DNA of 64,000 bases, taken from positions 1 through 64,000 of the forward strand of contig CANJBQ010000001.1 in NCBI GenBank assembly GCA_947472645.1. The letters are read 5' to 3'. Shown in pieces: positions 1-64,000 of this stretch (positions within the stretch are counted from its first letter, which is position 1; each line of letters opens with the position of its first letter). The notes beneath the pieces are model-generated. The model worked only from the letters and a program-made list of their open reading frames with translations. It had not been told where the DNA came from and did not search any database. Origin of the DNA: Burkholderiaceae bacterium. Its GTDB lineage: Bacteria > Pseudomonadota > Gammaproteobacteria > Burkholderiales > Burkholderiaceae. The translations under genes and the position numbers were made by a program.

Positions 1-412
1 GCACTTCATCAGCGAGCTCCATTGTTTGATGGATGTTCCACGCAGGAAGTACGCCTGCGTGAACAAATAAACTAGCGCCGTTAAATAAGGCGACTGGTCG
101 TTTGCGAAGCCAATCAATTAGCTCGCGACGATCAGGTGCTTGCAAAATATCATCAAGAGTATCAAGAGATTTTGTACCACGGATATTGGCATCACGCGCC
201 AAGAGATGTAGGTCATGATTACCTAAAATACACTCGCAATCGCCACTTTCTTGCCAGGATTTGAGTCTTCGCAGTGTTCCAAGGGAGTCGGGACCGCGAT
301 TGACGAGGTCGCCTACACAAATAATTTTCGATCCTTTGGGCAGTTCTTTAACGAGAGTATCCAGTTGAGCTGAACAACCTTGTATATCACCAATTGCGTA
401 AATATGATCCAT
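1..412 (-). CDS. apaH: Symmetrical bis(5'-nucleosyl)-tetraphosphatase ApaH, C-terminus cut by window edge
   Basis: ApaH hydrolyses diadenosine tetraphosphate to two ADP in the cytoplasm. I translated this stretch by hand from the ATG at 412-410 on the minus strand. It opens MDHIYAIGDIQGC and shows the metallophosphatase signatures in order: GDIQGC, GDLVNRGPDS and GNHDLHLLARD, then LFVHAGVLPAW. About 137 residues are visible; the family is about 270 to 280, so the C-terminal half lies outside the window. A 93-bp gap separates it from the photolyase gene on the same strand. The motifs make the family assignment secure; the gene may not be complete beyond the edge. Confidence 0.95.
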   Translation of the reverse strand, partial: MDHIYAIGDIQGCSAQLDTLVKELPKGSKIICVGDLVNRGPDSLGTLRRLKSWQESGDCECILGNHDLHLLARDANIRGTKSLDTLDDILQAPDRRELIDWLRKRPVALFNGASLFVHAGVLPAWNIHQTMELADEV

Positions 413-505
413 GACTTATCTTAAACGTAAAACGACTTCCAGGTTCTGAAGAGATTGTCAGACGATTCGGAAGATGCTAATTCTGCCACTCCAATTTTAT
501 CAAGC

Positions 506-1981
506 TTATTTGTCAGAAGAGGATTTCACAACACTGTAACGCAGTAAAGTAGCCAATCTAGCCTGCGCATGATCGATAACTGGCAATGGATAGTGAGTTC
601 CAAGGCGAATATTGGCCGCTTCAAGTTCAATAGCACCAGCTAACCATGGAGCATGAATCGATTTATTCGATAGAGCGGATAACTCTGGACAATAGCGCCG
701 GATAAATTTACCTTCCGCATCAAATTTTTGCGATTGTGTGATGGGGTTAAAAATCCTAAAATACGGTTGAGCATCACAACCGCTTGATGCCGCCCATTGC
801 CAGCCACCATTATTTGCTGAAAAATCAAAATCATTGAGTTGGTCTGCAAAGTAAGCTTCACCCTTACGCCAGTCAATGCCTAAATCTTTAATGAGAAAAC
901 ACGCTGCGACCATCCGCAGGCGATTATGCATATAGCCCGTCGTGTTGAGTTGGCGCATTGCTGCATCGACGAGTGGGTAGCCTGTTTTGCCTTGGCACCA
1001 TGCTAAGAATTTCTTATGGGCTGATGCGTCATCATCCCACTGGATTTTGTCGTAGTCAGGTTTAAAGGAGGCGCCTTTGGCAAGACGCGGGTGATTGGCA
1101 AGAATCATGAAATAAAATTCTCGCCAAATTAGCTCAGACAACCAGATACTTGCCCCCATGCTTCCTGCGAGCATCTGATGGTGTACATCTCTGACTAAAG
1201 CTCGAATCGAGATGGTCCCAAAGCGTAGATGGGTAGAAAGATAACTAGGCCCTTTAATAGAGGGGAAGTCTCGACTCACATGATATTGATGCATACGTTC
1301 TACGAAGTTCTCAAATGATGCAGAGGCTCCTGACATGCCTGGTTGAATAAAAGACTCTATCCCAGAAGGACTAAAGCCCATTTTTTCTAGAGAAATTTCT
1401 GCTGAGTAAGGAGCAGGAACGGCTGCTAATTGCTTAAATTCTTTTTCATTTAATAAACAGGGGAAAGGAGCAAGATCCGCTTCGCTGAGCTTTTTGAGCC
1501 AAGCATTTTTATAAGGAGTGAAAACTGAGTAAACATTGCCTTCTTTGGAGAGCACTTCATGTTTTTCAAAGATGACTTGATCTTTGAATGATGAAAACGC
1601 AATGCCTAATTTTTGTAAAACGGCTGCGACAGTATGGTCTCTTACCTGAGCATCTGGCTCATAGTCGTGATTTGTATATACCGTACTCACTTGTAAGAAC
1701 TTTGCCAGTTCTGGGATGAGTATTTGAGGGTCGCCATTTAAACGAATCATACCTGCCCGGGGATTCATCTTCAAAAGCTCAGTATGCAGTTCCTGAACAG
1801 ATTGCCAAATAAAATCGACACGACGATCTTTGGTAAAACCTTTATCGAGTAAAGGGCTCAGAATAGTTGTGTCGAAGACGAAACACAGAAATACCTGATC
1901 ACACTCTTGTAGTGCTTTATAGATCGCCAGAGAATCAAACAGACGTAAATCACGACGTAGCCAAACCAAACCAAGTTTCAT
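506..1981 (-). CDS. phrB: Deoxyribodipyrimidine photolyase (class I CPD photolyase)
   Basis: This flavoprotein repairs cyclobutane pyrimidine dimers using blue light. The N-terminal alpha/beta antenna domain starts with LVWLRRDLR (residues 5-13). The helical FAD domain shows GPSYLSTHLRFG (244-255), LIWREFY (284-290), GYPLVDAAMRQL (334-345) and the hallmark NNGGWQWAASSG with DAQPYFRIFNP (390-413). At 491 residues it has full family length. The W in NNGGWQW and the W of IDWRKGE are in the usual electron-transfer positions. It is not in an operon with the neighbouring toxin-antitoxin genes, being separated by 86 bp. The antenna cofactor (folate or deazaflavin) cannot be told from the sequence. 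Confidence 0.95.
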   Translation of the reverse strand: MKLGLVWLRRDLRLFDSLAIYKALQECDQVFLCFVFDTTILSPLLDKGFTKDRRVDFIWQSVQELHTELLKMNPRAGMIRLNGDPQILIPELAKFLQVSTVYTNHDYEPDAQVRDHTVAAVLQKLGIAFSSFKDQVIFEKHEVLSKEGNVYSVFTPYKNAWLKKLSEADLAPFPCLLNEKEFKQLAAVPAPYSAEISLEKMGFSPSGIESFIQPGMSGASASFENFVERMHQYHVSRDFPSIKGPSYLSTHLRFGTISIRALVRDVHHQMLAGSMGASIWLSELIWREFYFMILANHPRLAKGASFKPDYDKIQWDDDASAHKKFLAWCQGKTGYPLVDAAMRQLNTTGYMHNRLRMVAACFLIKDLGIDWRKGEAYFADQLNDFDFSANNGGWQWAASSGCDAQPYFRIFNPITQSQKFDAEGKFIRRYCPELSALSNKSIHAPWLAGAIELEAANIRLGTHYPLPVIDHAQARLATLLRYSVVKSSSDK

Positions 1982-2067
1982 AGGGATTCCCGAAAAAAAT
2001 AGACCTTATATTGTGCTACGAAAAATAACCCTAAAGTTATAGAGTATCAAATAAGGCGCTAAAAAAC

Positions 2068-2334
2068 TTATTCATAGTGTGTCCACATTCTTAAAACGCG
2101 CACGGTTTTTTCTTTTCGAAAGATTTCATAGACAAGGCGGTGTTGAATATTAATTCTGCTCGAGTAAGCCCCCTTTAAGTCACCTACTAGTTTTTCAAAT
2201 GGAGGCAGATTTTGAAGTGGGTCTATTGTTAAGATATCTAATAATGCTTGAGCTTTGTCTCTTAAGCCGGCAGCAGAAAGTTTTTTTGCATCTTTAGCGG
2301 CATATTTTGAATAAACCAATTCCCAACCTACCAC
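2068..2334 (-). CDS. yoeB: Txe/YoeB family mRNA-interferase toxin
   Basis: YoeB-type toxins cleave mRNA in the ribosomal A site. The 88-residue product opens with WELVYSKYAAKDAKKL and ends RVLRMWTHYE, the typical YoeB C-terminus. KLVGDLKGAYSSRI and HRLVYEI carry the E, R and H residues of the RelE/YoeB fold active site (assignment by family knowledge). The GTG start lies inside the last codons of the upstream antitoxin gene (7-bp overlap), so the two are probably translationally coupled. Full length for the family, so presumably functional. Together with the next entry it forms a complete module. Confidence 0.9.
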   Translation of the reverse strand: MVGWELVYSKYAAKDAKKLSAAGLRDKAQALLDILTIDPLQNLPPFEKLVGDLKGAYSSRINIQHRLVYEIFRKEKTVRVLRMWTHYE

Positions 2335-2570
2335 TTCAGTGCTTTCTTGCTATTCGCTAATGGCTCTGCCATTGCATTTTTGATGGATTCACGCATTCCA
2401 GGAATGGCCAAGAGATACAGTGTTTCCTGAATCGCACTCCAATCCTCTTCAGAAATTAAAACTGCGTTGGAGCGCTTCCCAGAGATAATAATTGGCTGAT
2501 GTGTTTCTGCCGCTTGATCAATTAGACGATAAAGTCCAGCTCTAGCCTGACTTGCTGTTAATGTTGCCAT
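2328..2570 (-). CDS. yefM: YefM/Phd family antitoxin
   Basis: This is the antitoxin and autorepressor partner of the YoeB-like toxin. The 80-residue protein has the Phd/YefM fold: MATLTASQARAGLYRLID at the N-terminus (DNA-binding part), then HQPIIISGKRSNAVLISEEDW, and a C-terminal toxin-binding tail. A good Shine-Dalgarno GGAG lies 7 bases before the ATG. A double palindrome with CGTACG cores lies about 20 to 40 bp upstream and is the likely operator. The toxin start overlaps its stop codon. Family assignment is confident; the symbol is by similarity to the E. coli system. Confidence 0.88.
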   Translation of the reverse strand: MATLTASQARAGLYRLIDQAAETHQPIIISGKRSNAVLISEEDWSAIQETLYLLAIPGMRESIKNAMAEPLANSKKALKW

Positions 2571-2590
2571 GATTTAACTCCTTTGCAATA

Positions 2591-2612
2591 GCGTACGTGA
2601 AAACGTACGTTT
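2591..2612. promoter_or_regulatory. Twin palindrome, likely YefM-YoeB operator
   Basis: The perfect 12-bp palindrome AAACGTACGTTT (2601-2612) sits next to a second copy of the CGTACG core (2592-2597). The two core centres are 12 bp apart. In E. coli the yefM-yoeB operator has one long and one short palindrome with TGTACA cores at the same 12-bp spacing, so this is the expected architecture with a changed core. It lies 21 bp upstream of the antitoxin ATG. Confidence 0.7.
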
Positions 2613-2716
2613 TGTCAAATCTATTCGATGGAAATAGTGGTTAGTTATATTCGAAATTATGACAAATTTAAAAAACCATATTTCAGAAATGGTGGTTTTA
2701 GAGATAGAATCAACAA

Positions 2717-3310
2717 ATGGACTTTTTTACAGAAGATGTATCTCACTTAGCGAATCAATTATTGATTGCCATGCCGGGCATGTTGGATGACCAATTTGCC
2801 GGAACGGTTGTTTATATTTGTGAGCACAATAGCCAAGGCGCCATGGGATTAGTGGTGAATCGTCCAACGAATTTAGGTTTAAAAGATTTATTTGACCGTA
2901 TTGAACTCAAGCTTGAAATCGCTCCTTTAGAAACGCAACCCGTTTATCTTGGTGGACCTGTTCAAACTGAGCGAGGATTTGTGTTACATCCCCAAGCTGA
3001 CGATATTCGCTATAGTTCTTCCTTAACGGTGCCAGGGGGCTTAGCAATGACCACCTCGAAAGATGTGCTGGAGGCAGTTTCTTCCGGGCATGGGCCCGAT
3101 CAATTTCTCATGACTTTAGGTTATGCAGGATGGAGTGCTGGGCAGCTCGAGGATGAGATTTCTAGAAACGGTTGGTTAAACGTATCCACCCATATCGATA
3201 AAATCAAAAATATTGTGTTTGATACACCTTATGCAGACAGGTATCAAAAAGTCATGCATTTGATGGGCATTGACCCTAGTCATTTAAGTGGTGATGTAGG
3301 TCACGCTTGA
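2717..3310 (+). CDS. yqgE: YqgE/AlgH family protein
   Basis: This is a conserved DUF179 protein of unknown molecular function. The 197-residue product contains LANQLLIAMPGMLDDQF (residues 11-27), GAMGLVVNRP (41-50), VYLGGPVQTERGFVLH and DQFLMTLGYAGWSAGQLEDE, all typical of the family. It lies 31 bp upstream of ruvX, the arrangement found across beta- and gammaproteobacteria. A role in transcriptional control (AlgH) was proposed in Pseudomonas but is not established. The ribosome-binding site is weak. Confidence 0.93.
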   Translation: MDFFTEDVSHLANQLLIAMPGMLDDQFAGTVVYICEHNSQGAMGLVVNRPTNLGLKDLFDRIELKLEIAPLETQPVYLGGPVQTERGFVLHPQADDIRYSSSLTVPGGLAMTTSKDVLEAVSSGHGPDQFLMTLGYAGWSAGQLEDEISRNGWLNVSTHIDKIKNIVFDTPYADRYQKVMHLMGIDPSHLSGDVGHA

Positions 3311-3341
3311 ACTTACCTCGCCTTACCTTACTTTTTTATCA

Positions 3342-3728
3342 ATGCAGATACAAACCATCTTAGCTTTTGACTTTGGAACGAAACTTATTGGAGTTGCCGT
3401 AGGCAACTCAGTGATTCGCCAAGCGCAGTCGTTAAAGACCATCCAGAACAAGAGTCTTGATGAGACTTTTAAGGGTATACAACAACTCGTCAAAGAGTGG
3501 GAAGTCACCCACTTGGTTGTAGGACTACCAACCCATCCTGATGGCGCTGAACATGATATGACGAACCGAGCAAAACGATTTGGTAATCAATTGCATGGGC
3601 GCCTCAGTCTTCCTGTCATATGGGTTGATGAAAGATATACATCTGCAACGGTAGAGAATAAAGAGGGTGACATTGATAGTCAGTCTGCAGTGATGATTTT
3701 GGAGCAGTATTTTTCAGAAAGTCCTTAA
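3342..3728 (+). CDS. ruvX: RuvX/YqgF, Holliday-junction resolvase-like RNase H fold protein
   Basis: Members of this family act in 16S rRNA 5' maturation (E. coli YqgF) and resemble Holliday-junction resolvases. The 128-residue product has the RNase H fold core: ILAFDFGTKLIGVAVGN (residues 6-22, first acidic residue), THLVVGLP, and VIWVDERYTSATVE (second acidic residues). The C-terminus SQSAVMILEQYF matches the family helix. Length is normal. In related genomes pyrR commonly follows directly; here a hipBA module lies between them. Confidence 0.93.
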   Translation: MQIQTILAFDFGTKLIGVAVGNSVIRQAQSLKTIQNKSLDETFKGIQQLVKEWEVTHLVVGLPTHPDGAEHDMTNRAKRFGNQLHGRLSLPVIWVDERYTSATVENKEGDIDSQSAVMILEQYFSESP

Positions 3729-3793
3729 GGCATCAATGATGATTATGACTTCAATATCGTGGTACGTAGTACTAAAAGTTTACATTAGAAAAA

Positions 3794-3910
3794 ATCCTAT
3801 TTAAATAGGATAAAACTCTTTGATAGATGTTCACTGATATATATCCTAAAATAATAGGATTTATAAGAAAAATCCCTTGATAAGTTAATTTAGTCCTAAT
3901 ATAATAGGAT
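3794..3910 (+). promoter_or_regulatory. Three regularly spaced 18-bp operators upstream of hipB
   Basis: Three copies of ATCCTA-N6-TAGGAT occur at 3794-3811, 3843-3860 and 3893-3910 (the last starts GTCCTA). Start-to-start spacing is 49 and 50 bp, about five helical turns, so all three face the same side of the DNA. The E. coli HipB operator is TATCC-N8-GGATA, which these closely resemble. The third copy ends 2 bp before the hipB ATG and contains the only Shine-Dalgarno-like AGGA, so bound repressor would cover the start region. Confidence 0.8.
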
Positions 3911-3912
3911 TT

Positions 3913-4218
3913 ATGATTATAAAACATCGCCTTATCGATCAAGAAATACAACAATTATCCAAAGAAATAGGTGAAAAAATACGCCAAGAGCGAAAGCTTG
4001 CAGGTTTAACCTTAGTTGATACTGCTCAGGCATTGGGTATTGCGAAACAAACTTTGTCCGATCTTGAGACGGCTAGAAAACCTGTTGGATTGATGATCGT
4101 CCTGATGGTTTGTCGTCAGCTTGGCATCACACTATTACCAATCCCAACAGGGCAAGTGAAACAAGTTCAAAAGTATCTTGTGCATCTCCATTTAATCAGT
4201 GAGGACGTAGATGCTTAG
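3913..4218 (+). CDS. hipB: HipB-like antitoxin, XRE-family repressor
   Basis: This is the DNA-binding antitoxin of the first HipBA module. The 101-residue protein has an XRE helix-turn-helix at about residues 20-70: EKIRQERKLAGLTLVDTAQ, then ALGIAKQTLSDLETARKP. The gene overlaps hipA by 8 bp. The start at 3913 has only AGGA three bases upstream, so the message may be leaderless or the true start could be slightly downstream. Three palindromic operators lie immediately upstream and predict autorepression. Confidence 0.88.
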   Translation: MIIKHRLIDQEIQQLSKEIGEKIRQERKLAGLTLVDTAQALGIAKQTLSDLETARKPVGLMIVLMVCRQLGITLLPIPTGQVKQVQKYLVHLHLISEDVDA

Positions 4219-5548
4219 TTTTACTATTTATTTAGATCTGGAACCAATAGGCTTGCTTTCACACGACTCCGGCAATAATTTATTTGCGTTTGAATATCAT
4301 CAAGAGTGGACACATCAAGAAGGGGCATATCCCATATGTCCTCTCATCCCCCTTTTAGCCCCAGAGCATGAATCTAGAGAAAAACATAGTGCCATTGTGA
4401 GGCAATTTTTCGAAAATTTATTACCAGAGGGGAGTGCACTCGATCAAGTATCTATATTTCATCAGATATCTAAATCGAATTTGATGGGCTTAATGTTAGT
4501 TTTAGGTGCTGAGACGTCTGGAGCTCTTCGAATTGGTACTGACCCTATACAAGTGCCAGCTTCAGAGCTTCAGTTACGTCTAATTACACCCGCAGAACTT
4601 GAGAATAGAATTGTACAAAGACAAGAGATACCTTTTACAGTCTGGGATGGAAAAGTACGATTATCGATTGCTGGATTTCAGGATAAGATTGCCATCTATA
4701 AAAAGAATGACCAATGGTATTTGGTCGATGGCCCAGAACTTGCATCAACATGGATTGTCAAACCAACACCTGAGCGTAAAACCCTAAAGAGCCTACCGGA
4801 GAACGAGTTTATTTGCATGAGTTTAGCCAAACTCATAGATATTCCTGTTGCAACAGTGGAGTTAGTTCGGATACCCAGTCCTGTACTCCTTGTCAAAAGA
4901 TTTGATCGCAAAGAATTAACAACAAGAGTCAAAAGATTACATATCATCGATGCTTGTCAAGCCTTAGGACGTTCGTCTAGCATGAAATATGAGAGACCTT
5001 ATGGCCATTCGAGGGATGTAAAGGATATTCGTGATGGGGTGAATTATTGTGATTTATTTGATTTAATGAAGAACGCAATACAGCCGATAAAAGATCGTTT
5101 GCAATTGTTACGTTGGGCAATTTATCAAATCTACATTGGTAATAGTGATGCCCATGGCAAGAATATTTCTTTTTTCATGAATGAAAAAGGTATCAGTATG
5201 GCTCCAGCTTATGACCTAGTATGTATCCCAGCCTTAGGTGATTCAACCCTCAGTCATACATTTTCTATGGCGATAGGAGATGCATTTAGGGTTGAGGATA
5301 TTACTATCGAGGATATTAGGGAGTTTGCAATACAGAGCGGTTTAGCTCAAAAAGTTGTCTTTCAGGAATTCTCTAAGATGGGTAAAAAATTACTTGAAAA
5401 GTTTTCTGGTTTAGAGGAGCTTGCAAATCATGAGCAAATAGATCTAAAAATCGTTCACTCGATTCAAATAGAGATTCAAAAAAACATTTACATCATCACC
5501 AAGCTTTTAGAAATAAATCATAGATTGAATATTTACCTTGTAAATTAG
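4211..5548 (+). CDS. hipA: HipA-family Ser/Thr kinase toxin
   Basis: HipA kinases phosphorylate targets such as GltX and induce dormancy. The 445-residue protein has the HipA N-terminal domain and the HipA_C kinase core. Visible are SIAGFQDKIAIY (152-163; the Ser is in the position of the autophosphorylated Ser150 of E. coli), LLVKRFDR (226-233), NSDAHGKN (311-318, catalytic loop) and PAYDLV (332-337, metal-binding Asp). All key residues are present and length matches E. coli HipA (440), so it should be active. It overlaps hipB by 8 bp; its stop codon lies inside an 18-bp-stem hairpin. Confidence 0.93.
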   Translation: MLSFTIYLDLEPIGLLSHDSGNNLFAFEYHQEWTHQEGAYPICPLIPLLAPEHESREKHSAIVRQFFENLLPEGSALDQVSIFHQISKSNLMGLMLVLGAETSGALRIGTDPIQVPASELQLRLITPAELENRIVQRQEIPFTVWDGKVRLSIAGFQDKIAIYKKNDQWYLVDGPELASTWIVKPTPERKTLKSLPENEFICMSLAKLIDIPVATVELVRIPSPVLLVKRFDRKELTTRVKRLHIIDACQALGRSSSMKYERPYGHSRDVKDIRDGVNYCDLFDLMKNAIQPIKDRLQLLRWAIYQIYIGNSDAHGKNISFFMNEKGISMAPAYDLVCIPALGDSTLSHTFSMAIGDAFRVEDITIEDIREFAIQSGLAQKVVFQEFSKMGKKLLEKFSGLEELANHEQIDLKIVHSIQIEIQKNIYIITKLLEINHRLNIYLVN

Positions 5549-5574
5549 TATCACAAATACTAATTTACAAGGTA
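5534..5574. terminator. Perfect 18-bp-stem hairpin over the hipA stop codon
   Basis: The arms 5534-5551 and 5557-5574 are exact inverted repeats (left arm TACCTTGTAAATTAGTAT) around a CACAA loop. The hipA TAG (5546-5548) lies within the left arm. The stem is AT-rich and no U-run follows, so it is not a classic intrinsic terminator; it could protect the 3' end of hipBA mRNA, act bidirectionally, or be a protein-binding site ahead of pyrR. Confidence 0.5.
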
Positions 5575-5593
5575 GTCATTTAGGGCGGGAAGG

Positions 5594-6184
5594 ATGTCAA
5601 ATGTAGATGACTTTTTCATCTTGATAGATAATATAAAGATGACCGCCAATCTTCCAGATGAAATTCCTTCTTCACTCCCTGATGCTGAGAAGTTGTACCT
5701 GAACCTTCTAGAGCAGGTCAAGGCAGCTAAAGTGCGCAAGCCGAGTCTTCAGGTCGTTGGTTTAGCGAGTGGGGGCGCTTGGATTGCCAAACGTATTGCT
5801 AAAGATCTTCAATTAGAGACTTATGGAGTGATTAATGTCAGCTTTCACAGAGATGATTACGCTGAAAAAGGTACTAAAGCATTAAAAACAGAAGAGGGTT
5901 TATCTACAAGCCTACCCTTTGATGTGGATGGGGCACATATTATTCTGATTGATGATGTGTTGGATACCGGTAGAACGGTACGTGCTGCACTCAACGAAAT
6001 TTTTGACTATGGTCGTCCAGCTAAGGTGGAGTTAGCTGTTTTAGCCGATCGTTATCGACGTGAGTTACCGGTTGAGGCCTCTTTTAGAGGAGCTAAGGTT
6101 GAGCTCGCGCCAAATCAGATTTTGGTATTAGAACAGCTCCCCGATGGTCGGTTTGATTTCAATACAGAAAACAAGAAGCCATAA
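5594..6184 (+). CDS. pyrR: PyrR-like phosphoribosyltransferase / pyr regulator
   Basis: PyrR-type proteins have uracil phosphoribosyltransferase activity and in some bacteria regulate pyr mRNA. The 196-residue product shows VVGLASGGAWIAKRIAKDL near residue 55, the type I PRTase PRPP-binding loop IILIDDVLDTGRTVRAAL (residues about 116-133) and a PyrR-like ADRYRRELPV segment. At 5594 the GGAAGG touches the ATG, so the alternative ATG at 5639 (181 residues, closer to family length) is also possible. It lies 106 bp upstream of pyrB and is probably cotranscribed. No attenuator hairpin was recognised before pyrB. Confidence 0.88.
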   Translation: MSNVDDFFILIDNIKMTANLPDEIPSSLPDAEKLYLNLLEQVKAAKVRKPSLQVVGLASGGAWIAKRIAKDLQLETYGVINVSFHRDDYAEKGTKALKTEEGLSTSLPFDVDGAHIILIDDVLDTGRTVRAALNEIFDYGRPAKVELAVLADRYRRELPVEASFRGAKVELAPNQILVLEQLPDGRFDFNTENKKP

Positions 6185-6290
6185 AAGTCGAACAAATCAT
6201 TACAAATACGAAGCTTTTCGCGGAATACATCGTAAAATATGGATACAAAATTGAGATAACAAATATATTAACCAAAGGTCATCCTGTTCA

Positions 6291-7256
6291 ATGCCATCAT
6301 CTGCCGGTAATCTGCAACTCAACTCCCAGCAACAATTACGGCATTTACTCACTTTAGAAGGTTTACCTCAAGATACTTTGCTCCAGATTTTGGACACCGC
6401 ACAACAGTTTGTTAGTGTCACTAACCCCGACCGTGAAGTCAAAAAAGTACCTCTGCTAAGAGGTAAAAGCGTTTTTAACCTCTTTTTCGAAAATTCGACC
6501 AGAACCAGAACTACGTTTGAAATTGCCGCCAAGCGACTTTCTGCTGATGTGATTAACCTCGATATACAAACCTCATCAACATCAAAGGGTGAAAGCTTAC
6601 TCGATACGATTGATAACTTAGTGGCCATGCAAGCCGATATCTTTGTGGTGAGGCACAAAACCACTGGTGCGCCCATTGAAATTGCAAAGCACTTACCGAC
6701 ACATGTTCACGTCATTAATGCCGGAGATGGGACCAATCAGCACCCCACTCAGGGGCTCTTAGATCTGTTTACGATGCGGCACTTTAAGCAGGATTTTTCC
6801 AAACTCAAAGTCGCCATTATTGGTGATGTGATCCATAGCCGGGTGGCCAAATCGAATATCTATGGCCTATGTACCTTGGGTTGTAAAGACATTCGCGTTA
6901 TTGGTCCTGAGAGTCTGTTGCCCAGTAATCTCGATTTACAGGGCGTAAGAGTATTTCATAACATCGTCAAAGGCATTGAGGGGGCTGACGTTGTTATGAC
7001 TCTCAGGATCCAAAAAGAGCGGATGGAAGAAGGTCAAATTCCAGAAGGAGAAGCATTTTATAGAGAGTGGGGACTCACACCTGAAAGATTAGCCTTCGCT
7101 GATAAGAAGGCCATTGTCATGCACCCTGGACCCATGAACCGTGGCATTGAAATTGCTAGCGAAGTGGCCGATGGGCCGCAATCCGTGATCCTCAAACAAG
7201 TCACATTTGGTATTGCTGTCCGGATGGCCGTCATGTCGATTGTGGCCGGAAATTAA
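6291..7256 (+). CDS. pyrB: Aspartate carbamoyltransferase, catalytic chain
   Basis: PyrB makes N-carbamoyl-L-aspartate, the first committed step of pyrimidine synthesis. The 321-residue protein has the carbamoyl-phosphate motif STRTRTTFE (69-77), [12 protein letters not shown] (95-106), [10 protein letters not shown] (151-160), the aspartate-domain [16 protein letters not shown] and [12 protein letters not shown] near the C-terminus. Length is normal. In many betaproteobacteria a dihydroorotase-like pyrC/pyrX gene follows; here the next gene is a convergent toxin gene 27 bp away, and no pyrC is in the window. Confidence 0.96.
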
Positions 7257-7283
7257 GGCGCATCTGTTGGCGAATTCGATATT

Positions 7284-7691
7284 TTAAACAATCTGTATAG
7301 GAAAACCGCCATTCTTTTTATAGATGGCCAAAGTCTTATCGGATGTTAAAAGAGTTAATTTTTCGCAATAAGCTTGGGCAACAAGCATTCGATCAAAGGG
7401 GTCTTTGTGAATATTGGGAAGATTGTTAGCAACGATGGCATGCTCTCCTGAGATTGTGAGCAAACGATATTCATGGTCTAACAAAACACCCTGCAATAAC
7501 TCGAGATCAATTTGAAAATCCTTCTTTCCTAAGTGGTTTTTAATACCGATTTCCCATAAATTGGCAGGACTGTAATAAAAATGATTTGACCAGTCATTCA
7601 GTAGGAGCGTCGTTTTTTTAGGGATTTGTTTGGAGTCAAATGCAATCCAAAGTAATAAGTGAGTATCAAGAAGATAAGAGTTCTCTGACAT
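7284..7691 (-). CDS. PIN-domain ribonuclease toxin (VapC-like)
   Basis: PIN toxins are Mg-dependent RNases that cut tRNA or rRNA. The 135-residue protein starts YLLDTHLLLWIA (first Asp), then NLWEIGIKNHLGK (Glu), IHKDPFDRMLVAQA (Asp pair) and LLTSDKTLAIY (last Asp), so the full acidic active site is present. It lies 3 bp downstream of a Phd/YefM-type antitoxin gene, and the two form one module. It converges on pyrB. Target RNA cannot be predicted. Confidence 0.88.
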   Translation of the reverse strand: MSENSYLLDTHLLLWIAFDSKQIPKKTTLLLNDWSNHFYYSPANLWEIGIKNHLGKKDFQIDLELLQGVLLDHEYRLLTISGEHAIVANNLPNIHKDPFDRMLVAQAYCEKLTLLTSDKTLAIYKKNGGFPIQIV

Positions 7692-7694
7692 CGA

Positions 7695-7937
7695 TTATTT
7701 CAACCCAAATAATGATGCAATTTCAGAGGCGCCCAAGACATCAAAATCATCCGGAACAATAGATTGCCCCTCAAGTAGACCTATTCGATTTTTATGAAGA
7801 GATGCGTCTTGAGAGATGCGACTCACTTTAACGAGGGGTTTGCCAGCTTTAGCAATAATAAAATCTTCACCGAGCATAGCTAGCTCGATGAGTCGAGATA
7901 AGTGCGTCTTTGCTTCATGGATATTAAAAGTCTTCAT
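7695..7937 (-). CDS. Phd/YefM-type antitoxin of the PIN module
   Basis: This is the antitoxin and likely autorepressor for the PIN toxin just downstream. The N-terminus MKTFNIHEAKTHLSRLIELA and the following GEDFIIAKAGKPLVKVSRI are typical Phd/YefM sequence. The ATG at 7937 was preferred to the GTG two codons upstream because GGAG lies 5 bases before it. The C-terminal part LGASEIASLFGLK is the probable toxin-binding tail. A TTAAACTA direct repeat and palindrome upstream may be its operator. Confidence 0.85.
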   Translation of the reverse strand: MKTFNIHEAKTHLSRLIELAMLGEDFIIAKAGKPLVKVSRISQDASLHKNRIGLLEGQSIVPDDFDVLGASEIASLFGLK

Positions 7938-7962
7938 GATCACTCCAAAAAAACTACATAAA

Positions 7963-7990
7963 TTAAACTAGATTGATTAAACTAAGTTTA
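7963..7990. promoter_or_regulatory. Likely operator of the Phd/PIN module
   Basis: TTAAACTA occurs twice, 14 bp apart (7963-7970 and 7977-7984). The second copy is part of the 13-bp palindrome TAAACT-A-AGTTTA (7978-7990). It lies 26 to 53 bp upstream of the antitoxin ATG, where an autorepressor site is expected. Inference from position and symmetry only. Confidence 0.5.
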
Positions 7991-8275
7991 TTATAATACT
8001 TAAAGTTTATCGATGCAAATATAAACGTATCCTTATGATGAATGAGTCGTAGGTATCAAAAGATTGAATTTGTATTAAAGAATGTTTTATAAGGCTTATT
8101 CTATTAAGGAGTCCTTGAATAGAGCCAAAAGTAACCACTGCGGTAATAACCGTAGTAACAAATGAAGTTTTAACATGACAAACTTTTGACAAATTTTCTT
8201 GGAGGACAAGGCATACTTGGACTTGAAGTATAGGTCATCAAGTACATACCAATTTGATATCTTCGTTAAAGGATA
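7991..8275. other. Intergenic stretch with no recognised gene
   Basis: This AT-rich stretch lies between the divergent antitoxin promoter and the 3' end of the second hipA-like gene. It has a short open frame on the minus strand (61 codons) with no recognisable motif or start context. No hairpin terminator, RNA gene or insertion sequence end was seen. It may be debris from past insertions. Confidence 0.4.
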
Positions 8276-9526
8276 TTAGTGCAAAAGTTCTTTACTGATG
8301 GCGTTTAATTTTTTAGCCCACTTCTTAGCACCACTTTTACTTGCTCCCAAAGCGACAGATTTGGCTTCAAACTGGCTAGCAGCAGATAAGGCATTTTCAA
8401 TGGCATCAAGAGCAACAATCGGAGATAAATGAATACTCTGAGCAAATTTCAATAAATGATCTCGGGTGATATTTTGCCCTTCACCAGAAATGGTCATTGT
8501 GTGCCAGCCATTAGGACCATCGCACGGGCATAAATCAAAGGCAGGGGATAATTTCCAAGAACCTTGTTGATCCATACAAAATGCAAAGTTTTTACTATGG
8601 TCATCTCTGATCGACAGAGCTACATTAAAACAAGCTTGGCGAAAAATCATTTCGCTCTGAGGTTCACCAGATAATCTTCCGGAAAGTCGAACAAGGTCGA
8701 TATAGTCGAGATGAGGTATTCGGAAGTTATCATTGAGTAATGCCGCCACACTTTGTGTATGGACTCGCTCTCCGGACGCTGTGCGATCGAATCGTTTGAC
8801 AGCAAGAGCGGTTGCCTGATCTTGTAATAAAAGGGATGCGCTTGCTGCATGAATACCATGCACTTGTGCTAGAGATAAGCAAGCGGCCTCATAAAAGGGT
8901 TCATTTTGATCGCCATAGGCAGGGGCGAACTTCAGTAAAGACGGAATAAAACCACTAGGATTTTTAAAGGTGTCGCCTAAGATGATATTTTTACCATCTT
9001 CTGTTAATGAGGCCCAAAATTTGGGGCGTGCTCCAAGAGCGGAACCACCAGCCTTGATTGCCGATGGTGGAATAACTTGAATGATTTCTGCTTCGGTCAA
9101 TTTGGCGAATTCAGCAATCTCAGGCAGTTGGTTTAAAGCGCGATGATCCGTGCTATCGATGATCGGCTTATAACTGAGTGCTCCAACGCCATGTTGTCCA
9201 ACCCAAGCCAAACGATGTAAAGGATTGATCTCAGCTAAAGATAGTCCTGCGCGGCTGAGCCCTTGATTCATCAGTCGTAAACCAAACCCATCGGGTATTG
9301 AGTCAGCAAACAAACCATGTAACCCATCAAAAGGCGTATGAGGTGCTTTAATGACTGAAAGTTGAAAAGGAAGGTGAATGGGGGATAAGTTGAGGGTGGA
9401 ACTGACAAAGTCTTTATCCCAAGCAAAAGCAACAAGCCGCTCACTAGCCACCCAAAAACATTCTCCAATCAAGGTGGGCAGAGTATTACCCCCAAAATCT
9501 AACCATACTTGGAGCCTCGAACTCAT
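8276..9526 (-). CDS. Second HipA-family kinase toxin
   Basis: This 416-residue HipA-type kinase is clearly divergent from the one at 4211. It has the HipA N-terminal domain, then GGSALGARPK (160-169; the ATP/regulatory loop, here with GARPK), LAVKRFDR (241-248), RDDHSKNFAF (307-316; catalytic loop with D and N) and LSPAFDLCP (326-334; metal-binding Asp). It overlaps its XRE partner by 4 bp. All catalytic residues are visible, so activity is likely; the substrate is unknown and may differ from that of HipA no. 1. Confidence 0.9.
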   Translation of the reverse strand: MSSRLQVWLDFGGNTLPTLIGECFWVASERLVAFAWDKDFVSSTLNLSPIHLPFQLSVIKAPHTPFDGLHGLFADSIPDGFGLRLMNQGLSRAGLSLAEINPLHRLAWVGQHGVGALSYKPIIDSTDHRALNQLPEIAEFAKLTEAEIIQVIPPSAIKAGGSALGARPKFWASLTEDGKNIILGDTFKNPSGFIPSLLKFAPAYGDQNEPFYEAACLSLAQVHGIHAASASLLLQDQATALAVKRFDRTASGERVHTQSVAALLNDNFRIPHLDYIDLVRLSGRLSGEPQSEMIFRQACFNVALSIRDDHSKNFAFCMDQQGSWKLSPAFDLCPCDGPNGWHTMTISGEGQNITRDHLLKFAQSIHLSPIVALDAIENALSAASQFEAKSVALGASKSGAKKWAKKLNAISKELLH

Positions 9527-9831
9527 GAACGTATCCTTACTCTAGAGTGTTGTGTCCGGGCAGCTTCTATGCGCTCAATCTCGTCGAGAGTTTGAGCTTG
9601 TGGTTGACAGGCGTCCCAAATAGAGGAGCCAAGCCCTAAAGCTTTGGCAACCCTAATAAAGGTAATGAATTCAACATTTCCACCATTCTCTAAGTTTTTA
9701 ATAGCTTGTAGGCTTGCGCCACTTAATCGGGAAAGATCTTCTTGACGAATACCCAGCCCTACACGGATCAGGCGTAAATTTTTGCCAATTTCCAGCATGA
9801 TTTCTGAAGGAGTGAGCAAGTTATAAATCAT
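9523..9831 (-). CDS. XRE-family repressor/antitoxin of the second HipBA module
   Basis: The 102-residue protein has an XRE helix-turn-helix at about residues 15-70: IGKNLRLIRVGLGIRQEDLS, then RLSGASLQAIKNLENGGN. Its stop overlaps the start of the HipA-like kinase by 4 bp. The C-terminus ends in a basic RVRIRS. Repeats of TAAGATCTyTTA lie 9 to 60 bp upstream of its ATG and are the likely binding sites. Confidence 0.85.
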   Translation of the reverse strand: MIYNLLTPSEIMLEIGKNLRLIRVGLGIRQEDLSRLSGASLQAIKNLENGGNVEFITFIRVAKALGLGSSIWDACQPQAQTLDEIERIEAARTQHSRVRIRS

Positions 9832-9838
9832 AGATTTT

Positions 9839-9891
9839 ATAAGATCTCTTATTAAGAAATTATATTATAACAGATCTCGTAAGATCTTTTA
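9839..9891. promoter_or_regulatory. Paired repeats, likely operator of HipBA no. 2
   Basis: TAAGATCTCTTA (9840-9851) and TAAGATCTTTTA (9880-9891) are direct repeats matching at 11 of 12 bases, 40 bp apart. The first is also within the inverted repeat ATAAGA-TC-TCTTAT (9839-9852). The second follows another AGATCT at 9872-9877. They lie just upstream of the repressor ATG. The sequence is unrelated to the TCCTA/TAGGA operators of HipBA no. 1. Confidence 0.55.
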
Positions 9892-9944
9892 ATAGGTGAT
9901 TTAAAAGGAATAAAGGATGCATACTATAAACATGTAGGAGCGAA

Positions 9945-10680
9945 TTAAATAACCAGTTGGTTTAATCGTTCAATGCATTCTCTTAGTGGCATTACCTCAA
10001 TATCTTGGGCGATACGGTATACATCATTGCCAGGGTAAATCACATATTTTTTATGGGGAAGAATATCATCGCAAGCAGAATAAAAGCCTCGTTCAAGTTT
10101 TGGTTGGCTGCTTCGTTTGATTTCGATAGCCCAAATTTCTACGCCTGGCAAATATAAAATCAGATCAATTTCAGCGCCGCCACTTGATCGGTAGAAGTAG
10201 GGAATGATATCTGGTGGTGAGCTAGATAATATATTCTCAATGACAAAGCATTCCCAACTTTGACCCAACACAGGATGGGAGAGGAGAGCCTCCTTATCCT
10301 GAATATTTAATAGAGCATGAACAATGCCACTATCACGAACGTATACCTTAGGTGACTTTGCAAGTCGTTTTCCATGGTTGGATTGCCATGGCTGTAGCTT
10401 TCGGACAAGCATCAAATCTACCAATAAGTTGAGATAATGGGAAGTTGTTCTCGACTCAATACCTAAACTTTGGCTTAATTGAGAAATATTAATTGGACAC
10501 CCTTGGTGGTGGCAAAGCATGCCCCAGAAACGTCGTAAAGTTTCTGCTGAGATCCGAAACCCAAAATCCGGAATATCTCTTTCTAAATAAGTACGAATAA
10601 AATTTCTTCTCCAAAAAAGACTGAGTTCGTCATTTGAGGCTAAGAGACTATCTGGAAATCCACCCCTGATCCAAAGTGAG
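9945..10680 (-). pseudogene. C-terminal half of a DUF4143-type AAA ATPase, 5' truncated
   Basis: Reading on the minus strand from 10680, the frame is SLWIRGGFPDSLLASNDE, then FWRRNFIRTYLERDIPDFG, ETLRRFWGML, a winged-helix ISQLSQSLGIESRTTSHYL, KSPKVYVRDSGIVHALL, WECFVIENIL and AEIDLILYLPG with IEIKRS (the nuclease-like DUF4143 part). This is the C-terminal half of the ATPase family whose N-terminal P-loop half is at 16190-16607. An ATG at 10520 could give 191 residues but would start mid-domain. The remnant abuts the cysNC stop codon. The frame itself is intact, so truncation, not decay, is the damage. Confidence 0.85.
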
Positions 10681-12615
10681 TCATCTGATAAAAGAAGTGG
10701 AGTTTTTGATACTCTCGATTAGTTCGATGATTTGGCTTGTTTTCGTGTTGGGAGAGATAGTAATTTCAGAGTTTTGTGGCACTTCGTAGACTGAATCAAT
10801 TCCCGTAAAGTTCTTAATTAATCCTTGTCTTGCCTTCTTATAAAGTCCTTTAGGATCTCTTTTTTCGCACTCCTCTAGGGGGGTGTCCACAAAGATTTGC
10901 ATAAATTCTCCAACTTGGAACTTGCTTCTAGCCATTTCCCGATCCTTTTGGAATGGGGAGATGAAGGTCACCAGTACGATTAAACCAGCATCCACCATGA
11001 GCTTAGCCACTTCGGCTACTCGGCGAATATTCTCAATGCGAGCAGTCTCAGTAAAGCCAAGATCATGGTTTAGGCCATGGCGAACATTATCGCCATCCAA
11101 AATGTAGGTGCGTTTACCAATTTTGTAGAGTTCTTTTTCCAGGGCATTAGCAATTGTTGACTTGCCAGAGCCCGATAGCCCTGTAAACCAAAGGCACATG
11201 GGTTTTTGTTGGTTGAGAGCAGCTCTAGCCTCTTTATTGATCTCAAAGAACTGGTTTTGGATATTGCTCGAGCGCCTTAAGGCAAAGCGTATCATGCCAG
11301 CTCCCACGGTATTGTTCGTGAGGCGATCAATAAGAATAAAGCCACCTAGGGCAGGGTTATCGTGATAAGCATCAAAGACCAGAGGTTTAGCCGTGGCAAT
11401 ATTGCACACGGCCACTGCATTAAGATCCAATTTATCAGCTGCGAGCTTTTCTAGGTTATTGATGTTGACCTGATGCTTAATTTTGCTAATGGTGGCATTC
11501 ACTGTTTGGGTGGCCAATTTGATAAAATAGCTTCTGCCTGAATATAAAGGCTCTTCACTCATCCAAACGATTTGTGCATCAAATTGATCTGCAACCGTAG
11601 CGGTTTGCTGAGGTTTACTGAGAACATCTCCCCGTGAGATATCGACTTCTTCATTAAGCGTTAAGGTGATTGCTTGCCCAGCAATGGCCCGTTCAAGAAA
11701 GCCGTCTTTGGTCACAATCGATTTAATGGTAGTTTCTTTGCCGGAGGGTTGAATGCGTATGGCATCGCCCAGGCTAATTTCTCCAGAGATAACCGTGCCA
11801 GCAAACCCTCTAAATTCATGATTAGGACGATTAACCCATTGCACAGGCATCCTAAATGCTCGCTTGAGGGCTTGATCTTGTTCTAATGGTATGGACTCCA
11901 AAAGCCCTATCAGGGTTGGCCCGTGATACCAACTCATCAGATTGCTATGAATGGTGATGTTATCTCCCGATAAAGCAGACATCGGGATGAAGGTGATTTT
12001 TAATTGCTCAACTCGCGCGTGATGATTTTTTTTTAACTCTTTTACAAACTCTTGATAGCTATTAACAATTGCTTCATATGTAGATTTATCGTAATTGACT
12101 AAATCCATTTTATTTACAGCTAACACGATATGTTTAATACCCATGAGGGATACGAGATAGGTATGACGTTTAGTTTGAGTCAAGACTCCTTGTCGAGCGT
12201 CGACTAGAACAATCGCTAAATCAGCTGTCGAGGCACCTGTGACCATATTGCGGGTGTACTGTTCATGTCCTGGTGTATCGGCTACAATAAACTTGCGCTT
12301 GTCTGTTGAGAAAAATCGATAAGCCACATCAATGGTGATTCCTTGCTCGCGCTCGGCCGCTAAGCCATCCACTAAAAGGGCAAAGTCGAGATTTTGTCCT
12401 TGAGTCCCCATCTTTTTAGAATCCGCTTCAAGCGCTTCTAATTGATCCTCAAATAACATTTTGGATTCATAAAGGAGACGGCCAATAAGGGTGCTTTTGC
12501 CATCATCGACGCTGCCACACGTAATGAAACGCAATAAAGTTTTATGTTGATGGTTTTTGAGATAAGCCTCGATATCGTCATTAATCGAATCAGCGAATTG
12601 ACTTTGGTTTGCCAT
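10681..12615 (-). CDS. cysNC: Bifunctional sulfate adenylyltransferase subunit 1 / adenylylsulfate kinase
   Basis: CysN is the GTPase subunit that, with CysD, makes APS from ATP and sulfate; the fused CysC domain phosphorylates APS to PAPS. In the 644 residues the GTPase motifs are GSVDDGKST (34-42), [12 protein letters not shown] (113-124) and NKMDL (168-172), followed by EF-Tu-like beta barrels. The APS kinase domain starts near residue 470 with P-loop GLSGSGKST (479-487), [10 protein letters not shown] (508-517) and [10 protein letters not shown]. The ATG overlaps the cysD stop (TAATG), so translation is coupled. PAPS could feed sulfite reduction or the sulfotransferase at 26702. Confidence 0.95.
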
Positions 12616-14399
12616 TAGAAGTATCCCTCTTGTTTTTTCTTTTCCATCGAAGCGGCACCATCATGATCAATCACGCGACCTTGGCGCTCAGAAGTTTTAG
12701 TGAGTAACATTTCTTGAATAATCTCGGGAAGGGTAGATGCTTGGGATTCCACTGCGCCCGTTAAGGGATAGCAGCCTAAGGTTCTAAAGCGTACTCGTTT
12801 GATCATCGGAATTTCACCAGGAGCGAGCGGCATACGATCATCATCAACCATAATCAGAGTGCCATCACGTTCTACCACTGGACGCTCTTGGGCAAAATAC
12901 AGGTGAACAATGGGAATATTTTCCAGATAAATGTATTGCCAAATATCAAGTTCGGTCCAGTTTGAAATCGGAAAAACCCGAATGCCCTCACTTTTATGTT
13001 TCTTAGTGTTATACAAATTCCACAGCTCGGGGCGCTGTTGCTTAGGATCCCAGTGATGTTGGCTATTGCGAAATGAAAAAATACGCTCTTTGGCGCGAGA
13101 CTTTTCTTCATCACGCCGTGCACCACCAAATGCCACATCAAAACCATGTTGATCTAAAGCTTGTTTTAAGCCTTGAGTCTTCATCACGTCGGTATGAATT
13201 TGTGAGCCATGGGTAAAGGGATTGATCCCTTGTGCCAAGCCATCTGGGTTGATGTGGGTAATTAGATCAAACCTATGGTTTTTTACCATCTGCTCCCGAA
13301 AAGCATACATATCCTTAAACTTCCAACCAGTATCGACATGTAATAAAGGAAAGGGTGGCGGTGCAGGATAAAACGCTTTCAGTGCTAAGTGCAGCATCAC
13401 AGCACTATCTTTTCCAATGGAGTACAGCATCACCGGCTTATCGGCTTCGGCAACTACTTCACGCATGATGTGAATGCTCTCAGCTTCAAGGCGTTGCAAG
13501 TGAGTTAAGATTTTTGAATCAACTGACGTAGTGGTTTCTCGCTGATCTGGTGAGGGGCAGGAATATGACAAGGCGGATAGTTTATTGTCGGAAGATTTGA
13601 TATTTTTTTGACTTGCTAAATTAGCAGCTTTTGGAACATTGCCTTTGGAGGCTCTCTTGAGTAATACCAACTTAGAGTTTTTTGCCAGCCATTCATAAAG
13701 TGTGGGGGTGTATTGCAATCCCGCAAACTGTAATCGCAAGGCATAACCTTTTGGGTTAGCTTCCAGTATCTTTTGGCAAAAGTCTATATAGTCTTTTTCA
13801 ATGAGCGGGTGCTTGTAAAAGCGCCAAGATAGTTTTCCTCGGCGATCTTGTGCAAAGAGCAAACAATGTTTTAGATGGTTTTTATTTTGTAGTGGTATTT
13901 CATGCTCTCCGCCACTAAACACTACAAATTTGCTTGATGCCGCTTCTTCTAAAAAGTCATCTTCAATAGCGGGAGGATTAGTAGGTAGCCATCCCCATTC
14001 TTTAAATAGGCGCATGGCAGTGCGGTTATTAATAGGTTTTGCATTCCCTCGGTGATTTGCCTTGATAAGCCATTGAGCAAGATGCTCAAACGTCCAGAGA
14101 TGATCTAATTTGCTACTAAATAATTGCTCCCAGATTGCTCCCCATTGATTTGCATAGAGAGAGCTAGCCTCCGCTTTGGTTTTTGAGGGGCGGCCAACTC
14201 TCATTGATTTTACGGCTTGTATACCTTCCGCCTCATAAATTTTATTAAGGGCAATGATGGTAGGTGTACTAAGTCCAGTTTCTGCTTTAACTTGAGCTAA
14301 GGTTGATCCTGATTGACGCAAATGAATAGCCCTGATCCGAAGGTCAATGCTAGTAGTATCTCTACCAGCCACGCTTTTGGGTTGATTGACATCTCTCAT
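12615..14399 (-). CDS. cysD: Sulfate adenylyltransferase subunit 2 with N-terminal degenerate transposase-like extension
   Basis: Residues about 292-594 are a complete CysD (302 residues, the normal size): [16 protein letters not shown], the PP-motif [15 protein letters not shown] (324-338), [14 protein letters not shown] and [16 protein letters not shown]. Residues 1-290 are extra. They read as a helix-turn-helix (18-62) ending in VGRPSK, a winged helix (84-137), and a segment like an IS630 DDE domain (157-250: [42 protein letters not shown]) in which the catalytic acidic positions are missing. The frame is open throughout. No in-frame ATG lies between codon 129 and codon 312, inside CysD, which favours a real fusion protein; a TTG near 13571 is a weak alternative start. 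Confidence 0.88.
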
Positions 14400-14443
14400 T
14401 TATATATTAAACATTAAAACCCTTAAGTATGTAAAGTATTTTT

Positions 14444-14471
14444 TTGACAAATATTAAAGATTCGTTAAAAT
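14444..14471 (+). promoter_or_regulatory. Sigma-70-like promoter for the TauE-like gene
   Basis: A perfect -35 TTGACA (14444-14449) is followed after 16 bp by TAAAAT (14466-14471, 5 of 6 to TATAAT). Transcription would begin near 14478, some 16 bases before the GTG start of the permease. It lies in the 94-bp gap between divergent cysD and the permease. Confidence 0.65.
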
Positions 14472-14493
14472 GACTCTTTATTGATTCCTAAGT

Positions 14494-15279
14494 GTGGATT
14501 TGGAGCTTGAATTGTTGATATTGGCTGGTTTTTTAGTTGGCGTAATTGTTGGTTTAACTGGTGTAGGTGGTGGCGCCTTAATGACCCCCTTGCTTCTTTT
14601 TATTTTTGGGGTTGCACCAGTGACTGCCATTGGAACCGATCTTTGGTTTGCTGCAATTACCAAGATGGCAGCAGGTAAAATGCATCATGCCAAAGGCTTG
14701 ATTGACTGGCAGATATTATGCCGTATGTGGTCAGGTAGCTTGCCTGCCGCCATCATTATGATTTTATTGATGCACAATGGTTTTGTTGCTTTAAATGTGA
14801 GCTTTCTAAAAACAGCTGTGGCTATTGCGATATTGATTACAGCATTGAGTATGCTCTTTCAAAAACATCTCCATGGACTTGGTAAAAATTTGCGAATCAG
14901 CGATGCTGAGCACTTTAAAAAATGGCAGCCGATATTAACCGTTATAGCCGGTGTCATACTAGGCACTTTGGTTACCCTTACTTCTATTGGGGCGGGTGCA
15001 GTTGGTGTAGTAATGTTAACTTACCTTTATCCCTTAAGACTTACACCTGCTAGATTGGTTGCAACAGATATTGTTCACGCCATTCCCTTAGCAATGTTTG
15101 CTGGACTAGGGCATTTATTCATTGGTAACATTGATTTTGGCTTACTTGGATGGCTGCTTATGGGATCTATTCCTGGGGTATTGATTGGCGCGACCTTCTC
15201 AAGCAGATTACCGCAAGCACCATTACGCATCGCTATTGCAATCGTACTCGGTTTAGTAGCTCTAAAGCTTCTTTTATAA
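14494..15279 (+). CDS. TauE/SafE-family permease, probable sulfur-oxyanion transporter
   Basis: The 261-residue protein has about eight hydrophobic segments in the TSUP (TauE/SafE) pattern. The N-terminal GFLVGVIVGLTGVGGGALMTPLLL and the mid-protein ILGTLVTLTSIGAGAVG with LTPARLVATDIVHA are the family's repeated signatures. TSUP proteins export sulfite or sulfoacetate or take up sulfate or thiosulfate; beside cysDNC a sulfate or sulfite role is likely. The GTG at 14494 is weakly supported; a TTG at 14512 has GGAG six bases before it. It is transcribed divergently from cysD. Confidence 0.85.
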   Translation: MDLELELLILAGFLVGVIVGLTGVGGGALMTPLLLFIFGVAPVTAIGTDLWFAAITKMAAGKMHHAKGLIDWQILCRMWSGSLPAAIIMILLMHNGFVALNVSFLKTAVAIAILITALSMLFQKHLHGLGKNLRISDAEHFKKWQPILTVIAGVILGTLVTLTSIGAGAVGVVMLTYLYPLRLTPARLVATDIVHAIPLAMFAGLGHLFIGNIDFGLLGWLLMGSIPGVLIGATFSSRLPQAPLRIAIAIVLGLVALKLLL

Positions 15280-15359
15280 ACCAGTTGCTGAACGCCCAAC
15301 AAAGTTTTTTTGTCAACCAAAAATGCTACTCTGTGTCTAAGTAGCTTATGCTTATAAAG

Positions 15360-16037
15360 ATGAAAATCTCAATTCAAGCCCCTTTCCAATTGCATCCACA
15401 GCAGATAATAGATTCTATTATTCCTTTGGTAGACATGGCAGTTGTAGCAATCATGCATATATATATGAACAAGTTGATCATGGCGTTGAAATTAAGGTTG
15501 ATCAAAGCCCATTGACATAGACCGCTTTACAAGCCAATGCTATTTTGGTTGATGGCCTAAAAAAATTATGGCCAAGCATTCCAGTATTGAGTGAAGAGGG
15601 CGGTGATGTCTTGTGAGAAGGTGAGGAGCCCCCTTACTATTGGGCAATGGTGAATTTACTGTAAACGTTACGTTAATTTTTAAAGAGGATCCAGTGCTCG
15701 GTGTAGTGATGGCTCCAGCTTTTGATAAATTGTACGTTGGGTGTTGCAACACAAGCATGGCTTTTGATTGCAAAGAAATAGCGGATGACTTAACTATTGG
15801 ATTTGATCGGAAGGCGATGAAGCGGGTAAATGGGCCAACATTGAAGTCAGTAGTTTTAATAAAAAGGAGCCCCAAAGACCTATTCGGATGGCATCTAGCA
15901 GATCATATCCTTCGCCACAACTTGGGGGCTGGTTAAAGCAATTCAAAAGTTATGAGACCATTGAAGTGGGTAGTACCCTCAAGTTCTGCCTGCTAGCCGA
16001 GGGGCTGTTGGATGTTTACCCACGCTTTGGACCAACA
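15360..16037 (+). pseudogene. cysQ: Decayed 3'(2'),5'-bisphosphate nucleotidase cysQ
   Basis: CysQ removes the 3'-phosphate from PAP/PAPS. Four pieces in changing frames align to it. 15360 onward: IIDSIIPLVDMAV. 15473 onward: VDHGVEIKVDQSPLT, stop, TALQANAILVDGLKKL, then IPVLSEEGGDVL and another stop. 15640 onward: GNGEFTVNVTLI, PVLGVVMAPAFDKLYVG. 15888 onward: SSRSYPSPQLGGWL, VGSTLKFCLLAEG and DVYPRFGPT. The DPLDGT metal-binding segment expected between YYWAM and GNGEF is deleted, and the C-terminus after YPRFGPT is lost. It is certainly non-functional and lies with the sulfate-activation genes. Confidence 0.88.
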
Positions 16038-16189
16038 TATAGGAGTTGGGGAGAAATTATCAGCATTAAATGAAAATCTTATGGCCTATTGCTATAGGAA
16101 AATTTTGAATCAAAAGTTTATTGCATACAGCTCTAGTCTGGTAGATTTGAGACCATAAAATCATGACCCAAATAATCGAGCCTACTGAG

Positions 16190-16607
16190 GTTTTCCCTTG
16201 TACGCCTTTGGGTGGAATTTCGAAAATATTGATTGGCCCAAGTTCCATATAGGGAACTCTTCCAGCCAAAGTTTCCCCTGACTGTTGGAGAACATCGAGT
16301 GAGGCTGAGCCCAATAGAAGGAAGTGACTATTTGGATTGCAATCTCGTCTTCGTTGGTCAATGACACCTCTTAAAATCGGAAATAAATCTGGTACTCTTT
16401 ATGGTCTTCCAAGTAAAAAGTGGCCTGTGACAATTTTGATTGATCTAATTCTGACTCAAGATCTAAATAGCTGGCACCAAGTTTTTTTGCAAGATTAAAT
16501 GCAACAGTTGTTTTACCCACTTGCCTAGGCCCTAGAATCACAACCGCAGAAGAATTTTCTATAGCAAAAAGGGGCTGGGATTCGATTTTGCTAGGAATTA
16601 TTAGCAT
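16190..16607 (-). pseudogene. N-terminal half of the DUF4143-type AAA ATPase, frameshifted
   Basis: From the ATG at 16607 the minus strand reads KIESQPLFAIENSSAVVILG then PRQVGKTT (Walker A), SYLDLESELDQSKL and FYLEDHKEY. After a shift it continues FPILRGVIDQRRRD, HFLLLGSASLDVLQQSGETL, AGRVPYMELGPINIFEI. The Walker B segment expected between the two pieces (around DEIQR) is missing, consistent with a small deletion that also shifts the frame. Homology fades near 16200. The missing continuation (LWIRGGFP onward) is at 9945-10680 on the same strand, so these look like two halves of one gene parted by the sulfate block. Confidence 0.85.
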
Positions 16608-16610
16608 TAT

Positions 16611-16647
16611 CCTTGTAATTTTTACATTTAATGTAAAAATTACAAGG
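16611..16647. repeat. Perfect 17-bp inverted repeat upstream of the ATPase remnant
   Basis: Arms 16611-16627 (CCTTGTAATTTTTACAT) and 16631-16647 are exact inverted repeats around TTA. It begins 4 bp upstream of the ATPase ATG, where it would lie in the 5' leader or act as an operator. The outer CCTTGTAA is also the outer part of the hairpin at 5534-5574. Confidence 0.75.
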
Positions 16648-16981
16648 AAATTTCTGTAAACTAAAAAAGCAAGGGGGATTGATCAGTATTTTTAATCGCC
16701 CACCCCAAGATTTATGAAGAACTTAAATACCGGCAGTCTAATTTGAATAGAGGAATCAGTCATAGAGTGCTTAGAATTTACTATTGTGTTAATAACCTCT
16801 AGTTCGATTGTGTTTCATCATGATTTGAGACTGGTTTACCTTCTCTAGGGATATAAATGGTATGAGAAAATTAGTAAAAGGAAGATCTAGTTTAATATTA
16901 TCGTTTTTATAATTAGAGATTTTTATATGCTTTTTGTTTTTGTGCCTTGTTCCTTCATTAATAAAAATACGTTGGAAGTTC
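16648..16981. other. Intergenic region upstream of manC
   Basis: This AT-rich 334-bp stretch separates the ATPase remnant from the glycan locus. No convincing sigma-70 promoter pair, terminator or RNA gene was recognised, although the manC promoter should lie here. A 64-codon minus-strand frame (16789-16983) has no recognisable features and is probably chance. Confidence 0.4.
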
Positions 16982-18442
16982 ATGATTAATATTGTTCCTG
17001 TGATTTTATGTGGTGGTTCTGGCTCAAGGCTTTGGCCATTGTCCAGAAATGGATTTCCGAAACAATTTTTAGCCCTTGCTGGAAATGAAAGCTTATTTCA
17101 GCAAACCTTATCGCGTGCCACGAAGATTGCAGATGACAAGACTAGCAAAATCAAAAGTTATGTACCAGTCATTGTCACGATTGAAGAGCATCGTTTTTTA
17201 GCTGTAGAGCAGTTGCGTGAATTAAAGCTTGAAGCTAACTTTCTGCTTGAGCCAGTTGGTAAAAATACGGCCCCAGCGCTGACCATGGCGGCTTTATTTG
17301 TTGAAGAAACGTATTCATCAACAACGATCATGGTCATGATGCCCAGTGATCAAACCGTGACCAATGAGCAAGCTTGGTTAGAAGCTATTAGACAGTCCAT
17401 TCATCAAGCACAGGCAGGTGGAATCGTTACTCTAGGTGTGCCACCAACGCATCCGGAGACGGGTTATGGCTATATACAAAAGCAGGGACCTGCCAATGAA
17501 AACCAGGCGTTTGATGTCGTTCAATTCACCGAAAAACCAAACCAAACAACCGCAAAGCAATATATCGACTCAGGCAACTATCTGTGGAATAGTGGGATTT
17601 TTATAATGCAAACGAGTGTGTGGCTCGAGGCGACACAACAATTTAGTCCAGACATCCTTAAAACAACGCAAGCCGCTTGGCAAACTAAAGTGATTGATCA
17701 TGGTGGTTATGTCGATTTTATAAGACCCAATAAAGAACTCTTTTTAACGATTCCTAGTGATTCGATTGACTATGCCGTCATTGAAAAATGCCCAGCTAAG
17801 ATCTCGATCAAAGTCGTACCTCTCAATGCGGGTTGGAGTGACTTAGGGGCTTGGGATGCTGTCTGGAGTGTTGGGAAGAAAGACCAAGATCACAATGTGG
17901 TGAAGGGTGATGTACTTGTAGAAAATACCACGAACTCATTTATTCATTCATCGGGAAGACTTGTTGGCGTTGTTGGACTGAAGGATATTGTCATTATTGA
18001 GACGGCGGACGCTGTCTTAGTAGCCGATAAAAACAATAGTCAGTCAGTCAAGAAAATTGTCGAGCAATTGGCTACTCTGCAGCGAGAAGAAAAGAATCTG
18101 CACCGAAAAGTTCACAGGCCGTGGGGATGGTATGACAGTGTCGATGAAGGTGAAAACTTTAAAGTCAAACGCATCCAAGTGAACCCTCAAGCAAGTCTGA
18201 GTTTACAAATGCATCATCATCGGGCCGAGCATTGGATTGTGGTCAAAGGTACCGCAGAAATCACGAATGGTGATCAGGTTCTCACCCTTACTGAAAATCA
18301 AAGTACGTATATTCCAATAGGACAAAAACATCGACTCCATAATCCAGGAAGTACCCCACTCGAAATCATTGAAGTGCAGTCGGGCTCCTACCTTGGTGAA
18401 GATGACATTGTTAGGTTTGAGGATACCTTTGGTAGAAGTTAA
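16982..18442 (+). CDS. manC: Mannose-1-phosphate guanylyltransferase / mannose-6-phosphate isomerase
   Basis: The type II PMI/GMP bifunctional enzyme makes GDP-mannose. The 486-residue protein (from ATG 16982, since an upstream frame extension lacks family sequence) has VILCGGSGSRLWPLSR and FPKQFL in the N-terminal guanylyltransferase domain, FTEKP in the middle, WNSGIF, and DYAVIEK. The C-terminal cupin domain has RPWGWYDSVDEGENFKVKRI, SLQMHHHRAEHWIVV and YIPIGQKHRLHNPG. It heads the glycan locus, 34 bp before the rfaH-like gene. GDP-mannose may supply mannosyl residues or GDP-fucose for the fucosyltransferase at 56778 (gmd and fcl are not in the window). Confidence 0.95.
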   Translation: MINIVPVILCGGSGSRLWPLSRNGFPKQFLALAGNESLFQQTLSRATKIADDKTSKIKSYVPVIVTIEEHRFLAVEQLRELKLEANFLLEPVGKNTAPALTMAALFVEETYSSTTIMVMMPSDQTVTNEQAWLEAIRQSIHQAQAGGIVTLGVPPTHPETGYGYIQKQGPANENQAFDVVQFTEKPNQTTAKQYIDSGNYLWNSGIFIMQTSVWLEATQQFSPDILKTTQAAWQTKVIDHGGYVDFIRPNKELFLTIPSDSIDYAVIEKCPAKISIKVVPLNAGWSDLGAWDAVWSVGKKDQDHNVVKGDVLVENTTNSFIHSSGRLVGVVGLKDIVIIETADAVLVADKNNSQSVKKIVEQLATLQREEKNLHRKVHRPWGWYDSVDEGENFKVKRIQVNPQASLSLQMHHHRAEHWIVVKGTAEITNGDQVLTLTENQSTYIPIGQKHRLHNPGSTPLEIIEVQSGSYLGEDDIVRFEDTFGRS

Positions 18443-18476
18443 ACCTATTGTAATAACAGAAAAATCATTATCTATT

Positions 18477-18971
18477 ATGAAATGGTACGTCATACAAACT
18501 AAACCGCAGCAAGAGTTTCGCGCCTTAGAAAATCTTCAAAACCAAGGCTTTGAGGTCTATTTACCGATTCATGGAGTTGAGAAATTACGTCGATCTCAGA
18601 TACAGGTGAAACAAGAACCTTTATTTTCACGATATCTTTTTATTCGCTTAGATCAAGTTCTTAGTAACTGGGGGGTCATTCGCTCAACTAGAGGAGTGAG
18701 TCAATTATTACGATTTGGGATCGAGTCACAACCATCGGTAGTAGACGATCAGATCATCCTATTTTTAAAAACAAAGTTGGATGATCAGAATCTAACAAAG
18801 ACGCTTTTTACCGATCAAGAGCTAGTTCAGGTAAAGATGGGTCCTTTTACGGGGTTGGAGGGTTTTTATCAAAAACTGATTCAAACCTGCTCCGGAGAAA
18901 CGAGAGCTTTATTACTCATCGAAGTTTTGGGGAAGCTACAACGTATTGCGATTCCCCTCACTAATCTGTAA
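18477..18971 (+). CDS. rfaH: RfaH-like specialised NusG paralogue (operon antiterminator)
   Basis: RfaH proteins are recruited to RNA polymerase at ops sites and suppress termination in long surface-polysaccharide operons. The 164-residue product starts MKWYVIQTKPQQEFRALENL, followed by GFEVYLPIHGVEKLRRSQIQ, then LFSRYLFIRLD and IRSTRGVSQLLRFG: the NGN domain. The C-terminal KOW part shows VKMGPFTGLEGFY and LLIEVLGKLQRIAIP. The ATG at 18477 was chosen because MKWYVIQTK is the canonical start. An exact ops element occurs at 19107-19119, 136 bp downstream of this gene, so the presumed factor and its site are neighbours. Confidence 0.92.
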   Translation: MKWYVIQTKPQQEFRALENLQNQGFEVYLPIHGVEKLRRSQIQVKQEPLFSRYLFIRLDQVLSNWGVIRSTRGVSQLLRFGIESQPSVVDDQIILFLKTKLDDQNLTKTLFTDQELVQVKMGPFTGLEGFYQKLIQTCSGETRALLLIEVLGKLQRIAIPLTNL

Positions 18972-18979
18972 ATTGCGTT

Positions 18980-19006
18980 AAATTTGTTTGCACCCAACAA
19001 GTTTTT
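18980..19006 (+). terminator. Weak intrinsic terminator after the rfaH-like gene
   Basis: AAATTTGTT (18980-18988) can pair with AACAAGTTT (18996-19004) including one G-U pair, with the loop TGCACCC, and a run of five T occupies 19002-19006. The stem is AT-rich, so efficiency would be low. If real, it separates manC-rfaH from the ops-controlled operon. Confidence 0.35.
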
Positions 19007-19045
19007 ACAAGCATTGTCGATTTAACACTCAATCTGATAGAAATA

Positions 19046-19074
19046 TTGTAATATGTTCAATAGTTGAACATATT
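19046..19074 (+). promoter_or_regulatory. Palindrome over a promoter-like sequence, likely MarR-EPS operator
   Basis: AATATGTTCAA (19050-19060) and TTGAACATATT (19064-19074) form a perfect inverted repeat around TAG. TTGTAA (19046-19051) and CATATT (19069-19074) are 17 bp apart and could be -35 and -10 boxes (4 of 6 each), so a repressor on the palindrome would block the promoter. The site is 83 bp upstream of the MarR-family gene, fitting autoregulation and control of the operon. Confidence 0.6.
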
Positions 19075-19106
19075 GCTAAATCTTTTCAAAAAGAGAGTCG
19101 CGATAG

Positions 19107-19119
19107 GGCGGTAGCGTGC
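19107..19119 (+). promoter_or_regulatory. ops element (RfaH recruitment site)
   Basis: GGCGGTAGCGTGC at 19107-19119 is identical to the core ops/JUMPstart sequence of enterobacterial RfaH-dependent operons. It lies in the presumed untranslated leader, 38 bp upstream of the MarR-EPS ATG and just downstream of the palindromic promoter. An RfaH-like gene is immediately upstream. This strongly suggests antitermination control of the 44-kb plus-strand operon that follows. Confidence 0.9.
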
Positions 19120-19156
19120 TTCTTCTGTTCATCATCAATACTTCATAGTTAATAAT

Positions 19157-19513
19157 ATGCAACAAGAAATTAATCTTAAACTACTGAAAATCATAGAAAA
19201 TAATCCTGAAATTACTCAAAGAGAGCTATCACAGACTCTTGGGGTAAGTTTAGGCAAAGTCAATTATTGCCTGAAGGCCTTAAAAGAAAAAGGCTTGGTG
19301 AAGTGGGGTAATTTTTCGAATAATCCTCATAAAACCAAATACCTCCATTTATTAACCCCGAAGGGTGCAGCAGAAAAGCTAATCATGACCTCAAATTTTT
19401 TGAATCGCAAACTCGCAGAATATGAAGAGCTAAAGATGGAGATTGAGGCATTAAGAGTCGAAGTCAAGCATGTAGAGTTAACCAAGACTGTAGATGGTCA
19501 ATACAATTCATGA
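19157..19513 (+). CDS. MarR family EPS-associated transcriptional regulator
   Basis: The 118-residue protein has a winged helix-turn-helix: LLKIIENNPEITQRELSQTL, then GVSLGKVNYCLKALKEKGLV, and KWGNFSNNPHKTKYLHLLTP as the wing. The C-terminal third is a charged coiled-coil-like helix (LNRKLAEYEELKMEIEALR). This matches the EPS-associated MarR subfamily found at the head of polysaccharide loci beside RfaH/NusG paralogues. It is the first gene after the ops site, and the 11-bp-arm palindrome upstream is its probable site. The ligand, if any, is unknown. Confidence 0.88.
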   Translation: MQQEINLKLLKIIENNPEITQRELSQTLGVSLGKVNYCLKALKEKGLVKWGNFSNNPHKTKYLHLLTPKGAAEKLIMTSNFLNRKLAEYEELKMEIEALRVEVKHVELTKTVDGQYNS

Positions 19514-19561
19514 AATATTGATTTGGTGAAACATCATTTTTACTATTAGATTGATCTTCCA

Positions 19562-20560
19562 TTGACAGTCCTATTAACAGGTGGCACTGGTTATATTGGC
19601 AGTCATACTGCTACCGCATTATCAGAAGCTGGTCATGAAGTTATTCTCTTGGATAACTTTTGCAATAGTCATCGTGCCATATTAGAGCGATTAGAAAAAA
19701 TAGTAGGTAAATCTGTGCCTTGTATTGAAGGAGATGTCCGCGATACGGCGCTGGTAAAGAGGACATTGCAGGAATATGGGGTTGAGGTTGTGATCCATCT
19801 GGCAGGACTAAAGGCCGTTGGCGAGTCAGTAAAAACACCCTTGAATTACTATGAAAATAATGTACACGGCACATTAAGTTTGCTAAGAGCCATGGATGAG
19901 GCGGACGTTAATAATATGATCTTTAGTTCTAGCGCAACCGTCTATGGAGACCCTCAGTACTTACCGATTGATGAGGATCACCCACTCGCACCGACCAATC
20001 CTTACGGAAGAACTAAGCTTTATATTGAACAAATCTTAGAGGATCATGTCAGAGCAAATGACAATATAAAAGTAGTGAATTTACGGTATTTCAACCCGGT
20101 AGGATCCCATAGCTCAGCTCTGCTGGGAGAAGACCCTAGAGGCATTCCCAATAATCTCATGCCTTTTATGGCTCGAGTAGCAAGCGGCGAGCTAAAAGAG
20201 TTAAGTGTTTTTGGAGATGATTATCCGACAATGGATGGAACGGGAGTGCGAGATTACATTCACGTCGTAGACTTAGCAGAAGGGCACGTTGCAGCACTAG
20301 AGTTCCTTCCTAGATCAACAGGATTTGAGACATTTAACTTAGGCACTGGTAGTGGCTTTAGTGTTTTACAAGTCATTCAATCCTATGAAGTTGCTTGTGG
20401 AAAAAAAATCCCTTATCAAATCGTTAAAAGACGTCCAGGGGATATTGCGAGTTGTTATACAGACCCAAATAAAGCAAATGCCGTCCTAAAATGGAAGGCA
20501 AATCGAAGTCTTTCGGAGATGTGCTTAAGTTCATGGGACTTTCAGAGGCGGCTTAACTAA
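19562..20560 (+). CDS. galE: UDP-glucose 4-epimerase
   Basis: GalE interconverts UDP-glucose and UDP-galactose (sometimes the N-acetyl forms). The 332-residue SDR has LLTGGTGYIGSHTATAL (residues 4-20; NAD-binding), VIHLAGLKAVGES, SSSATVYGDP, and the YGRTK catalytic motif (Y and K) near residue 150. NLRYFNPVGSH and GTGVRDYIHVVDLAEGHV are also typical. The start is TTG at 19562, with no clear ribosome-binding site. It is the first enzyme gene of the ops-controlled operon. Confidence 0.92.
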   Translation: MTVLLTGGTGYIGSHTATALSEAGHEVILLDNFCNSHRAILERLEKIVGKSVPCIEGDVRDTALVKRTLQEYGVEVVIHLAGLKAVGESVKTPLNYYENNVHGTLSLLRAMDEADVNNMIFSSSATVYGDPQYLPIDEDHPLAPTNPYGRTKLYIEQILEDHVRANDNIKVVNLRYFNPVGSHSSALLGEDPRGIPNNLMPFMARVASGELKELSVFGDDYPTMDGTGVRDYIHVVDLAEGHVAALEFLPRSTGFETFNLGTGSGFSVLQVIQSYEVACGKKIPYQIVKRRPGDIASCYTDPNKANAVLKWKANRSLSEMCLSSWDFQRRLN

Positions 20561-20636
20561 AATCCTCATCTTTTAAAGCGATTTTGGAAATGACTTCATT
20601 TAGCCAATTTTAAAGATTAAATAACTTATAACTTTC

Positions 20637-22430
20637 TTGATTAATTCAGATATCCGTACTCAGAACTCCATCATCGGTATGATTCTGGATTTATGGTCTA
20701 AATTACAATCAAAAAGAAGAAAACAGTTTGTTGGTTTAGTATTTTTGATGGTGTTAGCATCGTTTTCTGAAATGGTCAGTATCGGTATTATTTATCCTTT
20801 TTTAGGTATTTTGACATCCCCTGAGCGAGCAATGAATTTTCCAGCAATCAAGTCAATTGCTGCATTAGTAAAAATCGATACGCCACAACAGTTGCTTTTT
20901 CCCATCATGATTGGTTTTATATTATCAGTTCTGATTGCAGGAGCCATTCGCTTAACACTTTTATATACCAGTACCCGATATGCTTATGCAGTTGGGGCTG
21001 ATATCAGCTTGGATATGTATAGACGGTCACTGTATCAACCTTATTTGGTTCACATCAATCGAAATAGTAGTGAGGTAATTAATGCGATTAGTGGAAAAAC
21101 GGCAATGATAATTGGGAGTATTTTAGTGCCGATGATGGCGCTGATCAGTGCGAGTTTTTTATTTTTTGGGGTATTACTAGCATTGCTAGCAATTGATATA
21201 TCTATCGCGCTCGGAGTGAGTCTTCTTTTTGGGGTTATATATTACGTAATTCTTCGTTTGACAAAAACTTCTTTACAAAAAAATAGTGAGTGTATTGCAG
21301 ACCAATCTAGTCAAGTTATCAAGTCACTTCAAGAGGGATTAGGAGGCATACGAGATGTTCTTCTGAATGGAGTTCAAGAAGTCTATTGCAAGATATATCA
21401 GCAAGCAGATCTCCCTCTCAGGCTTGCCCAAGGTAATAATTCGTTCATTAGCGCAAGTCCACGGCTTCTGATAGAAATGATTGGAATGATTTTAGTGGCC
21501 TGTTTGGCCTATTACCTCAGTATTAAAAACATGGCTAACGGGGGAGAGGTTGTCATCCCAGTTCTTGGCGCCCTTGCACTTGGAGCGCAACGATTATTAC
21601 CCGTCCTTCAGCAAGGGTACTCATCCCTTGCCATTATTCGGGGAGCAAATGCAACGTTAAGAGATGTATTAATGATGCTAGATCAACCCTTATTAGATGG
21701 GGATAGAGACAAGGCGACAGATTCAGTACCATTCAATAAAAGTATAAAGTTGAGCCACATTGGGTTTAGATATTACCAAGATTCTCCGCATGTTTTGAAA
21801 GAGATTGATCTAGAGATACGCAAAGGGCAACGGGTAGGTTTTGTAGGGACAACTGGCGCTGGTAAAAGCACCTTATTAGATATTGTGATGGGTTTACTCA
21901 ACCCGATTGAAGGTGGTTTGATGGTTGATGGTCAGCAAATCCTTAAAAACAATATCAGGTCATGGCAAAAACATATTTCTCATGTTCCACAAAGCATATA
22001 TTTAGCGGATTCTTCCATAGAAGAAAATATTGCGTTTGGGGTGCCTATCAAAGAGATTGATCATGCCATAGTTCGGCTCGCGGCTCGTCAAGCTCAAATC
22101 TCAAAAGTGATAGAGGGCTTACCCCTCGGATACAAAACAAAAATTGGTGAGCGTGGCATTCGTTTATCAGGTGGTCAGCGACAGCGTATTGGGATTGCTC
22201 GAGCTTTATATAAACAAGCGGATGTTATTGTCTTTGATGAGGCAACTAGTTCATTAGATAGTGAAACAGAGCAAAGCGTCATGGAAGCGGTAGATGGTCT
22301 TCAGAAAGATTTAACGATTTTGATTATTGCTCACCGCCTTACTACGCTGAAAAACTGCGATTTTATTGTAGAGTTAGAGCACGGTAATATCAAGCGTGTT
22401 GATAGTTATAGTAATTTAATAAAACTTTAA
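20637..22430 (+). CDS. ABC exporter, PglK/MsbA-like, probable lipid-linked oligosaccharide flippase
   Basis: This 597-residue half-transporter has an N-terminal six-helix membrane domain (about residues 25-330) and a C-terminal ATPase. The ATPase shows Walker A VGFVGTTGAGKSTLLD, HVPQSIYLADSSIEENIAFG, signature RLSGGQRQRIGIARAL, and Walker B VIVFDEATSSLD with IAHRL. Homodimers of this type flip lipid-linked glycans (PglK in Campylobacter) or lipid A. It is the only exporter seen in the locus. The assigned start is TTG at 20637; an ATG at 20679 is an alternative. It ends 2 bp before the next gene. Confidence 0.88.
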   Translation: MINSDIRTQNSIIGMILDLWSKLQSKRRKQFVGLVFLMVLASFSEMVSIGIIYPFLGILTSPERAMNFPAIKSIAALVKIDTPQQLLFPIMIGFILSVLIAGAIRLTLLYTSTRYAYAVGADISLDMYRRSLYQPYLVHINRNSSEVINAISGKTAMIIGSILVPMMALISASFLFFGVLLALLAIDISIALGVSLLFGVIYYVILRLTKTSLQKNSECIADQSSQVIKSLQEGLGGIRDVLLNGVQEVYCKIYQQADLPLRLAQGNNSFISASPRLLIEMIGMILVACLAYYLSIKNMANGGEVVIPVLGALALGAQRLLPVLQQGYSSLAIIRGANATLRDVLMMLDQPLLDGDRDKATDSVPFNKSIKLSHIGFRYYQDSPHVLKEIDLEIRKGQRVGFVGTTGAGKSTLLDIVMGLLNPIEGGLMVDGQQILKNNIRSWQKHISHVPQSIYLADSSIEENIAFGVPIKEIDHAIVRLAARQAQISKVIEGLPLGYKTKIGERGIRLSGGQRQRIGIARALYKQADVIVFDEATSSLDSETEQSVMEAVDGLQKDLTILIIAHRLTTLKNCDFIVELEHGNIKRVDSYSNLIKL

Positions 22431-22432
22431 AT

Positions 22433-23434
22433 ATGACTCCATTTTTTTCTATTGGAATTACAACATTTAATAGAGTATATTTTCTAAAGGAGTGTATTAA
22501 AACAATTCTAGAGCAAGAATACAAAAATTTTGAAGTCATAATAGGTAATGATTTTATCTATCAAGAGTTAACAGAAGATATATTGGGTTATAAAGACTCT
22601 CGAATAAAAATAATAAACCACAAAGAAAATATTGGCCCTATTGCTAATGCTAATAATTTAATTGCGTTAAGTAAAGGAAACTACTTTACCCTTATCGCTG
22701 ATGATGACTTGCACGCTAGTAAATATTTTCAGGTAATGCACAAGGCAATCTTGAAATATAAGTATCCAAAATGCATCTTTACCAACTTCACTTCAGATTA
22801 TCAGGAAATTAAAAGAGTAAACAAAATTAATGATGATATTTGTATTGAATTTAAAGAATATACTGGGCCAGATTTTCTAACTAGTTATCTATCAAGGAAT
22901 TTGAATACAGTTGGCTGCTATGGAGTATTTGATCTAAGTTATCTCAGAAAAATTGGAGGAATGAGGCAGCTTGGTTATGGAAGATCAATGTATGGTGAGA
23001 TGCCACTAGTTTTTTACGCGGGTTTGCAACACACTGTGGTTTATAGTGAAATTCCTCTTGTCTACTTCCGTGTACACGAGGGCTCCTTGTCTAATAATAC
23101 GGACGATGTTGGGGAGTATATTAGTTCGCAACGCGAGCTAATTAAAATGGTATACCCAATACTAGTTAGCAAAAGCATTAAAAAAGATTTCAATAAAAAC
23201 TTTTATTTATTATTAAAGTGGTGCATTAATGATGTATTGACTGTTATGTCAAGATCTCAAAAAAATAACCTAATAAACCAAGCTAACTATGTTAGTTTTT
23301 TATATGAACATATCTTTTTTATAAAAAATGCAAGATATATTTGGAAAGTAATCATTTATTATATTTTTAGTGAATATATATTCTTTAAACATATTACCAA
23401 AAGTAAGTTGAGATCACTGATTAATTTGCTTTGA
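22433..23434 (+). CDS. Family 2 glycosyltransferase
   Basis: The 333-residue protein has a GT-A domain: FFSIGITTFNRVYFLKECIK at the N-terminus, then EYKNFEVIIGND, and the DxD-like ADDDLHAS near residue 95. The C-terminal 100 residues are hydrophobic and basic and may associate with the membrane. The gene is noticeably more AT-rich than its neighbours (12 G/C in the 60 bases from 22441), suggesting separate acquisition. The donor and acceptor sugars cannot be predicted. It follows the ABC exporter by 2 bp. Confidence 0.85.
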   Translation: MTPFFSIGITTFNRVYFLKECIKTILEQEYKNFEVIIGNDFIYQELTEDILGYKDSRIKIINHKENIGPIANANNLIALSKGNYFTLIADDDLHASKYFQVMHKAILKYKYPKCIFTNFTSDYQEIKRVNKINDDICIEFKEYTGPDFLTSYLSRNLNTVGCYGVFDLSYLRKIGGMRQLGYGRSMYGEMPLVFYAGLQHTVVYSEIPLVYFRVHEGSLSNNTDDVGEYISSQRELIKMVYPILVSKSIKKDFNKNFYLLLKWCINDVLTVMSRSQKNNLINQANYVSFLYEHIFFIKNARYIWKVIIYYIFSEYIFFKHITKSKLRSLINLL

Positions 23435-23616
23435 AATCTGGCGGATGTTGGTGGAGAAATTTTCTAATATAATAAGGACAACAAAAGATTTCACTGATTT
23501 AAAATATTTACTTCATTTTTATTGAACTAATTATTAAAAATGATTTGTATCCTTATTTGTTAGGCGAAAGTTTTAATATCTTAGCTTTTTAATATGTTGT
23601 AAAAGAGGGGAAAAAG

Positions 23617-24843
23617 ATGAGCTCTTGTAGAGTGTGTAATTCGAAAATACTGCCATTTATGAGTTTTGGCAGGATGCCTATTGCTAATGGATTTTTACCA
23701 CCCGGCAGCATTGATCTTGAAGAATATTTTTTCGAGCTTGCTCCAGCGTTTTGCGATGTGTGCGGAATGTTCCAAATCGTTGAGCAACCAAATCCAGAGA
23801 TTATGTTTCATGACCATTACGCATTTCACTCAAGCACCTCACAGTTCATGATAAAGCATTTTAAAGCTTTTTCCGATTTTGTAATTTCAGATTATTTTTC
23901 TGGAAAGAATTCCCCCTTCGTTGTGGAGTTAGGTAGCAATGACGGTATTATGTTATCGAACTTCAAGCAAGCAGGAATCGATCATTTGGGAATTGAGCCA
24001 TCTGAGAATGTCGCAGACATTGCCAGGGCAAAAGGAATTAATACCATTAGTAAATTTTTTGATGAGGCACTAGCTGATAATATTGTTACACAATACGGCA
24101 AAGCTGATGCTGTTTTATCTGCCAACGTCATGTGTCATATTCCAAATATTCACTCTGTTGCCAAAGGTGTACGAAGATTGCTTAAGTCGGATGGAGTTCT
24201 TATTTTCGAAGATCCGTATTTAGGTGATGTAATTGACAAAGTTTCATATGATCAAATTTACGATGAGCACGTATTTCTTTTTTCAGCAACCTCTGTACGT
24301 AGAGCTTTTGGAGATCATGGACTTGAATTAATTGATGTTTTTCCCCAGGCGACACATGGTGGATCGATGAGATATGTTTTAGCCCCAGTGCGGAGTAGAC
24401 AAGTCTCAAAGAGAGTCTCATTTCAGATCGATAAAGAGATGGCGCAAGGTTTACATTTGCCAAAAACCTACCAGAAGTTTCGAAAAGATTGCGAAACCTC
24501 TAGAAGTAATTTATTAAAAACCATTGAAGATCTGCTTGCTCAGGGCAAGCGTATAGTAGGTTATGGTGCGACATCCAAAAGTACCACGATAACTAATTAC
24601 TGTGGTATCGGGCCTCAGCATATTGAGTACATTTCTGATACAACGCCTATTAAGAAGGGAACGTATTCTCCGGGGATGCATATACCGATCCGAGCCCACG
24701 AATCGTTTTCTGAAAACTTGCCAGAATATGCACTATTATTTGCATGGAATCATGCTCAAGAGATTATGGAGAAGGAGTTGAGTTTTAAAGAAAATGGTGG
24801 GAAGTGGATTATTTATGTACCACGAGTTGAGGTGATTGTTTGA
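23617..24843 (+). CDS. SAM-dependent sugar C-methyltransferase
   Basis: The 408-residue protein has the layout of NDP-sugar C-methyltransferases (TylC3/NovU type). It has an N-terminal zinc-binding region with CRVCNSKI and FCDVCGMFQIVEQP, a central methyltransferase domain with VVELGSNDGIMLSNF (about 105-120) and FEDPYLGDVI with YDEHVFLFS, and a C-terminal Rossmann-like domain with IVGYGATSKSTT and YISDTTPIKKGTYSPG. It likely methylates a 4-keto-6-deoxysugar nucleotide. It has a good AGAGGGG Shine-Dalgarno after a 182-bp gap in which no clear promoter was seen. The stop overlaps the next start (TTGA). Confidence 0.88.
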   Translation: MSSCRVCNSKILPFMSFGRMPIANGFLPPGSIDLEEYFFELAPAFCDVCGMFQIVEQPNPEIMFHDHYAFHSSTSQFMIKHFKAFSDFVISDYFSGKNSPFVVELGSNDGIMLSNFKQAGIDHLGIEPSENVADIARAKGINTISKFFDEALADNIVTQYGKADAVLSANVMCHIPNIHSVAKGVRRLLKSDGVLIFEDPYLGDVIDKVSYDQIYDEHVFLFSATSVRRAFGDHGLELIDVFPQATHGGSMRYVLAPVRSRQVSKRVSFQIDKEMAQGLHLPKTYQKFRKDCETSRSNLLKTIEDLLAQGKRIVGYGATSKSTTITNYCGIGPQHIEYISDTTPIKKGTYSPGMHIPIRAHESFSENLPEYALLFAWNHAQEIMEKELSFKENGGKWIIYVPRVEVIV

Positions 24844-25970
24844 TCCCACTAATGTCGCCAGTGGTTCAAAATAGGACTCATAAATTAGAGATTCTTTCGG
24901 TGATAAGCGAAGTTATTGAGAGCGGTGATTACATTTTGGGCCCCACTGTAGCTGCTTTTGAGAGAGAATTTGCTGAATTTTGTAATATGCCTTTTGCCAT
25001 TGGCGTAAACAGCGGTACTGATGCCCTGACATTGGCTTTAATTGCTTTGGGCGTAGGCGTAGGTGATGAGGTGATAACTGTGTCCCATACTGCTTTAGCA
25101 ACCGTTGCGGGAATTGTAGCTTCTGGGGCAACACCAGTGTGTATTGATATAGATTTAGACTCTTATACCATGTCCCCACTGTGTTTGAAGGCAGTCATAT
25201 CACCGAAAACCAAAGCAATTGTCGTAGTTCATTTATACGGACAGACTGCCGATATGGATGCCATTCTTGAGATTGCTCGTGAAAACAATATTTACGTTGT
25301 AGAGGACTGCGCGCAAGCTACAGGCGCTCGCTACAAGGGGTCGAAAGTTGGAAGTCTCGGTATTATTGGTTGTTTTAGTTTTTATCCAACAAAAAATCTT
25401 GGGGCCATTGGTGATGGCGGCATGGTTGTAACTAGAGATGAAAAAATTGCTGAACGTGTACACAGGATTAGGCAATATGGCTGGAGTAATGATCGCAAAA
25501 CTGAATACATAGGACTTAATTCACGGCTTGACGAAATGCAGGCTGCAATTTTAATTAAAAAGCTACCTAAGCTTGACGAATGGAATGCAAGAAGACTTGA
25601 AATTGCAAATATATACAGGTTGGCATTAATATCTTGTCCCATTTTTCTTCCAATTGAAAGGCCTGAGGCTAATCACGTTTACCATTTATTTGTTATTAGA
25701 ACCAATAAAAGGAATTCATTGAGGAAATTTTTATTAGAAAACGGCGTGATGACTGGTATTCACTATCCACAACCAGTTCACTATCATGGCGGTTATAGTC
25801 GTTTAATTAAAGTTCAGGAAACGCAACTTGTGAATACAGAAAAAATTGTAGATGAAATTTTGTCTTTGCCAATGTATCCAGAACTCACTAATGAAAATGT
25901 TAATTACATAACATCTTTAATCCAAAATTTTTTCTCTGAGAGTCAAGAGTCTTTAGATTTTGCTAAATAG
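24840..25970 (+). CDS. DegT/DnrJ family sugar aminotransferase (QdtB/FdtB-like)
   Basis: This is a PLP enzyme that aminates keto-sugar nucleotides. The 376-residue protein shows GVNSGTDALTLALIALGVG, HLYGQTADMDAI, VVEDCAQATGARYKG, and the PLP-lysine segment FSFYPTKNLGAIGDGGMV (K near residue 185). The PTKNLGA form is typical of dTDP-3-amino-sugar enzymes such as QdtB and FdtB, which pair with a 3,4-ketoisomerase; a FdtA-like gene is at 29616. The TTG start overlaps the stop of the methyltransferase gene. Confidence 0.88.
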   Translation: MIPLMSPVVQNRTHKLEILSVISEVIESGDYILGPTVAAFEREFAEFCNMPFAIGVNSGTDALTLALIALGVGVGDEVITVSHTALATVAGIVASGATPVCIDIDLDSYTMSPLCLKAVISPKTKAIVVVHLYGQTADMDAILEIARENNIYVVEDCAQATGARYKGSKVGSLGIIGCFSFYPTKNLGAIGDGGMVVTRDEKIAERVHRIRQYGWSNDRKTEYIGLNSRLDEMQAAILIKKLPKLDEWNARRLEIANIYRLALISCPIFLPIERPEANHVYHLFVIRTNKRNSLRKFLLENGVMTGIHYPQPVHYHGGYSRLIKVQETQLVNTEKIVDEILSLPMYPELTNENVNYITSLIQNFFSESQESLDFAK

Positions 25971-26140
25971 CGTAAAAAATGAAAAACTTGACGCGAGTGA
26001 ATTATTCAAGAAGGCGCGGTGATTAGCATCTAAAGCTCACTCAATAAGTAACAATTCATAGTCAATTAAACTTTTTCCTTTAGGGGATGTTTTATTAATG
26101 CTCTAAAAATTATAATTTTCTTAAATCGTAGGGATAAAAA

Positions 26141-26698
26141 ATGACAGTAGTAATTAAACATACTGAAATTGATGGCATCTTAATGATTCAACCTCAAATT
26201 TATTCAGATGAACGTGGTATATTTTTTGAATGTTTTCGTGTGGAAGACTATAGGTCTGTGGGTATACGGGAAAATTTTGTTCAAGAAAATATTTCCCGAT
26301 CAAAAGGGGGGGTAATAAGAGGCCTACATTTTCAAGTCAATCATCCTCAAGCACAGATAGTAACTGTATTGACTGGATCAGTTTTTGACGTCGTAGTAGA
26401 TCTTCGGCCTCATTCTAAGACTTTTGGAAAGTGGCTTGGATTTGAGCTTTGCGGTAACTCCCCAATGCAAATATATATGGCACCAGGATTTGCGCATGGG
26501 TTTTATGTAAGTAGTGAATTTGCTCAATTACATTACAAAGTAAGTCGCTACTATGAACCAGACGATGAGGGTGGTCTTTTATGGTCAGATGAGGAGCTTG
26601 GGATATTGTGGCCAACCAAGAATCCAATTGTAGGTTTGCGTGATTCAGCTTATCCACTATTACGCGAATTAGATGCCACCAATCTTCCACATGCGTGA
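26141..26698 (+). CDS. rfbC: dTDP-4-dehydrorhamnose 3,5-epimerase family protein
   Basis: RmlC-type cupins epimerise dTDP-4-keto-6-deoxysugars at C3 and C5. The 185-residue protein has IDGILMIQPQIYSDERGIFF, ENFVQENISRSKGGVIRGLH (with the catalytic His in RGLHFQ), VFDVVVDLRPHSKTFGKW, and APGFAHGFYV. Length is normal. A 170-bp gap with no evident promoter separates it from the aminotransferase gene. rmlA and rmlB are not in the window, so their substrate must be supplied from elsewhere. Confidence 0.93.
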   Translation: MTVVIKHTEIDGILMIQPQIYSDERGIFFECFRVEDYRSVGIRENFVQENISRSKGGVIRGLHFQVNHPQAQIVTVLTGSVFDVVVDLRPHSKTFGKWLGFELCGNSPMQIYMAPGFAHGFYVSSEFAQLHYKVSRYYEPDDEGGLLWSDEELGILWPTKNPIVGLRDSAYPLLRELDATNLPHA

Positions 26699-26701
26699 AA
26701 C

Positions 26702-27610
26702 TTGAAAACTATAATTCATATTGGAGGTAATAAAACTGCAAGCACTCTACTTCAGAGAAGACTTTTTAGTAGGCATCAGTCATTGCTTTATCTTGGGGAG
26801 GATTGCTATCGTTATAAAGAATATAAGCCTATCTTAGATGCGCTTATAGCTAGCGATGATTCTTATTTCGATGAATCAAAAGCTAGAGAGATTTTTGATT
26901 CTAGATTCGCAAATCTAAATGACGATAAGACCTGCATTTATTCAAATGAAGATATTATGACCAATTCCTTTCCCTCGGTTGGGGCATCTCGATTGGCACA
27001 TTTTGCGCCAGGTGCGGAAGTGGTAATGGTAATCCGCAATCAATTAACTGTTTGGCCATCTTGGTATGCCAATCATGGCGCCTATTTAAAAAACGTACCA
27101 CGCAGATATTGGCGACGACATATTAATTTTTCGGAATGGTTAGAATACTGCTTTATGTTTCCTACCGTCACTCCAGTTGAAGCTATGAATTACAATCGTT
27201 TTTATCAAATATTTAGGAAGGTATATCCTAAAAATACGTTACATGTATTGCTTTATGAGGAATTATGTCAAAATCCAAAGAGTTATTATTCAAAATGGGC
27301 AGAAATTTTAAATATACCTGTTGAGGATATTCTCAAGTTGCTTGATGGTGTTAGTGAGCGTAGAAGAAGTTCTGGTCGGAAAGTTATTTATGAGAGGTGG
27401 ATCGACAAACTACCTTTCGGAAATTGCCTTTCGGAAATTATCTTTAGGATGATGCCTTTTGTTCCCAAATTGATAAATCAAGGTCCCCCTGCGGTGATTG
27501 ATTTGCCAGATGAGTGGATTGAAAAAATTAAGGAGCAATATCGGGATGGAAATGCAGCTTTAGCTCAGACAACTGGTATAGACTTGAAAAAGTATGGTTA
27601 TCCAATTTAG
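26702..27610 (+). CDS. Sulfotransferase-like protein (PAPS-dependent)
   Basis: The 302-residue protein starts IIHIGGNKTASTLLQRRLF (from residue 4), which matches the 5'-phosphosulfate loop of sulfotransferases, and has VVMVIRNQLTVWPSWYANHG near residue 105, matching the 3'-phosphate-binding R...S segment. LHVLLYEELCQNPKSYYSKW is also typical. It would transfer sulfate from PAPS to a glycan. PAPS could come from cysNC in the same window. The start is TTG at 26702, three bases after rfbC ends. The acceptor is unknown. Confidence 0.78.
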   Translation: MKTIIHIGGNKTASTLLQRRLFSRHQSLLYLGEDCYRYKEYKPILDALIASDDSYFDESKAREIFDSRFANLNDDKTCIYSNEDIMTNSFPSVGASRLAHFAPGAEVVMVIRNQLTVWPSWYANHGAYLKNVPRRYWRRHINFSEWLEYCFMFPTVTPVEAMNYNRFYQIFRKVYPKNTLHVLLYEELCQNPKSYYSKWAEILNIPVEDILKLLDGVSERRRSSGRKVIYERWIDKLPFGNCLSEIIFRMMPFVPKLINQGPPAVIDLPDEWIEKIKEQYRDGNAALAQTTGIDLKKYGYPI

Positions 27611-27675
27611 TCACAAGCCATTTTTAGGCTGCTATAAAAGAATTTTATAATTGATTGAAAGTTTATGAGGGCCTT

Positions 27676-28434
27676 ATGTCAGGTGAAAAAAAAATATTGA
27701 CTCGTTCAGAGTTTGAGGAATTACGGAGTTCTTCAGCAAGTAAAATGGCTAGAGACTTGCCATTGCATCAAGCGGCCTTAGATGTAAAGGTGCAGGCGGG
27801 GCATAGTTATTATTGGGTTCATCAAACTAACTGGATGGGTGAGCCCTGCCTGCAGCTTGCTCAAGATATGCTTGCATTACAAGAGGCTATTTTTAAGTCT
27901 AGACCAGATTATATTATTGAATCAGGGGTTGCTTGGGGTGGAACAATGCTCTACTTAGCTTCTTTATTAAAAATATTCGGTGGAAAGAAAGTGATTGGAG
28001 TGGATATTTTTATCCCCAGTGATCTTAAGGATCGATTGATGGCACCAACTAATCCAGTCAAAGACATGATGCTTTTAATTGAGGGATCATCAACTGATAT
28101 TAGTATTGTTGATAAAATTAGAAGTATTGTTGGCGACAGTAAGAAAATTTTAGTTTTGCTTGACTCTGACCATACTCATAGCCATGTTCTTAAGGAATTA
28201 GAGCTTTTATCACCCTTTGTAAGTGTTGGAAACTACTTAATATGCGGTGATACCACCATTGAACGTCAACCCCCAGCAGATGAGCGCCCTCGGGAATGGG
28301 GTAAGGGGAATAATCCTGCAACAGCACTTAAAGAGTTTCTGCTTAATCGAGATGACTTCGAGGTTGATTTAGATCTTGAAAATAAATTGCTTTTAACAAA
28401 TAATCCAGGTGGATATCTACGTCGGGTGAAATGA
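27676..28434 (+). CDS. CmcI/rhamnosyl O-methyltransferase family protein
   Basis: The 252-residue protein has HQTNWMGEPCLQLAQDMLAL, DYIIESGVAWGGTMLYLASL (SAM-binding glycine-rich segment), VIGVDIF, ILVLLDSDHTHSHVLKELEL and GDTTIERQPP, the features of CmcI-type proteins (annotated as cephalosporin hydroxylases or sugar O-methyltransferases). In a glycan locus O-methylation of a sugar is the likely role. The ATG at 27676 was chosen over a TTG at 27655 because GAGGG lies 5 bases upstream of it. Confidence 0.82.
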   Translation: MSGEKKILTRSEFEELRSSSASKMARDLPLHQAALDVKVQAGHSYYWVHQTNWMGEPCLQLAQDMLALQEAIFKSRPDYIIESGVAWGGTMLYLASLLKIFGGKKVIGVDIFIPSDLKDRLMAPTNPVKDMMLLIEGSSTDISIVDKIRSIVGDSKKILVLLDSDHTHSHVLKELELLSPFVSVGNYLICGDTTIERQPPADERPREWGKGNNPATALKEFLLNRDDFEVDLDLENKLLLTNNPGGYLRRVK

Positions 28435-28479
28435 TTTTGAATCTTTTATTTTAAGTAACGTAAAAAGGATAAGGGAAGT

Positions 28480-29595
28480 ATGTCTAACATCCATATGGCA
28501 GGACCATCAATTACGAAGGTGGAAGAGGAAATAGTTTTGGATGCTTTACGGAATGGTTGGTATGGAAAAAGTGCCTATCAATACGTAGAGTTATTTGAAA
28601 AGGTATTTGCTGAATATCATGGACGAAAATTTGCACTCATGACACCGAACTGCACAACTGCCATCCATCTTCTATTAGCTGGGCTTGGTGTAGAAGAGGG
28701 TGATGAGGTGATAGCCCCAGATTGCACATGGATTGGGTCAGTTGCTGGAATAACCTATCAGAGGGCAAAAACAGTATTTGCTGATATTGATCCAGAGCAT
28801 TGGTGTTTGACACCAAAAAGTATTGAGAATGCGATTACCCCTAATACAAAAGTAGTTATTGTTGTAAATCTTTATGGCAATATGCCCGACTGGGATGGAA
28901 TAAATGAAGTTTGCAATCGAAGGGGTATAGCTATTATTGAAGATGCAGCTGAAGCGCTTGGTTCTAGCTACAAAGGAGTCTTGGCTGGTGGGTTTGGCGT
29001 TGGTTCGGTTTTTAGTTTTCACAGAACAAAAACAATCACAACCGGTGAGGGTGGAATGCTTCTGCTAGATGATGAGGCTTTGTTTAGTAGATGTAAATTT
29101 TTGCGTGATCATGGCCGTGAACCAGGAACTTACTTTAATACTGAAGTCACATTCAAATATATGCCATTTAATATCCAGGCAGCATTAGGTTATGCTCAGT
29201 TTTTGCGAATAGAAGAGTTGGTGTCTAAAAAGCGATCAATATTGAATGGATTTAAAAAGCGGCTATCTGGTATTCCTGATCTGTTATTGAATCCTGAGCC
29301 TGATGGCATTGTTAATGGAGCATGGGCTCCAGCCCTAGTTTTTGGTAGATCGCATGGAATGACAACAGCAAAGGCCCTTATAGAGTTATCCAAGTTAGGC
29401 GTTCCATCTAGACCATTTTTCTATCCTCTCAGTTCGCTTCCTGCATTCCCAGGGAGAATGACTGAGGGGCGTCAAAGAAATCCCGTAGCTTATGATGTCG
29501 CGGGAAGAGGCATTAACCTTCCATGCGCATTAAACCTAACTGGCATGGATTTAGATAAGATCAGTAACGGTATTCATAGAATGCTTGGCTATTAA
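28480..29595 (+). CDS. DegT/DnrJ family aminotransferase, perosamine-synthase-like
   Basis: The 371-residue PLP enzyme has MTPNCTTAIHLLLAGLGVEE, VVNLYGNMPDWDGI, IIEDAAEALGSSYKG and the PLP-lysine segment FSFHRTKTITTGEGGML (K near residue 184). The TKTITTGEGGM form resembles GDP-perosamine synthases, which aminate at C4. It has a fair AGGGA Shine-Dalgarno. It precedes the FdtA-like isomerase by 20 bp, but the QdtB-like enzyme at 24840 is the better partner for that isomerase. Confidence 0.87.
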   Translation: MSNIHMAGPSITKVEEEIVLDALRNGWYGKSAYQYVELFEKVFAEYHGRKFALMTPNCTTAIHLLLAGLGVEEGDEVIAPDCTWIGSVAGITYQRAKTVFADIDPEHWCLTPKSIENAITPNTKVVIVVNLYGNMPDWDGINEVCNRRGIAIIEDAAEALGSSYKGVLAGGFGVGSVFSFHRTKTITTGEGGMLLLDDEALFSRCKFLRDHGREPGTYFNTEVTFKYMPFNIQAALGYAQFLRIEELVSKKRSILNGFKKRLSGIPDLLLNPEPDGIVNGAWAPALVFGRSHGMTTAKALIELSKLGVPSRPFFYPLSSLPAFPGRMTEGRQRNPVAYDVAGRGINLPCALNLTGMDLDKISNGIHRMLGY

Positions 29596-29615
29596 AAATA
29601 ATGTAAAGAAAATTT

Positions 29616-30029
29616 ATGTCAGAAATTATATCCAAAGTTCAATTTCCAGTTTTTTCAGATCAAAATGGCTCCCTTTCATACTTTGAATCTATAGAAATTA
29701 GGGGTTTACCAATTGATATCGCACGTGTATTTACGGTAAAAGCAGGCATAAATAATATACGTGGACAACACGCACATTATCGATGCGCTCAGTATCTAAT
29801 TTGTTTGGCAGGAAGAGTTCAGGTCGAGTTGTTTGATGGTATAAAAACAGATATCGTAATCTTAGATAAATTTGCCGAGGGAATTATGATCCCTGCTGGT
29901 ATATGGTCAAGCCAGAAATACTTAGAGGATGAGTCTATTTTAATGGTCTTATGTGATAAAAAATATGATGCCGAAGATTACATACGTAATATGGATTTGT
30001 ATATTACTTATGTACAAGGAAAATTATGA
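29616..30029 (+). CDS. FdtA/QdtA-like sugar 3,4-ketoisomerase (cupin)
   Basis: FdtA and QdtA convert dTDP-4-keto-6-deoxyglucose to the 3-keto isomer before C3 amination. The 137-residue cupin shows DQNGSLSYFESIEIRGLPID, IARVFTVKAGINNIRGQHAH, YRCAQYLICLAGRVQVELFDG and GIMIPAGIWSSQKY; the HAH and C-terminal segments are in the usual active-site positions. The stop overlaps the next start by 4 bp. A 3-amino-3,6-dideoxyhexose pathway is inferred together with the aminotransferase at 24840. Confidence 0.87.
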   Translation: MSEIISKVQFPVFSDQNGSLSYFESIEIRGLPIDIARVFTVKAGINNIRGQHAHYRCAQYLICLAGRVQVELFDGIKTDIVILDKFAEGIMIPAGIWSSQKYLEDESILMVLCDKKYDAEDYIRNMDLYITYVQGKL

Positions 30030-30973
30030 AGATTGTAATTACTGGCGCAACCGGACATATTGGATCGGCACTTATTCATCAATTTGCCTTTGACTTTCCT
30101 GGCGCTGAAATTGTTTTATTGGACAATATGAAAACTCAACGCTATTGCTCTTTATTCAATCTTCCAAGAACAGCACAATATTCTTTTGTGGAGATAGATG
30201 TTTGCACTTCAGATCTGTCTAAGTTTTTCAATGGGGCGGATACTGTCGTTCATTTGGCAGCTCTTACAGATGCGGCTAACAGTTTTGAGAATGCCGATTT
30301 GGTGAAAAAAAACAATTTAGAGGCCACATCTAGAGTGGCAAAGGCATGTATTGAAAGTCAGTCTCAAATGATTTTACTTTCGTCGACAAGTGTTTATGGT
30401 ACATCTAGCACTACAGTATCAGAGGATTGTTTAATAACGGATCTAAATCCGCAAAGTCCCTATGCTGAAACAAAGTTAAAAGAAGAAAATTTAGTTGAGA
30501 CGATGGTTAGAAGTCATGGTTTGAGAGCTGTAATTTGTAGGTTTGGAACGATTGTAGGGACTTCCCCTGGCATGCGTTTTCATACGGCAGTCAATAAATT
30601 TTGCTGGCAGGCCGCATTAGGATTGCCGATTACTGTATGGACAACAGCATACGATCAGAAACGCCCATATTTAGATCTGAGGGATGCAACACGCGCGCTA
30701 AGCTTCCTCATTAATAAACAAAGTTCAGCTGGTCTGATTTACAACATCCTGTCATCAAATTCTACCGTTTGTGAAATAACCGAAATTATTCGTAAATTTA
30801 TACCAGATATTGAAATCAACTTTATCGATAATATGATAATGAACCAGTTGTCATATGAAGTAAGTAATAAGCGTTTTTCTGACCTGGGATTTTCATTTTC
30901 AGATGGATTAGATACAAGGATTGGCGAAACTATAAACTTACTGAAAGATGCTAGGTCATTCATTTGTTTGTGA
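30026..30973 (+). CDS. NAD-dependent epimerase/dehydratase
   Basis: The 315-residue extended SDR has IVITGATGHIGSALIHQFAF (residues 3-22), VVHLAALTDAANSF, LLSSTSVYGTSS and the catalytic YAETK near residue 151. It is active in appearance, but the substrate cannot be told; it may be a sugar-nucleotide epimerase or reductase finishing the deoxysugar. It overlaps the FdtA-like gene by 4 bp and is followed by a 119-bp gap before pseB. Confidence 0.83.
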   Translation: MKIVITGATGHIGSALIHQFAFDFPGAEIVLLDNMKTQRYCSLFNLPRTAQYSFVEIDVCTSDLSKFFNGADTVVHLAALTDAANSFENADLVKKNNLEATSRVAKACIESQSQMILLSSTSVYGTSSTTVSEDCLITDLNPQSPYAETKLKEENLVETMVRSHGLRAVICRFGTIVGTSPGMRFHTAVNKFCWQAALGLPITVWTTAYDQKRPYLDLRDATRALSFLINKQSSAGLIYNILSSNSTVCEITEIIRKFIPDIEINFIDNMIMNQLSYEVSNKRFSDLGFSFSDGLDTRIGETINLLKDARSFICL

Positions 30974-31092
30974 GGCAACAAATATTCATATTTGAATTTT
31001 TAGGTTATTAATTCAGATTGCTAAGTAGAATTGTTTTCATATCGCCAAATATCATTATTAAAATACCCAAACATTGTGGATAATGAACTAAG

Positions 31093-32085
31093 ATGCTCGC
31101 TAACTCTTCAATCTTAATTACTGGCGGTACAGGCTCATTCGGATACACCTTTGTTCCAATGACCTTAGCTAAATTTAATCCTAGACGGTTAGTGATCTTT
31201 TCTCGCGATGAAATGAAGCAGTGGGAGATGGCAAAGTTGTACGGTGATGATCCACGCGTACGTTTTTTTATTGGTGACGTCAGGGATAAGGATCGATTAG
31301 CGCGGGCATTAAATGGAATAGATTATGTGGTACATGCTGCCGCCACCAAGATTGTCCCTACGGCGGAATACAATCCATTTGAATGTGTAAAAACCAATGT
31401 TTTTGGAGCGATGAACTTAATCGATGCCTGCATCGATCAGGGTGTAAAAAGAGTGGTTGCACTATCCACGGATAAGGCAAGTAGTCCTGCTAATTTATAT
31501 GGGGCTACAAAATTAACGTCCGATAAATTATTTATTGCAGGAAATTCTTATTCAGGGAAAAATGATACGCGATTTTCTGTAGTTCGTTATGGCAATGTCA
31601 TGGGGTCACGTGGCTCAGTAATTCCGTTTTTTCTATCCCAGAAAGATGAATTACCCATTACTGATGTGCGTATGACGAGATTTATGATCACCCTTGAGGA
31701 GGGCGTTGAAATAGTTTGGCACACCTTCGAAGATATGTTGGGTGGCGAAATTTATGTCAAGAAAATTCCTTCGATGAAGATAACGGACATTGCTCAAGCT
31801 GTAGCTCCTGAAAAGGCATTTAAAATTATAGGAATTAGACCTGGCGAGAAACTGCATGAGCAAATGATTGGCTTTGAAGATGCTCCCCACACTTATGAAT
31901 ACGCAGAGCATTTTAAAATATTGCCTGCAATCCATGATTGGACGAACGACCCACATCGTATTGGTAGTGGGAAAAAAGTGGCAGATGATTTTATTTATTC
32001 TTCTGATAAAAATCTCAAATGGATGGGGATTGAAAATCTCCAGTCATGGATTCGGAATAATTTAGATAAAATTGGAAAGAGCTAG
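31093..32085 (+). CDS. pseB: UDP-N-acetylglucosamine 4,6-dehydratase (inverting), PseB
   Basis: PseB performs the first step of pseudaminic acid synthesis, C6 dehydration with C5 inversion of UDP-GlcNAc. The 330-residue SDR has ILITGGTGSFGYTFVPMTL, FSRDEMKQWEMAKLY, VVHAAATKIVPTAEYNPFE, LSTDKASSPANLYGATKLTS, the RYGNVMGSRGSVIPFF segment and MKITDIAQAV with IGIRPGEKLHEQM. These are characteristic of the soluble PseB/FlaA1 type. It lies 5 bp before pseC. A 119-bp upstream gap holds no convincing promoter. Confidence 0.93.
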   Translation: MLANSSILITGGTGSFGYTFVPMTLAKFNPRRLVIFSRDEMKQWEMAKLYGDDPRVRFFIGDVRDKDRLARALNGIDYVVHAAATKIVPTAEYNPFECVKTNVFGAMNLIDACIDQGVKRVVALSTDKASSPANLYGATKLTSDKLFIAGNSYSGKNDTRFSVVRYGNVMGSRGSVIPFFLSQKDELPITDVRMTRFMITLEEGVEIVWHTFEDMLGGEIYVKKIPSMKITDIAQAVAPEKAFKIIGIRPGEKLHEQMIGFEDAPHTYEYAEHFKILPAIHDWTNDPHRIGSGKKVADDFIYSSDKNLKWMGIENLQSWIRNNLDKIGKS

Positions 32086-32090
32086 TCAAA

Positions 32091-33257
32091 ATGATTCCTT
32101 ATGGACGTCAGGATATTAATCAGGATGATATTGACGCAGTTGAAAAAATATTACGATCTGATTTTTTAACGCAGGGTCCAGCAGTACCCTTGTTCGAGAG
32201 CACAGTTGGAAACTTTTGTGGTGTTGAACATGCCATTGCAGTTAATAGTGCGACTAGTGCTCTGCATATTGCTTGTTTGGCTTTGGGGGTTACTTCAGGA
32301 GATTATGTTTGGACCAGTCCAATAACATTTGTGGCTAGTGCTAATTGTGCACTATATTGTGGCGCCAGCGTAGATTTTGTCGATATTGATCCTCTTACAT
32401 ACAATCTCAGCGTTGAACAATTACAGATAAAACTTTCTCACGCAGAGCGCCTTGGAAAATTGCCAAAAGTTGTTGTTGCGGTTCATTTAAGTGGCCAGTC
32501 ATGCGATATGGAGGGTATTTTTAAGTTAAGTCAGCAGTATGGGTTTCGGATAATTGAAGATGCTTCTCATGCCATTGGTGGACGTTATGATCATCAGCCA
32601 ATAGGAAATTGCCGTTATAGCGATATTACGGTTTTTAGTTTTCATCCCGTCAAAATTATCACTAGTGGAGAGGGTGGGATGGTAGTAACGAATGATCCGG
32701 AACTTGCAAGCAAGATGAGGCTATTGAGAAGTCATGGCATCACTCGAGACGAAGCAGAAATGACGCATCTCGTAGACGGCCCATGGTATTACGAACAGAT
32801 ACAACTTGGATTTAATTATCGTATGACCGATATTCAAGCAGCTCTTGGGGTAAGCCAAATGCGAAGGCTTCCTGAATTTATAGAGACGCGGAACAGAATA
32901 GCTAATAAATATAATGCCCTCTTGGATGAGTGCCCTATACAACTGCCGTATCTAGCCCCGAATTGCTATTCAAGTTTTCATCTTTATATTATTCGGATAG
33001 ATTCTATTAAAAATAACCATAAAGAATTTTTTGAAAATATGCGCTCTAGTGGAATTGGAATTAATTTACACTATATTCCAGTTTATCGTCAGCCTTATTA
33101 TGGGGGTATGGGGTTTTCGCCGTCAGATTTTCCTGAGTCAGAAAATTATTATGCACAAGCAATTAGCCTGCCAATTTTTTCGGGATTGACAGATACCCAG
33201 CAAGAACAGGTTGTGAAGGCCGTAAATTATTCTTTGGAAAAATCAAAGCGTCTTTGA
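32091..33257 (+). CDS. pseC: PseC, UDP-4-amino-4,6-dideoxy-N-acetyl-beta-L-altrosamine transaminase
   Basis: PseC aminates the PseB product at C4. The 388-residue PLP enzyme starts MIPYGRQDINQDDIDAVEKI and has FLTQGPAVPLFE, AVNSATSALHIACLALGV, VVAVHLSGQSCDME, IIEDASHAIGGRY and the PLP-lysine segment FSFHPVKIITSGEGGMVV (K near residue 184). The FHPVK form and YYEQIQLGFNYRMTDIQAALG are typical of PseC. It directly follows pseB. Confidence 0.93.
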   Translation: MIPYGRQDINQDDIDAVEKILRSDFLTQGPAVPLFESTVGNFCGVEHAIAVNSATSALHIACLALGVTSGDYVWTSPITFVASANCALYCGASVDFVDIDPLTYNLSVEQLQIKLSHAERLGKLPKVVVAVHLSGQSCDMEGIFKLSQQYGFRIIEDASHAIGGRYDHQPIGNCRYSDITVFSFHPVKIITSGEGGMVVTNDPELASKMRLLRSHGITRDEAEMTHLVDGPWYYEQIQLGFNYRMTDIQAALGVSQMRRLPEFIETRNRIANKYNALLDECPIQLPYLAPNCYSSFHLYIIRIDSIKNNHKEFFENMRSSGIGINLHYIPVYRQPYYGGMGFSPSDFPESENYYAQAISLPIFSGLTDTQQEQVVKAVNYSLEKSKRL

Positions 33258-33288
33258 AGCCATCCCATTTGGATCTCAAAATATTTTC

Positions 33289-33957
33289 ATGACAAATAAA
33301 ATGTCTCAAAAAAAAATTTTTCTCCAGTCTGAAGCCGATGCGTGGTTTGAAAGAAATAAGCAGGCATCTGCCAAGCAACTATTTGCAGAAGATTCAGTCT
33401 GCGCAGAGATCGATAAAATTATTAAAGCGAAGTCTAGCCAAGGAAAAATCTTCAACATCTTAGAGGTCGGCTGTGGAGAAGGGCTTCGACTATCTTGGTT
33501 ATCGAAAGAGTTTGGTGCGATGGTTTTTGGAGTAGAGCCATCCAAAAAAGCTGTGGCCGAGGCAATGAAACGAGGGGTAATTGCCATTCAGGGCACTGCT
33601 GATTTTTTGCCATACGAAAATAAGTCCTTTGACATTCTCATATTTGGATTTTGTTTATATTTATGCGATCAGCAAGATTTATTCAAAATTGCTCATGAAG
33701 CTGATCGAGTCCTCAAGGATGATGCTTGGTTAATTATTAATGATTTCTATTATCCGAGTTCAGTAGCGCGTGATTATCACCACAAGCCTGGGGTTCAATC
33801 ACATAAGATGGATTATAGAAAATTATTTGATTGGCATCCATCTTATGTTTGTTATTCGCACCAATTACAGCAGCATGGACTTCATGAGTTTTGCGATGAT
33901 CCACAAGAGTGGGTTTCTGTGTCAACCATGCGTAAAGGTAGCTTTGGCAATGTTTGA
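33289..33957 (+). CDS. Class I SAM-dependent methyltransferase
   Basis: The 222-residue protein contains the SAM-binding motif ILEVGCGEGLRLSWL (about residues 49-63), a GVEPSKKAVAEAMKRGV acidic-loop region, GTADFLPYENKSFDILIFGF, and LFKIAHEADRVLKDDAWLII. It resembles methyltransferases embedded in nonulosonic acid clusters between pseC and an aldo/keto reductase gene. The target is unknown. Its 3' end overlaps the next gene by 8 bp. Confidence 0.82.
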   Translation: MTNKMSQKKIFLQSEADAWFERNKQASAKQLFAEDSVCAEIDKIIKAKSSQGKIFNILEVGCGEGLRLSWLSKEFGAMVFGVEPSKKAVAEAMKRGVIAIQGTADFLPYENKSFDILIFGFCLYLCDQQDLFKIAHEADRVLKDDAWLIINDFYYPSSVARDYHHKPGVQSHKMDYRKLFDWHPSYVCYSHQLQQHGLHEFCDDPQEWVSVSTMRKGSFGNV

Positions 33958-34828
33958 GCCGAGGATAGCACTAGGGACTGTACAGTTTGGCCAAAATTAT
34001 GGGGTAGCAAATGAATTAGGTCAAGTTGGGATTCAAGAGTGTGGACGTATTTTGGATGAGGCCTTCTCGCAGGGGGTCGATACGATTGACACGGCAATAG
34101 GTTATGGGGATAGCGAAGTAATTTTGGGTTCCTTGGGCCTTGAAAACTGGAAAATTATTAGTAAATTGCCACAGCTACCCGAATCTGTATTTAGCAACAC
34201 TTTTGGATGGGTACTGGATCAGGTAACTGCTTCTCTTAATCGACTGAGGGTAGGCTCTTTGCATGGACTTCTATTGCATTATCCAGATCAATTATTGTCC
34301 CCAGTCGGGAAAGATATTTACCAATCGTTGCTTCGTTTAAAGGAGGAGGGATATGTTAAAAAAATTGGAGTCTCTATCTACTCTCCCACAGAGTTAGATT
34401 CCATTTTTGAAGAAATGCATTTCGATATTGTCCAGGCGCCATTCAGTATTCTCGATCGACGATTGGTTAATTCCGGTTGGTTAAAACGCTTAAGAGATGC
34501 TAATGTAGAAGTGCATATTCGTTCTATTTTTCTTCAGGGACTGTTATTGATGTCAAATGCCAGGCGCCCACAAAAATTTGATCGCTGGCAGTCGATTTGG
34601 TCTGAATGGAATCGTTGGTTGGAAGAAAATAGGTTGACCCCTCTAGAAGCATGTTTAGGGTATGTACTCTCAATTGATGATGTAGATCGAGTTGTTATTG
34701 GAGTCGATAGTCACGCACAACTTTGTGAGATCTTTTCTTCTATGAATCAAAGAAACTTAAGTTTGCCTAAATGGCCTGAAAATATGGATATGGAGCTTCT
34801 GCATCCTGCTCATTGGGTTAGTTTATGA
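33950..34828 (+). CDS. Aldo/keto reductase family oxidoreductase
   Basis: The 292-residue protein opens MFEPRIALGTVQFGQNYGVA and shows GVDTIDTAIGYGDSEVILG (catalytic D and Y), KIISKLPQLP (K), LHGLLLHYPDQLL (H), and VKKIGVSIYSPTEL. This is the AKR barrel with its D-Y-K-H set. The ATG at 33950 was chosen because homology begins there; the frame extends upstream inside the methyltransferase gene. Such AKRs are common beside SpsF-type genes in pse/leg clusters. The stop overlaps the next start. Confidence 0.87.
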   Translation: MFEPRIALGTVQFGQNYGVANELGQVGIQECGRILDEAFSQGVDTIDTAIGYGDSEVILGSLGLENWKIISKLPQLPESVFSNTFGWVLDQVTASLNRLRVGSLHGLLLHYPDQLLSPVGKDIYQSLLRLKEEGYVKKIGVSIYSPTELDSIFEEMHFDIVQAPFSILDRRLVNSGWLKRLRDANVEVHIRSIFLQGLLLMSNARRPQKFDRWQSIWSEWNRWLEENRLTPLEACLGYVLSIDDVDRVVIGVDSHAQLCEIFSSMNQRNLSLPKWPENMDMELLHPAHWVSL

Positions 34829-36852
34829 AGGTTGTCGCAATTGTTCAAGCTCGCATGGGATCGACTCGCCTCCCCAATAAAGTGATGAAAGTCATTGGTG
34901 GTAAGCCGATGATTGAATTACTGTTATCACGCCTTGCAAAATCTACTCAAATAGATCAGATCGTAGTTGCTACTTCATTAGATCCTCGCAATCAACCCCT
35001 TATTGAGCATGTGGAAAAACTAGGTTACCAGTGTTTTGTTGGTAGTGAAAATGACGTCCTAGAGAGATATTTTCAGGCCGCCAAATTTAGTAAAGCAGAT
35101 ATTGTTGTCAGAGTCACAGGGGATTGCCCAGTAATTGATCCTGTCTTGGTGGATGATATCGTTAGCCAATTTAAGTCGGAGAATGTAGATTATTTCAGCA
35201 ATGTTGCCCCCGCTACTTATCCTGACGGATTGGATACGGAGGTCTTTACCTTTAAGTCTTTAGAGCAAGCTGCTCAAGCGGCAAAAAGTCCATATGAGCG
35301 TGAGCATGTTACCCCTTATCTTCTAGATGCTAATAATTTTCGTCAAGGGCGAAAAATCAATGACGTTGATTTATCACAGTTGAGGTGGACGGTAGATGAG
35401 GCGGCAGACTTTGAGGTAATGACAAAAGTCTTCGACCATTTTTCACCTGAAATTTATTTTTCATGGAAAGACGTCTATGATTTGCAACTACAAAATCCAC
35501 AATTATTTATATCTAATCAGCATTTGATACGCAACGAAGGGGCGAATATGGGAACAGGCCAAAAGCTATGGAAGCGAGCTAAACAAGTCATACCTGGTGG
35601 AAATATGTTGCTATCTAAAAGGGCTGAAATGTTTTTGCCGGATCAATGGCCTGCTTATTTTAGTAAAGCAAAGGGATGTAAAGTCTGGGATATGGATGGT
35701 GTTGAGTATACCGATATGTGCATTATGGGTATCGGTACCAATACTTTAGGATACGGCAACCCAGAGGTAGACGAGGCGGTACATCAAACTGTTCAAGCTG
35801 GAAATATGTCTACATTAAATTGCCCTGAAGAAGTGTATTTGGCGGAGCGTTTGATTGAACTTCATCCATGGGCTGATATGGCTCGTTTTGCCCGCTCAGG
35901 AGGAGAGGCAAATGCAATTGCAATTAGGATCGCGCGGGCTGCATCCGGCAAAGATAAGGTTGCCATCTGTGGGTATCATGGCTGGCATGATTGGTACCTT
36001 TCTGCAAATTTAGGCGATGATAAAAATTTGGCCGGTCATTTGCTGCCTGGTTTAGAGCCAAATGGCGTGCCTCAAAACCTACGCGGAACTGTATTTCCAT
36101 TTACGTATAACAACTATCAAGAGCTAGAAAATATTGTCAACCAGCAGGATATTGGCGTCATTAAAATGGAAGTCCAGAGAAGTCAGCCACCGGAGAATAA
36201 TTTTTTGCATAAGGTTCGCAAGTTGGCAACCCAGAAAAATATTGTCCTGATATTTGATGAGTGTACATCTGGCTTTCGTCAAACATTTGGTGGTCTTCAT
36301 AAGATGTATGGGGTCGAGCCAGATATGGCGATGTTTGGAAAGGCTCTAGGTAATGGATATGCAATTACTGCAATTTTGGGTAAACGTGCCATTATGGAGG
36401 CGGCTCAGTCTACCTTTATAAGTAGCACATTTTGGACCGAGCGGATTGGGCCTTCTGCAGGCTTAAAAACTTTAGAAGTAATGGAAAAGATGCGCTCATG
36501 GGAGGTCATCAGCGCTATGGGAATAATCATTAGTGATGGTTGGCAAAGCTTAGCTGATAAGCATGAGCTTAAAATTTCTCGTTGGGGATTGCCTGCACTG
36601 ACTGGGTATAGCTTCGAGCATCCAGACGCCCTAAAATATAAAACTTTATTGACGCAAGAAATGTTGGCAAAGGGTTGGTTGACGGGCAATAGTGTTTATG
36701 TATGCACCGAACATACCCGTGATGTCGTGAGTAGGTATTTGAATGATATTGACCCACTTTTTAAGCTAGTGAAAGAATGCCAAAATGGTCGTGACATTGA
36801 TGGTCTCCTTAAGGGGCCGGTTTGTCATGGTGGATTCAAGCGGTTAAATTAA
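34825..36852 (+). CDS. Fusion of SpsF-type nucleotidyltransferase and class III aminotransferase
   Basis: Residues 1-235 are an SpsF-like cytidylyltransferase: VVAIVQARMGSTRLPNKVMK, NDVLERYFQAA, VRVTGDCPVIDP, YPDGLDTEVF and REHVTPYLLD. Residues 245-675 are a glutamate-1-semialdehyde aminotransferase-like PLP domain: GYGNPEVDEAVHQTV, FARSGGEANAIAIRIARAA, ICGYHGWHDWY, LIFDECTSGFR and the PLP lysine in MFGKALGNGYAITAI. Both halves keep their key residues. The fusion suggests that activation of a nonulosonate-like sugar and an amination occur on one polypeptide. It overlaps the AKR gene by 4 bp. Confidence 0.87.
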   Translation: MKVVAIVQARMGSTRLPNKVMKVIGGKPMIELLLSRLAKSTQIDQIVVATSLDPRNQPLIEHVEKLGYQCFVGSENDVLERYFQAAKFSKADIVVRVTGDCPVIDPVLVDDIVSQFKSENVDYFSNVAPATYPDGLDTEVFTFKSLEQAAQAAKSPYEREHVTPYLLDANNFRQGRKINDVDLSQLRWTVDEAADFEVMTKVFDHFSPEIYFSWKDVYDLQLQNPQLFISNQHLIRNEGANMGTGQKLWKRAKQVIPGGNMLLSKRAEMFLPDQWPAYFSKAKGCKVWDMDGVEYTDMCIMGIGTNTLGYGNPEVDEAVHQTVQAGNMSTLNCPEEVYLAERLIELHPWADMARFARSGGEANAIAIRIARAASGKDKVAICGYHGWHDWYLSANLGDDKNLAGHLLPGLEPNGVPQNLRGTVFPFTYNNYQELENIVNQQDIGVIKMEVQRSQPPENNFLHKVRKLATQKNIVLIFDECTSGFRQTFGGLHKMYGVEPDMAMFGKALGNGYAITAILGKRAIMEAAQSTFISSTFWTERIGPSAGLKTLEVMEKMRSWEVISAMGIIISDGWQSLADKHELKISRWGLPALTGYSFEHPDALKYKTLLTQEMLAKGWLTGNSVYVCTEHTRDVVSRYLNDIDPLFKLVKECQNGRDIDGLLKGPVCHGGFKRLN

Positions 36853-38403
36853 TTGAAGCTTAGTATTGCATTTAGAGTAGATGCATCTGCTCAAATAGGC
36901 CTAGGCCATTTAATGCGCTGCCTAGCTTTGGCAGAATATTTGCAGGAAGAAGGCTCGCAATGTTATTTTGTTATTCGGAGTGATAACCAAGAGATCTTAT
37001 CGATTATTCGAAATAAAGGATTTTTTGTTTTTCAATTGCGACTGTCGCATGAAGTAATAAACTGTAGAAGCAACTCCGGAGAACCCGAACATGCCCATTG
37101 GCTTGGGGTGGATTGGGCGACAGATGCAGCCGATACAAATTCAGTACTTAACGATCTAAAAATAGACTGGATTATTGTAGATCATTATGGGTTAGATATG
37201 AAGTGGGAAAAAAGTTTGCGGGGTAATGGCAGGCTTTTAATGGTGATTGATGATTTGGCAGATCGCCATCATGATTGTGACCTTCTTATTGACCCAGGAG
37301 TTGATTCGAGTCTATATACTAAATATCAAACACTAACGACTAGCAATTGTGTAAGGTTAATTGGCCCTAAGTACGCGATTCTTCGAAGAGAGTTTGCAGA
37401 GTATAAGAAGTCTATAAATTTCGAAAAGAGATTGGGCGTCCCAAAAAACATCGTCGTTATGTTTGGAGGCAGCGATAGTGACCAATCCACATTGCAGGTG
37501 CTTCATCTGATTTTGAAGCTCGCACCGCCAAAGACAAAGGTGGAGGTAATTGTTGCTTTAATCAATGTTAATAAAGATTTAATATTAGATTTTTGCAATC
37601 TACATACTATGTTTAGGCCGCACATTGCTAGTAGCGAGATCGCACTTATATTGTCTAGAGCAGATTTTGCCATTGGTTCAGGAGGTGGTGCTACATATGA
37701 AAGGCTATTTTTGGGGTTGCCAGCTCTTTTAAAGGTGGTTGCAAAAAATCAACTGAAGCCATTGCAATATATGCAGAGTATTAATCTTATTTCCCTGTAT
37801 GAGACCGAAGACGAATTGCACTATAAACTGGTAAAAGTTTTTCGAGATGGAGTCAAAAGACCACCAAATATAGTGCAGGATGGCGTTCCGGTAATCTGTG
37901 ATTGGATTCTCAATAAGTTGATCGGACTTAATTCTCCCTTGCCGAGGGATGTTAGACAAACATTTAAGTGGCTCCAGCATGAGGGTTTGCGTAATCAGTT
38001 TCTTATGTCAGAGCAACCTCAACGTCGAGGACATTTTCATTATTGGCGAAATCTTCTATCCGATACCAGTCAAAAAGTATTCTCAATCTATTTTAAAAAT
38101 CAACATATTGGTAATGCTGGAATAAAAAATATAGACCTTAAAAAAGACCAGTCTGAGTTATGGCTTTATATAGGGGAGACTATTTTTCAGGGAGTTGGTC
38201 ATGGCAAAGTAGTATTAACTGCTTTGGAGAAAATTATCCATAAAGAATTACTGTGTTCAAGAGTGGTTTTACATGTCAGCAAAAATAACAATCATGCATA
38301 TCATTTTTATATTCGTAATGGCTATACGGTTACTGTTGATGATATTGCAACATCAAAATTTAGATCTATAGATCAAGTTGTTTGTATGGAGAAATTATTT
38401 TGA
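36853..38403 (+). CDS. pseG: PseG-acetyltransferase fusion (UDP-sugar hydrolase plus GNAT)
   Basis: PseG removes UDP from UDP-2,4-diacetamido-2,4,6-trideoxy-altropyranose. Residues 1-345 match it: IAFRVDASAQIGLGHLMRCL, WIIVDHYGLDMKWE, MVIDDLADRHHDCDLLIDPG, VVMFGGSDSDQ and IGSGGGATYERLFLGLPALL. Residues about 375-516 are a GNAT domain (SIYFKNQHIGNAGIKNIDL, ELWLYIGETIFQGVGHGKVV, HVSKNNNHAYHFYIRNGYT), probably the PseH N-acetyltransferase step. The start is TTG at 36853, immediately after the preceding stop. Fusion places two consecutive pathway steps together. Confidence 0.88.
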   Translation: MKLSIAFRVDASAQIGLGHLMRCLALAEYLQEEGSQCYFVIRSDNQEILSIIRNKGFFVFQLRLSHEVINCRSNSGEPEHAHWLGVDWATDAADTNSVLNDLKIDWIIVDHYGLDMKWEKSLRGNGRLLMVIDDLADRHHDCDLLIDPGVDSSLYTKYQTLTTSNCVRLIGPKYAILRREFAEYKKSINFEKRLGVPKNIVVMFGGSDSDQSTLQVLHLILKLAPPKTKVEVIVALINVNKDLILDFCNLHTMFRPHIASSEIALILSRADFAIGSGGGATYERLFLGLPALLKVVAKNQLKPLQYMQSINLISLYETEDELHYKLVKVFRDGVKRPPNIVQDGVPVICDWILNKLIGLNSPLPRDVRQTFKWLQHEGLRNQFLMSEQPQRRGHFHYWRNLLSDTSQKVFSIYFKNQHIGNAGIKNIDLKKDQSELWLYIGETIFQGVGHGKVVLTALEKIIHKELLCSRVVLHVSKNNNHAYHFYIRNGYTVTVDDIATSKFRSIDQVVCMEKLF

Positions 38404-39086
38404 AGTGTGCAATTATGCAGCCCACTTATTTACCATGGGCTGGATATTTTAATCTTATTAAACGTGTTGATAAATTTGTATTTTTAGATGATGTTCAGTT
38501 TGAGAGACAGTCCTGGCAAACTAAAAATAGAATACTCTTAAATGGTCTTGAGCATTACTTAATTCTTCCCGTGAGTCGGTGCCATTTGGGTGAATTAATA
38601 AAAAATATTGAAATTAGCGAAAAAACCGATTGGAGAAAATCGCACAGGTTGACTTTGAGAGCGGCTTACGGTAAGGCTAGATATGGTGACCAAGCATTAT
38701 CAATTCTGAGCCCATTTTTTGAGCGCAATAGCAACCTTTTCTTATCAAACTTGACCTGCGAGATCATCATTAAAATCTCAAGAGAGTTAGGCTTGGAGAC
38801 TGATTTTTATAAAGCTTCAGAACTCCAGTGCGACGGTAAAAGATCAATGCATTTGGTAAAGATTTGTGAAAAACTAGGTTGTAATGAATATTTTTCACCG
38901 GAAGGATCAAGAGGGTATTTATTAGAGGACAATTTCGAAAAAACCTCTAGTATTGGGCTGGAGTTTCAGAGATTTAGACCTAAAGACTACTCTCAATACA
39001 AGGCATTAGAATTTGTTTCACATTTATCCATCATAGATGTTATTGCTAACCATGGTATTGAATATGCAAAGTCTTATATTGACTAA
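38400..39086 (+). CDS. WbqC family protein
   Basis: The 228-residue product begins (TTG) KCAIMQPTYLPWAGYFNLIK, then FVFLDDVQFERQSWQTKNRI and LILPV; later come KASELQCDGKRSMHLVKICE and YFSPEGSRGYL. These define the WbqC-like family, present in many O-antigen and nonulosonic acid clusters, with no firmly established reaction. The TTG at 38400 overlaps the previous stop (TTGA); an ATG at 38382 is also possible. It lies between pseG and pseI. Confidence 0.85.
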   Translation: MKCAIMQPTYLPWAGYFNLIKRVDKFVFLDDVQFERQSWQTKNRILLNGLEHYLILPVSRCHLGELIKNIEISEKTDWRKSHRLTLRAAYGKARYGDQALSILSPFFERNSNLFLSNLTCEIIIKISRELGLETDFYKASELQCDGKRSMHLVKICEKLGCNEYFSPEGSRGYLLEDNFEKTSSIGLEFQRFRPKDYSQYKALEFVSHLSIIDVIANHGIEYAKSYID

Positions 39087-39092
39087 GTTTAT

Positions 39093-40154
39093 ATGACAAT
39101 AGAAATTTCTATAGCCGGTCGAAAAATTGGTGAAGATCATCCACCTTATGTGGTCGCAGAAATGTCAGCGAATCATAATGGCGATATTAAGAATGCTTTT
39201 AGCATTATTGATCAAGCGAAAAGTGTTGGAGCTGACGCAGTTAAGATTCAAACGTATACTGCCGACACGATTACTTTAAATTCTACTGCCGAAGACTTTT
39301 GTATCCACGGTGGACTTTGGGATGGTAAAACTCTCTATGAGTTGTATGAATGGGCTCATACACCTTGGGATTGGCATCGTGAGCTATTTGTTTATGCAAA
39401 AAAGCAAGATATTACCATTTTTAGTTCGCCATTTGACAATACGGCCGTTGATCTGTTGGAGGATCTTAATGCGCCTGCATATAAAATTGCGTCGTTTGAA
39501 GCGATTGACCTTCCGCTGATTAAGTACGTTGCATCTACTCGTAAGCCAATGATTATTTCAACGGGCATGGCTAATGCAGAAGAGATCGGCGAGGCAATAG
39601 ATGCTGCCAAAATAGGAGGGTGCAAAGAATTGGCTATCTTGCATTGTGTAAGCGGTTACCCTGCGCCTGCTTCTGACTATAACCTTCGCATTATTCCCAA
39701 TATGATTGAGAGATTTGGTTTAGTCACAGGTTTGTCAGATCATACACTCGATAACACGACGGCATTAGTGAGCGTTGGATTGGGCGCCTCCATTATAGAG
39801 AAACACTTCACTCTTGATCGCAAAGGAGGAGGACCAGACGATAGCTTTTCATTGGAGCCTGCTGAGATGCATGCACTTTGCAGTGGTGTCCGTGTTGCCT
39901 GGGAGGCTAAGGGATCGGTGGATTATGGTTATAAGTCTAGCGAAGCTGGTAACGTTAAATATCGACGTTCTTTGTATTTTGTGAAAGATATGGAAAAAGG
40001 GGAGTTAATTACCCCAGATTCTATACGTAGTGTTCGTCCAGGTTTCGGTTTGGCTCCAAAATATTTTGATGAACTTATTGGAAGAAGAGTTTCACAAACA
40101 ATAAAAAAGAATACAGCTGTTTCTTTTGATTTTTTGGAAAAAACTGAAAAATGA
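39093..40154 (+). CDS. pseI: Pseudaminic acid synthase (NeuB family)
   Basis: PseI condenses the 6-deoxy-altrose derivative with phosphoenolpyruvate to give the nonulosonic acid. The 353-residue protein has the NeuB barrel: YVVAEMSANHNGDIKNAFSI, ADAVKIQTYTADTITL, IFSSPFDNTAVDLLEDL, AYKIASFEAIDLPLI, ILHCVSGYPAPASDYNL, GLSDHTLDN and IEKHFTLDRKGGGPDDSFSL. The C-terminal SAF domain has YRRSLYFVKDMEKGELITPD and SVRPGFGLAPKY. Motifs favour PseI over NeuB or LegI. Confidence 0.93.
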   Translation: MTIEISIAGRKIGEDHPPYVVAEMSANHNGDIKNAFSIIDQAKSVGADAVKIQTYTADTITLNSTAEDFCIHGGLWDGKTLYELYEWAHTPWDWHRELFVYAKKQDITIFSSPFDNTAVDLLEDLNAPAYKIASFEAIDLPLIKYVASTRKPMIISTGMANAEEIGEAIDAAKIGGCKELAILHCVSGYPAPASDYNLRIIPNMIERFGLVTGLSDHTLDNTTALVSVGLGASIIEKHFTLDRKGGGPDDSFSLEPAEMHALCSGVRVAWEAKGSVDYGYKSSEAGNVKYRRSLYFVKDMEKGELITPDSIRSVRPGFGLAPKYFDELIGRRVSQTIKKNTAVSFDFLEKTEK

Positions 40155-40891
40155 TGCCTAAAGTAGTGGCAACCATAGAGGCACGAATGACTTCTTCGCG
40201 CTTGCCAGGAAAAGTTTTATTACCTGCACTTGGAGACCCAATGTTGCTTCACTTGGTTCGCCGTTTACAGGCCGTCTCATCCATAGATGCGATAGTTATT
40301 GCTACAACAGTTAATGTGAGCGACCAACCAATCATTGATTTTTCTTTTGCTCATGGGATTTCTGTTTATCGTGGTAGCGAAGAGAATGTTTTAGAGCGCG
40401 TTGTGGGGGCTGCAGAAATGCTGAATGCTCAGGTGATTGTCGAGATTACTGGTGATTGCCCAATTATTGATCCAACCTTGGTTGAAAAAACTATCCAACT
40501 TTTTTTCGATAACAACACTGATTATGTAAGTAATTCATTAATTCGCAGCTACCCAGATGGAATGGATACGCAAGTATTTTCTCTGGAGAATTTAAAGAAA
40601 TCCGCAATACTTACTTCAGATCCTTTGGACTTAGAGCATGTATCTCGATTTATGTGGCAGCATCCTGATCTATTTTCCCAGTTAAATATGTTGGCACCAT
40701 CTGATTTGCATTGGCCAGAACTAGGATTAACTTTGGATGAGGCGGATGATTATCAGTTGCTAAAAAAAATCATTGAAGCATTGGGGCCTCAGAATATTCT
40801 CTTTGGATGTGCTGATGTAATAGCTTTGCTGAAGAAAAATCCAGAGTGGGTAGATATTAATCGTAAAGTGCATCGAAAGGGCGATGCATGA
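40151..40891 (+). CDS. Second SpsF-type cytidylyltransferase
   Basis: The 246-residue stand-alone protein has VVATIEARMTSSRLPGKVLL, GSEENVLERVVGAAE, VEITGDCPIIDPTLVE, SYPDGMDTQVFSLENL and LEHVSRFMWQHPDLF. It is a paralogue of the N-terminal domain at 34825. No canonical PseF (with a PARGGSKRIPRKN start) is present, so one of the two SpsF-like proteins probably makes the CMP-nonulosonate. It overlaps both neighbours by 4 bp. Confidence 0.85.
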   Translation: MMPKVVATIEARMTSSRLPGKVLLPALGDPMLLHLVRRLQAVSSIDAIVIATTVNVSDQPIIDFSFAHGISVYRGSEENVLERVVGAAEMLNAQVIVEITGDCPIIDPTLVEKTIQLFFDNNTDYVSNSLIRSYPDGMDTQVFSLENLKKSAILTSDPLDLEHVSRFMWQHPDLFSQLNMLAPSDLHWPELGLTLDEADDYQLLKKIIEALGPQNILFGCADVIALLKKNPEWVDINRKVHRKGDA

Positions 40892-41853
40892 GTTTTGGGG
40901 TTGTGATTATTGGACTAGGTCAAATTGGAATGGGTTATGACCTTGGACTTCCTGCTGATTCTTATGTAATGACACATGCTCGGGCCTTCCATACGCATCC
41001 AGATTTTATTTTGTTGGGTGGTGTAGATGTAGATGACAAACGTCGCATCATATTTGAAGCAGAGTATGGTTGTAAAGCTTATGCAGATATAGATATCGCC
41101 CTGAAAAATTTATCGCCCGATGTCGTGGTTATCTCCATTCCAACTGAGTTTCACTTAAATGCTGTCCAGCAGGTATTGAATGCATGTAGCCCTCAAGCTA
41201 TTCTTTGCGAGAAGCCATTAGCATACGAATTAGATGAGGCAGAGAAGATTCATACACTATGCAAAGAACATCAATGCCAGTTATTGGTAAACTATCTTCG
41301 AAGGGTAGATCCTGGAGTTCTTGAAGTGAAGGCGCACCTTGAAAAGGGTTTAATTGCCAGTCCAGTTAAAGGCGTGGCATGGTATTCAAAAGGATTATTC
41401 AATAATGGCTCGCATTTCTTTGATCTGTTGCAGTTTTGGCTTGGTGATATAAATTCATTTAATTTAATAGAACCCGGAAGATGGCTTCAAAATGGAGACT
41501 TTGAGCCCGATGTGATAGTTACATTTGAAAATGGTTCAATCTATTTTTTAGCAGGACAGGAGGAGCATTTTTCATTGAGTGGAATAGAGTTTATTTCCCC
41601 ACTGGGGCGACTTAAGTATGAAAATGGGGGAGATTTAATATCTTGGCAGCAAATAGAAGCCAGCAAGATACATCCTGGATATACAATTTTAAGTAGTGAA
41701 TCAGTAGTAATGGCGAGTGATCTAAATAGGGCTCAATGGTATGTTGTGGATGAAATCGCAGAGAGTTTGAGAGGCAAAGATACAAATATGTGCAAGGGTT
41801 TCGAGGCGTTAAAAGTTATTAGGTGGCTTACACAAATAAGGAATGCATTATGA
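40888..41853 (+). CDS. Gfo/Idh/MocA family oxidoreductase
   Basis: The 321-residue protein has the N-terminal Rossmann motif GVVIIGLGQIGMGYD, VVVISIPTEFHLNAVQQVL, and the family hallmark ILCEKPLAYELDEAEKIH (EKP near residue 111). The C-terminal alpha/beta domain includes GSHFFDLLQFWLGDI, in line with NAD-dependent sugar dehydrogenases. The substrate is unknown; it may produce the keto-sugar used by the aminotransferase that follows, whose start overlaps its stop (ATGA). Confidence 0.87.
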   Translation: MSFGVVIIGLGQIGMGYDLGLPADSYVMTHARAFHTHPDFILLGGVDVDDKRRIIFEAEYGCKAYADIDIALKNLSPDVVVISIPTEFHLNAVQQVLNACSPQAILCEKPLAYELDEAEKIHTLCKEHQCQLLVNYLRRVDPGVLEVKAHLEKGLIASPVKGVAWYSKGLFNNGSHFFDLLQFWLGDINSFNLIEPGRWLQNGDFEPDVIVTFENGSIYFLAGQEEHFSLSGIEFISPLGRLKYENGGDLISWQQIEASKIHPGYTILSSESVVMASDLNRAQWYVVDEIAESLRGKDTNMCKGFEALKVIRWLTQIRNAL

Positions 41854-43142
41854 ACGTAATTGTGGAGTTGGAAAAATTGGCTCTTTTGGGCGGTCCAAAA
41901 GTTATTAATAAAATTTTTGATCGGTATAATCCAATTGGCCAAGAAGAGGTGTTGGCAGCTAAAAATGTGGTCGAAAGTGGCGTATTGTCTAAATTTCTTG
42001 GATGCTGGGACCCGGATTTTTTTGGCGGAGCTAAGGTCCAAGAATTTGAGCGTCAATGCGAGACCTATTTTGGTGTTAAACATGCGATTACAGTTAACTC
42101 TTGGACATCTGGTTTAATTGCTGCAGTTGGTGCAGTTGGAATTGAGCCAGGAGATGAAGTTATTGTAAGTCCATGGACCATGTGTGCTAGTGCCACAGCA
42201 ATTTTACATTGGAATGCAATACCAGTTTTTGCTGATATAGAGAGCAAAACTTTTTGTCTTGACCCAAAATCAGTAGAGGCCAATATAACTCCGTATACAA
42301 AAGCAATTATGACGGTTGATATCTTTGGTCACTCATCGAACATGGATGAATTAAATACTATAGCAAAAAAATATAATTTAAAAATTATTACCGATACTGC
42401 TCAGGCGCCTGGAGCTTTATATAAAGGTCGTTATGCAGGAACATTATCTGATGTAGGAGGATATAGCCTCAACTATCACAAACATATTCACACGGGTGAA
42501 GGGGGAATTTTAGTCACTAATGATGATGAGATTGCTGATCGTTTGAGGCTAATCCGTAATCATGCCGAAGCAGTGGTTGCGGATATGGGCGTTACTAACT
42601 TATCTAATATGGTTGGTTATAACTTTCGACTGGGTGAAATTGAGTGCGCTATAGGAATTGAGCAATTAAAAAAACTTGATAAATTAGTGGCGTCTCGAAG
42701 AAAAACTGCAGAGAGTCTGACGGCAGGGTTGAAAGACTTAAGGGGATTACAATTGCCAGAGGTGATGCCTGATTGTACCCACTCCTACTATGTGTATTCA
42801 ATGGTTTTAGATATTAATACTTTAGGCGTTTCTCGGCAGCGCATTTGTGAGGCGCTTGAAGCGGAAGGAGTAGTTGGTCTAGCCGGTGGATATACAAATG
42901 TCCATCTACTTCCAATGTATCAGAAAAAAATTGCCTACGGATCCAACGGTTTTCCATGGACTTCTGATATTTGTCATCGTGAGGTGAGTTACGAAAAAGG
43001 TATTTGTCCCGTCGCCGAAGAACTTCATGACTCTACATATTTAGCGATGGCTATGTGCATGCACCAATTGTCCAGTGACGATGTCAATTTAATTATTCAA
43101 GCTTTTCGAAAAGTATGGGCACAAATGGAGTCATTAAAATGA
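41850..43142 (+). CDS. DegT/DnrJ family aminotransferase
   Basis: The 430-residue PLP enzyme has AITVNSWTSGLIAAVGAVGI, VSPWTMCASATAILHWNAIP, TVDIFGHSSNMDELN, IITDTAQAPGALYKG and the PLP-lysine segment SLNYHKHIHTGEGGIL (K near residue 209). The NYHKHIHTGEGG form differs from the other three DegT enzymes here, and the protein is longer. The ATG at 41850 overlaps the oxidoreductase stop. Together with that gene it likely makes a further amino sugar or amino acid-like substituent. Confidence 0.86.
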   Translation: MNVIVELEKLALLGGPKVINKIFDRYNPIGQEEVLAAKNVVESGVLSKFLGCWDPDFFGGAKVQEFERQCETYFGVKHAITVNSWTSGLIAAVGAVGIEPGDEVIVSPWTMCASATAILHWNAIPVFADIESKTFCLDPKSVEANITPYTKAIMTVDIFGHSSNMDELNTIAKKYNLKIITDTAQAPGALYKGRYAGTLSDVGGYSLNYHKHIHTGEGGILVTNDDEIADRLRLIRNHAEAVVADMGVTNLSNMVGYNFRLGEIECAIGIEQLKKLDKLVASRRKTAESLTAGLKDLRGLQLPEVMPDCTHSYYVYSMVLDINTLGVSRQRICEALEAEGVVGLAGGYTNVHLLPMYQKKIAYGSNGFPWTSDICHREVSYEKGICPVAEELHDSTYLAMAMCMHQLSSDDVNLIIQAFRKVWAQMESLK

Positions 43143-43238
43143 TTGATAGAATTTCTAATAAATATTTAGTTAGAACTTTGGTTATGATTTCGATGATAAA
43201 AAATCAGTAGAAATATTTTTTAAATTGAGAACACTAAA

Positions 43239-43484
43239 ATGCAAAATCTTCTTGACCAACTGACGCGAATTTTTAGAGACGTATTTGATGATGAAGAATT
43301 AACTATAACCACTTTAACCAGCCCTCAAAACTTAGAGGGTTGGGATAGTTTGGCGCATATAAGAATAATTTTAGCCATAGAAAAAGAATTTGGAATTAAT
43401 TTTACTGCTGCCGAAATATCTGCAATTGAAAGTATTTGTCAAGTGACAGATTTAATATCAACAAAACAGCGTGAAGTTGAATGA
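43239..43484 (+). CDS. Acyl carrier protein
   Basis: The 81-residue acidic protein has the phosphopantetheine attachment motif GWDSLAHIRI (Ser near residue 38), preceded by LTIT and NLE and followed by EKEFGINFTAAEISAIES, typical of stand-alone ACPs. It is followed 9 bp later by the MaoC-SDR gene and then the FkbH-like gene, so it is probably the carrier for an acyl or glyceryl unit destined for a sugar. A 96-bp gap precedes it. Confidence 0.9.
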   Translation: MQNLLDQLTRIFRDVFDDEELTITTLTSPQNLEGWDSLAHIRIILAIEKEFGINFTAAEISAIESICQVTDLISTKQREVE

Positions 43485-43493
43485 TTTGATTTA

Positions 43494-44909
43494 ATGGAAA
43501 GATTAGTAAAAAAATATGGAAGTTTAATAAGCTCTAGGGTATTTACTCTGAACGATCAATATGAATTTTCACAATTTTCAGCAGATATAAATCCTATTCA
43601 TATTGATCCTATTTATGCTCGAAGGACAATCGTTGGTGAGTGCATAGTGCATGGAGTGCATGGATTGATGTGGGCATTAAATAATTTGTTAAAAACACAT
43701 GATTTATATATAAGTAGTTTTGAGGCAAAATTTTTGAAGTCAATTCCACTTAATGAGCCAATATGCTTGTTTTGGAATAATGAAAAAAATAAGTTGTCTA
43801 TTGCAAATGACGGCACATTATTTACAACTATTGTTGTAAGGTTTGGCGCAATTAAAACAAAAGCAAATATTTTTGATATTAAAGTGGAGAAAGCATTAGC
43901 TTTTCCGAAATGCATGGCACTGAAACAATGTGCTGAATTAGGTAAGCAGGAATTAGTTTACAGAGGAAATATTGATAAAGGAAAGATTTTATTTCCAGAG
44001 CTTTTTCAAACTTATGGAGATGCTTTAATTGCAGAAATATCTTCTGCATCAGAAATAATAGGCATGCAGATTCCTGGCTTGAATTCATTATTTTTATCTA
44101 TCAAAGGTGAATTCTCTGTAAGTCATGAAATATCTTCATTTGAGATAGAAAAATGTGATTTGAGATTTGGCGTATTGGAGATAAGTCTGAGAGGTAAATA
44201 TTTAAAGGCCTGCATTAATGCTCTTTATCGACCCCAGCCCCAACGAGTGCCACATATTAGCTACCTTAAAAAATTTGTGAGCCCCAATACCTTTAAAAGT
44301 GTGAATGCCCTGATTATTGGGGGATCACGCGGACTTGGTGAGCTCACTGCAAAGTTAATTGCTTTAGGTGGAGGAAGGCTTACCATTACATATAATCAGG
44401 GAGAGATGGACGCAAAAAACATACGATCTGAAATCGAGCGTAATGGATCATCTTGTAACATTGAGCAGCTAACTATTGCTAAATCTTTCCATTTGCCATT
44501 AGATGATTTTAATCAAATTTATTATTTCCCAACTCCTAGAATAAAGCCTGAAGATACGGCAATTGAGGGCGAAAATCTATTTTCTCTGTATCAAATGTAT
44601 TACGTAGATGGATTCTATTCTTTAATTTTGCAAGCATTAGAAAGAAGAAATTTCATTAAAATTTTTTATCCATCAACTAATTTTATAGATAAGCCCCCAT
44701 TCAATTTTGCCCTTTATGCAAAAGCTAAATTGAATGGAGAAAACTTATGTAAAGAATTTAATAAAACTGGAAAATTAGAGATAATTTATCCTAGGCTTCC
44801 CAGAATGGCTACAGATCAAACACTGAGCTTAATGCCTGAGCTTTTTGAGGATTCGATTCAAGTAATTCTTCCCCTTATCAAGGATATGTGCAATGACTTC
44901 CATATATGA
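43494..44909 (+). CDS. MaoC-like dehydratase fused to short-chain dehydrogenase
   Basis: The 471-residue protein has an N-terminal hot-dog domain with YEFSQFSADINPIHIDPIYA and VGECIVHGVHG (residues about 23-60; the D...H pair of MaoC hydratases). The middle, about 130-250, is not recognised. The C-terminal SDR starts NALIIGGSRGLGELTAKLIA and has the YAKAKLNGE catalytic YxxxK near residue 420. The pair would act on ACP-bound hydroxyacyl or enoyl and ketoacyl groups. The gene is AT-rich and overlaps the FkbH-like gene by 17 bp. Confidence 0.8.
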   Translation: MERLVKKYGSLISSRVFTLNDQYEFSQFSADINPIHIDPIYARRTIVGECIVHGVHGLMWALNNLLKTHDLYISSFEAKFLKSIPLNEPICLFWNNEKNKLSIANDGTLFTTIVVRFGAIKTKANIFDIKVEKALAFPKCMALKQCAELGKQELVYRGNIDKGKILFPELFQTYGDALIAEISSASEIIGMQIPGLNSLFLSIKGEFSVSHEISSFEIEKCDLRFGVLEISLRGKYLKACINALYRPQPQRVPHISYLKKFVSPNTFKSVNALIIGGSRGLGELTAKLIALGGGRLTITYNQGEMDAKNIRSEIERNGSSCNIEQLTIAKSFHLPLDDFNQIYYFPTPRIKPEDTAIEGENLFSLYQMYYVDGFYSLILQALERRNFIKIFYPSTNFIDKPPFNFALYAKAKLNGENLCKEFNKTGKLEIIYPRLPRMATDQTLSLMPELFEDSIQVILPLIKDMCNDFHI

Positions 44910-46770
44910 AAATTTGACTTGGCTTCCCCAAGCGCCTGATAATTTTTCACATAGACTGATTGAGGCTTCTACTGGAAATGAATTGAGTGATTTAGCCAAA
45001 TTTTCTTTAGATGAAAATCAATTAAGGCATTTATCCAAAAAAATCCAATCTTTACGAAATCAGCAAGTTGATCTTAGACCATTGACCCGAGTTAAAATTG
45101 GATTGCTTAGCAATTCAACAACTAAGCTAATAGTTCCCACTTTAATAGGAACCGCATTGCGTTTTGGTATTGACTTACAAGTCGTAGAGGCGGAATTTAA
45201 TCAAATTTCGCAGGTCGCCTTCTCCACAGACTCGCTATTTATTGACCAGGATATAGCTGTAATACTAGTTGCAATTGATTATCGTGGAATACCTATATTG
45301 CTCAGCCCTGGAGATAGGGAATTATCTGAAAAAAATATTCAAGATTGTTTTCATTATCTTCTATCAATTGTAGAGTCATTACACACCAAAACTGGGGCTC
45401 AGATAATCCTTCAGAATATTGCCACCCCAACTGAGGGCCTATCTGGAAGTTATGAAAGGCGATTGCCTGGCACCATTTCTTGGCTGATTTCTCGTTTGAA
45501 CATAGAACTTGATGCTTTATCGGTGGATAATGTTTTTATATTAGATATTGCGGGGCTTGCCGCTAATTTAGGGCAGGAGAATTGGCATAATCCAACCCTA
45601 TGGAATTTAGCAAAACTTCCATTCTCTCAAAAATATTCGCCTATATACTCTGACTATATTTGTCGAATTTTGGCAGCTAGATTTGGTAAGAGCCGTCGCT
45701 GCCTTATCTTAGATTTAGATAATACGCTTTGGGGAGGAGTTATTGGAGATGATGGGCTTGGGGGCATATTAATTGGGAATGGAGACCCTACCGCCGAAGC
45801 ACATTTGCAACTTCAAAGATCTATATTGGAATTGCGTCAGCGAGGAGTTGTACTTGCAGTTTCTTCTAAAAACGAAGATTTAACTGCGCGCCAACCATTT
45901 AAAGATCATCCGGATATGCTCCTTAGGGAAGAACATATAGCTGTATTTCAAGCCAACTGGTCCGATAAAGCATCTAATATTAAATTTATCGCAGATACTC
46001 TTTCTCTAGGCCTAGAGAGCATGGTCTTTTTGGATGACAATCCTGCAGAGCGCATGCAAGTTCGGCGAGAGTTACCTGAAGTTGCTGTTCCTGAGTTACC
46101 AAATGATCCAGCGCTATATGCAAGAACACTTATTGCTGCAGGCTATTTTGAATTAATTACCTTTTCGGAAGAGGATAAGATGCGTGCAGTTTTTTATCAG
46201 GATAATGCAAAGAGAGCGCAGAAGCTTATACAGTCCTCCGACATGGAGGAGTATTTAAAATCTTTAGAAATGGAGATAACTTTTGTACCATTCGATTCAA
46301 CGGGTCAATCTCGTATCGCTCAATTAATTAGTAAATCAAATCAATTTAACTTAACTACCAAAAGATATAGTGAATTAGATATAAAATATATAGAAGAAGA
46401 CCCAAGCTTTTATCACCGGCAAGTACGATTAAAAGATACTTTTGGCGATAATGGAATGATTAGTATCATTATTGGTAAAAAAAATGAAGGTGTTTGGGAG
46501 ATTGATTCCTGGTTAATGAGTTGTCGTGTATTGGGGCGAAGGGTTGAATTGGCGGTATTGCAGGATATTGTAAAAAATGCTTTAGCAAGTGGAGCAACTA
46601 AACTAATTGGTTTTTATAGACCAACTTCTCGTAATATTATTGTCAAAGATCACTATAAAAAACTAGGATTTGATAAAGTTTCTAGTGATACTGAAAACGA
46701 AACTTGGGAGTTGGATATTACCAAATATTGCTTTCAAGAAATACCTATGGTGTTTAACTACAGGGATTAA
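44893..46770 (+). CDS. FkbH-like HAD-superfamily protein, acyl/glyceryl-ACP loading
   Basis: The 625-residue protein has an N-terminal region (1-270) of the BF1531/SGNH-like type found in FkbH proteins. The HAD-IIIC domain has CLILDLDNTLWGGVIGDDGL (first Asp pair), AVSSKNEDLT, and SMVFLDDNPAERMQVRREL. A GNAT-like C-terminal domain has FNLTTKRYSELDI, VRLKDTFGDNGMISIII and SWLMSCRVLGRRVELAVL. FkbH enzymes dephosphorylate 1,3-bisphosphoglycerate and load the glyceryl unit on an ACP. An ACP gene is two genes upstream. Confidence 0.86.
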   Translation: MTSIYENLTWLPQAPDNFSHRLIEASTGNELSDLAKFSLDENQLRHLSKKIQSLRNQQVDLRPLTRVKIGLLSNSTTKLIVPTLIGTALRFGIDLQVVEAEFNQISQVAFSTDSLFIDQDIAVILVAIDYRGIPILLSPGDRELSEKNIQDCFHYLLSIVESLHTKTGAQIILQNIATPTEGLSGSYERRLPGTISWLISRLNIELDALSVDNVFILDIAGLAANLGQENWHNPTLWNLAKLPFSQKYSPIYSDYICRILAARFGKSRRCLILDLDNTLWGGVIGDDGLGGILIGNGDPTAEAHLQLQRSILELRQRGVVLAVSSKNEDLTARQPFKDHPDMLLREEHIAVFQANWSDKASNIKFIADTLSLGLESMVFLDDNPAERMQVRRELPEVAVPELPNDPALYARTLIAAGYFELITFSEEDKMRAVFYQDNAKRAQKLIQSSDMEEYLKSLEMEITFVPFDSTGQSRIAQLISKSNQFNLTTKRYSELDIKYIEEDPSFYHRQVRLKDTFGDNGMISIIIGKKNEGVWEIDSWLMSCRVLGRRVELAVLQDIVKNALASGATKLIGFYRPTSRNIIVKDHYKKLGFDKVSSDTENETWELDITKYCFQEIPMVFNYRD

Positions 46771-46867
46771 TTAAGACTTTATTCCATTAATTAAGGTTTT
46801 AGCATAAATTAAAGTCAGATTCCATTATTTAAGGCTAAAATTGGACTGAATAAATTTGAATGCTTAA

Positions 46868-47449
46868 ATGGAGAGCTATTTGACTGACAAAATCGATCCG
46901 CGTGATATATTTCTTAAGGGTAAGCATATTATCCTAAAAGTACTTACACGCGAGGATGTAGTTGACACTAATTGGTATGGCTGGTTCAATGATGAAGAGC
47001 TATGTCAGACTCTTCAAAAGCATTATTTCCCAAATACAATGGAATCACAACTGGCCTTTTGGGAGACAAACATCCTTAATGCTAGCGATAAGATACAGCT
47101 TGGTATCTGTCGAATTGAAGGCGGCCCGATTGTTGGAATTGTCAGCTTAAATAGAATAGATTTCATCAATCGAAAGGCTGAATTTTCAGCAGTTATCGGG
47201 GATCGTAAGGCACAGAACGTTATTATTTTTACCGAAGCTTGTAGGTTATTGTTTAATCATGGCTTTTATACGCTGAATCTTAATCGTATCTATGGGGCAA
47301 GCATATCTAGGGACCTAGTTCTAATGATGTGTCGAATGTTTAATTGTCGTGAGGAGGGAGTTTTACGTCAGGAAATCTATAAGAACGGAAACTATTATGA
47401 TGCCTATTATTATGGTTTGTTGCGTGAGGACTTTCCTAAGCCTCAATAG
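46868..47449 (+). CDS. GNAT family N-acetyltransferase
   Basis: The 193-residue protein has LKGKHIILKVLTREDV, GWFNDEELCQTLQKHYFPNT (PseH/SpeG-like), ICRIEGGPIVGIVSLNRIDF, RKAEFSAVIGDRKAQNVIIF and LNRIYGASISRDLVLMMCRM. It probably acylates an amino sugar; acetyl-CoA or an acyl-ACP made by the genes just upstream are possible donors. A 97-bp gap precedes it. Confidence 0.82.
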   Translation: MESYLTDKIDPRDIFLKGKHIILKVLTREDVVDTNWYGWFNDEELCQTLQKHYFPNTMESQLAFWETNILNASDKIQLGICRIEGGPIVGIVSLNRIDFINRKAEFSAVIGDRKAQNVIIFTEACRLLFNHGFYTLNLNRIYGASISRDLVLMMCRMFNCREEGVLRQEIYKNGNYYDAYYYGLLREDFPKPQ

Positions 47450-47590
47450 TGAAAGAATGCATTTTTTGTAATGACGAAGGATAAAATTTTTACTTGAATC
47501 TTTTGGCCCGATCTTATAAACCATAACTATTATTTAATTAAATCCTCTAGTTTTTGGCTGGGTTCATTTACAGTTAATAGAGATATCTGA

Positions 47591-47628
47591 ATAAATAATA
47601 AATAATAAATAATAAATAATAAATAATA
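47591..47628 (+). repeat. Heptanucleotide tandem repeat directly before a start codon
   Basis: Five perfect copies of ATAAATA fill 47591-47625 and a partial copy reaches the ATG at 47629. No Shine-Dalgarno lies between the repeat and the ATG. A 7-bp unit in the 5' leader is a candidate slippage site that could alter spacing or translation efficiency, as in phase-variable surface-glycan genes. Confidence 0.85.
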
Positions 47629-48540
47629 ATGATATGTGTATGCTCTCATGATGCAGGTGGTGCAGAAATACTTGCTAGTTATGTTGCTAAATACGAATTG
47701 AATTGCAATTTTGTTTTAGCTGGACCAGCAATTGATATTTTTATAAAAAAGCTGGGAAATATTCACTTGATGGATTTAAATGAGGGTATTCAAAAATCGG
47801 ATGAATTAATTTGCTCAACCAGTTGGCAATCCAATTTAGAGTGGGATGCAATAGGTGTGGCTCGACAATATTCCAAAAAAGTTATTACTTTCTTGGATCA
47901 CTGGGGGCATTATGAAGATAGGTTTATTCGTAATGGCGAGAAGAGGTTGCCAGATGAAATTTGGGTGGGTGATTTGGAGGCGAAATCTTTAGCGATAAAG
48001 TGTTTCCCTAAAATTCCGATTAAATTAGTTGCCAATCCATATTTTGATGAAATAAGACGTGAGATTCTTGCGCGTAAAGTGGAGCTCTCTATTTTTAGCT
48101 CAATACCAAAGCATGGGCTCAGTATTTTGTTTATTTCTGAGCCACTTGCGGATCATGGCCTTAAAGGATTTGGTGATACGTTGTATTGGGGTTATACGGA
48201 GGATCAAGCACTTCATTATTTCCATCAACACCGGTATGTTCTGGGTGCAGTAATTCATCAAGTCGTTGTTAGGCCACATCCTTCAGAAGTTATTGAAAAA
48301 TACAGTTGGGTAAAGGAAGTATTTGGCGAACAATATTTCATTAGCAATGGAAAATCTTTAATAGATGACATTATTGAATGCGATATTGTGGTCGGTTTTC
48401 AGAGTATGGCAATGATGGTCGCTCTTCTTGCCGGACGAAGAGTAATTTCTTGTATTCCACCGGGGGGAATTTCTTGTTGCCTTCCTCATCAAGAGATTGA
48501 ATCTATGCAGGAATTAATAAGAATAGATGTTGATGTTTGA
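47629..48540 (+). CDS. Uncharacterised protein, GT-B-like C-terminal half
   Basis: I do not recognise the family with certainty. The 303-residue protein starts MICVCSHDAGGAEILASYVA and contains KKVITFLDHWGHYEDRFIRN, DEIWVGDLEAKSLAIKCFP, HQVVVRPHPSEVIEKY and DIVVGFQSMAMMVALLAGRR, ending with a CIPPGGISCC segment. The RPHPSE and GFQSMAMMVALLAG features recall GT-B transferases such as capsular polysaccharide enzymes. It is translated from an ATG adjoining the heptamer repeat and overlaps the frameshifted acyltransferase gene by 14 bp. Confidence 0.6.
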   Translation: MICVCSHDAGGAEILASYVAKYELNCNFVLAGPAIDIFIKKLGNIHLMDLNEGIQKSDELICSTSWQSNLEWDAIGVARQYSKKVITFLDHWGHYEDRFIRNGEKRLPDEIWVGDLEAKSLAIKCFPKIPIKLVANPYFDEIRREILARKVELSIFSSIPKHGLSILFISEPLADHGLKGFGDTLYWGYTEDQALHYFHQHRYVLGAVIHQVVVRPHPSEVIEKYSWVKEVFGEQYFISNGKSLIDDIIECDIVVGFQSMAMMVALLAGRRVISCIPPGGISCCLPHQEIESMQELIRIDVDV

Positions 48541-49302
48541 CAACATAGTTTCAAAAATGGCTAAGGAGTGGGGTTCTGCTGGAGTGAAATCTGGGGATAC
48601 TCTTTTGCTGCACAGTAATTTTAGTCGCTCCATCCGCAAGTTAAAGAAAATTGGCGTAGAAAATCCAGTTGAAATAATTTTTAGAAGTTTCTTATTAGCC
48701 CTTGGAAACTCCGGCACTTTGGTAGTACCCCTATTTAATTTTGACTTTACTAAGGGTATTGCTTTTGATATTAGAAATACACCAAGCAAGATGGGGGCAT
48801 TTACTGAGCATGTCCGAAAACAAGCAGGCGCCTATAGAAGCGGGCACCCGATATATTCATTTGCAGCCATCGGTAAAAATGCGGAACGATTTGGTCAGAT
48901 TGTGAATTTTAGCGCCTATGGAGATGACTCTCCATTTGCAATGCTGTGTAATTTGGCGTAGTAGATTTATCTGATCAAGATAGTATGACTTTTTACCACT
49001 ATGTTGAGGAACATTTCAATATACCTTATAGATATCACAAGGTATTTTCAGGTGAATATGTCGATCAAATGGGCATGCAAAGCTATCGACATTTTGGAAT
49101 TTTCGTAAGAGATTTAGAGCGGGGAATTGTGACTAGAGTCGATAGAATGGGCGAAATATTGTGGAAAAAAAATCTATATAGTGGTTTGAGGCCTTCCATT
49201 GGTTGTGGGCTGCGCGTAATTGACGCAAAGCTCCTATTTAATGAGGTCTCTAAGGTAATTAAGGAGGGTCGTGCAGATGGTCTACTTTATGAGGTGTTTT
49301 AA
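48527..49302 (+). pseudogene. AAC(3)-family N-acyltransferase with one frameshift
   Basis: Two adjoining frames make one Antibiotic_NAT (AAC(3)/YokD) protein. The first (48527-48961) has VKSGDTLLLHSNFSRSIRKL, GTLVVPLFNFDF and RSGHPIYSFAAIGKNAERFG and ends after FAMLCNLA. The second, open from about 48950, reads VVDLSDQDSMTFYHYVEEHF, then YHKVFSGEYVDQMG and SIGCGLRVIDAKLLFNEVSK. The break is near 48950, where a few residues may also be missing. No slippery heptamer is seen, so a true mutation or a sequencing error is likelier than programmed shifting. In glycan loci such enzymes acylate amino sugars. Confidence 0.8.
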
Positions 49303-49304
49303 TT

Positions 49305-50618
49305 TTGTTAATTGAAAGAGAAAGTGTTGACTTACATACAGGTAAATTTTGTTACGATTTAGTTTCGGAGCTCTATCCAATTTGTCGCAGTTTAACTGGG
49401 CCTGGGGTTAGGGAGACTCTTCAAGTAATAAAAAAATATATACCAGAACTTTCCATTAAAGAAATTGAGTCTGGAAAAAAAGTTTTTGATTGGACTATTC
49501 CAGATGAGTGGAGTGTCTCAGATGCTTATGTAGAGGATCATAATGGCAAAAAGGTAGTTGATTTTTCAGAGCATAATTTGCATTTGGTGGGATATTCTGA
49601 ACCTGTAGATACCTATTTAACTTTGGAAGAGCTTAATCAGAAACTATATTCCTTACCTTCTCAGCCTGATGCAATTCCATATGTCACGAGCTACTATTCT
49701 CGAGGGTGGGGGTTTTGTCTAACTCAGTACCAAAGGGATCGGCTGTTACCTGGCACATATCATGCGGTCATAAAGTCAGAATTTAAGAAGGGCGTATTAA
49801 ATTATGGTGAACTTCTTATCCCAGGTAAAGAAAAAAAAATCTTATTGTCTACATATATTTGCCATCCTTCGATGGCAAATAATGAGTTATCTGGCCCTGC
49901 GGTAACAGTAGCCTTAACGCAATGGTTATTTTCACTTGCTAACCGTTGCTTTAGCTATCGAATTATTTTTATACCCGAGACTATCGGATCGATAGCATAT
50001 CTTAGTAATAATTTAGAATACTTAAAGGCTAATGTAGTAGCAGGATTTAATGTTACTTGCATAGGGGATGATCGCTGTTACTCCTACTTACCTTCACGTT
50101 CTGGACAGTCTCTTTCCGATCAAGCTGCTCAGCATGTTTTAAGGTATATTGATTCTAACTATAAAAAATACAGCTGGCTTGACAGGGGAAGTGATGAGAG
50201 GCAATATTGCGCCCCAGGGGTGGATTTACCTGTAGCATCGATCATGAGAAGTAAATATGGTGAGTATCCTGAATACCATACTTCTTTGGACGATTTGAGT
50301 TTGGTAAGCGCTGTAGGGTTGGAAGGGGGGGGTACCGCACTTAAGAATGCAATTGAAGTTATTGAGGCTAATTGCTATCCAAAAATAACGGTACTGTGTG
50401 AGCCTCAATTGGGGAAGCGGGGGCTTTATCCTCAAGTAAGTACTAAAGAATCTGGTCTTAGTGTGCAAACCATGATGAATTTTATTTCTTATTGCGATGG
50501 AAAGAATTCATTATTGGATATCGCAGAATTAATTAATGTCCCAATGCTATCTTTAAATAAGATTCTGCAAGATTTAATAAAAGCTGAATTAATAAAAATT
50601 TCCTATGAAAAGATTTAA
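49305..50618 (+). CDS. DUF4910 aminopeptidase-like protein
   Basis: The 437-residue protein has the DUF2172/DUF4910 layout: LVSELYPICRSLTGPGVRET, FDWTIPDEWSVSDAYVED, and the M28-peptidase-like segment ILLSTYICHPSMANNELSGP (metal-binding H and N/E region), GFNVTCIGDDRCYSYLPS, RGSDERQYCAPGVDLPV and YPEYHTSLDDL. The C-terminal 80 residues look like a winged-helix domain. Members occur in many glycan and nonulosonate clusters; the reaction, perhaps an amide or ester hydrolysis on a sugar, is unknown. The start is TTG at 49305. Confidence 0.82.
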   Translation: MLIERESVDLHTGKFCYDLVSELYPICRSLTGPGVRETLQVIKKYIPELSIKEIESGKKVFDWTIPDEWSVSDAYVEDHNGKKVVDFSEHNLHLVGYSEPVDTYLTLEELNQKLYSLPSQPDAIPYVTSYYSRGWGFCLTQYQRDRLLPGTYHAVIKSEFKKGVLNYGELLIPGKEKKILLSTYICHPSMANNELSGPAVTVALTQWLFSLANRCFSYRIIFIPETIGSIAYLSNNLEYLKANVVAGFNVTCIGDDRCYSYLPSRSGQSLSDQAAQHVLRYIDSNYKKYSWLDRGSDERQYCAPGVDLPVASIMRSKYGEYPEYHTSLDDLSLVSAVGLEGGGTALKNAIEVIEANCYPKITVLCEPQLGKRGLYPQVSTKESGLSVQTMMNFISYCDGKNSLLDIAELINVPMLSLNKILQDLIKAELIKISYEKI

Positions 50619-52245
50619 ATCTTTACGGGCTTTTTTTATAAATGAGGTAATTTATATTATCGTAATTTTTGCCGATATTTATGTCCATTTAAAGCGAGGG
50701 TTTAATCAAAAAAAGATTAATAAAGATCAAGAGATTGCTGCCAACGATCAATTAACCAAAGAGTATTGTCAATTTAATAAGAAAAATCTTGAATCAGTTG
50801 ATATTGATGGTGACAAAGTTATTCTGATGGACTGTTTCCCGGTGCCAATGTGGATGGCGGCTAATGCTGTATTGGTTAATTGCTTGTCTAAGAAGTTCAA
50901 TGCCAAAGTTCACAGTTTCGGAGAGCGATCTCGGGAGCCTCTTGTAGATGTTGTTTATAAATCATTCCATTGTAATGAACATGTGATTTTAAAGATCTCT
51001 AATAGATCGAGAAAGCATCTAAAAATTTTATTTTTAGATGCTTTGAAAAGCATAAAATCAAAAAATGATTTATTTCATTGGAAGGTTGATGGTATACAAA
51101 TCGGTGATGAGGTTTATGAATCTTACTTGCGTGCATTTAATAAACCAACGGTATTAATGACGGACCTTAAGTGTTGGTATAGCATATATTTTGCATTGAA
51201 ATACTTTATCTTTTTTAGTGAGTATTTCAAACACAATTCTGTAGTGGCTGCAGTGCTTTCTCATGATACGTATGTACCAACTGGAATTTTAGCTAAAATT
51301 TGTTGGAGGTTTAATGTTCCAGTCTATTTATCAAACAGTATTGAATTAAAAAGAACAGACTATCCCGATCAAAAGTATATGGAATTTAGTCGTTACAGGC
51401 ATTACTTTTCTATCCTTAGCGATGACGACAAACGCAAGGCTTTACAGTGGGGAAAGAATCAGCTGCAAAAACGGTTGGGGGGTGAGGTTGGGGTGAACAT
51501 GGCATACTCCTCGAAAAGCGCATATACACCTACGAGAATTGAAAAACAAACACTTGAAACTGGCAAGCTAAAAATTGTTATTGCCACACATTGTTTCTAT
51601 GATAACCCCCGAGCATATGGTGGTATGATATTCAATGATTTTTATGAATGGATATCTTACTTAGGTGATATATCGAAAATTACAGATTATGATTGGTACA
51701 TTAAGACACATCGAGACTTTCTTCCGGGGACTGCTGATGTAATAAAAGAGTTGGTTAAGAAATATCCAAAATTTAAAGTCATCAATCCCGAAACCACGTG
51801 GCATCAATTGCGAGATGAAGGGGTTGGAGTCGCCTTAACTTGCTATGGTTCAATTGGACATGAATTACCCTTATTGGGTTATAAGGTAATTAATGTGGGG
51901 TATAACCCACATATTGCCTATAAGTTTAATTGGAACATTAATAGTCTCCAGGATTACAAGGCGACGCTATTAGGACTAAGGGAGCTTGGTGAAATTAGGG
52001 AGTTAGATTCTATTTATGAGTTTTATTTTGTGCATTATATGTTGAGCAAAAAAGGGGGTTTTTTATTTTCATCCTACGATGAAATGAATGCATACTTAAA
52101 AAATCCCGGAACATTCTCCAATAAAGTATTTGAGCATATGATATCTAATAGTAAAGAGAAGTATACCAAGGCCACTGACTCAATAAATCATTTTATTGAG
52201 TCGAATAGATTTTCTGAGGCTGAATTATTTATTTACGGAAATTAA
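50605..52245 (+). CDS. Uncharacterised protein, capsule-type GT-B-like
   Basis: The 546-residue protein begins with a basic segment and a hydrophobic stretch (FFINEVIYIIVIFADIYVHL), which may anchor it. Later parts are LVDVVYKSFHCNEHVILK, VVAAVLSHDTYVPTGILAKI, IVIATHCFYDNPRAYGGMIF, DYDWYIKTHRDFLPGT, ETTWHQLRDEGVGVALTCYG and SIGHELPLLGYKVINVG. The last segments resemble the donor-binding half of capsule/Kdo-type GT-B enzymes, but I cannot name a family. It is AT-rich and overlaps the DUF4910 gene by 14 bp. Confidence 0.6.
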   Translation: MKRFKSLRAFFINEVIYIIVIFADIYVHLKRGFNQKKINKDQEIAANDQLTKEYCQFNKKNLESVDIDGDKVILMDCFPVPMWMAANAVLVNCLSKKFNAKVHSFGERSREPLVDVVYKSFHCNEHVILKISNRSRKHLKILFLDALKSIKSKNDLFHWKVDGIQIGDEVYESYLRAFNKPTVLMTDLKCWYSIYFALKYFIFFSEYFKHNSVVAAVLSHDTYVPTGILAKICWRFNVPVYLSNSIELKRTDYPDQKYMEFSRYRHYFSILSDDDKRKALQWGKNQLQKRLGGEVGVNMAYSSKSAYTPTRIEKQTLETGKLKIVIATHCFYDNPRAYGGMIFNDFYEWISYLGDISKITDYDWYIKTHRDFLPGTADVIKELVKKYPKFKVINPETTWHQLRDEGVGVALTCYGSIGHELPLLGYKVINVGYNPHIAYKFNWNINSLQDYKATLLGLRELGEIRELDSIYEFYFVHYMLSKKGGFLFSSYDEMNAYLKNPGTFSNKVFEHMISNSKEKYTKATDSINHFIESNRFSEAELFIYGN

Positions 52246-52293
52246 GTATTGAGTACTGTAATTTAATTGTTAACTAAATAAGTATTGAATTCT

Positions 52294-52980
52294 ATGAATA
52301 TTAAAAAAATAATCCAACTATCTTTACCACCTATATTTTTATCTTTATATCGGCAGGTTATTAAAAAGAAAGCAATTTATAGGGTTACCCCTAAATCTCA
52401 CCAAGATTTGGAGATGTACTGGAGTGAAGATTTCGCTAAAGTCCTAGATACATGGGGGGAGGGCAATGTTTGGGATGAAATTCAGTTGCTTATGACAGCA
52501 CGAAAAGGGCAAGTTTTAGATATTGCATGTGGAACTGGCAAGACAATAGAGTTGCTCTCTAAATTTTTAGATTTAAATATTTATGGTTGCGATATCTCTG
52601 AAGTGCTAATAAATAAGGCTATAGATAGAGGAATAAGGAGTAATACCTTAAAAGTTTGCGATGCTACCGACCTTCCTTATGGTGATAACGAGTTTGATTG
52701 GGCATATTCAATTGGATCACTTGAGCACTTTACCGAAGATGGAATAGAAAAATTTCTTGAAGAGTGCTCTCGAGTTGTTGGCCATGCATCTTTTCATCAG
52801 CATCCTGTTTCGCGTTCTGATAAAAATGATGGCTGGATAACTTCAACTCAAAGTTATCACAATAATTCAGTGGAATGGTGGTTAGGTAAATATCACAAGT
52901 CTTTTAAAAATGTAACTGTGTTGGATTCAGCATGGCAAGATGAAATATCCTTGGGTAAATGGTTCATATGCTCAAACTAA
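52294..52980 (+). CDS. Class I SAM-dependent methyltransferase
   Basis: The 228-residue protein has the SAM motif QVLDIACGTGKTIELLSKFL (about residues 68-87), the acidic loop IYGCDISEVLINKAIDRGI, CDATDLPYGDNEFDWAYSIG and SLEHFTEDGIEKFLEECSRV. The ATG at 52294 is preferred over a TTG three codons upstream. The target is probably a sugar or a lipid carrier-linked glycan; nothing more specific can be said. Confidence 0.83.
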   Translation: MNIKKIIQLSLPPIFLSLYRQVIKKKAIYRVTPKSHQDLEMYWSEDFAKVLDTWGEGNVWDEIQLLMTARKGQVLDIACGTGKTIELLSKFLDLNIYGCDISEVLINKAIDRGIRSNTLKVCDATDLPYGDNEFDWAYSIGSLEHFTEDGIEKFLEECSRVVGHASFHQHPVSRSDKNDGWITSTQSYHNNSVEWWLGKYHKSFKNVTVLDSAWQDEISLGKWFICSN

Positions 52981-53041
52981 AAATAATTTTTTGATGCCTT
53001 GAGGAGTATATGAACTTATCTTTGTTAGCAGTTTTTTTCCA

Positions 53042-53962
53042 ATGAATATATTTAAAAGATTACGATTCTTAATAAGTAACATCATTGATATTCAATCCCG
53101 TCTGCATAAGATCCAAGAGTCTTTAGGTCGAATAGAAGGTCGTCAGTTGAGACTCGAGTCTCATTTGGGTGAGTCAGATTTTGATACTAAAAAATCCGAG
53201 TTTAGGGTTTTTTCTCAATGGGGTGAGGATGGAATTATTCAAGCACTGCTTAAATACGTGAGAATTGAACGTAAAATTTTTGTTGAATTTGGTGTGCAAA
53301 ACTATACAGAATCAAATACAAGATTTTTACTAATAAATGACCATTGGTCTGGACTATTGATAGATGGGGATAAAAATCACGTTGATTATATTAAAAATGA
53401 TCCAATATATTGGCAGCATAACCTAAAAGTCGATTGTTCCTTTATAACCAAGGACAATATAAATTCAATTTTAATGTCAAATGGAATAAGCGGGGAGATT
53501 GGACTTTTGTCCATTGATATTGATGGTAATGATTATTGGGTATGGGAACATATTTCAGTTATAAGTCCTACAATCGTAGTCATTGAATACAATGCGAGAT
53601 TTGGGCCTGAGCGCTCTGTTACAGTACCTTACTCTCCTGATTTCACGAGGGAAAAAGCCCACTTTTCAGGAATCTATTATGGCGCCTCATTAAAAGCGCT
53701 TTGCACTTTAGGCCACTCAAAGGGATACTCATTCGTGGGGACCAATGCTGCTGGTAACAATGCATTTTTTGTTAAAAAAGATTTAATGAAGCTTCCTCTT
53801 AAGGAGCTAGAAGTCTTGGATGGTTTTACTAAAAGTCAATTTAGAGAATCTAGAGATAAAAAAGGGGCTTTGCAATTTTTAAGTTTTGATGATGAGTTTA
53901 ACTTGCTCTATTCCTTGGATCTAGTTGACCTGGAAAATCTTGATTCTCGGATAGAGGATTAG
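53042..53962 (+). CDS. FkbM-like methyltransferase-fold protein
   Basis: The 306-residue protein starts with an amphipathic coiled-coil-like region (residues 10-45, with a potential membrane-proximal helix). The core has FSQWGEDGIIQALLKYVRI, FVEFGVQNYTESNTRFLLIN, WSGLLIDGDKNHVDYIK, IGLLSIDIDGNDYWVWEHI and VVIEYNARFGPERSVTVPY. The EFG...D...SIDIDG pattern fits FkbM-type methyltransferases. The acceptor is unknown. It is followed 5 bp later by an epimerase gene. Confidence 0.65.
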   Translation: MNIFKRLRFLISNIIDIQSRLHKIQESLGRIEGRQLRLESHLGESDFDTKKSEFRVFSQWGEDGIIQALLKYVRIERKIFVEFGVQNYTESNTRFLLINDHWSGLLIDGDKNHVDYIKNDPIYWQHNLKVDCSFITKDNINSILMSNGISGEIGLLSIDIDGNDYWVWEHISVISPTIVVIEYNARFGPERSVTVPYSPDFTREKAHFSGIYYGASLKALCTLGHSKGYSFVGTNAAGNNAFFVKKDLMKLPLKELEVLDGFTKSQFRESRDKKGALQFLSFDDEFNLLYSLDLVDLENLDSRIED

Positions 53963-53967
53963 TAAGA

Positions 53968-54888
53968 ATGCCCAAGACTGTATTAGTCACTGGAGCGCGT
54001 GGTTTTCTAGGGTTTGAAGTAGCTAAACATTTCGCCTCGTTAGGGTACTACGTAGACGGAATGGGACACGGGAACTGGGATTCAGATGATTATTCTGAAT
54101 TGGGCATTCGATCTTGGGTTACATGCGATATAAGTTTAGACACATTAATCGAGTGTGGGGGAACCCCCGATATTATTATTCATTGTGCTGGAAGTGGTTC
54201 AGTACCATTTTCAATGTCCAATCCTTTCGAAGATTTTTCAAGGACAGTCTTAAGTACTCTAGCTGTTTTAGAATTTGTAAAATCACATTCCCCTAAATCA
54301 ACTATTGTGTATCCATCCAGTGCTGCAGTCTATGGAGAGGCGCAATCATTGCCAATAAATGAGTGTGATTCTTTATTGCCTATTTCGCCATATGGGTTTC
54401 ATAAATTGACTGCCGAGAATTTGTGTAAATCATACGCCACAAATTTTGGGGTTTCTGTGGCGATTATTAGATTTTTCTCCTTGTATGGGGAAGGGTTAAG
54501 AAAACAACTTTTTTGGGATGCATGCATAAAAGCAAAAGTTGGGGATTATACCTATTCTGGGTCAGGAATGGAGATTAGAGATTGGATACACATTGAAGAT
54601 GCTGTTCGACTGATTGAAAAAGTAATAAACCATGCTTCACCAGTATGCCCCGTGGTTAATGGAGGTAGTGGAAAAGGCTTGCATGTGAAAAATTTGATTC
54701 AAAAAATATATGATAATTTGTTACCCGACACAACGCTTCGTTTTATTGGTAAAGTTAGGCTTGGCGACCCATTGGGATTTGAGGCAGATATAAAAAAATC
54801 TGAAAATTATGGCTGGAAGCCTGAGATTAATATTCAAATTGGAGTTAAAAGATATGTGACTTGGTTTCTTGGCCTAAAAAATGATTAA
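53968..54888 (+). CDS. NAD-dependent epimerase/dehydratase
   Basis: The 306-residue extended SDR has VLVTGARGFLGFEVAKHFAS (residues 5-24), IIHCAGSGSVPFSM, VYPSSAAVYGEAQSLPINE, the catalytic YGFHK near residue 143, and RDWIHIEDAVRLIEKVI. The substrate is not predictable; a GDP- or UDP-sugar is likely. Its end overlaps the next glycosyltransferase gene by 8 bp. Confidence 0.85.
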   Translation: MPKTVLVTGARGFLGFEVAKHFASLGYYVDGMGHGNWDSDDYSELGIRSWVTCDISLDTLIECGGTPDIIIHCAGSGSVPFSMSNPFEDFSRTVLSTLAVLEFVKSHSPKSTIVYPSSAAVYGEAQSLPINECDSLLPISPYGFHKLTAENLCKSYATNFGVSVAIIRFFSLYGEGLRKQLFWDACIKAKVGDYTYSGSGMEIRDWIHIEDAVRLIEKVINHASPVCPVVNGGSGKGLHVKNLIQKIYDNLLPDTTLRFIGKVRLGDPLGFEADIKKSENYGWKPEINIQIGVKRYVTWFLGLKND

Positions 54889-56044
54889 AGTCGGCTTTAT
54901 TTTAGAGGGACATGAGTGGCTTGGTGGAGTTAACTATTATCGTAATTTATTTTCTGCTATTAATTTGGTTAAGAATAGAAAAATCCAACCAATTCTTTTT
55001 ATGGGACAAAAGACCCCAAAGTCCATTGAAAAACAATTTATTTACACTAGAGTTGTTAGGCTTAGCCTCCTTGATTCAGATTCAGTGAGTGGAATTTTCC
55101 GAAGAGTTATTAGAAGATTGTTTGCTGGAAATGATCTAGTTGTTTATGCAATATTGAGATGCTACCAGATACAGTTTTTGTCTCATTTCTCGGGAAAAAT
55201 TCCAATCAATTTGAAAATAAAAAAAATTGGGTGGATACCAGATTTTCAATACCTACACTTCCCTGAATTTTTTTCGATTGAAGATCGTAAAATGAGGGTG
55301 GCATCGGTTAATGCGTTGATTTCCAATTCGAATTGGGTTATTTTGAGTAGCAAAGAAGCAATGAAAGATTTGGTTACTTCATATCCTCATGCTCTTGAGT
55401 ATTCCAGTGTTTTAAGTTTTGTTCCTGAAATGAATTTGGAGAATTTTTCACACAATGACCTTGATAATTTTAAGAGTAAATACAATATTACGGGCCCTTA
55501 TTTTTATGTCCCTAATCAATTTTGGATACATAAAAACCATGAAATCTTGATCAGGGCGCTCGAGTATTTAAAAAAAAATGGCATGAAAGTGACAATTCTT
55601 CTTACCGGCAGCAATAGGGATCATCGGTTTCCTGACCATTATGAATTTTTAATGGGGTTAGTAAAGGATTTGGGTCTAAGGGAATTTTTTAAACCTCTCG
55701 GCATTGTCCCTTACCGTGATTTGGAGTTACTTATGCGAAATTGCGTAGCAGTAATAAACCCCTCTTTTTTTGAAGGGTGGAGTACCACAGTTGAAGAGGC
55801 AAAAGTCTTAAATAAAAGAATATTATTGTCTGATATTCCCGTACATCGGGAGCAAAATCCTACGAAAGGAATTTATTTTGATCCTTTCAACCCCTTAGAC
55901 CTTGCCAATAAACTAATTGATGAGTTAAAAGATGATTTTGCTTTAAAGCTTGAGCATAATTTTGAATATAAAAAAAGGTATTTGAGAAAAAGAATAGCTT
56001 TTGGGCTAAATTATCAAAAAATTATTCTTGATCTTTGCGCTTAA
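54881..56044 (+). CDS. Family 4-like glycosyltransferase
   Basis: The 387-residue GT-B protein has IKVGFILEGHEWLGGVNYYR at the N-terminus and, in the C-terminal domain, YFYVPNQFWIHKNHEILIRA, VTILLTGSNRDHR, GIVPYRDLELLMRNCVAVIN and PSFFEGWSTTVEEAKVLNKR. The EGWSTTVEEA motif is the usual EX7E nucleotide-sugar site of GT4. It is AT-rich. The sugar is unknown. Confidence 0.87.
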   Translation: MIKVGFILEGHEWLGGVNYYRNLFSAINLVKNRKIQPILFMGQKTPKSIEKQFIYTRVVRLSLLDSDSVSGIFRRVIRRLFAGNDLVVYAILRCYQIQFLSHFSGKIPINLKIKKIGWIPDFQYLHFPEFFSIEDRKMRVASVNALISNSNWVILSSKEAMKDLVTSYPHALEYSSVLSFVPEMNLENFSHNDLDNFKSKYNITGPYFYVPNQFWIHKNHEILIRALEYLKKNGMKVTILLTGSNRDHRFPDHYEFLMGLVKDLGLREFFKPLGIVPYRDLELLMRNCVAVINPSFFEGWSTTVEEAKVLNKRILLSDIPVHREQNPTKGIYFDPFNPLDLANKLIDELKDDFALKLEHNFEYKKRYLRKRIAFGLNYQKIILDLCA

Positions 56045-56049
56045 TTTAA

Positions 56050-56781
56050 ATGGAGATCGTTCTTTCAATAGTTACTGTAGTTAAAAATACACACTTAACT
56101 TTGGGGAGAACTTTAAGTTCAGTCTTGAGTGTAAAGCGATTGGGTATCGAATATATTATTGTCGATGGCGGATCAACTGATGGAACGGTTGATTTGATTA
56201 TAAATTCTGGAAAACTCGTTGATAAGTTTATTTCTGAGCCAGATTCCGGAATCTACAATGCGATGAATAAGGGAATCGACCTAGCCACAGGGAAGTATAT
56301 TCTTTTCATTAATGGTGATGATGAAATTGTGCCCGATGGCTTTCCAATCGTATGGCCATTATTAAAAGATGGAAAAAATGACGTTGTCTCTGGGAGAACC
56401 TTAGCGGTAGATCCTGAAAATCTTCATGTTAATCTTATAGCTAATCCCTGGCAGCTTTATTTTTTTAATTCTATTCCTCATCCTTCAACATTCGTTCTAA
56501 CAGAGCTAATAAAAAAATATCGATTCCGAGAAGATCTCAGAATTGCCTCTGACTACGATTTATTTCTGCGGTTGTTTTTGGATGGACATCATTTTATAAA
56601 AATTAATGCAACCACAGCCTTGCATCATCGGGGAGGGGCTTCAGCGAACTCTGAATTATCTATCCTTGAGATGGATCAAATTCGACTAAATAGGCTTGGG
56701 TCTTTGAGATATAGGTTATTAAATTTCTTGTGGAAGATTTATCGAATATTTAAATTATCTTTTCGATCACTACAACGATGA
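56050..56781 (+). CDS. Family 2 glycosyltransferase
   Basis: The 243-residue GT-A protein has VLSIVTVVKNTHLTLGRTLS, YIIVDGGSTDGTVDLI, EPDSGIYNAMNKGIDLATGK, YILFINGDDEI and HPSTFVLTELIKKYRF, the WcaA/PglJ-like GT2 pattern. It lies 5 bp after the GT4 gene and overlaps the fucosyltransferase gene by 4 bp. Confidence 0.88.
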   Translation: MEIVLSIVTVVKNTHLTLGRTLSSVLSVKRLGIEYIIVDGGSTDGTVDLIINSGKLVDKFISEPDSGIYNAMNKGIDLATGKYILFINGDDEIVPDGFPIVWPLLKDGKNDVVSGRTLAVDPENLHVNLIANPWQLYFFNSIPHPSTFVLTELIKKYRFREDLRIASDYDLFLRLFLDGHHFIKINATTALHHRGGASANSELSILEMDQIRLNRLGSLRYRLLNFLWKIYRIFKLSFRSLQR

Positions 56782-57659
56782 AAATAACTTCAAGACCAGT
56801 AATTGTTGGATTATCCGGTGGATTGGGTAATCAACTATTCCAATATGCAACAGGCCGAGCATTATCTCTTAAGTTGGGGGTGGATTTAGTATTAGATACT
56901 TCCTGGTTTGAGGGTCGAACAGACCGTCTCTATGCATTAGATCCTTTTTCTATTGAAGCTCAGACCTACTCAGGCCCTACTATACTTTCAAGTTGGATGA
57001 AAAGATTGGAGTGTCGTCTAGCTAGAAGGTGGGCAAACAAGAGATTTGGTACTCCAATTTATCGGGAACCCCATTTCCAATTTGATACAACATTTCCATT
57101 ATTGGATAAACCAGTTTACTTAGAAGGTTTTTGGCAGTCTGAGCAATATTTTCTAAAATATAAAGAGGTAATAACTAAAGAGTTGAGATTAAAGTCGAAT
57201 GTTTCCGAGGCTTATCACTTATTAGAAAAGAAAATTCAATCAACGGATGCAATTTGCGTCCATATTCGACGTGGCGACTATGTAACAAATCCTATAGCTC
57301 TTGAGTTGCATGGTTTGTGTTCCCTTGATTATGTATATCAAGGGGTTAAAGAAGCATCATTAGGTTTAATGAATCCACATTGCTTCATATTTTCAGACGA
57401 TTTAAATTGGGTACGTAAAAATCTATTATTTAATTTTCCAATGACTCTGGTTGAAGTTGCATCCTCGAATGAAGCACATATTGATCTATCATTGATGCAG
57501 CAATGTAAAAACTTTGTGATTGCCAATAGTTCTCTGAGTTGGTGGGGCGCGTGGTTGGCACCGCATCATACAAAACACATCATTGCGCCTTTAAAATGGT
57601 TTGCAAGTGGTGAAAAAGATACAAAAGATCTTATCCCTTCACATTGGATTCGGATATGA
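56778..57659 (+). CDS. Alpha-1,2-fucosyltransferase-like (GT11)
   Basis: The 293-residue protein has the GT11 signatures: VGLSGGLGNQLFQYATGRAL (9-28), VCVHIRRGDYVTNP-like ICVHIRRGDYVTNP near residue 159 (HxRRxDY), CFIFSDDLNWVRKNLLF and FVIANSSLSWWGAWLAP. GT11 enzymes transfer fucose (or sometimes another sugar) in alpha-1,2 linkage from GDP-fucose. manC at the start of the locus supplies GDP-mannose, but gmd and fcl are not in this window. Confidence 0.92.
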   Translation: MKITSRPVIVGLSGGLGNQLFQYATGRALSLKLGVDLVLDTSWFEGRTDRLYALDPFSIEAQTYSGPTILSSWMKRLECRLARRWANKRFGTPIYREPHFQFDTTFPLLDKPVYLEGFWQSEQYFLKYKEVITKELRLKSNVSEAYHLLEKKIQSTDAICVHIRRGDYVTNPIALELHGLCSLDYVYQGVKEASLGLMNPHCFIFSDDLNWVRKNLLFNFPMTLVEVASSNEAHIDLSLMQQCKNFVIANSSLSWWGAWLAPHHTKHIIAPLKWFASGEKDTKDLIPSHWIRI

Positions 57660-57671
57660 ATCCATTTTTTT

Positions 57672-58838
57672 ATGATTGAGATGACACAGAGAATACTGTT
57701 AACGACGCCTACATTTCCTCCCGTCAATAGTGGTTTAGGAAATGCTGTTCAGCAATTAGCCAAATGTTTAACGGATGAGGGTTGGGGAGTAGTTGTAGCA
57801 ACTACTGGGTCAAATCGCGGCACATCAGAAGATATTTTTTCTGGAGCTACTATAGAGGTATTTAATGTCAGCGGCGCAGACTCACTTGCCCAACCGATTA
57901 AGGGTGATCAGCAAAGTTATATAGATTTTTTAAAACAAAGTCAATTTGATATTGTCTTAATGAATGCATGGCAAACATGGTCAACAGATTTAGTTTTTGC
58001 TAACATTAAAAATGTAAGTGGGAAGAAATTACTATACAGTCATTGCATCTCTACAAACAGCATTGTAGGAAAGCTTTCCTTACGCTCTATCTTGAGATAC
58101 TTCGCATGGCGACCCTATTGGGGGTCATTATCAAAAAAAATGCAACTACTTGATGGCATTATTTTTTTAGCATCAGAAGGATGTGATGCTCGATTTGATG
58201 ACGTCACTATGGCTAAACGCTTAGGTATCAATCAGACTGTTATCCCCAACGGCATCTCTAGTGCCGCCTTATTAGCAATAGATGTTCCTAAAAAAAGTTT
58301 TCTGGAAAGAGAGGGAATTATTTCGGTAGGCGCCTATGATTGGCAAAAGGGACATGATTTTGTTTTAAGAGCATACTCTTTATCCACGATAAAAAACAAA
58401 GTACAACTTCATTTTTTTGGACAACAATTTACACCATTCTCAGAAAAATTAAAGTCGTTAGCTTCACATTTGGAATTAGATCCTTTGTTTGTTCACTTTC
58501 ATGAAGGGGTTAATCAAATAGATTTATTTGAACAATATCTAGAGGCGCGACTTTTTTTATATGGATCCCATACCGAATGCCAGCCTCTGGTTCTCTTAGA
58601 TGCCATGGCTGCAGGCACGCCATTTATTTCCAGGGCAAGTGGATCCATTCCTTCAATGAATGGAGGTATAACAGTCAAATCTGAAATTGAGGCGGCAAAA
58701 GCTATTGATGAACTATATAAGAATCTAGAGGATTGGAATATCTTGAGTGAGGTTGGTCATCAACAAGTCCAAACATTTCATACCCCTATTAAAGTTCGAG
58801 AGTCATTAATAAAAGCTCTTTCGATGTCAAAAAATTAA
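57672..58838 (+). CDS. Family 4 glycosyltransferase
   Basis: The 388-residue GT-B protein has ILLTTPTFPPVNSGLGNAVQ, QTVIPNGISSAALLAI, IISVGAYDWQKGHDFVLRAY and HTECQPLVLLDAMAAGTPFI. The ECQPLVLLDAMAAG stretch is the GT4 EX7E-type site. No donor or acceptor can be predicted. It is 12 bp after the fucosyltransferase gene. Confidence 0.87.
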   Translation: MIEMTQRILLTTPTFPPVNSGLGNAVQQLAKCLTDEGWGVVVATTGSNRGTSEDIFSGATIEVFNVSGADSLAQPIKGDQQSYIDFLKQSQFDIVLMNAWQTWSTDLVFANIKNVSGKKLLYSHCISTNSIVGKLSLRSILRYFAWRPYWGSLSKKMQLLDGIIFLASEGCDARFDDVTMAKRLGINQTVIPNGISSAALLAIDVPKKSFLEREGIISVGAYDWQKGHDFVLRAYSLSTIKNKVQLHFFGQQFTPFSEKLKSLASHLELDPLFVHFHEGVNQIDLFEQYLEARLFLYGSHTECQPLVLLDAMAAGTPFISRASGSIPSMNGGITVKSEIEAAKAIDELYKNLEDWNILSEVGHQQVQTFHTPIKVRESLIKALSMSKN

Positions 58839-58842
58839 TTTG

Positions 58843-59766
58843 ATGGAAAATAAACAGCTCCCTAGGGTTAGCATTCTTCTTCCTATTTTTAATGGGGTTA
58901 GCACAATAAAGTCTGCTGTCCAAAGCATTATTGATCAAGAATATCAAGACTGGGAATTGATTATTTTGGATGACGGATCAACTGATGAAAGCGTTAGAAT
59001 AATTGAATCCATTCCAGATTCTCGTATAAAAATTATTTCAGATGGTTTACACAAGGGATTAGCAACAAGGCTGAACGAAGGTATTGATTTGGCTCTAGGG
59101 ACCTATATTGCGAGGATGGATGCAGATGATTTGTGTTTCCCAAATCGTTTAGATAAGCAAGTCTTATTTCTAGATAGTCATCCAGAGATTGATTTGACTG
59201 CGTGCAAAACACTCGCATTTAACTGGGATGGAGCTCTTGAATCCATAAGGCTACTTCCTTATCACCAAACCCATAATGAACTTATAGCTCGTCCTTGGAG
59301 AAGTATTTATATGCCACATCCCTCTTGGCTAGGAAAGGTAGCATGGTTTCGTCAGCATCGGTATGGTATTCCAGAGGTTTTGAGAGCTGAAGATCAAGAG
59401 TTATTACTTAGAGCCATGCCAGAAAGTAGATACTACTGTTTACCTGAAATTTTGTTAGCTTATAGACAGGGCACCTTTAATTTACAAAAATCCTTACTTG
59501 CTCGCAAAGGACTTTATCTCTCGCAGATGAGAATTTTTCATAGTCGTCAAGAATGGATTTTTATGGCCAAATCATCATGGATAATGCTACAAAAAATGAT
59601 ATTTGATTATCTTCGGGCATTATCGATTTCAATTTCGTTATTAAAAAATAAGTCTAGTGGTGAAGTGCCGAGCTTAGTCATTGATCAATTGAATGCAATG
59701 ATCAATAAGTATGGTTCTCCATATATGTTGAGTAGTAAAAATATCAAAGACAAGTCACTCAAGTGA
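58843..59766 (+). CDS. Family 2 glycosyltransferase
   Basis: The 307-residue GT-A protein has PRVSILLPIFNGVSTIKSAV, WELIILDDGSTDESVRIIES, GLATRLNEGIDLALGTYIAR and the metal-binding MDADDLC, then HPSWLGKVAWFRQHRYG and AEDQELLLRAM. The ATG at 58843 is preferred over a TTG one codon earlier. The GTG of the next gene overlaps its stop. Confidence 0.88.
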   Translation: MENKQLPRVSILLPIFNGVSTIKSAVQSIIDQEYQDWELIILDDGSTDESVRIIESIPDSRIKIISDGLHKGLATRLNEGIDLALGTYIARMDADDLCFPNRLDKQVLFLDSHPEIDLTACKTLAFNWDGALESIRLLPYHQTHNELIARPWRSIYMPHPSWLGKVAWFRQHRYGIPEVLRAEDQELLLRAMPESRYYCLPEILLAYRQGTFNLQKSLLARKGLYLSQMRIFHSRQEWIFMAKSSWIMLQKMIFDYLRALSISISLLKNKSSGEVPSLVIDQLNAMINKYGSPYMLSSKNIKDKSLK

Positions 59767-60911
59767 AATCAATTTGTTTTGTCGTCGCCACGCCATTTAC
59801 CGCTAATGCATTTTTGCTTGAGCATGTAAAGCAATTATCTTTACTGTATGAAGTAACCCTTTGCCTGAATTTGAGTCTTTATACCCTATCAGAAGATTTT
59901 GATGTAAAAAAAGTTAGGGTTATCAATATTGCTATACAAAGAAAAATTCATCCAATAAAAGATATTGTTACTTTATTCGCTTTATTCATTGTATTTAGAA
60001 AAGAAAAATTTGACGCAATTCATACTGTGAGCCCCAAGGCAGGATTGTTAGGAATGCTGGCAGCTTTCTTTAGCGGCACTAAAAATCGCATTCACACATT
60101 CACTGGCCAAATATGGGTAACATCCAATGGATTGTCAAAATATTTCTATAAGTTGATTGATAAGATCATCTGTTGGTTAGCTACTAATGCGTTTGCAGAT
60201 AGTCAGTCTCAAATTGATTTTTTAATTTCTGAAGGCGTGTGCAAAAAAAATGTGATTCAAATGTTAGGCTCTGGCTCAATTTCTGGCGTCAATTTAGAAA
60301 GATTTATACCAGATGACGAAGTGCGCAGTGAATATAGAAATTTAATGGGCGCTCATCAAAACGATATTAACTTTTTATTTGTTGGCCGAATATGCCGCGA
60401 CAAAGGAATTAATGATTTGTTGGCAGCATATGAAAAGATCCAAAACCAGGTTAAAGAAAGAAACTTTTTATGGATTGTTGGTCCTGATGAAGAAAATCTA
60501 ACCTCACTATTACGAAATAAGTATCCTAAATTACAAAAACAGATTACGTGGTGTGGGCCAACAAATGCGCCAGAAAAATATATGGCTGCGGCAGATATCT
60601 TGGTTTTGCCTAGTTATAGGGAGGGTTTTGGAAATGTGGTCATTGAAGCTGCTGCATGTAAAATACCCACTATTGCATATAAAACTGAAGGAATTATTGA
60701 TGCTATCGAAGACAAGCAAACGGGCCTTCTTGCAAACAAATATGATATTGAAAATTTAAGTCTCCTCATGGAATTATTGGCGACCAATACAAATCTTCGG
60801 AAAAAGTTAGGCCAGAATGCCTACGAACGGGTAATGACAATGTTCTCAAGTAAGGTTGTAACAGCTGCTTGGATAAGCTTTTATCAAAAAATATTGGCAG
60901 ATTCAAATTGA
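59763..60911 (+). CDS. Family 4 glycosyltransferase
   Basis: The 382-residue GT-B protein has FVVATPFTANAFLLEHVKQL at the N-terminus, DAIHTVSPKAGLLGMLAAFF and RIHTFTGQIWVTSNG (CapM/PglA-like), FLFVGRICRDKGINDLLAAY, and PSYREGFGNVVIEAAACKIP (EX7E site). It resembles the enzymes that add a second sugar after the initiating transferase, which is the next gene. The start is GTG at 59763. Confidence 0.88.
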   Translation: MKSICFVVATPFTANAFLLEHVKQLSLLYEVTLCLNLSLYTLSEDFDVKKVRVINIAIQRKIHPIKDIVTLFALFIVFRKEKFDAIHTVSPKAGLLGMLAAFFSGTKNRIHTFTGQIWVTSNGLSKYFYKLIDKIICWLATNAFADSQSQIDFLISEGVCKKNVIQMLGSGSISGVNLERFIPDDEVRSEYRNLMGAHQNDINFLFVGRICRDKGINDLLAAYEKIQNQVKERNFLWIVGPDEENLTSLLRNKYPKLQKQITWCGPTNAPEKYMAAADILVLPSYREGFGNVVIEAAACKIPTIAYKTEGIIDAIEDKQTGLLANKYDIENLSLLMELLATNTNLRKKLGQNAYERVMTMFSSKVVTAAWISFYQKILADSN

Positions 60912-61480
60912 AGGCTTATCAAAAAAGAATGTTTGATGTAATCTTAGCGATGACTTTACTCATCGCTTTTTTACTACCAATGATCGTTATTGCACTCTTT
61001 GTGAGGATCACTTCTTCAGGACCTGCAATTTATTGGTCTAAGCGCGTCGGTCGATATAGTGAACACTTTATGATGCCTAAGTTTAGGTCCATGCTAAGGG
61101 AGACGCCACAAGTGGCAACAGATAAGTTGCTTGAGCCCAATAAATATTTAAGTCCAATAGGTGATTTTTTGCGAAAATCTAGTATAGACGAGTTACCTCA
61201 ACTCTGGTGTATTGCTAAGGGTGATATGAGTTTTGTTGGACCACGTCCAGCACTCTTTAATCAGGATGAATTAATCGCAATGAGGAAGATTGCGGGTGTC
61301 GATACTCTTCGACCCGGCTTAACCGGTTGGGCTCAGGTCAATGGTCGAGATGAATTACCAATACCTGTAAAGGTAGAATTTGATATTGAGTATTTGCATC
61401 GCCAATCATTTTTTTTTGATTTAAAAATTATGTCGAAGACTCTTTTAAAAGTGATTTCTCAAGATGGAATTACACATTAA
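60908..61480 (+). CDS. Initiating phosphoglycosyl transferase, PglC-like
   Basis: This monotopic enzyme transfers a sugar-1-phosphate to undecaprenyl phosphate. The 190-residue protein has YQKRMFDVILAMTLLIAFLL (reentrant membrane helix), FVRITSSGPAIYWSKRVGRY, FMMPKFRSMLRETP, RKSSIDELPQLWCIAKGDMS, FVGPRPALF and RPGLTGWAQVNGRDELP. It is the short PglC form without the extra membrane helices of WbaP. The TTG at 60908 overlaps the preceding stop (TTGA) and gives the canonical N-terminus; the frame continues upstream inside the GT4 gene. Confidence 0.92.
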   Translation: MKAYQKRMFDVILAMTLLIAFLLPMIVIALFVRITSSGPAIYWSKRVGRYSEHFMMPKFRSMLRETPQVATDKLLEPNKYLSPIGDFLRKSSIDELPQLWCIAKGDMSFVGPRPALFNQDELIAMRKIAGVDTLRPGLTGWAQVNGRDELPIPVKVEFDIEYLHRQSFFFDLKIMSKTLLKVISQDGITH

Positions 61481-61492
61481 TCCTACAAGAAT

Positions 61493-63418
61493 ATGTCGCT
61501 ACTTAATCGATTAACTTTACCAATACTTAGTTGGCCCCGCAAAATAAAGCGAGGCATTGTTTTATTTGTAGATTTAATTCTTTGTGTCATCAGCGTTTAT
61601 ATGGCTTTTTATTTACGGCTAGGTGAGTGGATGCCCTTATTCGAGGTGAGTAATTGGAAGCCTATTTGGGTACTTGTGGCCTCAATCTTTCTTAGCTTCC
61701 CAAGTTTGCTATATTTTGGTCTTTATCGCGAAATTTTTAGACACTCAGGATGGTATGCATTGCTCATTCTTGCTAAGGCCATGAGTGTATATGGGATCAT
61801 ATTTTTTATCATTTTCACACTTGTTGGAGTGGAGGGCGTCCCAAGGACCATTGGCATTATTCAACCACTCATATTGCTAATGCTCGTAGGCATAGTCAGA
61901 GCTGTTGCTAGTTACTGGTTGAGTAACCCATATCGAAATCAGCTTAAATTAGCTAGCAGACCTAGGGTGTTGATTTATGGGGCAGGGGATGCTGGTAGGC
62001 AAATTGCGTCAGCTTTATCTAATACAGTTGAGATGGAAGTGATAGGGTTTCTTGATGACGACGTAAAATTACATAGTTCCACTTTAGATGGCAAACGTAT
62101 TTTTGATCCTGAGAAACTCTTTGGTCTAGTTACTACATTGAATATTTCAAGTGTCTTGTTAGCGATTCCTAACGCTAGTCGGTTTAGAAGAAATCAAATA
62201 ATTCAATCGGCACGCAATGCTAAGGTGGCCATTCTAACTTTACCAAGTATGTCAGATTTAGCGAGTGGCAAGGTTAGCACTCAAGATTTGAGAAATCTGG
62301 ATATCGATGATCTTTTAGGCAGAGAGTTGGTATTACCAAACTCAGATTTACTATCTAAAAACGCGCATCAAAAAACTGTGTTAGTGACTGGGGCTGGTGG
62401 TTCAATTGGTAGTGAATTATGTCGCCAGATTATCGAACAACGCCCTGCTTGCATAATCTTGATAGAACAAAACGAATTTTCACTGTACCAAATACACCAA
62501 GATTTGCTTAGTAAGGCTGAAAAATATGGAATGAGTGGCAAGGTTCAAATTATGCCCTTGCTTACTTCAGTAACAAATGAAAACAATATTCGACTCATTA
62601 TTCATCAATGGAATCCGTATATTATTTATCATGCTGCAGCCTATAAGCATGTACCATTAGTAGAAGCCAATGCAATTGAAGGGGTAAGGAATAACGTCAT
62701 AGGAACGTTGACTATTGCTCAAATTGCCAGGGAGTTCGGAGTTCCTAATTTTGTTTTAATTAGTACGGATAAGGCAGTTCGTCCCACAAATGTAATGGGA
62801 GCAACTAAACGTCTATCAGAGATGATTCTTCAAGCATTTGCGGAAATTTCTTCAACCACAAAATTTTCGATGGTTCGCTTTGGTAATGTATTAGCTTCTT
62901 CAGGCTCGGTTGTTCCCAAATTTAGCCAGCAAATTAAATCAGGTGGCCCCGTCACAGTTACTGATTTTCGAATGACTAGATACTTTATGACAATCCCAGA
63001 AGCTGCGCAACTTGTTATTCAAGCGGGTGCTTTGTCGGTAGGAGGTGATGTGATTTTATTGGATATGGGCGAACCAGTAAAAATTCTTGATTTAGCAATT
63101 CGTATGATCGAATTATTTGGTTTGGAATTAAAAAATGAAGCAAATCCCAACGGAGATATTGAGATACAAGAGGTGGGTATCCGCCCTGGCGAAAAGCTCT
63201 TTGAAGAGTTGTTAATAGAAGGTGACCCAGAAAAGACTTTGCATCCTCGTATTTTTAAAGCGCATGAAAATTATTTATCATGGGATAAATTAGAGATGAA
63301 GCTTCAACTAATTAAAAATAGCATCGAGAATAATGATCAGCTATGTTTATTTGCAGTATTGCAGGATCTCGTGGAAGGTTATACACCCAATGTAGATGAT
63401 ACCCTGATTGAAGTTTAA
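61493..63418 (+). CDS. WbpM/CapD-like nucleoside-diphosphate-sugar 4,6-dehydratase
   Basis: The 641-residue protein has four N-terminal membrane helices (about residues 20-150), a Rossmann CoA-like domain with RVLIYGAGDAGRQIASAL, and a dehydratase domain with VLVTGAGGSIGSELCRQIIE, YIIYHAAAYKHVPLVEANAI, LISTDKAVRPTNVMGATKRL, MVRFGNVLASSGSVVPKF and VGIRPGEKLFEELLIEGD. It acts on UDP-GlcNAc-type substrates at the membrane and probably makes the first sugar for the PglC-like enzyme 12 bp upstream. It is the last recognised gene of the locus. Confidence 0.93.
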   Translation: MSLLNRLTLPILSWPRKIKRGIVLFVDLILCVISVYMAFYLRLGEWMPLFEVSNWKPIWVLVASIFLSFPSLLYFGLYREIFRHSGWYALLILAKAMSVYGIIFFIIFTLVGVEGVPRTIGIIQPLILLMLVGIVRAVASYWLSNPYRNQLKLASRPRVLIYGAGDAGRQIASALSNTVEMEVIGFLDDDVKLHSSTLDGKRIFDPEKLFGLVTTLNISSVLLAIPNASRFRRNQIIQSARNAKVAILTLPSMSDLASGKVSTQDLRNLDIDDLLGRELVLPNSDLLSKNAHQKTVLVTGAGGSIGSELCRQIIEQRPACIILIEQNEFSLYQIHQDLLSKAEKYGMSGKVQIMPLLTSVTNENNIRLIIHQWNPYIIYHAAAYKHVPLVEANAIEGVRNNVIGTLTIAQIAREFGVPNFVLISTDKAVRPTNVMGATKRLSEMILQAFAEISSTTKFSMVRFGNVLASSGSVVPKFSQQIKSGGPVTVTDFRMTRYFMTIPEAAQLVIQAGALSVGGDVILLDMGEPVKILDLAIRMIELFGLELKNEANPNGDIEIQEVGIRPGEKLFEELLIEGDPEKTLHPRIFKAHENYLSWDKLEMKLQLIKNSIENNDQLCLFAVLQDLVEGYTPNVDDTLIEV

Positions 63419-63441
63419 ACATTTTGAGAAGGAGTAACTTG

Positions 63442-63510
63442 ATGAATAATGCCGCTATTAAGCTCCTAAGAAATCAGCTACCTTATTCAATTCATTCGTC
63501 ATCTTTATAA
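63442..63510 (+). CDS. Possible 22-residue ORF with a strong ribosome-binding site
   Basis: An ATG at 63442 has GAAGGAG ending 7 bases upstream and opens a frame of 22 codons (MNNAAIKLLRNQLPYSIHSS and two more) to TAA at 63508-63510. It could be a small peptide or the cut-off start of a former downstream gene, because the next coding sequence is a convergent phage-type gene 3 bp away. I see no family. Confidence 0.3.
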   Translation: MNNAAIKLLRNQLPYSIHSSSL

Positions 63511-63513
63511 GAT

Positions 63514-64000
63514 TTACTTTGAATTGATTAACGTCCGTTTAAGTCGCTCGGTCTGAGTTAAACCGCCCATAATTTTTGCGTCTTGAGTATCTTCTTCATT
63601 TGTCGCACAAACTTTTTTTTCCTGATCGTTTGAAGTTATATTCTCGGGTGAACTGATTCCTAAAGCTAGTCGGGCACATTGTTGAATGACCCTGTGCCTG
63701 AGCATTCTCTTGGGCATTTTCTTCCAAGCTATGTGATCAGTTTGAACTTCTGTGAAGTATTCAGTCACCACAATCGGTAGAATCCGATCATTTCTATAGA
63801 TTGTGCACTCCATCCAAATAGGCATATTATTATCTTTTGCAGATGATTCTCGCAGACTCATACCTGCATATTGAGGATGTTGATTGATGATTTTTGACCA
63901 ACCATCAAATGTAATATAGGCTTGGCAAGAACCATCTAGATTTTTAATGATCGATAATTCATCAACTAGAGGATCGAGATGATATTTTTTGATCAGATGC
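63514..64000 (-). CDS. RecT/Bet-family phage single-strand annealing protein, N-terminus beyond window
   Basis: Bet/RecT proteins anneal complementary single strands in phage recombination. The minus-strand frame is open to the window edge. It reads KYHLDPLVDELSIIKNLDGS, AYITFDGWSKIINQHPQYAG, PIWMECTIYRNDRILPIVVT, EYFTEVQTDHIAWKKMPKRM and LRHRVIQQCARLALG. The DPL, DGW..IIN, WMEC..YR.DR and W...P.RMLRH elements are characteristic. An internal ATG at 63861 is not the start. Context suggests prophage or integrated-element material beyond the glycan locus. Confidence 0.83.
   Translation of the reverse strand, partial: HLIKKYHLDPLVDELSIIKNLDGSCQAYITFDGWSKIINQHPQYAGMSLRESSAKDNNMPIWMECTIYRNDRILPIVVTEYFTEVQTDHIAWKKMPKRMLRHRVIQQCARLALGISSPENITSNDQEKKVCATNEEDTQDAKIMGGLTQTERLKRTLINSK

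Follow-up and report, generated by a model that had tools for sequence, protein, structure and literature searches.

PAPS synthesis by CysD or NodP together with CysNC or NodQ is one of the described systems closest to the gene reported here, and NodPQ is a sulfation system. Trigger enzymes such as PutA, BirA and NadR, as well as domesticated transposases, are known kinds of protein. A transposase joined to a host protein is described for the primate CSB-PGBD3 fusion, which affects the expression of nearby genes (PMC3459987). Passages of PMC7356697 deal with cysDNCHIJKM and sulfotransferases in Pontiella, a subject other than a CysD fusion. A search of the open-access literature, at the level of titles and abstracts, turned up neither a CysD with an IS630-derived domain nor a GCAWAWTGCGACAA operator.

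Here we analyze a stretch of 64,000 nucleotides from a Burkholderiaceae bacterium (the window) in which a cysD gene carries an N-terminal extension derived from an IS630-type transposase. Such extensions occur in two forms: class A, of about 290 residues, to which the window belongs, with a helix-turn-helix, a winged helix and an RNase H-like segment; and class B, of about 185 residues, in which the first helix-turn-helix is missing. We consider it fairly likely, judging from homology and upstream motifs, that the window protein is an ATP-sulfurylase subunit with a domesticated IS630-type extension that acts as a predicted autoregulator of its own PAPS operon.

The fused gene and its surroundings

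The features of the window discussed below are as follows.

12615..14399, minus strand: fused gene of an IS630-derived N-terminal extension and CysD (594 codons; open frame, CysD models, same fusion elsewhere)
14181..14339, minus strand: first helix-turn-helix, residues 21-73 (HTH_29 E 0.012 in the window protein and 3.8e-6 in its class A relative L006; AlphaFold pLDDT >90 over about residues 21-50)
13980..14138, minus strand: winged helix at about residues 88-140, in which R126 and R130 are conserved (aligns with class B and with IS630; HTH_33 in IS630 relatives)
13650..13934, minus strand: RNase H-like segment at about residues 156-250, its catalytic triad incomplete (alignment to the IS630 DDE region; strand order in models, the window's own model being of low confidence)
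12615..13523, minus strand: CysD enzyme part, residues 293-594 plus stop (TIGR02039 E 1.9e-150; 1zun_A E 1.7e-152)
14400..14435, minus strand: conserved upstream element with TGTTTAAT, operator candidate or promoter (6/6 class A versus 1/61 class B and 0/50 unextended genes)
10681..12615, minus strand: CysNC, GTPase and APS kinase, sharing one base with the cysD stop (Pfam GTP_EFTU E 4.8e-46 and APS_kinase E 1.8e-69)
14494..15279, plus strand: TauE/SafE-type transporter, divergent (Pfam TauE E 5.2e-43)
26702..27610, plus strand: sulfotransferase-like gene in a polysaccharide cluster, a possible PAPS user (Sulfotransfer_3 E 1.6e-4; the 22.4 bits fall short of the 27-bit cut-off)

The sequence-only reading from which this work started had placed a normal-length CysD behind about 290 transposase-like residues in one open frame. 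The frame at 12615-14399 on the minus strand indeed runs uninterrupted from ATG to stop, and the two halves are borne out by CysD models and by IS630 homology established through relatives (see below). CysD models span residues 288-594 (E 6.8e-164) and 301-594 (E 1.9e-150), with scores above the curated cut-offs (500.4 versus 396.6 bits for TIGR02039, 544.8 versus 413 bits for NF009214). As had been noted, ATG is absent between codons 129 and 312, although GTG or TTG codons are found there at seven positions (160, 180, 221, 228, 244, 277 and 301), with the TTG at codon 301 being the alternative start closest to the normal CysD beginning.

The N-terminal half is harder to recognize from the window protein by itself. 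A library search with its roughly 290 residues returned a weak HTH_29 match (E 0.012), and its score against transpos_IS630 is 23.3 bits, below the cut-off of 100. A DUF3323 match in the same region (E 0.016) was taken as chance. The AlphaFold model of the N-terminal part is poor (pLDDT 60.8) except for the first helix-turn-helix, and Foldseek with this low-confidence model gave only weak matches. The fused gene is present in one copy in its genome. The CysD-IS630-type fusion is nevertheless confirmed as real and beyond chance, since the same frame occurs elsewhere with 24-55% N-terminal identity.

Descent from IS630 and loss of catalytic acids

Comparison of the class A profile with seven IS630-like frames, some of them partial, aligned 225 columns with Prob 99.4 and E 7.8e-22 (hhalign), and the class A profile retrieves genuine transposases carrying DDE_3 at E 2e-35. 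Two class A proteins match transpos_IS630 below its cut-off of 100 bits: L079 has the best match (E 7.8e-14, 51.8 bits) and L080 matches over positions 1-256 of 299 (E 1.4e-8). We regard the IS630 assignment of the window extension as firm because of these relatives and the class A profile match.

The catalytic residues were read as lost at two positions, the first at GGE, and the alignments agree. At the first acid, IS630 HWGDET corresponds to FSGGEHE in the window protein, where the aspartate is replaced by Gly164 or Glu165 according to two alignments that lie one residue apart; L080 (WGGD) and L006 (VGTD) keep Asp at this position. The second acid (IS630 LILDN) corresponds to Gln224 in the window and is lost in four of five class A proteins, L079 (VLDN) being the exception. 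None of the five has the third, because the IS630 homology stops short of the last acid. The window protein therefore lacks a complete DDE/DDD triad, with Gln224 at the second position and no third acid, and the homology and residue alignments together support an IS630 origin with an incomplete catalytic triad and a retained open frame.

Two classes of fusion in Proteobacteria

Searching 186 genomes of the window's genus, taken to be Polynucleobacter, with its N-terminal part gave matches in four, its own genome included, all of them in open frames with CysD (594, 602, 590 and 521 codons). Class A comprises six loci: the window, L005, L006, L002 (shorter), L079 and L080, that is, three further Polynucleobacter genomes and two others besides the window. 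On the side of L079 and L080, no class A genomes beyond these two were found in five genomes of their genus and 61 of their family. With CysD as the query, 81 of the 186 genus genomes match at E 1e-10; seven of these have window-type CysD, five in long frames (the four class A genes plus G128 with 487 codons), and the other CysD matches show 46-50% identity in frames of 301-425 codons.

Across 399 genomes of the order, window-type CysD was found at E 1e-90 in 87 genomes and 89 places. Seventeen of these 89 frames are 487-606 codons long, and by reading 16 of them carry an extension, L077 being the one without. The long frames of L055, L075, L076, L077 and L078 were judged by eye to be unrelated to the extension and were excluded. 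The class B loci come from a single search of named genomes, using an alignment of 11 class B rows, in which 102 pattern hits resolved to 69 loci. These 69 fusions to CysD are spread over beta-, gamma- and alphaproteobacteria. In 67 of them the match to a 480-residue query begins close to the first residue of the query and ends at residue 478 or 480; L150 and L154 match the class B query in part, and the L151 frame is interrupted. The search for the same fusion in other genomes, suggested as a check, thus yielded 6 class A and 69 class B loci. A unique out-of-family artefact, named beforehand as a refuting case, is rejected in view of the fused homologues in many genomes. Curated models that match such fused proteins here name the CysD half only.

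The two classes align to each other with Prob 97.8 (91.3 with a larger set), while class B compared directly with IS630 gave no match (Prob 1.3) and Pfam gave none for five of five class B extensions. AlphaFold predicts a confident fold for class B (pLDDT 93.4, pTM 0.84), with two helices, a third, and then three strands, helix, strand, helix and strand, which is the RNase H order. Foldseek with this model returned nothing at E 0.001; the best match had E 0.0099, and integrases and RNase H-containing proteins were among the high-ranking entries. A search of the 399 order genomes for the class B domain gave 14 strong matches. Thirteen sit in CysD-bearing frames of 487-513 codons; for the fourteenth, in G574, the frame has 294 codons and a piece of CysD lies next to it on that contig. 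We saw no strong copy standing alone in these genomes, the other matches being four weak hits (E 9.5e-4 to 5e-3).

In a quick tree of 97 CysD domains, class B forms one clade (SH-aLRT 100), and a group supported at 80 unites both classes with seven unextended rows. This CysD tree fits a single fusion followed by losses as well as more than one fusion.

Selection on the extension

Among class B pairs, the 12 closest have N-terminal dS values of 0.07-0.59, and their omega is 0.13-0.36 for the extension and 0.02-0.10 for CysD. Over the 161 usable pairs of 2211 in class B, with L150 and L151 dropped from the set, the medians are 0.33 and 0.11, respectively. The class B extension therefore looks translated and constrained, less so than the enzyme, and looks to be under purifying selection. 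For the window, the extension compared with that of L005 has an omega of 0.17, a value that is unsafe because dS is near 2. The suggested dN/dS check accordingly finds constraint in class B and an unsafe value for the window's own class.

A shared upstream motif in class A

Each of the six class A genes is preceded by TGTTTAAT in the 120 bp before the start codon. Shuffled sequences contain it in a mean of 0.18 and a maximum of 3 of six, and in 300 shuffled sets no 8-mer was present in more than four. The six loci are not six independent cases, because one genus supplied four of them and a second genus two. With up to three mismatches allowed, the window's wider element is found once in its genome.

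Rather unlikely, in our view, is the explanation that TGTTTAAT in class A is a promoter element only, formed by a -35 box TTTACA, 17-18 bp and a -10 box TTTAAT abutting the start codon, with the extension having no regulatory role there. By eye the spacing does fit in the four Polynucleobacter sequences (TTTACA or TTTACC, 17-18 bp, TTTAAT), and no site pair of fixed spacing was found for class A. Yet the 8-mer is shared by L079 and L080, which belong to another family and, by eye, have no -35 box at that spacing, and in L005 the 8-mer lies inside an 18-nt inverted repeat with 94% complementarity. At the window's element no such inverted repeat was reported, and the 64-kb window contains no pair of the GCAWAWTGCGACAA type found in class B.

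Paired inverted sites upstream of class B genes

At most class B loci, GCAWAWTGCGACAA occurs twice in inverted orientation with a spacing of 87-91 bp. A dyad count in the 120 bp upstream of 55 class B genes, after removal of six near-duplicate loci, found GCGACA in 44 where 2.8 were expected (z 22.8); the largest z in six shuffled sets was 6.2. The distal and proximal copies have near-identical base tables (37 loci each), built together with the matrix from the 41 loci that have the pair at one mismatch, four having been dropped. We scanned all 69 class B loci with this matrix, 37 of them its training loci, and found a pair at 87-91 bp in 60, including 23 of the 32 non-training loci.

Starts were parsed in 63 of the 69 loci (all except L096, L103, L138, L144, L145 and L154). 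Allowing spacings of 70-105 bp gives 62 pairs, 61 of which are at 87-91 bp. For 52 of the 61, a parsed start follows within 260 bp, and seven are at a cysD for which start parsing failed or was wrong (L096, L103, L120, L138, L144, L145 and L154). Of the last two, one stands before the second fused cysD of L110, a locus with two fused cysD genes and a pair before each, and the other, in L111, heads an sbp-cysT-cysW-cysA-cysD operon (named by eye) about 4 kb upstream, cysD itself having no site. From these positions, none of the pairs at 87-91 bp is away from such an operon in 980 kb. The 62nd pair, in L132, has a spacing of 81 bp and is about 3 kb from cysD.

Three loci in genomes outside the named set (L066, L083 and L084) all have the pair. 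An exact-pattern search of the 399 genomes hit 13. Five of these are among the 14 fusion genomes, with each hit immediately before cysD, and they include the genomes of these three loci; the other eight come from the remaining 385 genomes and have the hit elsewhere. A reversed control pattern hit one genome of 399. We found no pair in 62 control loci, which cover 265 kb and comprise unextended, assimilatory and class A loci, some of them counted more than once, nor before any of 27 unextended genes of the same CysD type, 26 of which are followed by CysN and where single sites score up to 12.6.

The pair also follows the state of the predicted recognition helix. It is present in 54 of 61 parsed class B loci with an intact helix ([KR]RT[AT]ER) and in none of five with an altered one (L098, L102, L068, L071 and L072), which are not five independent cases because L068, L071 and L072 are close relatives; Fisher values likewise treat related loci as independent. 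Nine of the 69 loci lack the pair (L086, L087, L097, L098, L102, L107, L147, L148 and L151), seven with an intact helix. Some pair-less loci retain a single site, and in L148 two sites are spaced by 67 bp. A promoter at the pair could not be placed, because sigma-70 scores between the sites do not exceed those of shuffles (7.41 versus 7.20). The idea that the sites are the terminal repeats of present IS630 elements was rejected: the 32-nt repeat pair of L173 is a different sequence, and at the settings used no repeat pair was found around the IS630 genes of L170, L175 and L176.

These observations also bear on the possibility, distinctly unlikely to us, that the extension is a structural or protein-contact domain serving CysN assembly, oligomerization or PAPS channelling to a sulfotransferase, with the upstream sites bound by an unrelated regulator. 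A contact role would suit the CysNC gene that adjoins the fused cysD in 57 of 59 parsed class B loci, the retention of the RNase H-like part in class B without the first helix-turn-helix, and the faster evolution of the extension relative to CysD. Against it, the pair is absent before the 27 unextended genes even though 26 of them are followed by CysN, it is lost where the recognition helix is altered, and a general regulator of sulfate genes is not expected to track the extension. Very improbable is a role of the pair as RNA, forming a long stem in the cysD leader: the copies are inverted and the proximal one is near the start codon, but the inner 70 bp have no visible conservation, single mismatches in one arm are often without a change in the partner (both by eye), the L111 pair is about 4 kb from cysD, and Rfam finds nothing at the site in the eight loci searched.

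Operon context and use of PAPS

The CysN partner is encoded next to the window's cysD by CysNC at 10681-12615. The neighboring cysQ is broken across three frames. No second PAPS_reduct protein was found in the host genome, while all 14 control genomes gave a match. Therefore no CysH was found in the host genome, so PAPS from CysD and CysNC is likely used for sulfation, and the pair probably makes PAPS for sulfation of a surface polysaccharide. In class B, context was counted in 59 of the 63 parsed loci, with CysQ-like genes near 19, TauE-like genes near 15, and polysaccharide and sulfotransferase-like genes near at most 10 each (clusters named by eye), in addition to the CysNC-type genes described above. 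That the fused frame is a read-through artefact, with translation from near codon 301 and a relic or assembly error upstream, is scarcely credible: it could draw on the TTG at that codon and on the split cysQ, but fused frames occur in many genomes, class B omega is well below 1, and the fused gene encodes the sole PAPS_reduct protein of its genome.

A predicted autoregulatory enzyme

We propose that the extension, made up of IS630-derived DNA-binding helices and an RNase H-like domain that ends before the last acid, would bind specific DNA sites ahead of its own operon. The enzyme part with CysNC would form PAPS, probably for surface polysaccharide sulfation, and expression of the PAPS genes would thereby be tied to the protein itself, as in an autoregulatory ‘trigger’ enzyme. 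The proposal builds on computed homology, the fusion, constraint in class B, the motifs and the association of motif with extension. As a candidate trigger enzyme, the protein would combine a helix-turn-helix assigned by homology with an enzyme, and the putative operators would be the pair in 60 of 69 class B loci and the shared motif in class A. In class B, a protein that formerly paired transposon ends may bridge two operator halves, the inverted 14-bp copies about 89 bp apart. In class A, the first helix-turn-helix is retained and the candidate site would be TGTTTAAT beside the start codon. The RNase H-like part may serve as a dimer or pairing scaffold, holding a dimer or a loop, and the state of the enzyme may feed back on DNA binding through a signal such as substrate or CysN occupancy. 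Repression seems to us a better guess than activation.

The sequence-only reading had suggested that the DNA-binding part may have been kept, for example to place or regulate the sulfate genes. The operator-like sites in the sister class B favor regulation, while the window's own class A offers one upstream motif that is possibly a promoter box; we would hold the autoregulatory reading with more confidence for class B than for the window. A more specific version is put forward tentatively: the fused enzyme would act as a synapse-like autoregulator in front of its own operon, bringing together two operator halves that resemble transposon ends, are inverted and lie 89 bp from each other, and the state of the ATP-sulfurylase active site would decide whether they stay paired.

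If the autoregulatory proposal is true, the takeover of an IS630 transposase has turned an enzyme into its own transcription factor with a recognizable operator, and the supply of PAPS for surface sulfation would be set by the enzyme itself in a family across three proteobacterial classes, with relatives in Pseudomonas, Massilia, Delftia and Paraburkholderia besides Polynucleobacter. The window's class A would then be the form that still holds both helix-turn-helix units of the transposase. One gene would in this way open to study how bacteria tame transposase DNA binding, how PAPS for surface sulfation is controlled separately from the making of cysteine, and whether a regulatory switch can be built on a transposase's two-end geometry.

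Comparison with known systems

The fusion shares its enzyme half and operon partner with CysD/NodP and CysNC/NodQ, and differs by the N-terminal extension and the upstream sites that accompany it. With IS630-family transposases (NF033545; HTH_29, HTH_33, DDE_3) it shares the order of helix-turn-helix, winged helix and RNase H-like segment; in contrast to them, it lacks the full triad, has the last third replaced by CysD and is present in single copy. CSB-PGBD3 (PMC3459987) is eukaryotic, involves piggyBac, is made by alternative splicing and is not a metabolic enzyme. The proposed likeness to PutA, BirA and NadR is that one protein would be both an enzyme and a DNA-binding regulator of its own pathway, with the difference that the predicted DNA-binding part of the CysD fusion is derived from a transposase.

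Genes near the fused cysD in the window

The TauE/SafE-type transporter gene that lies divergent from the fused cysD of the window is adjoined by a cysQ-like gene (15348-15834, + strand), which is broken across three frames; the homologue of this cysQ-like gene at L005, a class A locus in another genome, has an open frame at its start. The window also holds a HipA-type gene and a HipA-like frame, which, together with the HTH-like neighbour of the former, are possible toxin-antitoxin genes:

8276-9831 (-): HipA-type gene with an adjoining small HTH-like gene (HipA_C, E 3.5e-34)
4211-5548 (+): second HipA-like frame, recognized by eye

Variation among class B loci

Three class B loci of family f42 (L068, L071 and L072) represent a divergent form of this class, with other sequence in place of the recognition-helix motif, and the site pair, the two inverted 14-bp copies considered a candidate operator, was not found at any of the three. 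About 2 kb past the fused cysD of Pseudomonas fluorescens HK44 (L106), we found a match to a group II intron domain:

L106:11420-11554 (-): RF01999, scoring 79 bits

One contig (L110) carries two differing class B fused cysD frames, at 1415-2950 and 7884-9431, each with a separate site pair. At L111 (1592-7035), the sulfate-permease operon and the fused cysD are joined, in the order sbp-cysT-cysW-cysA followed by the fused cysD, with the site pair located ahead of sbp.
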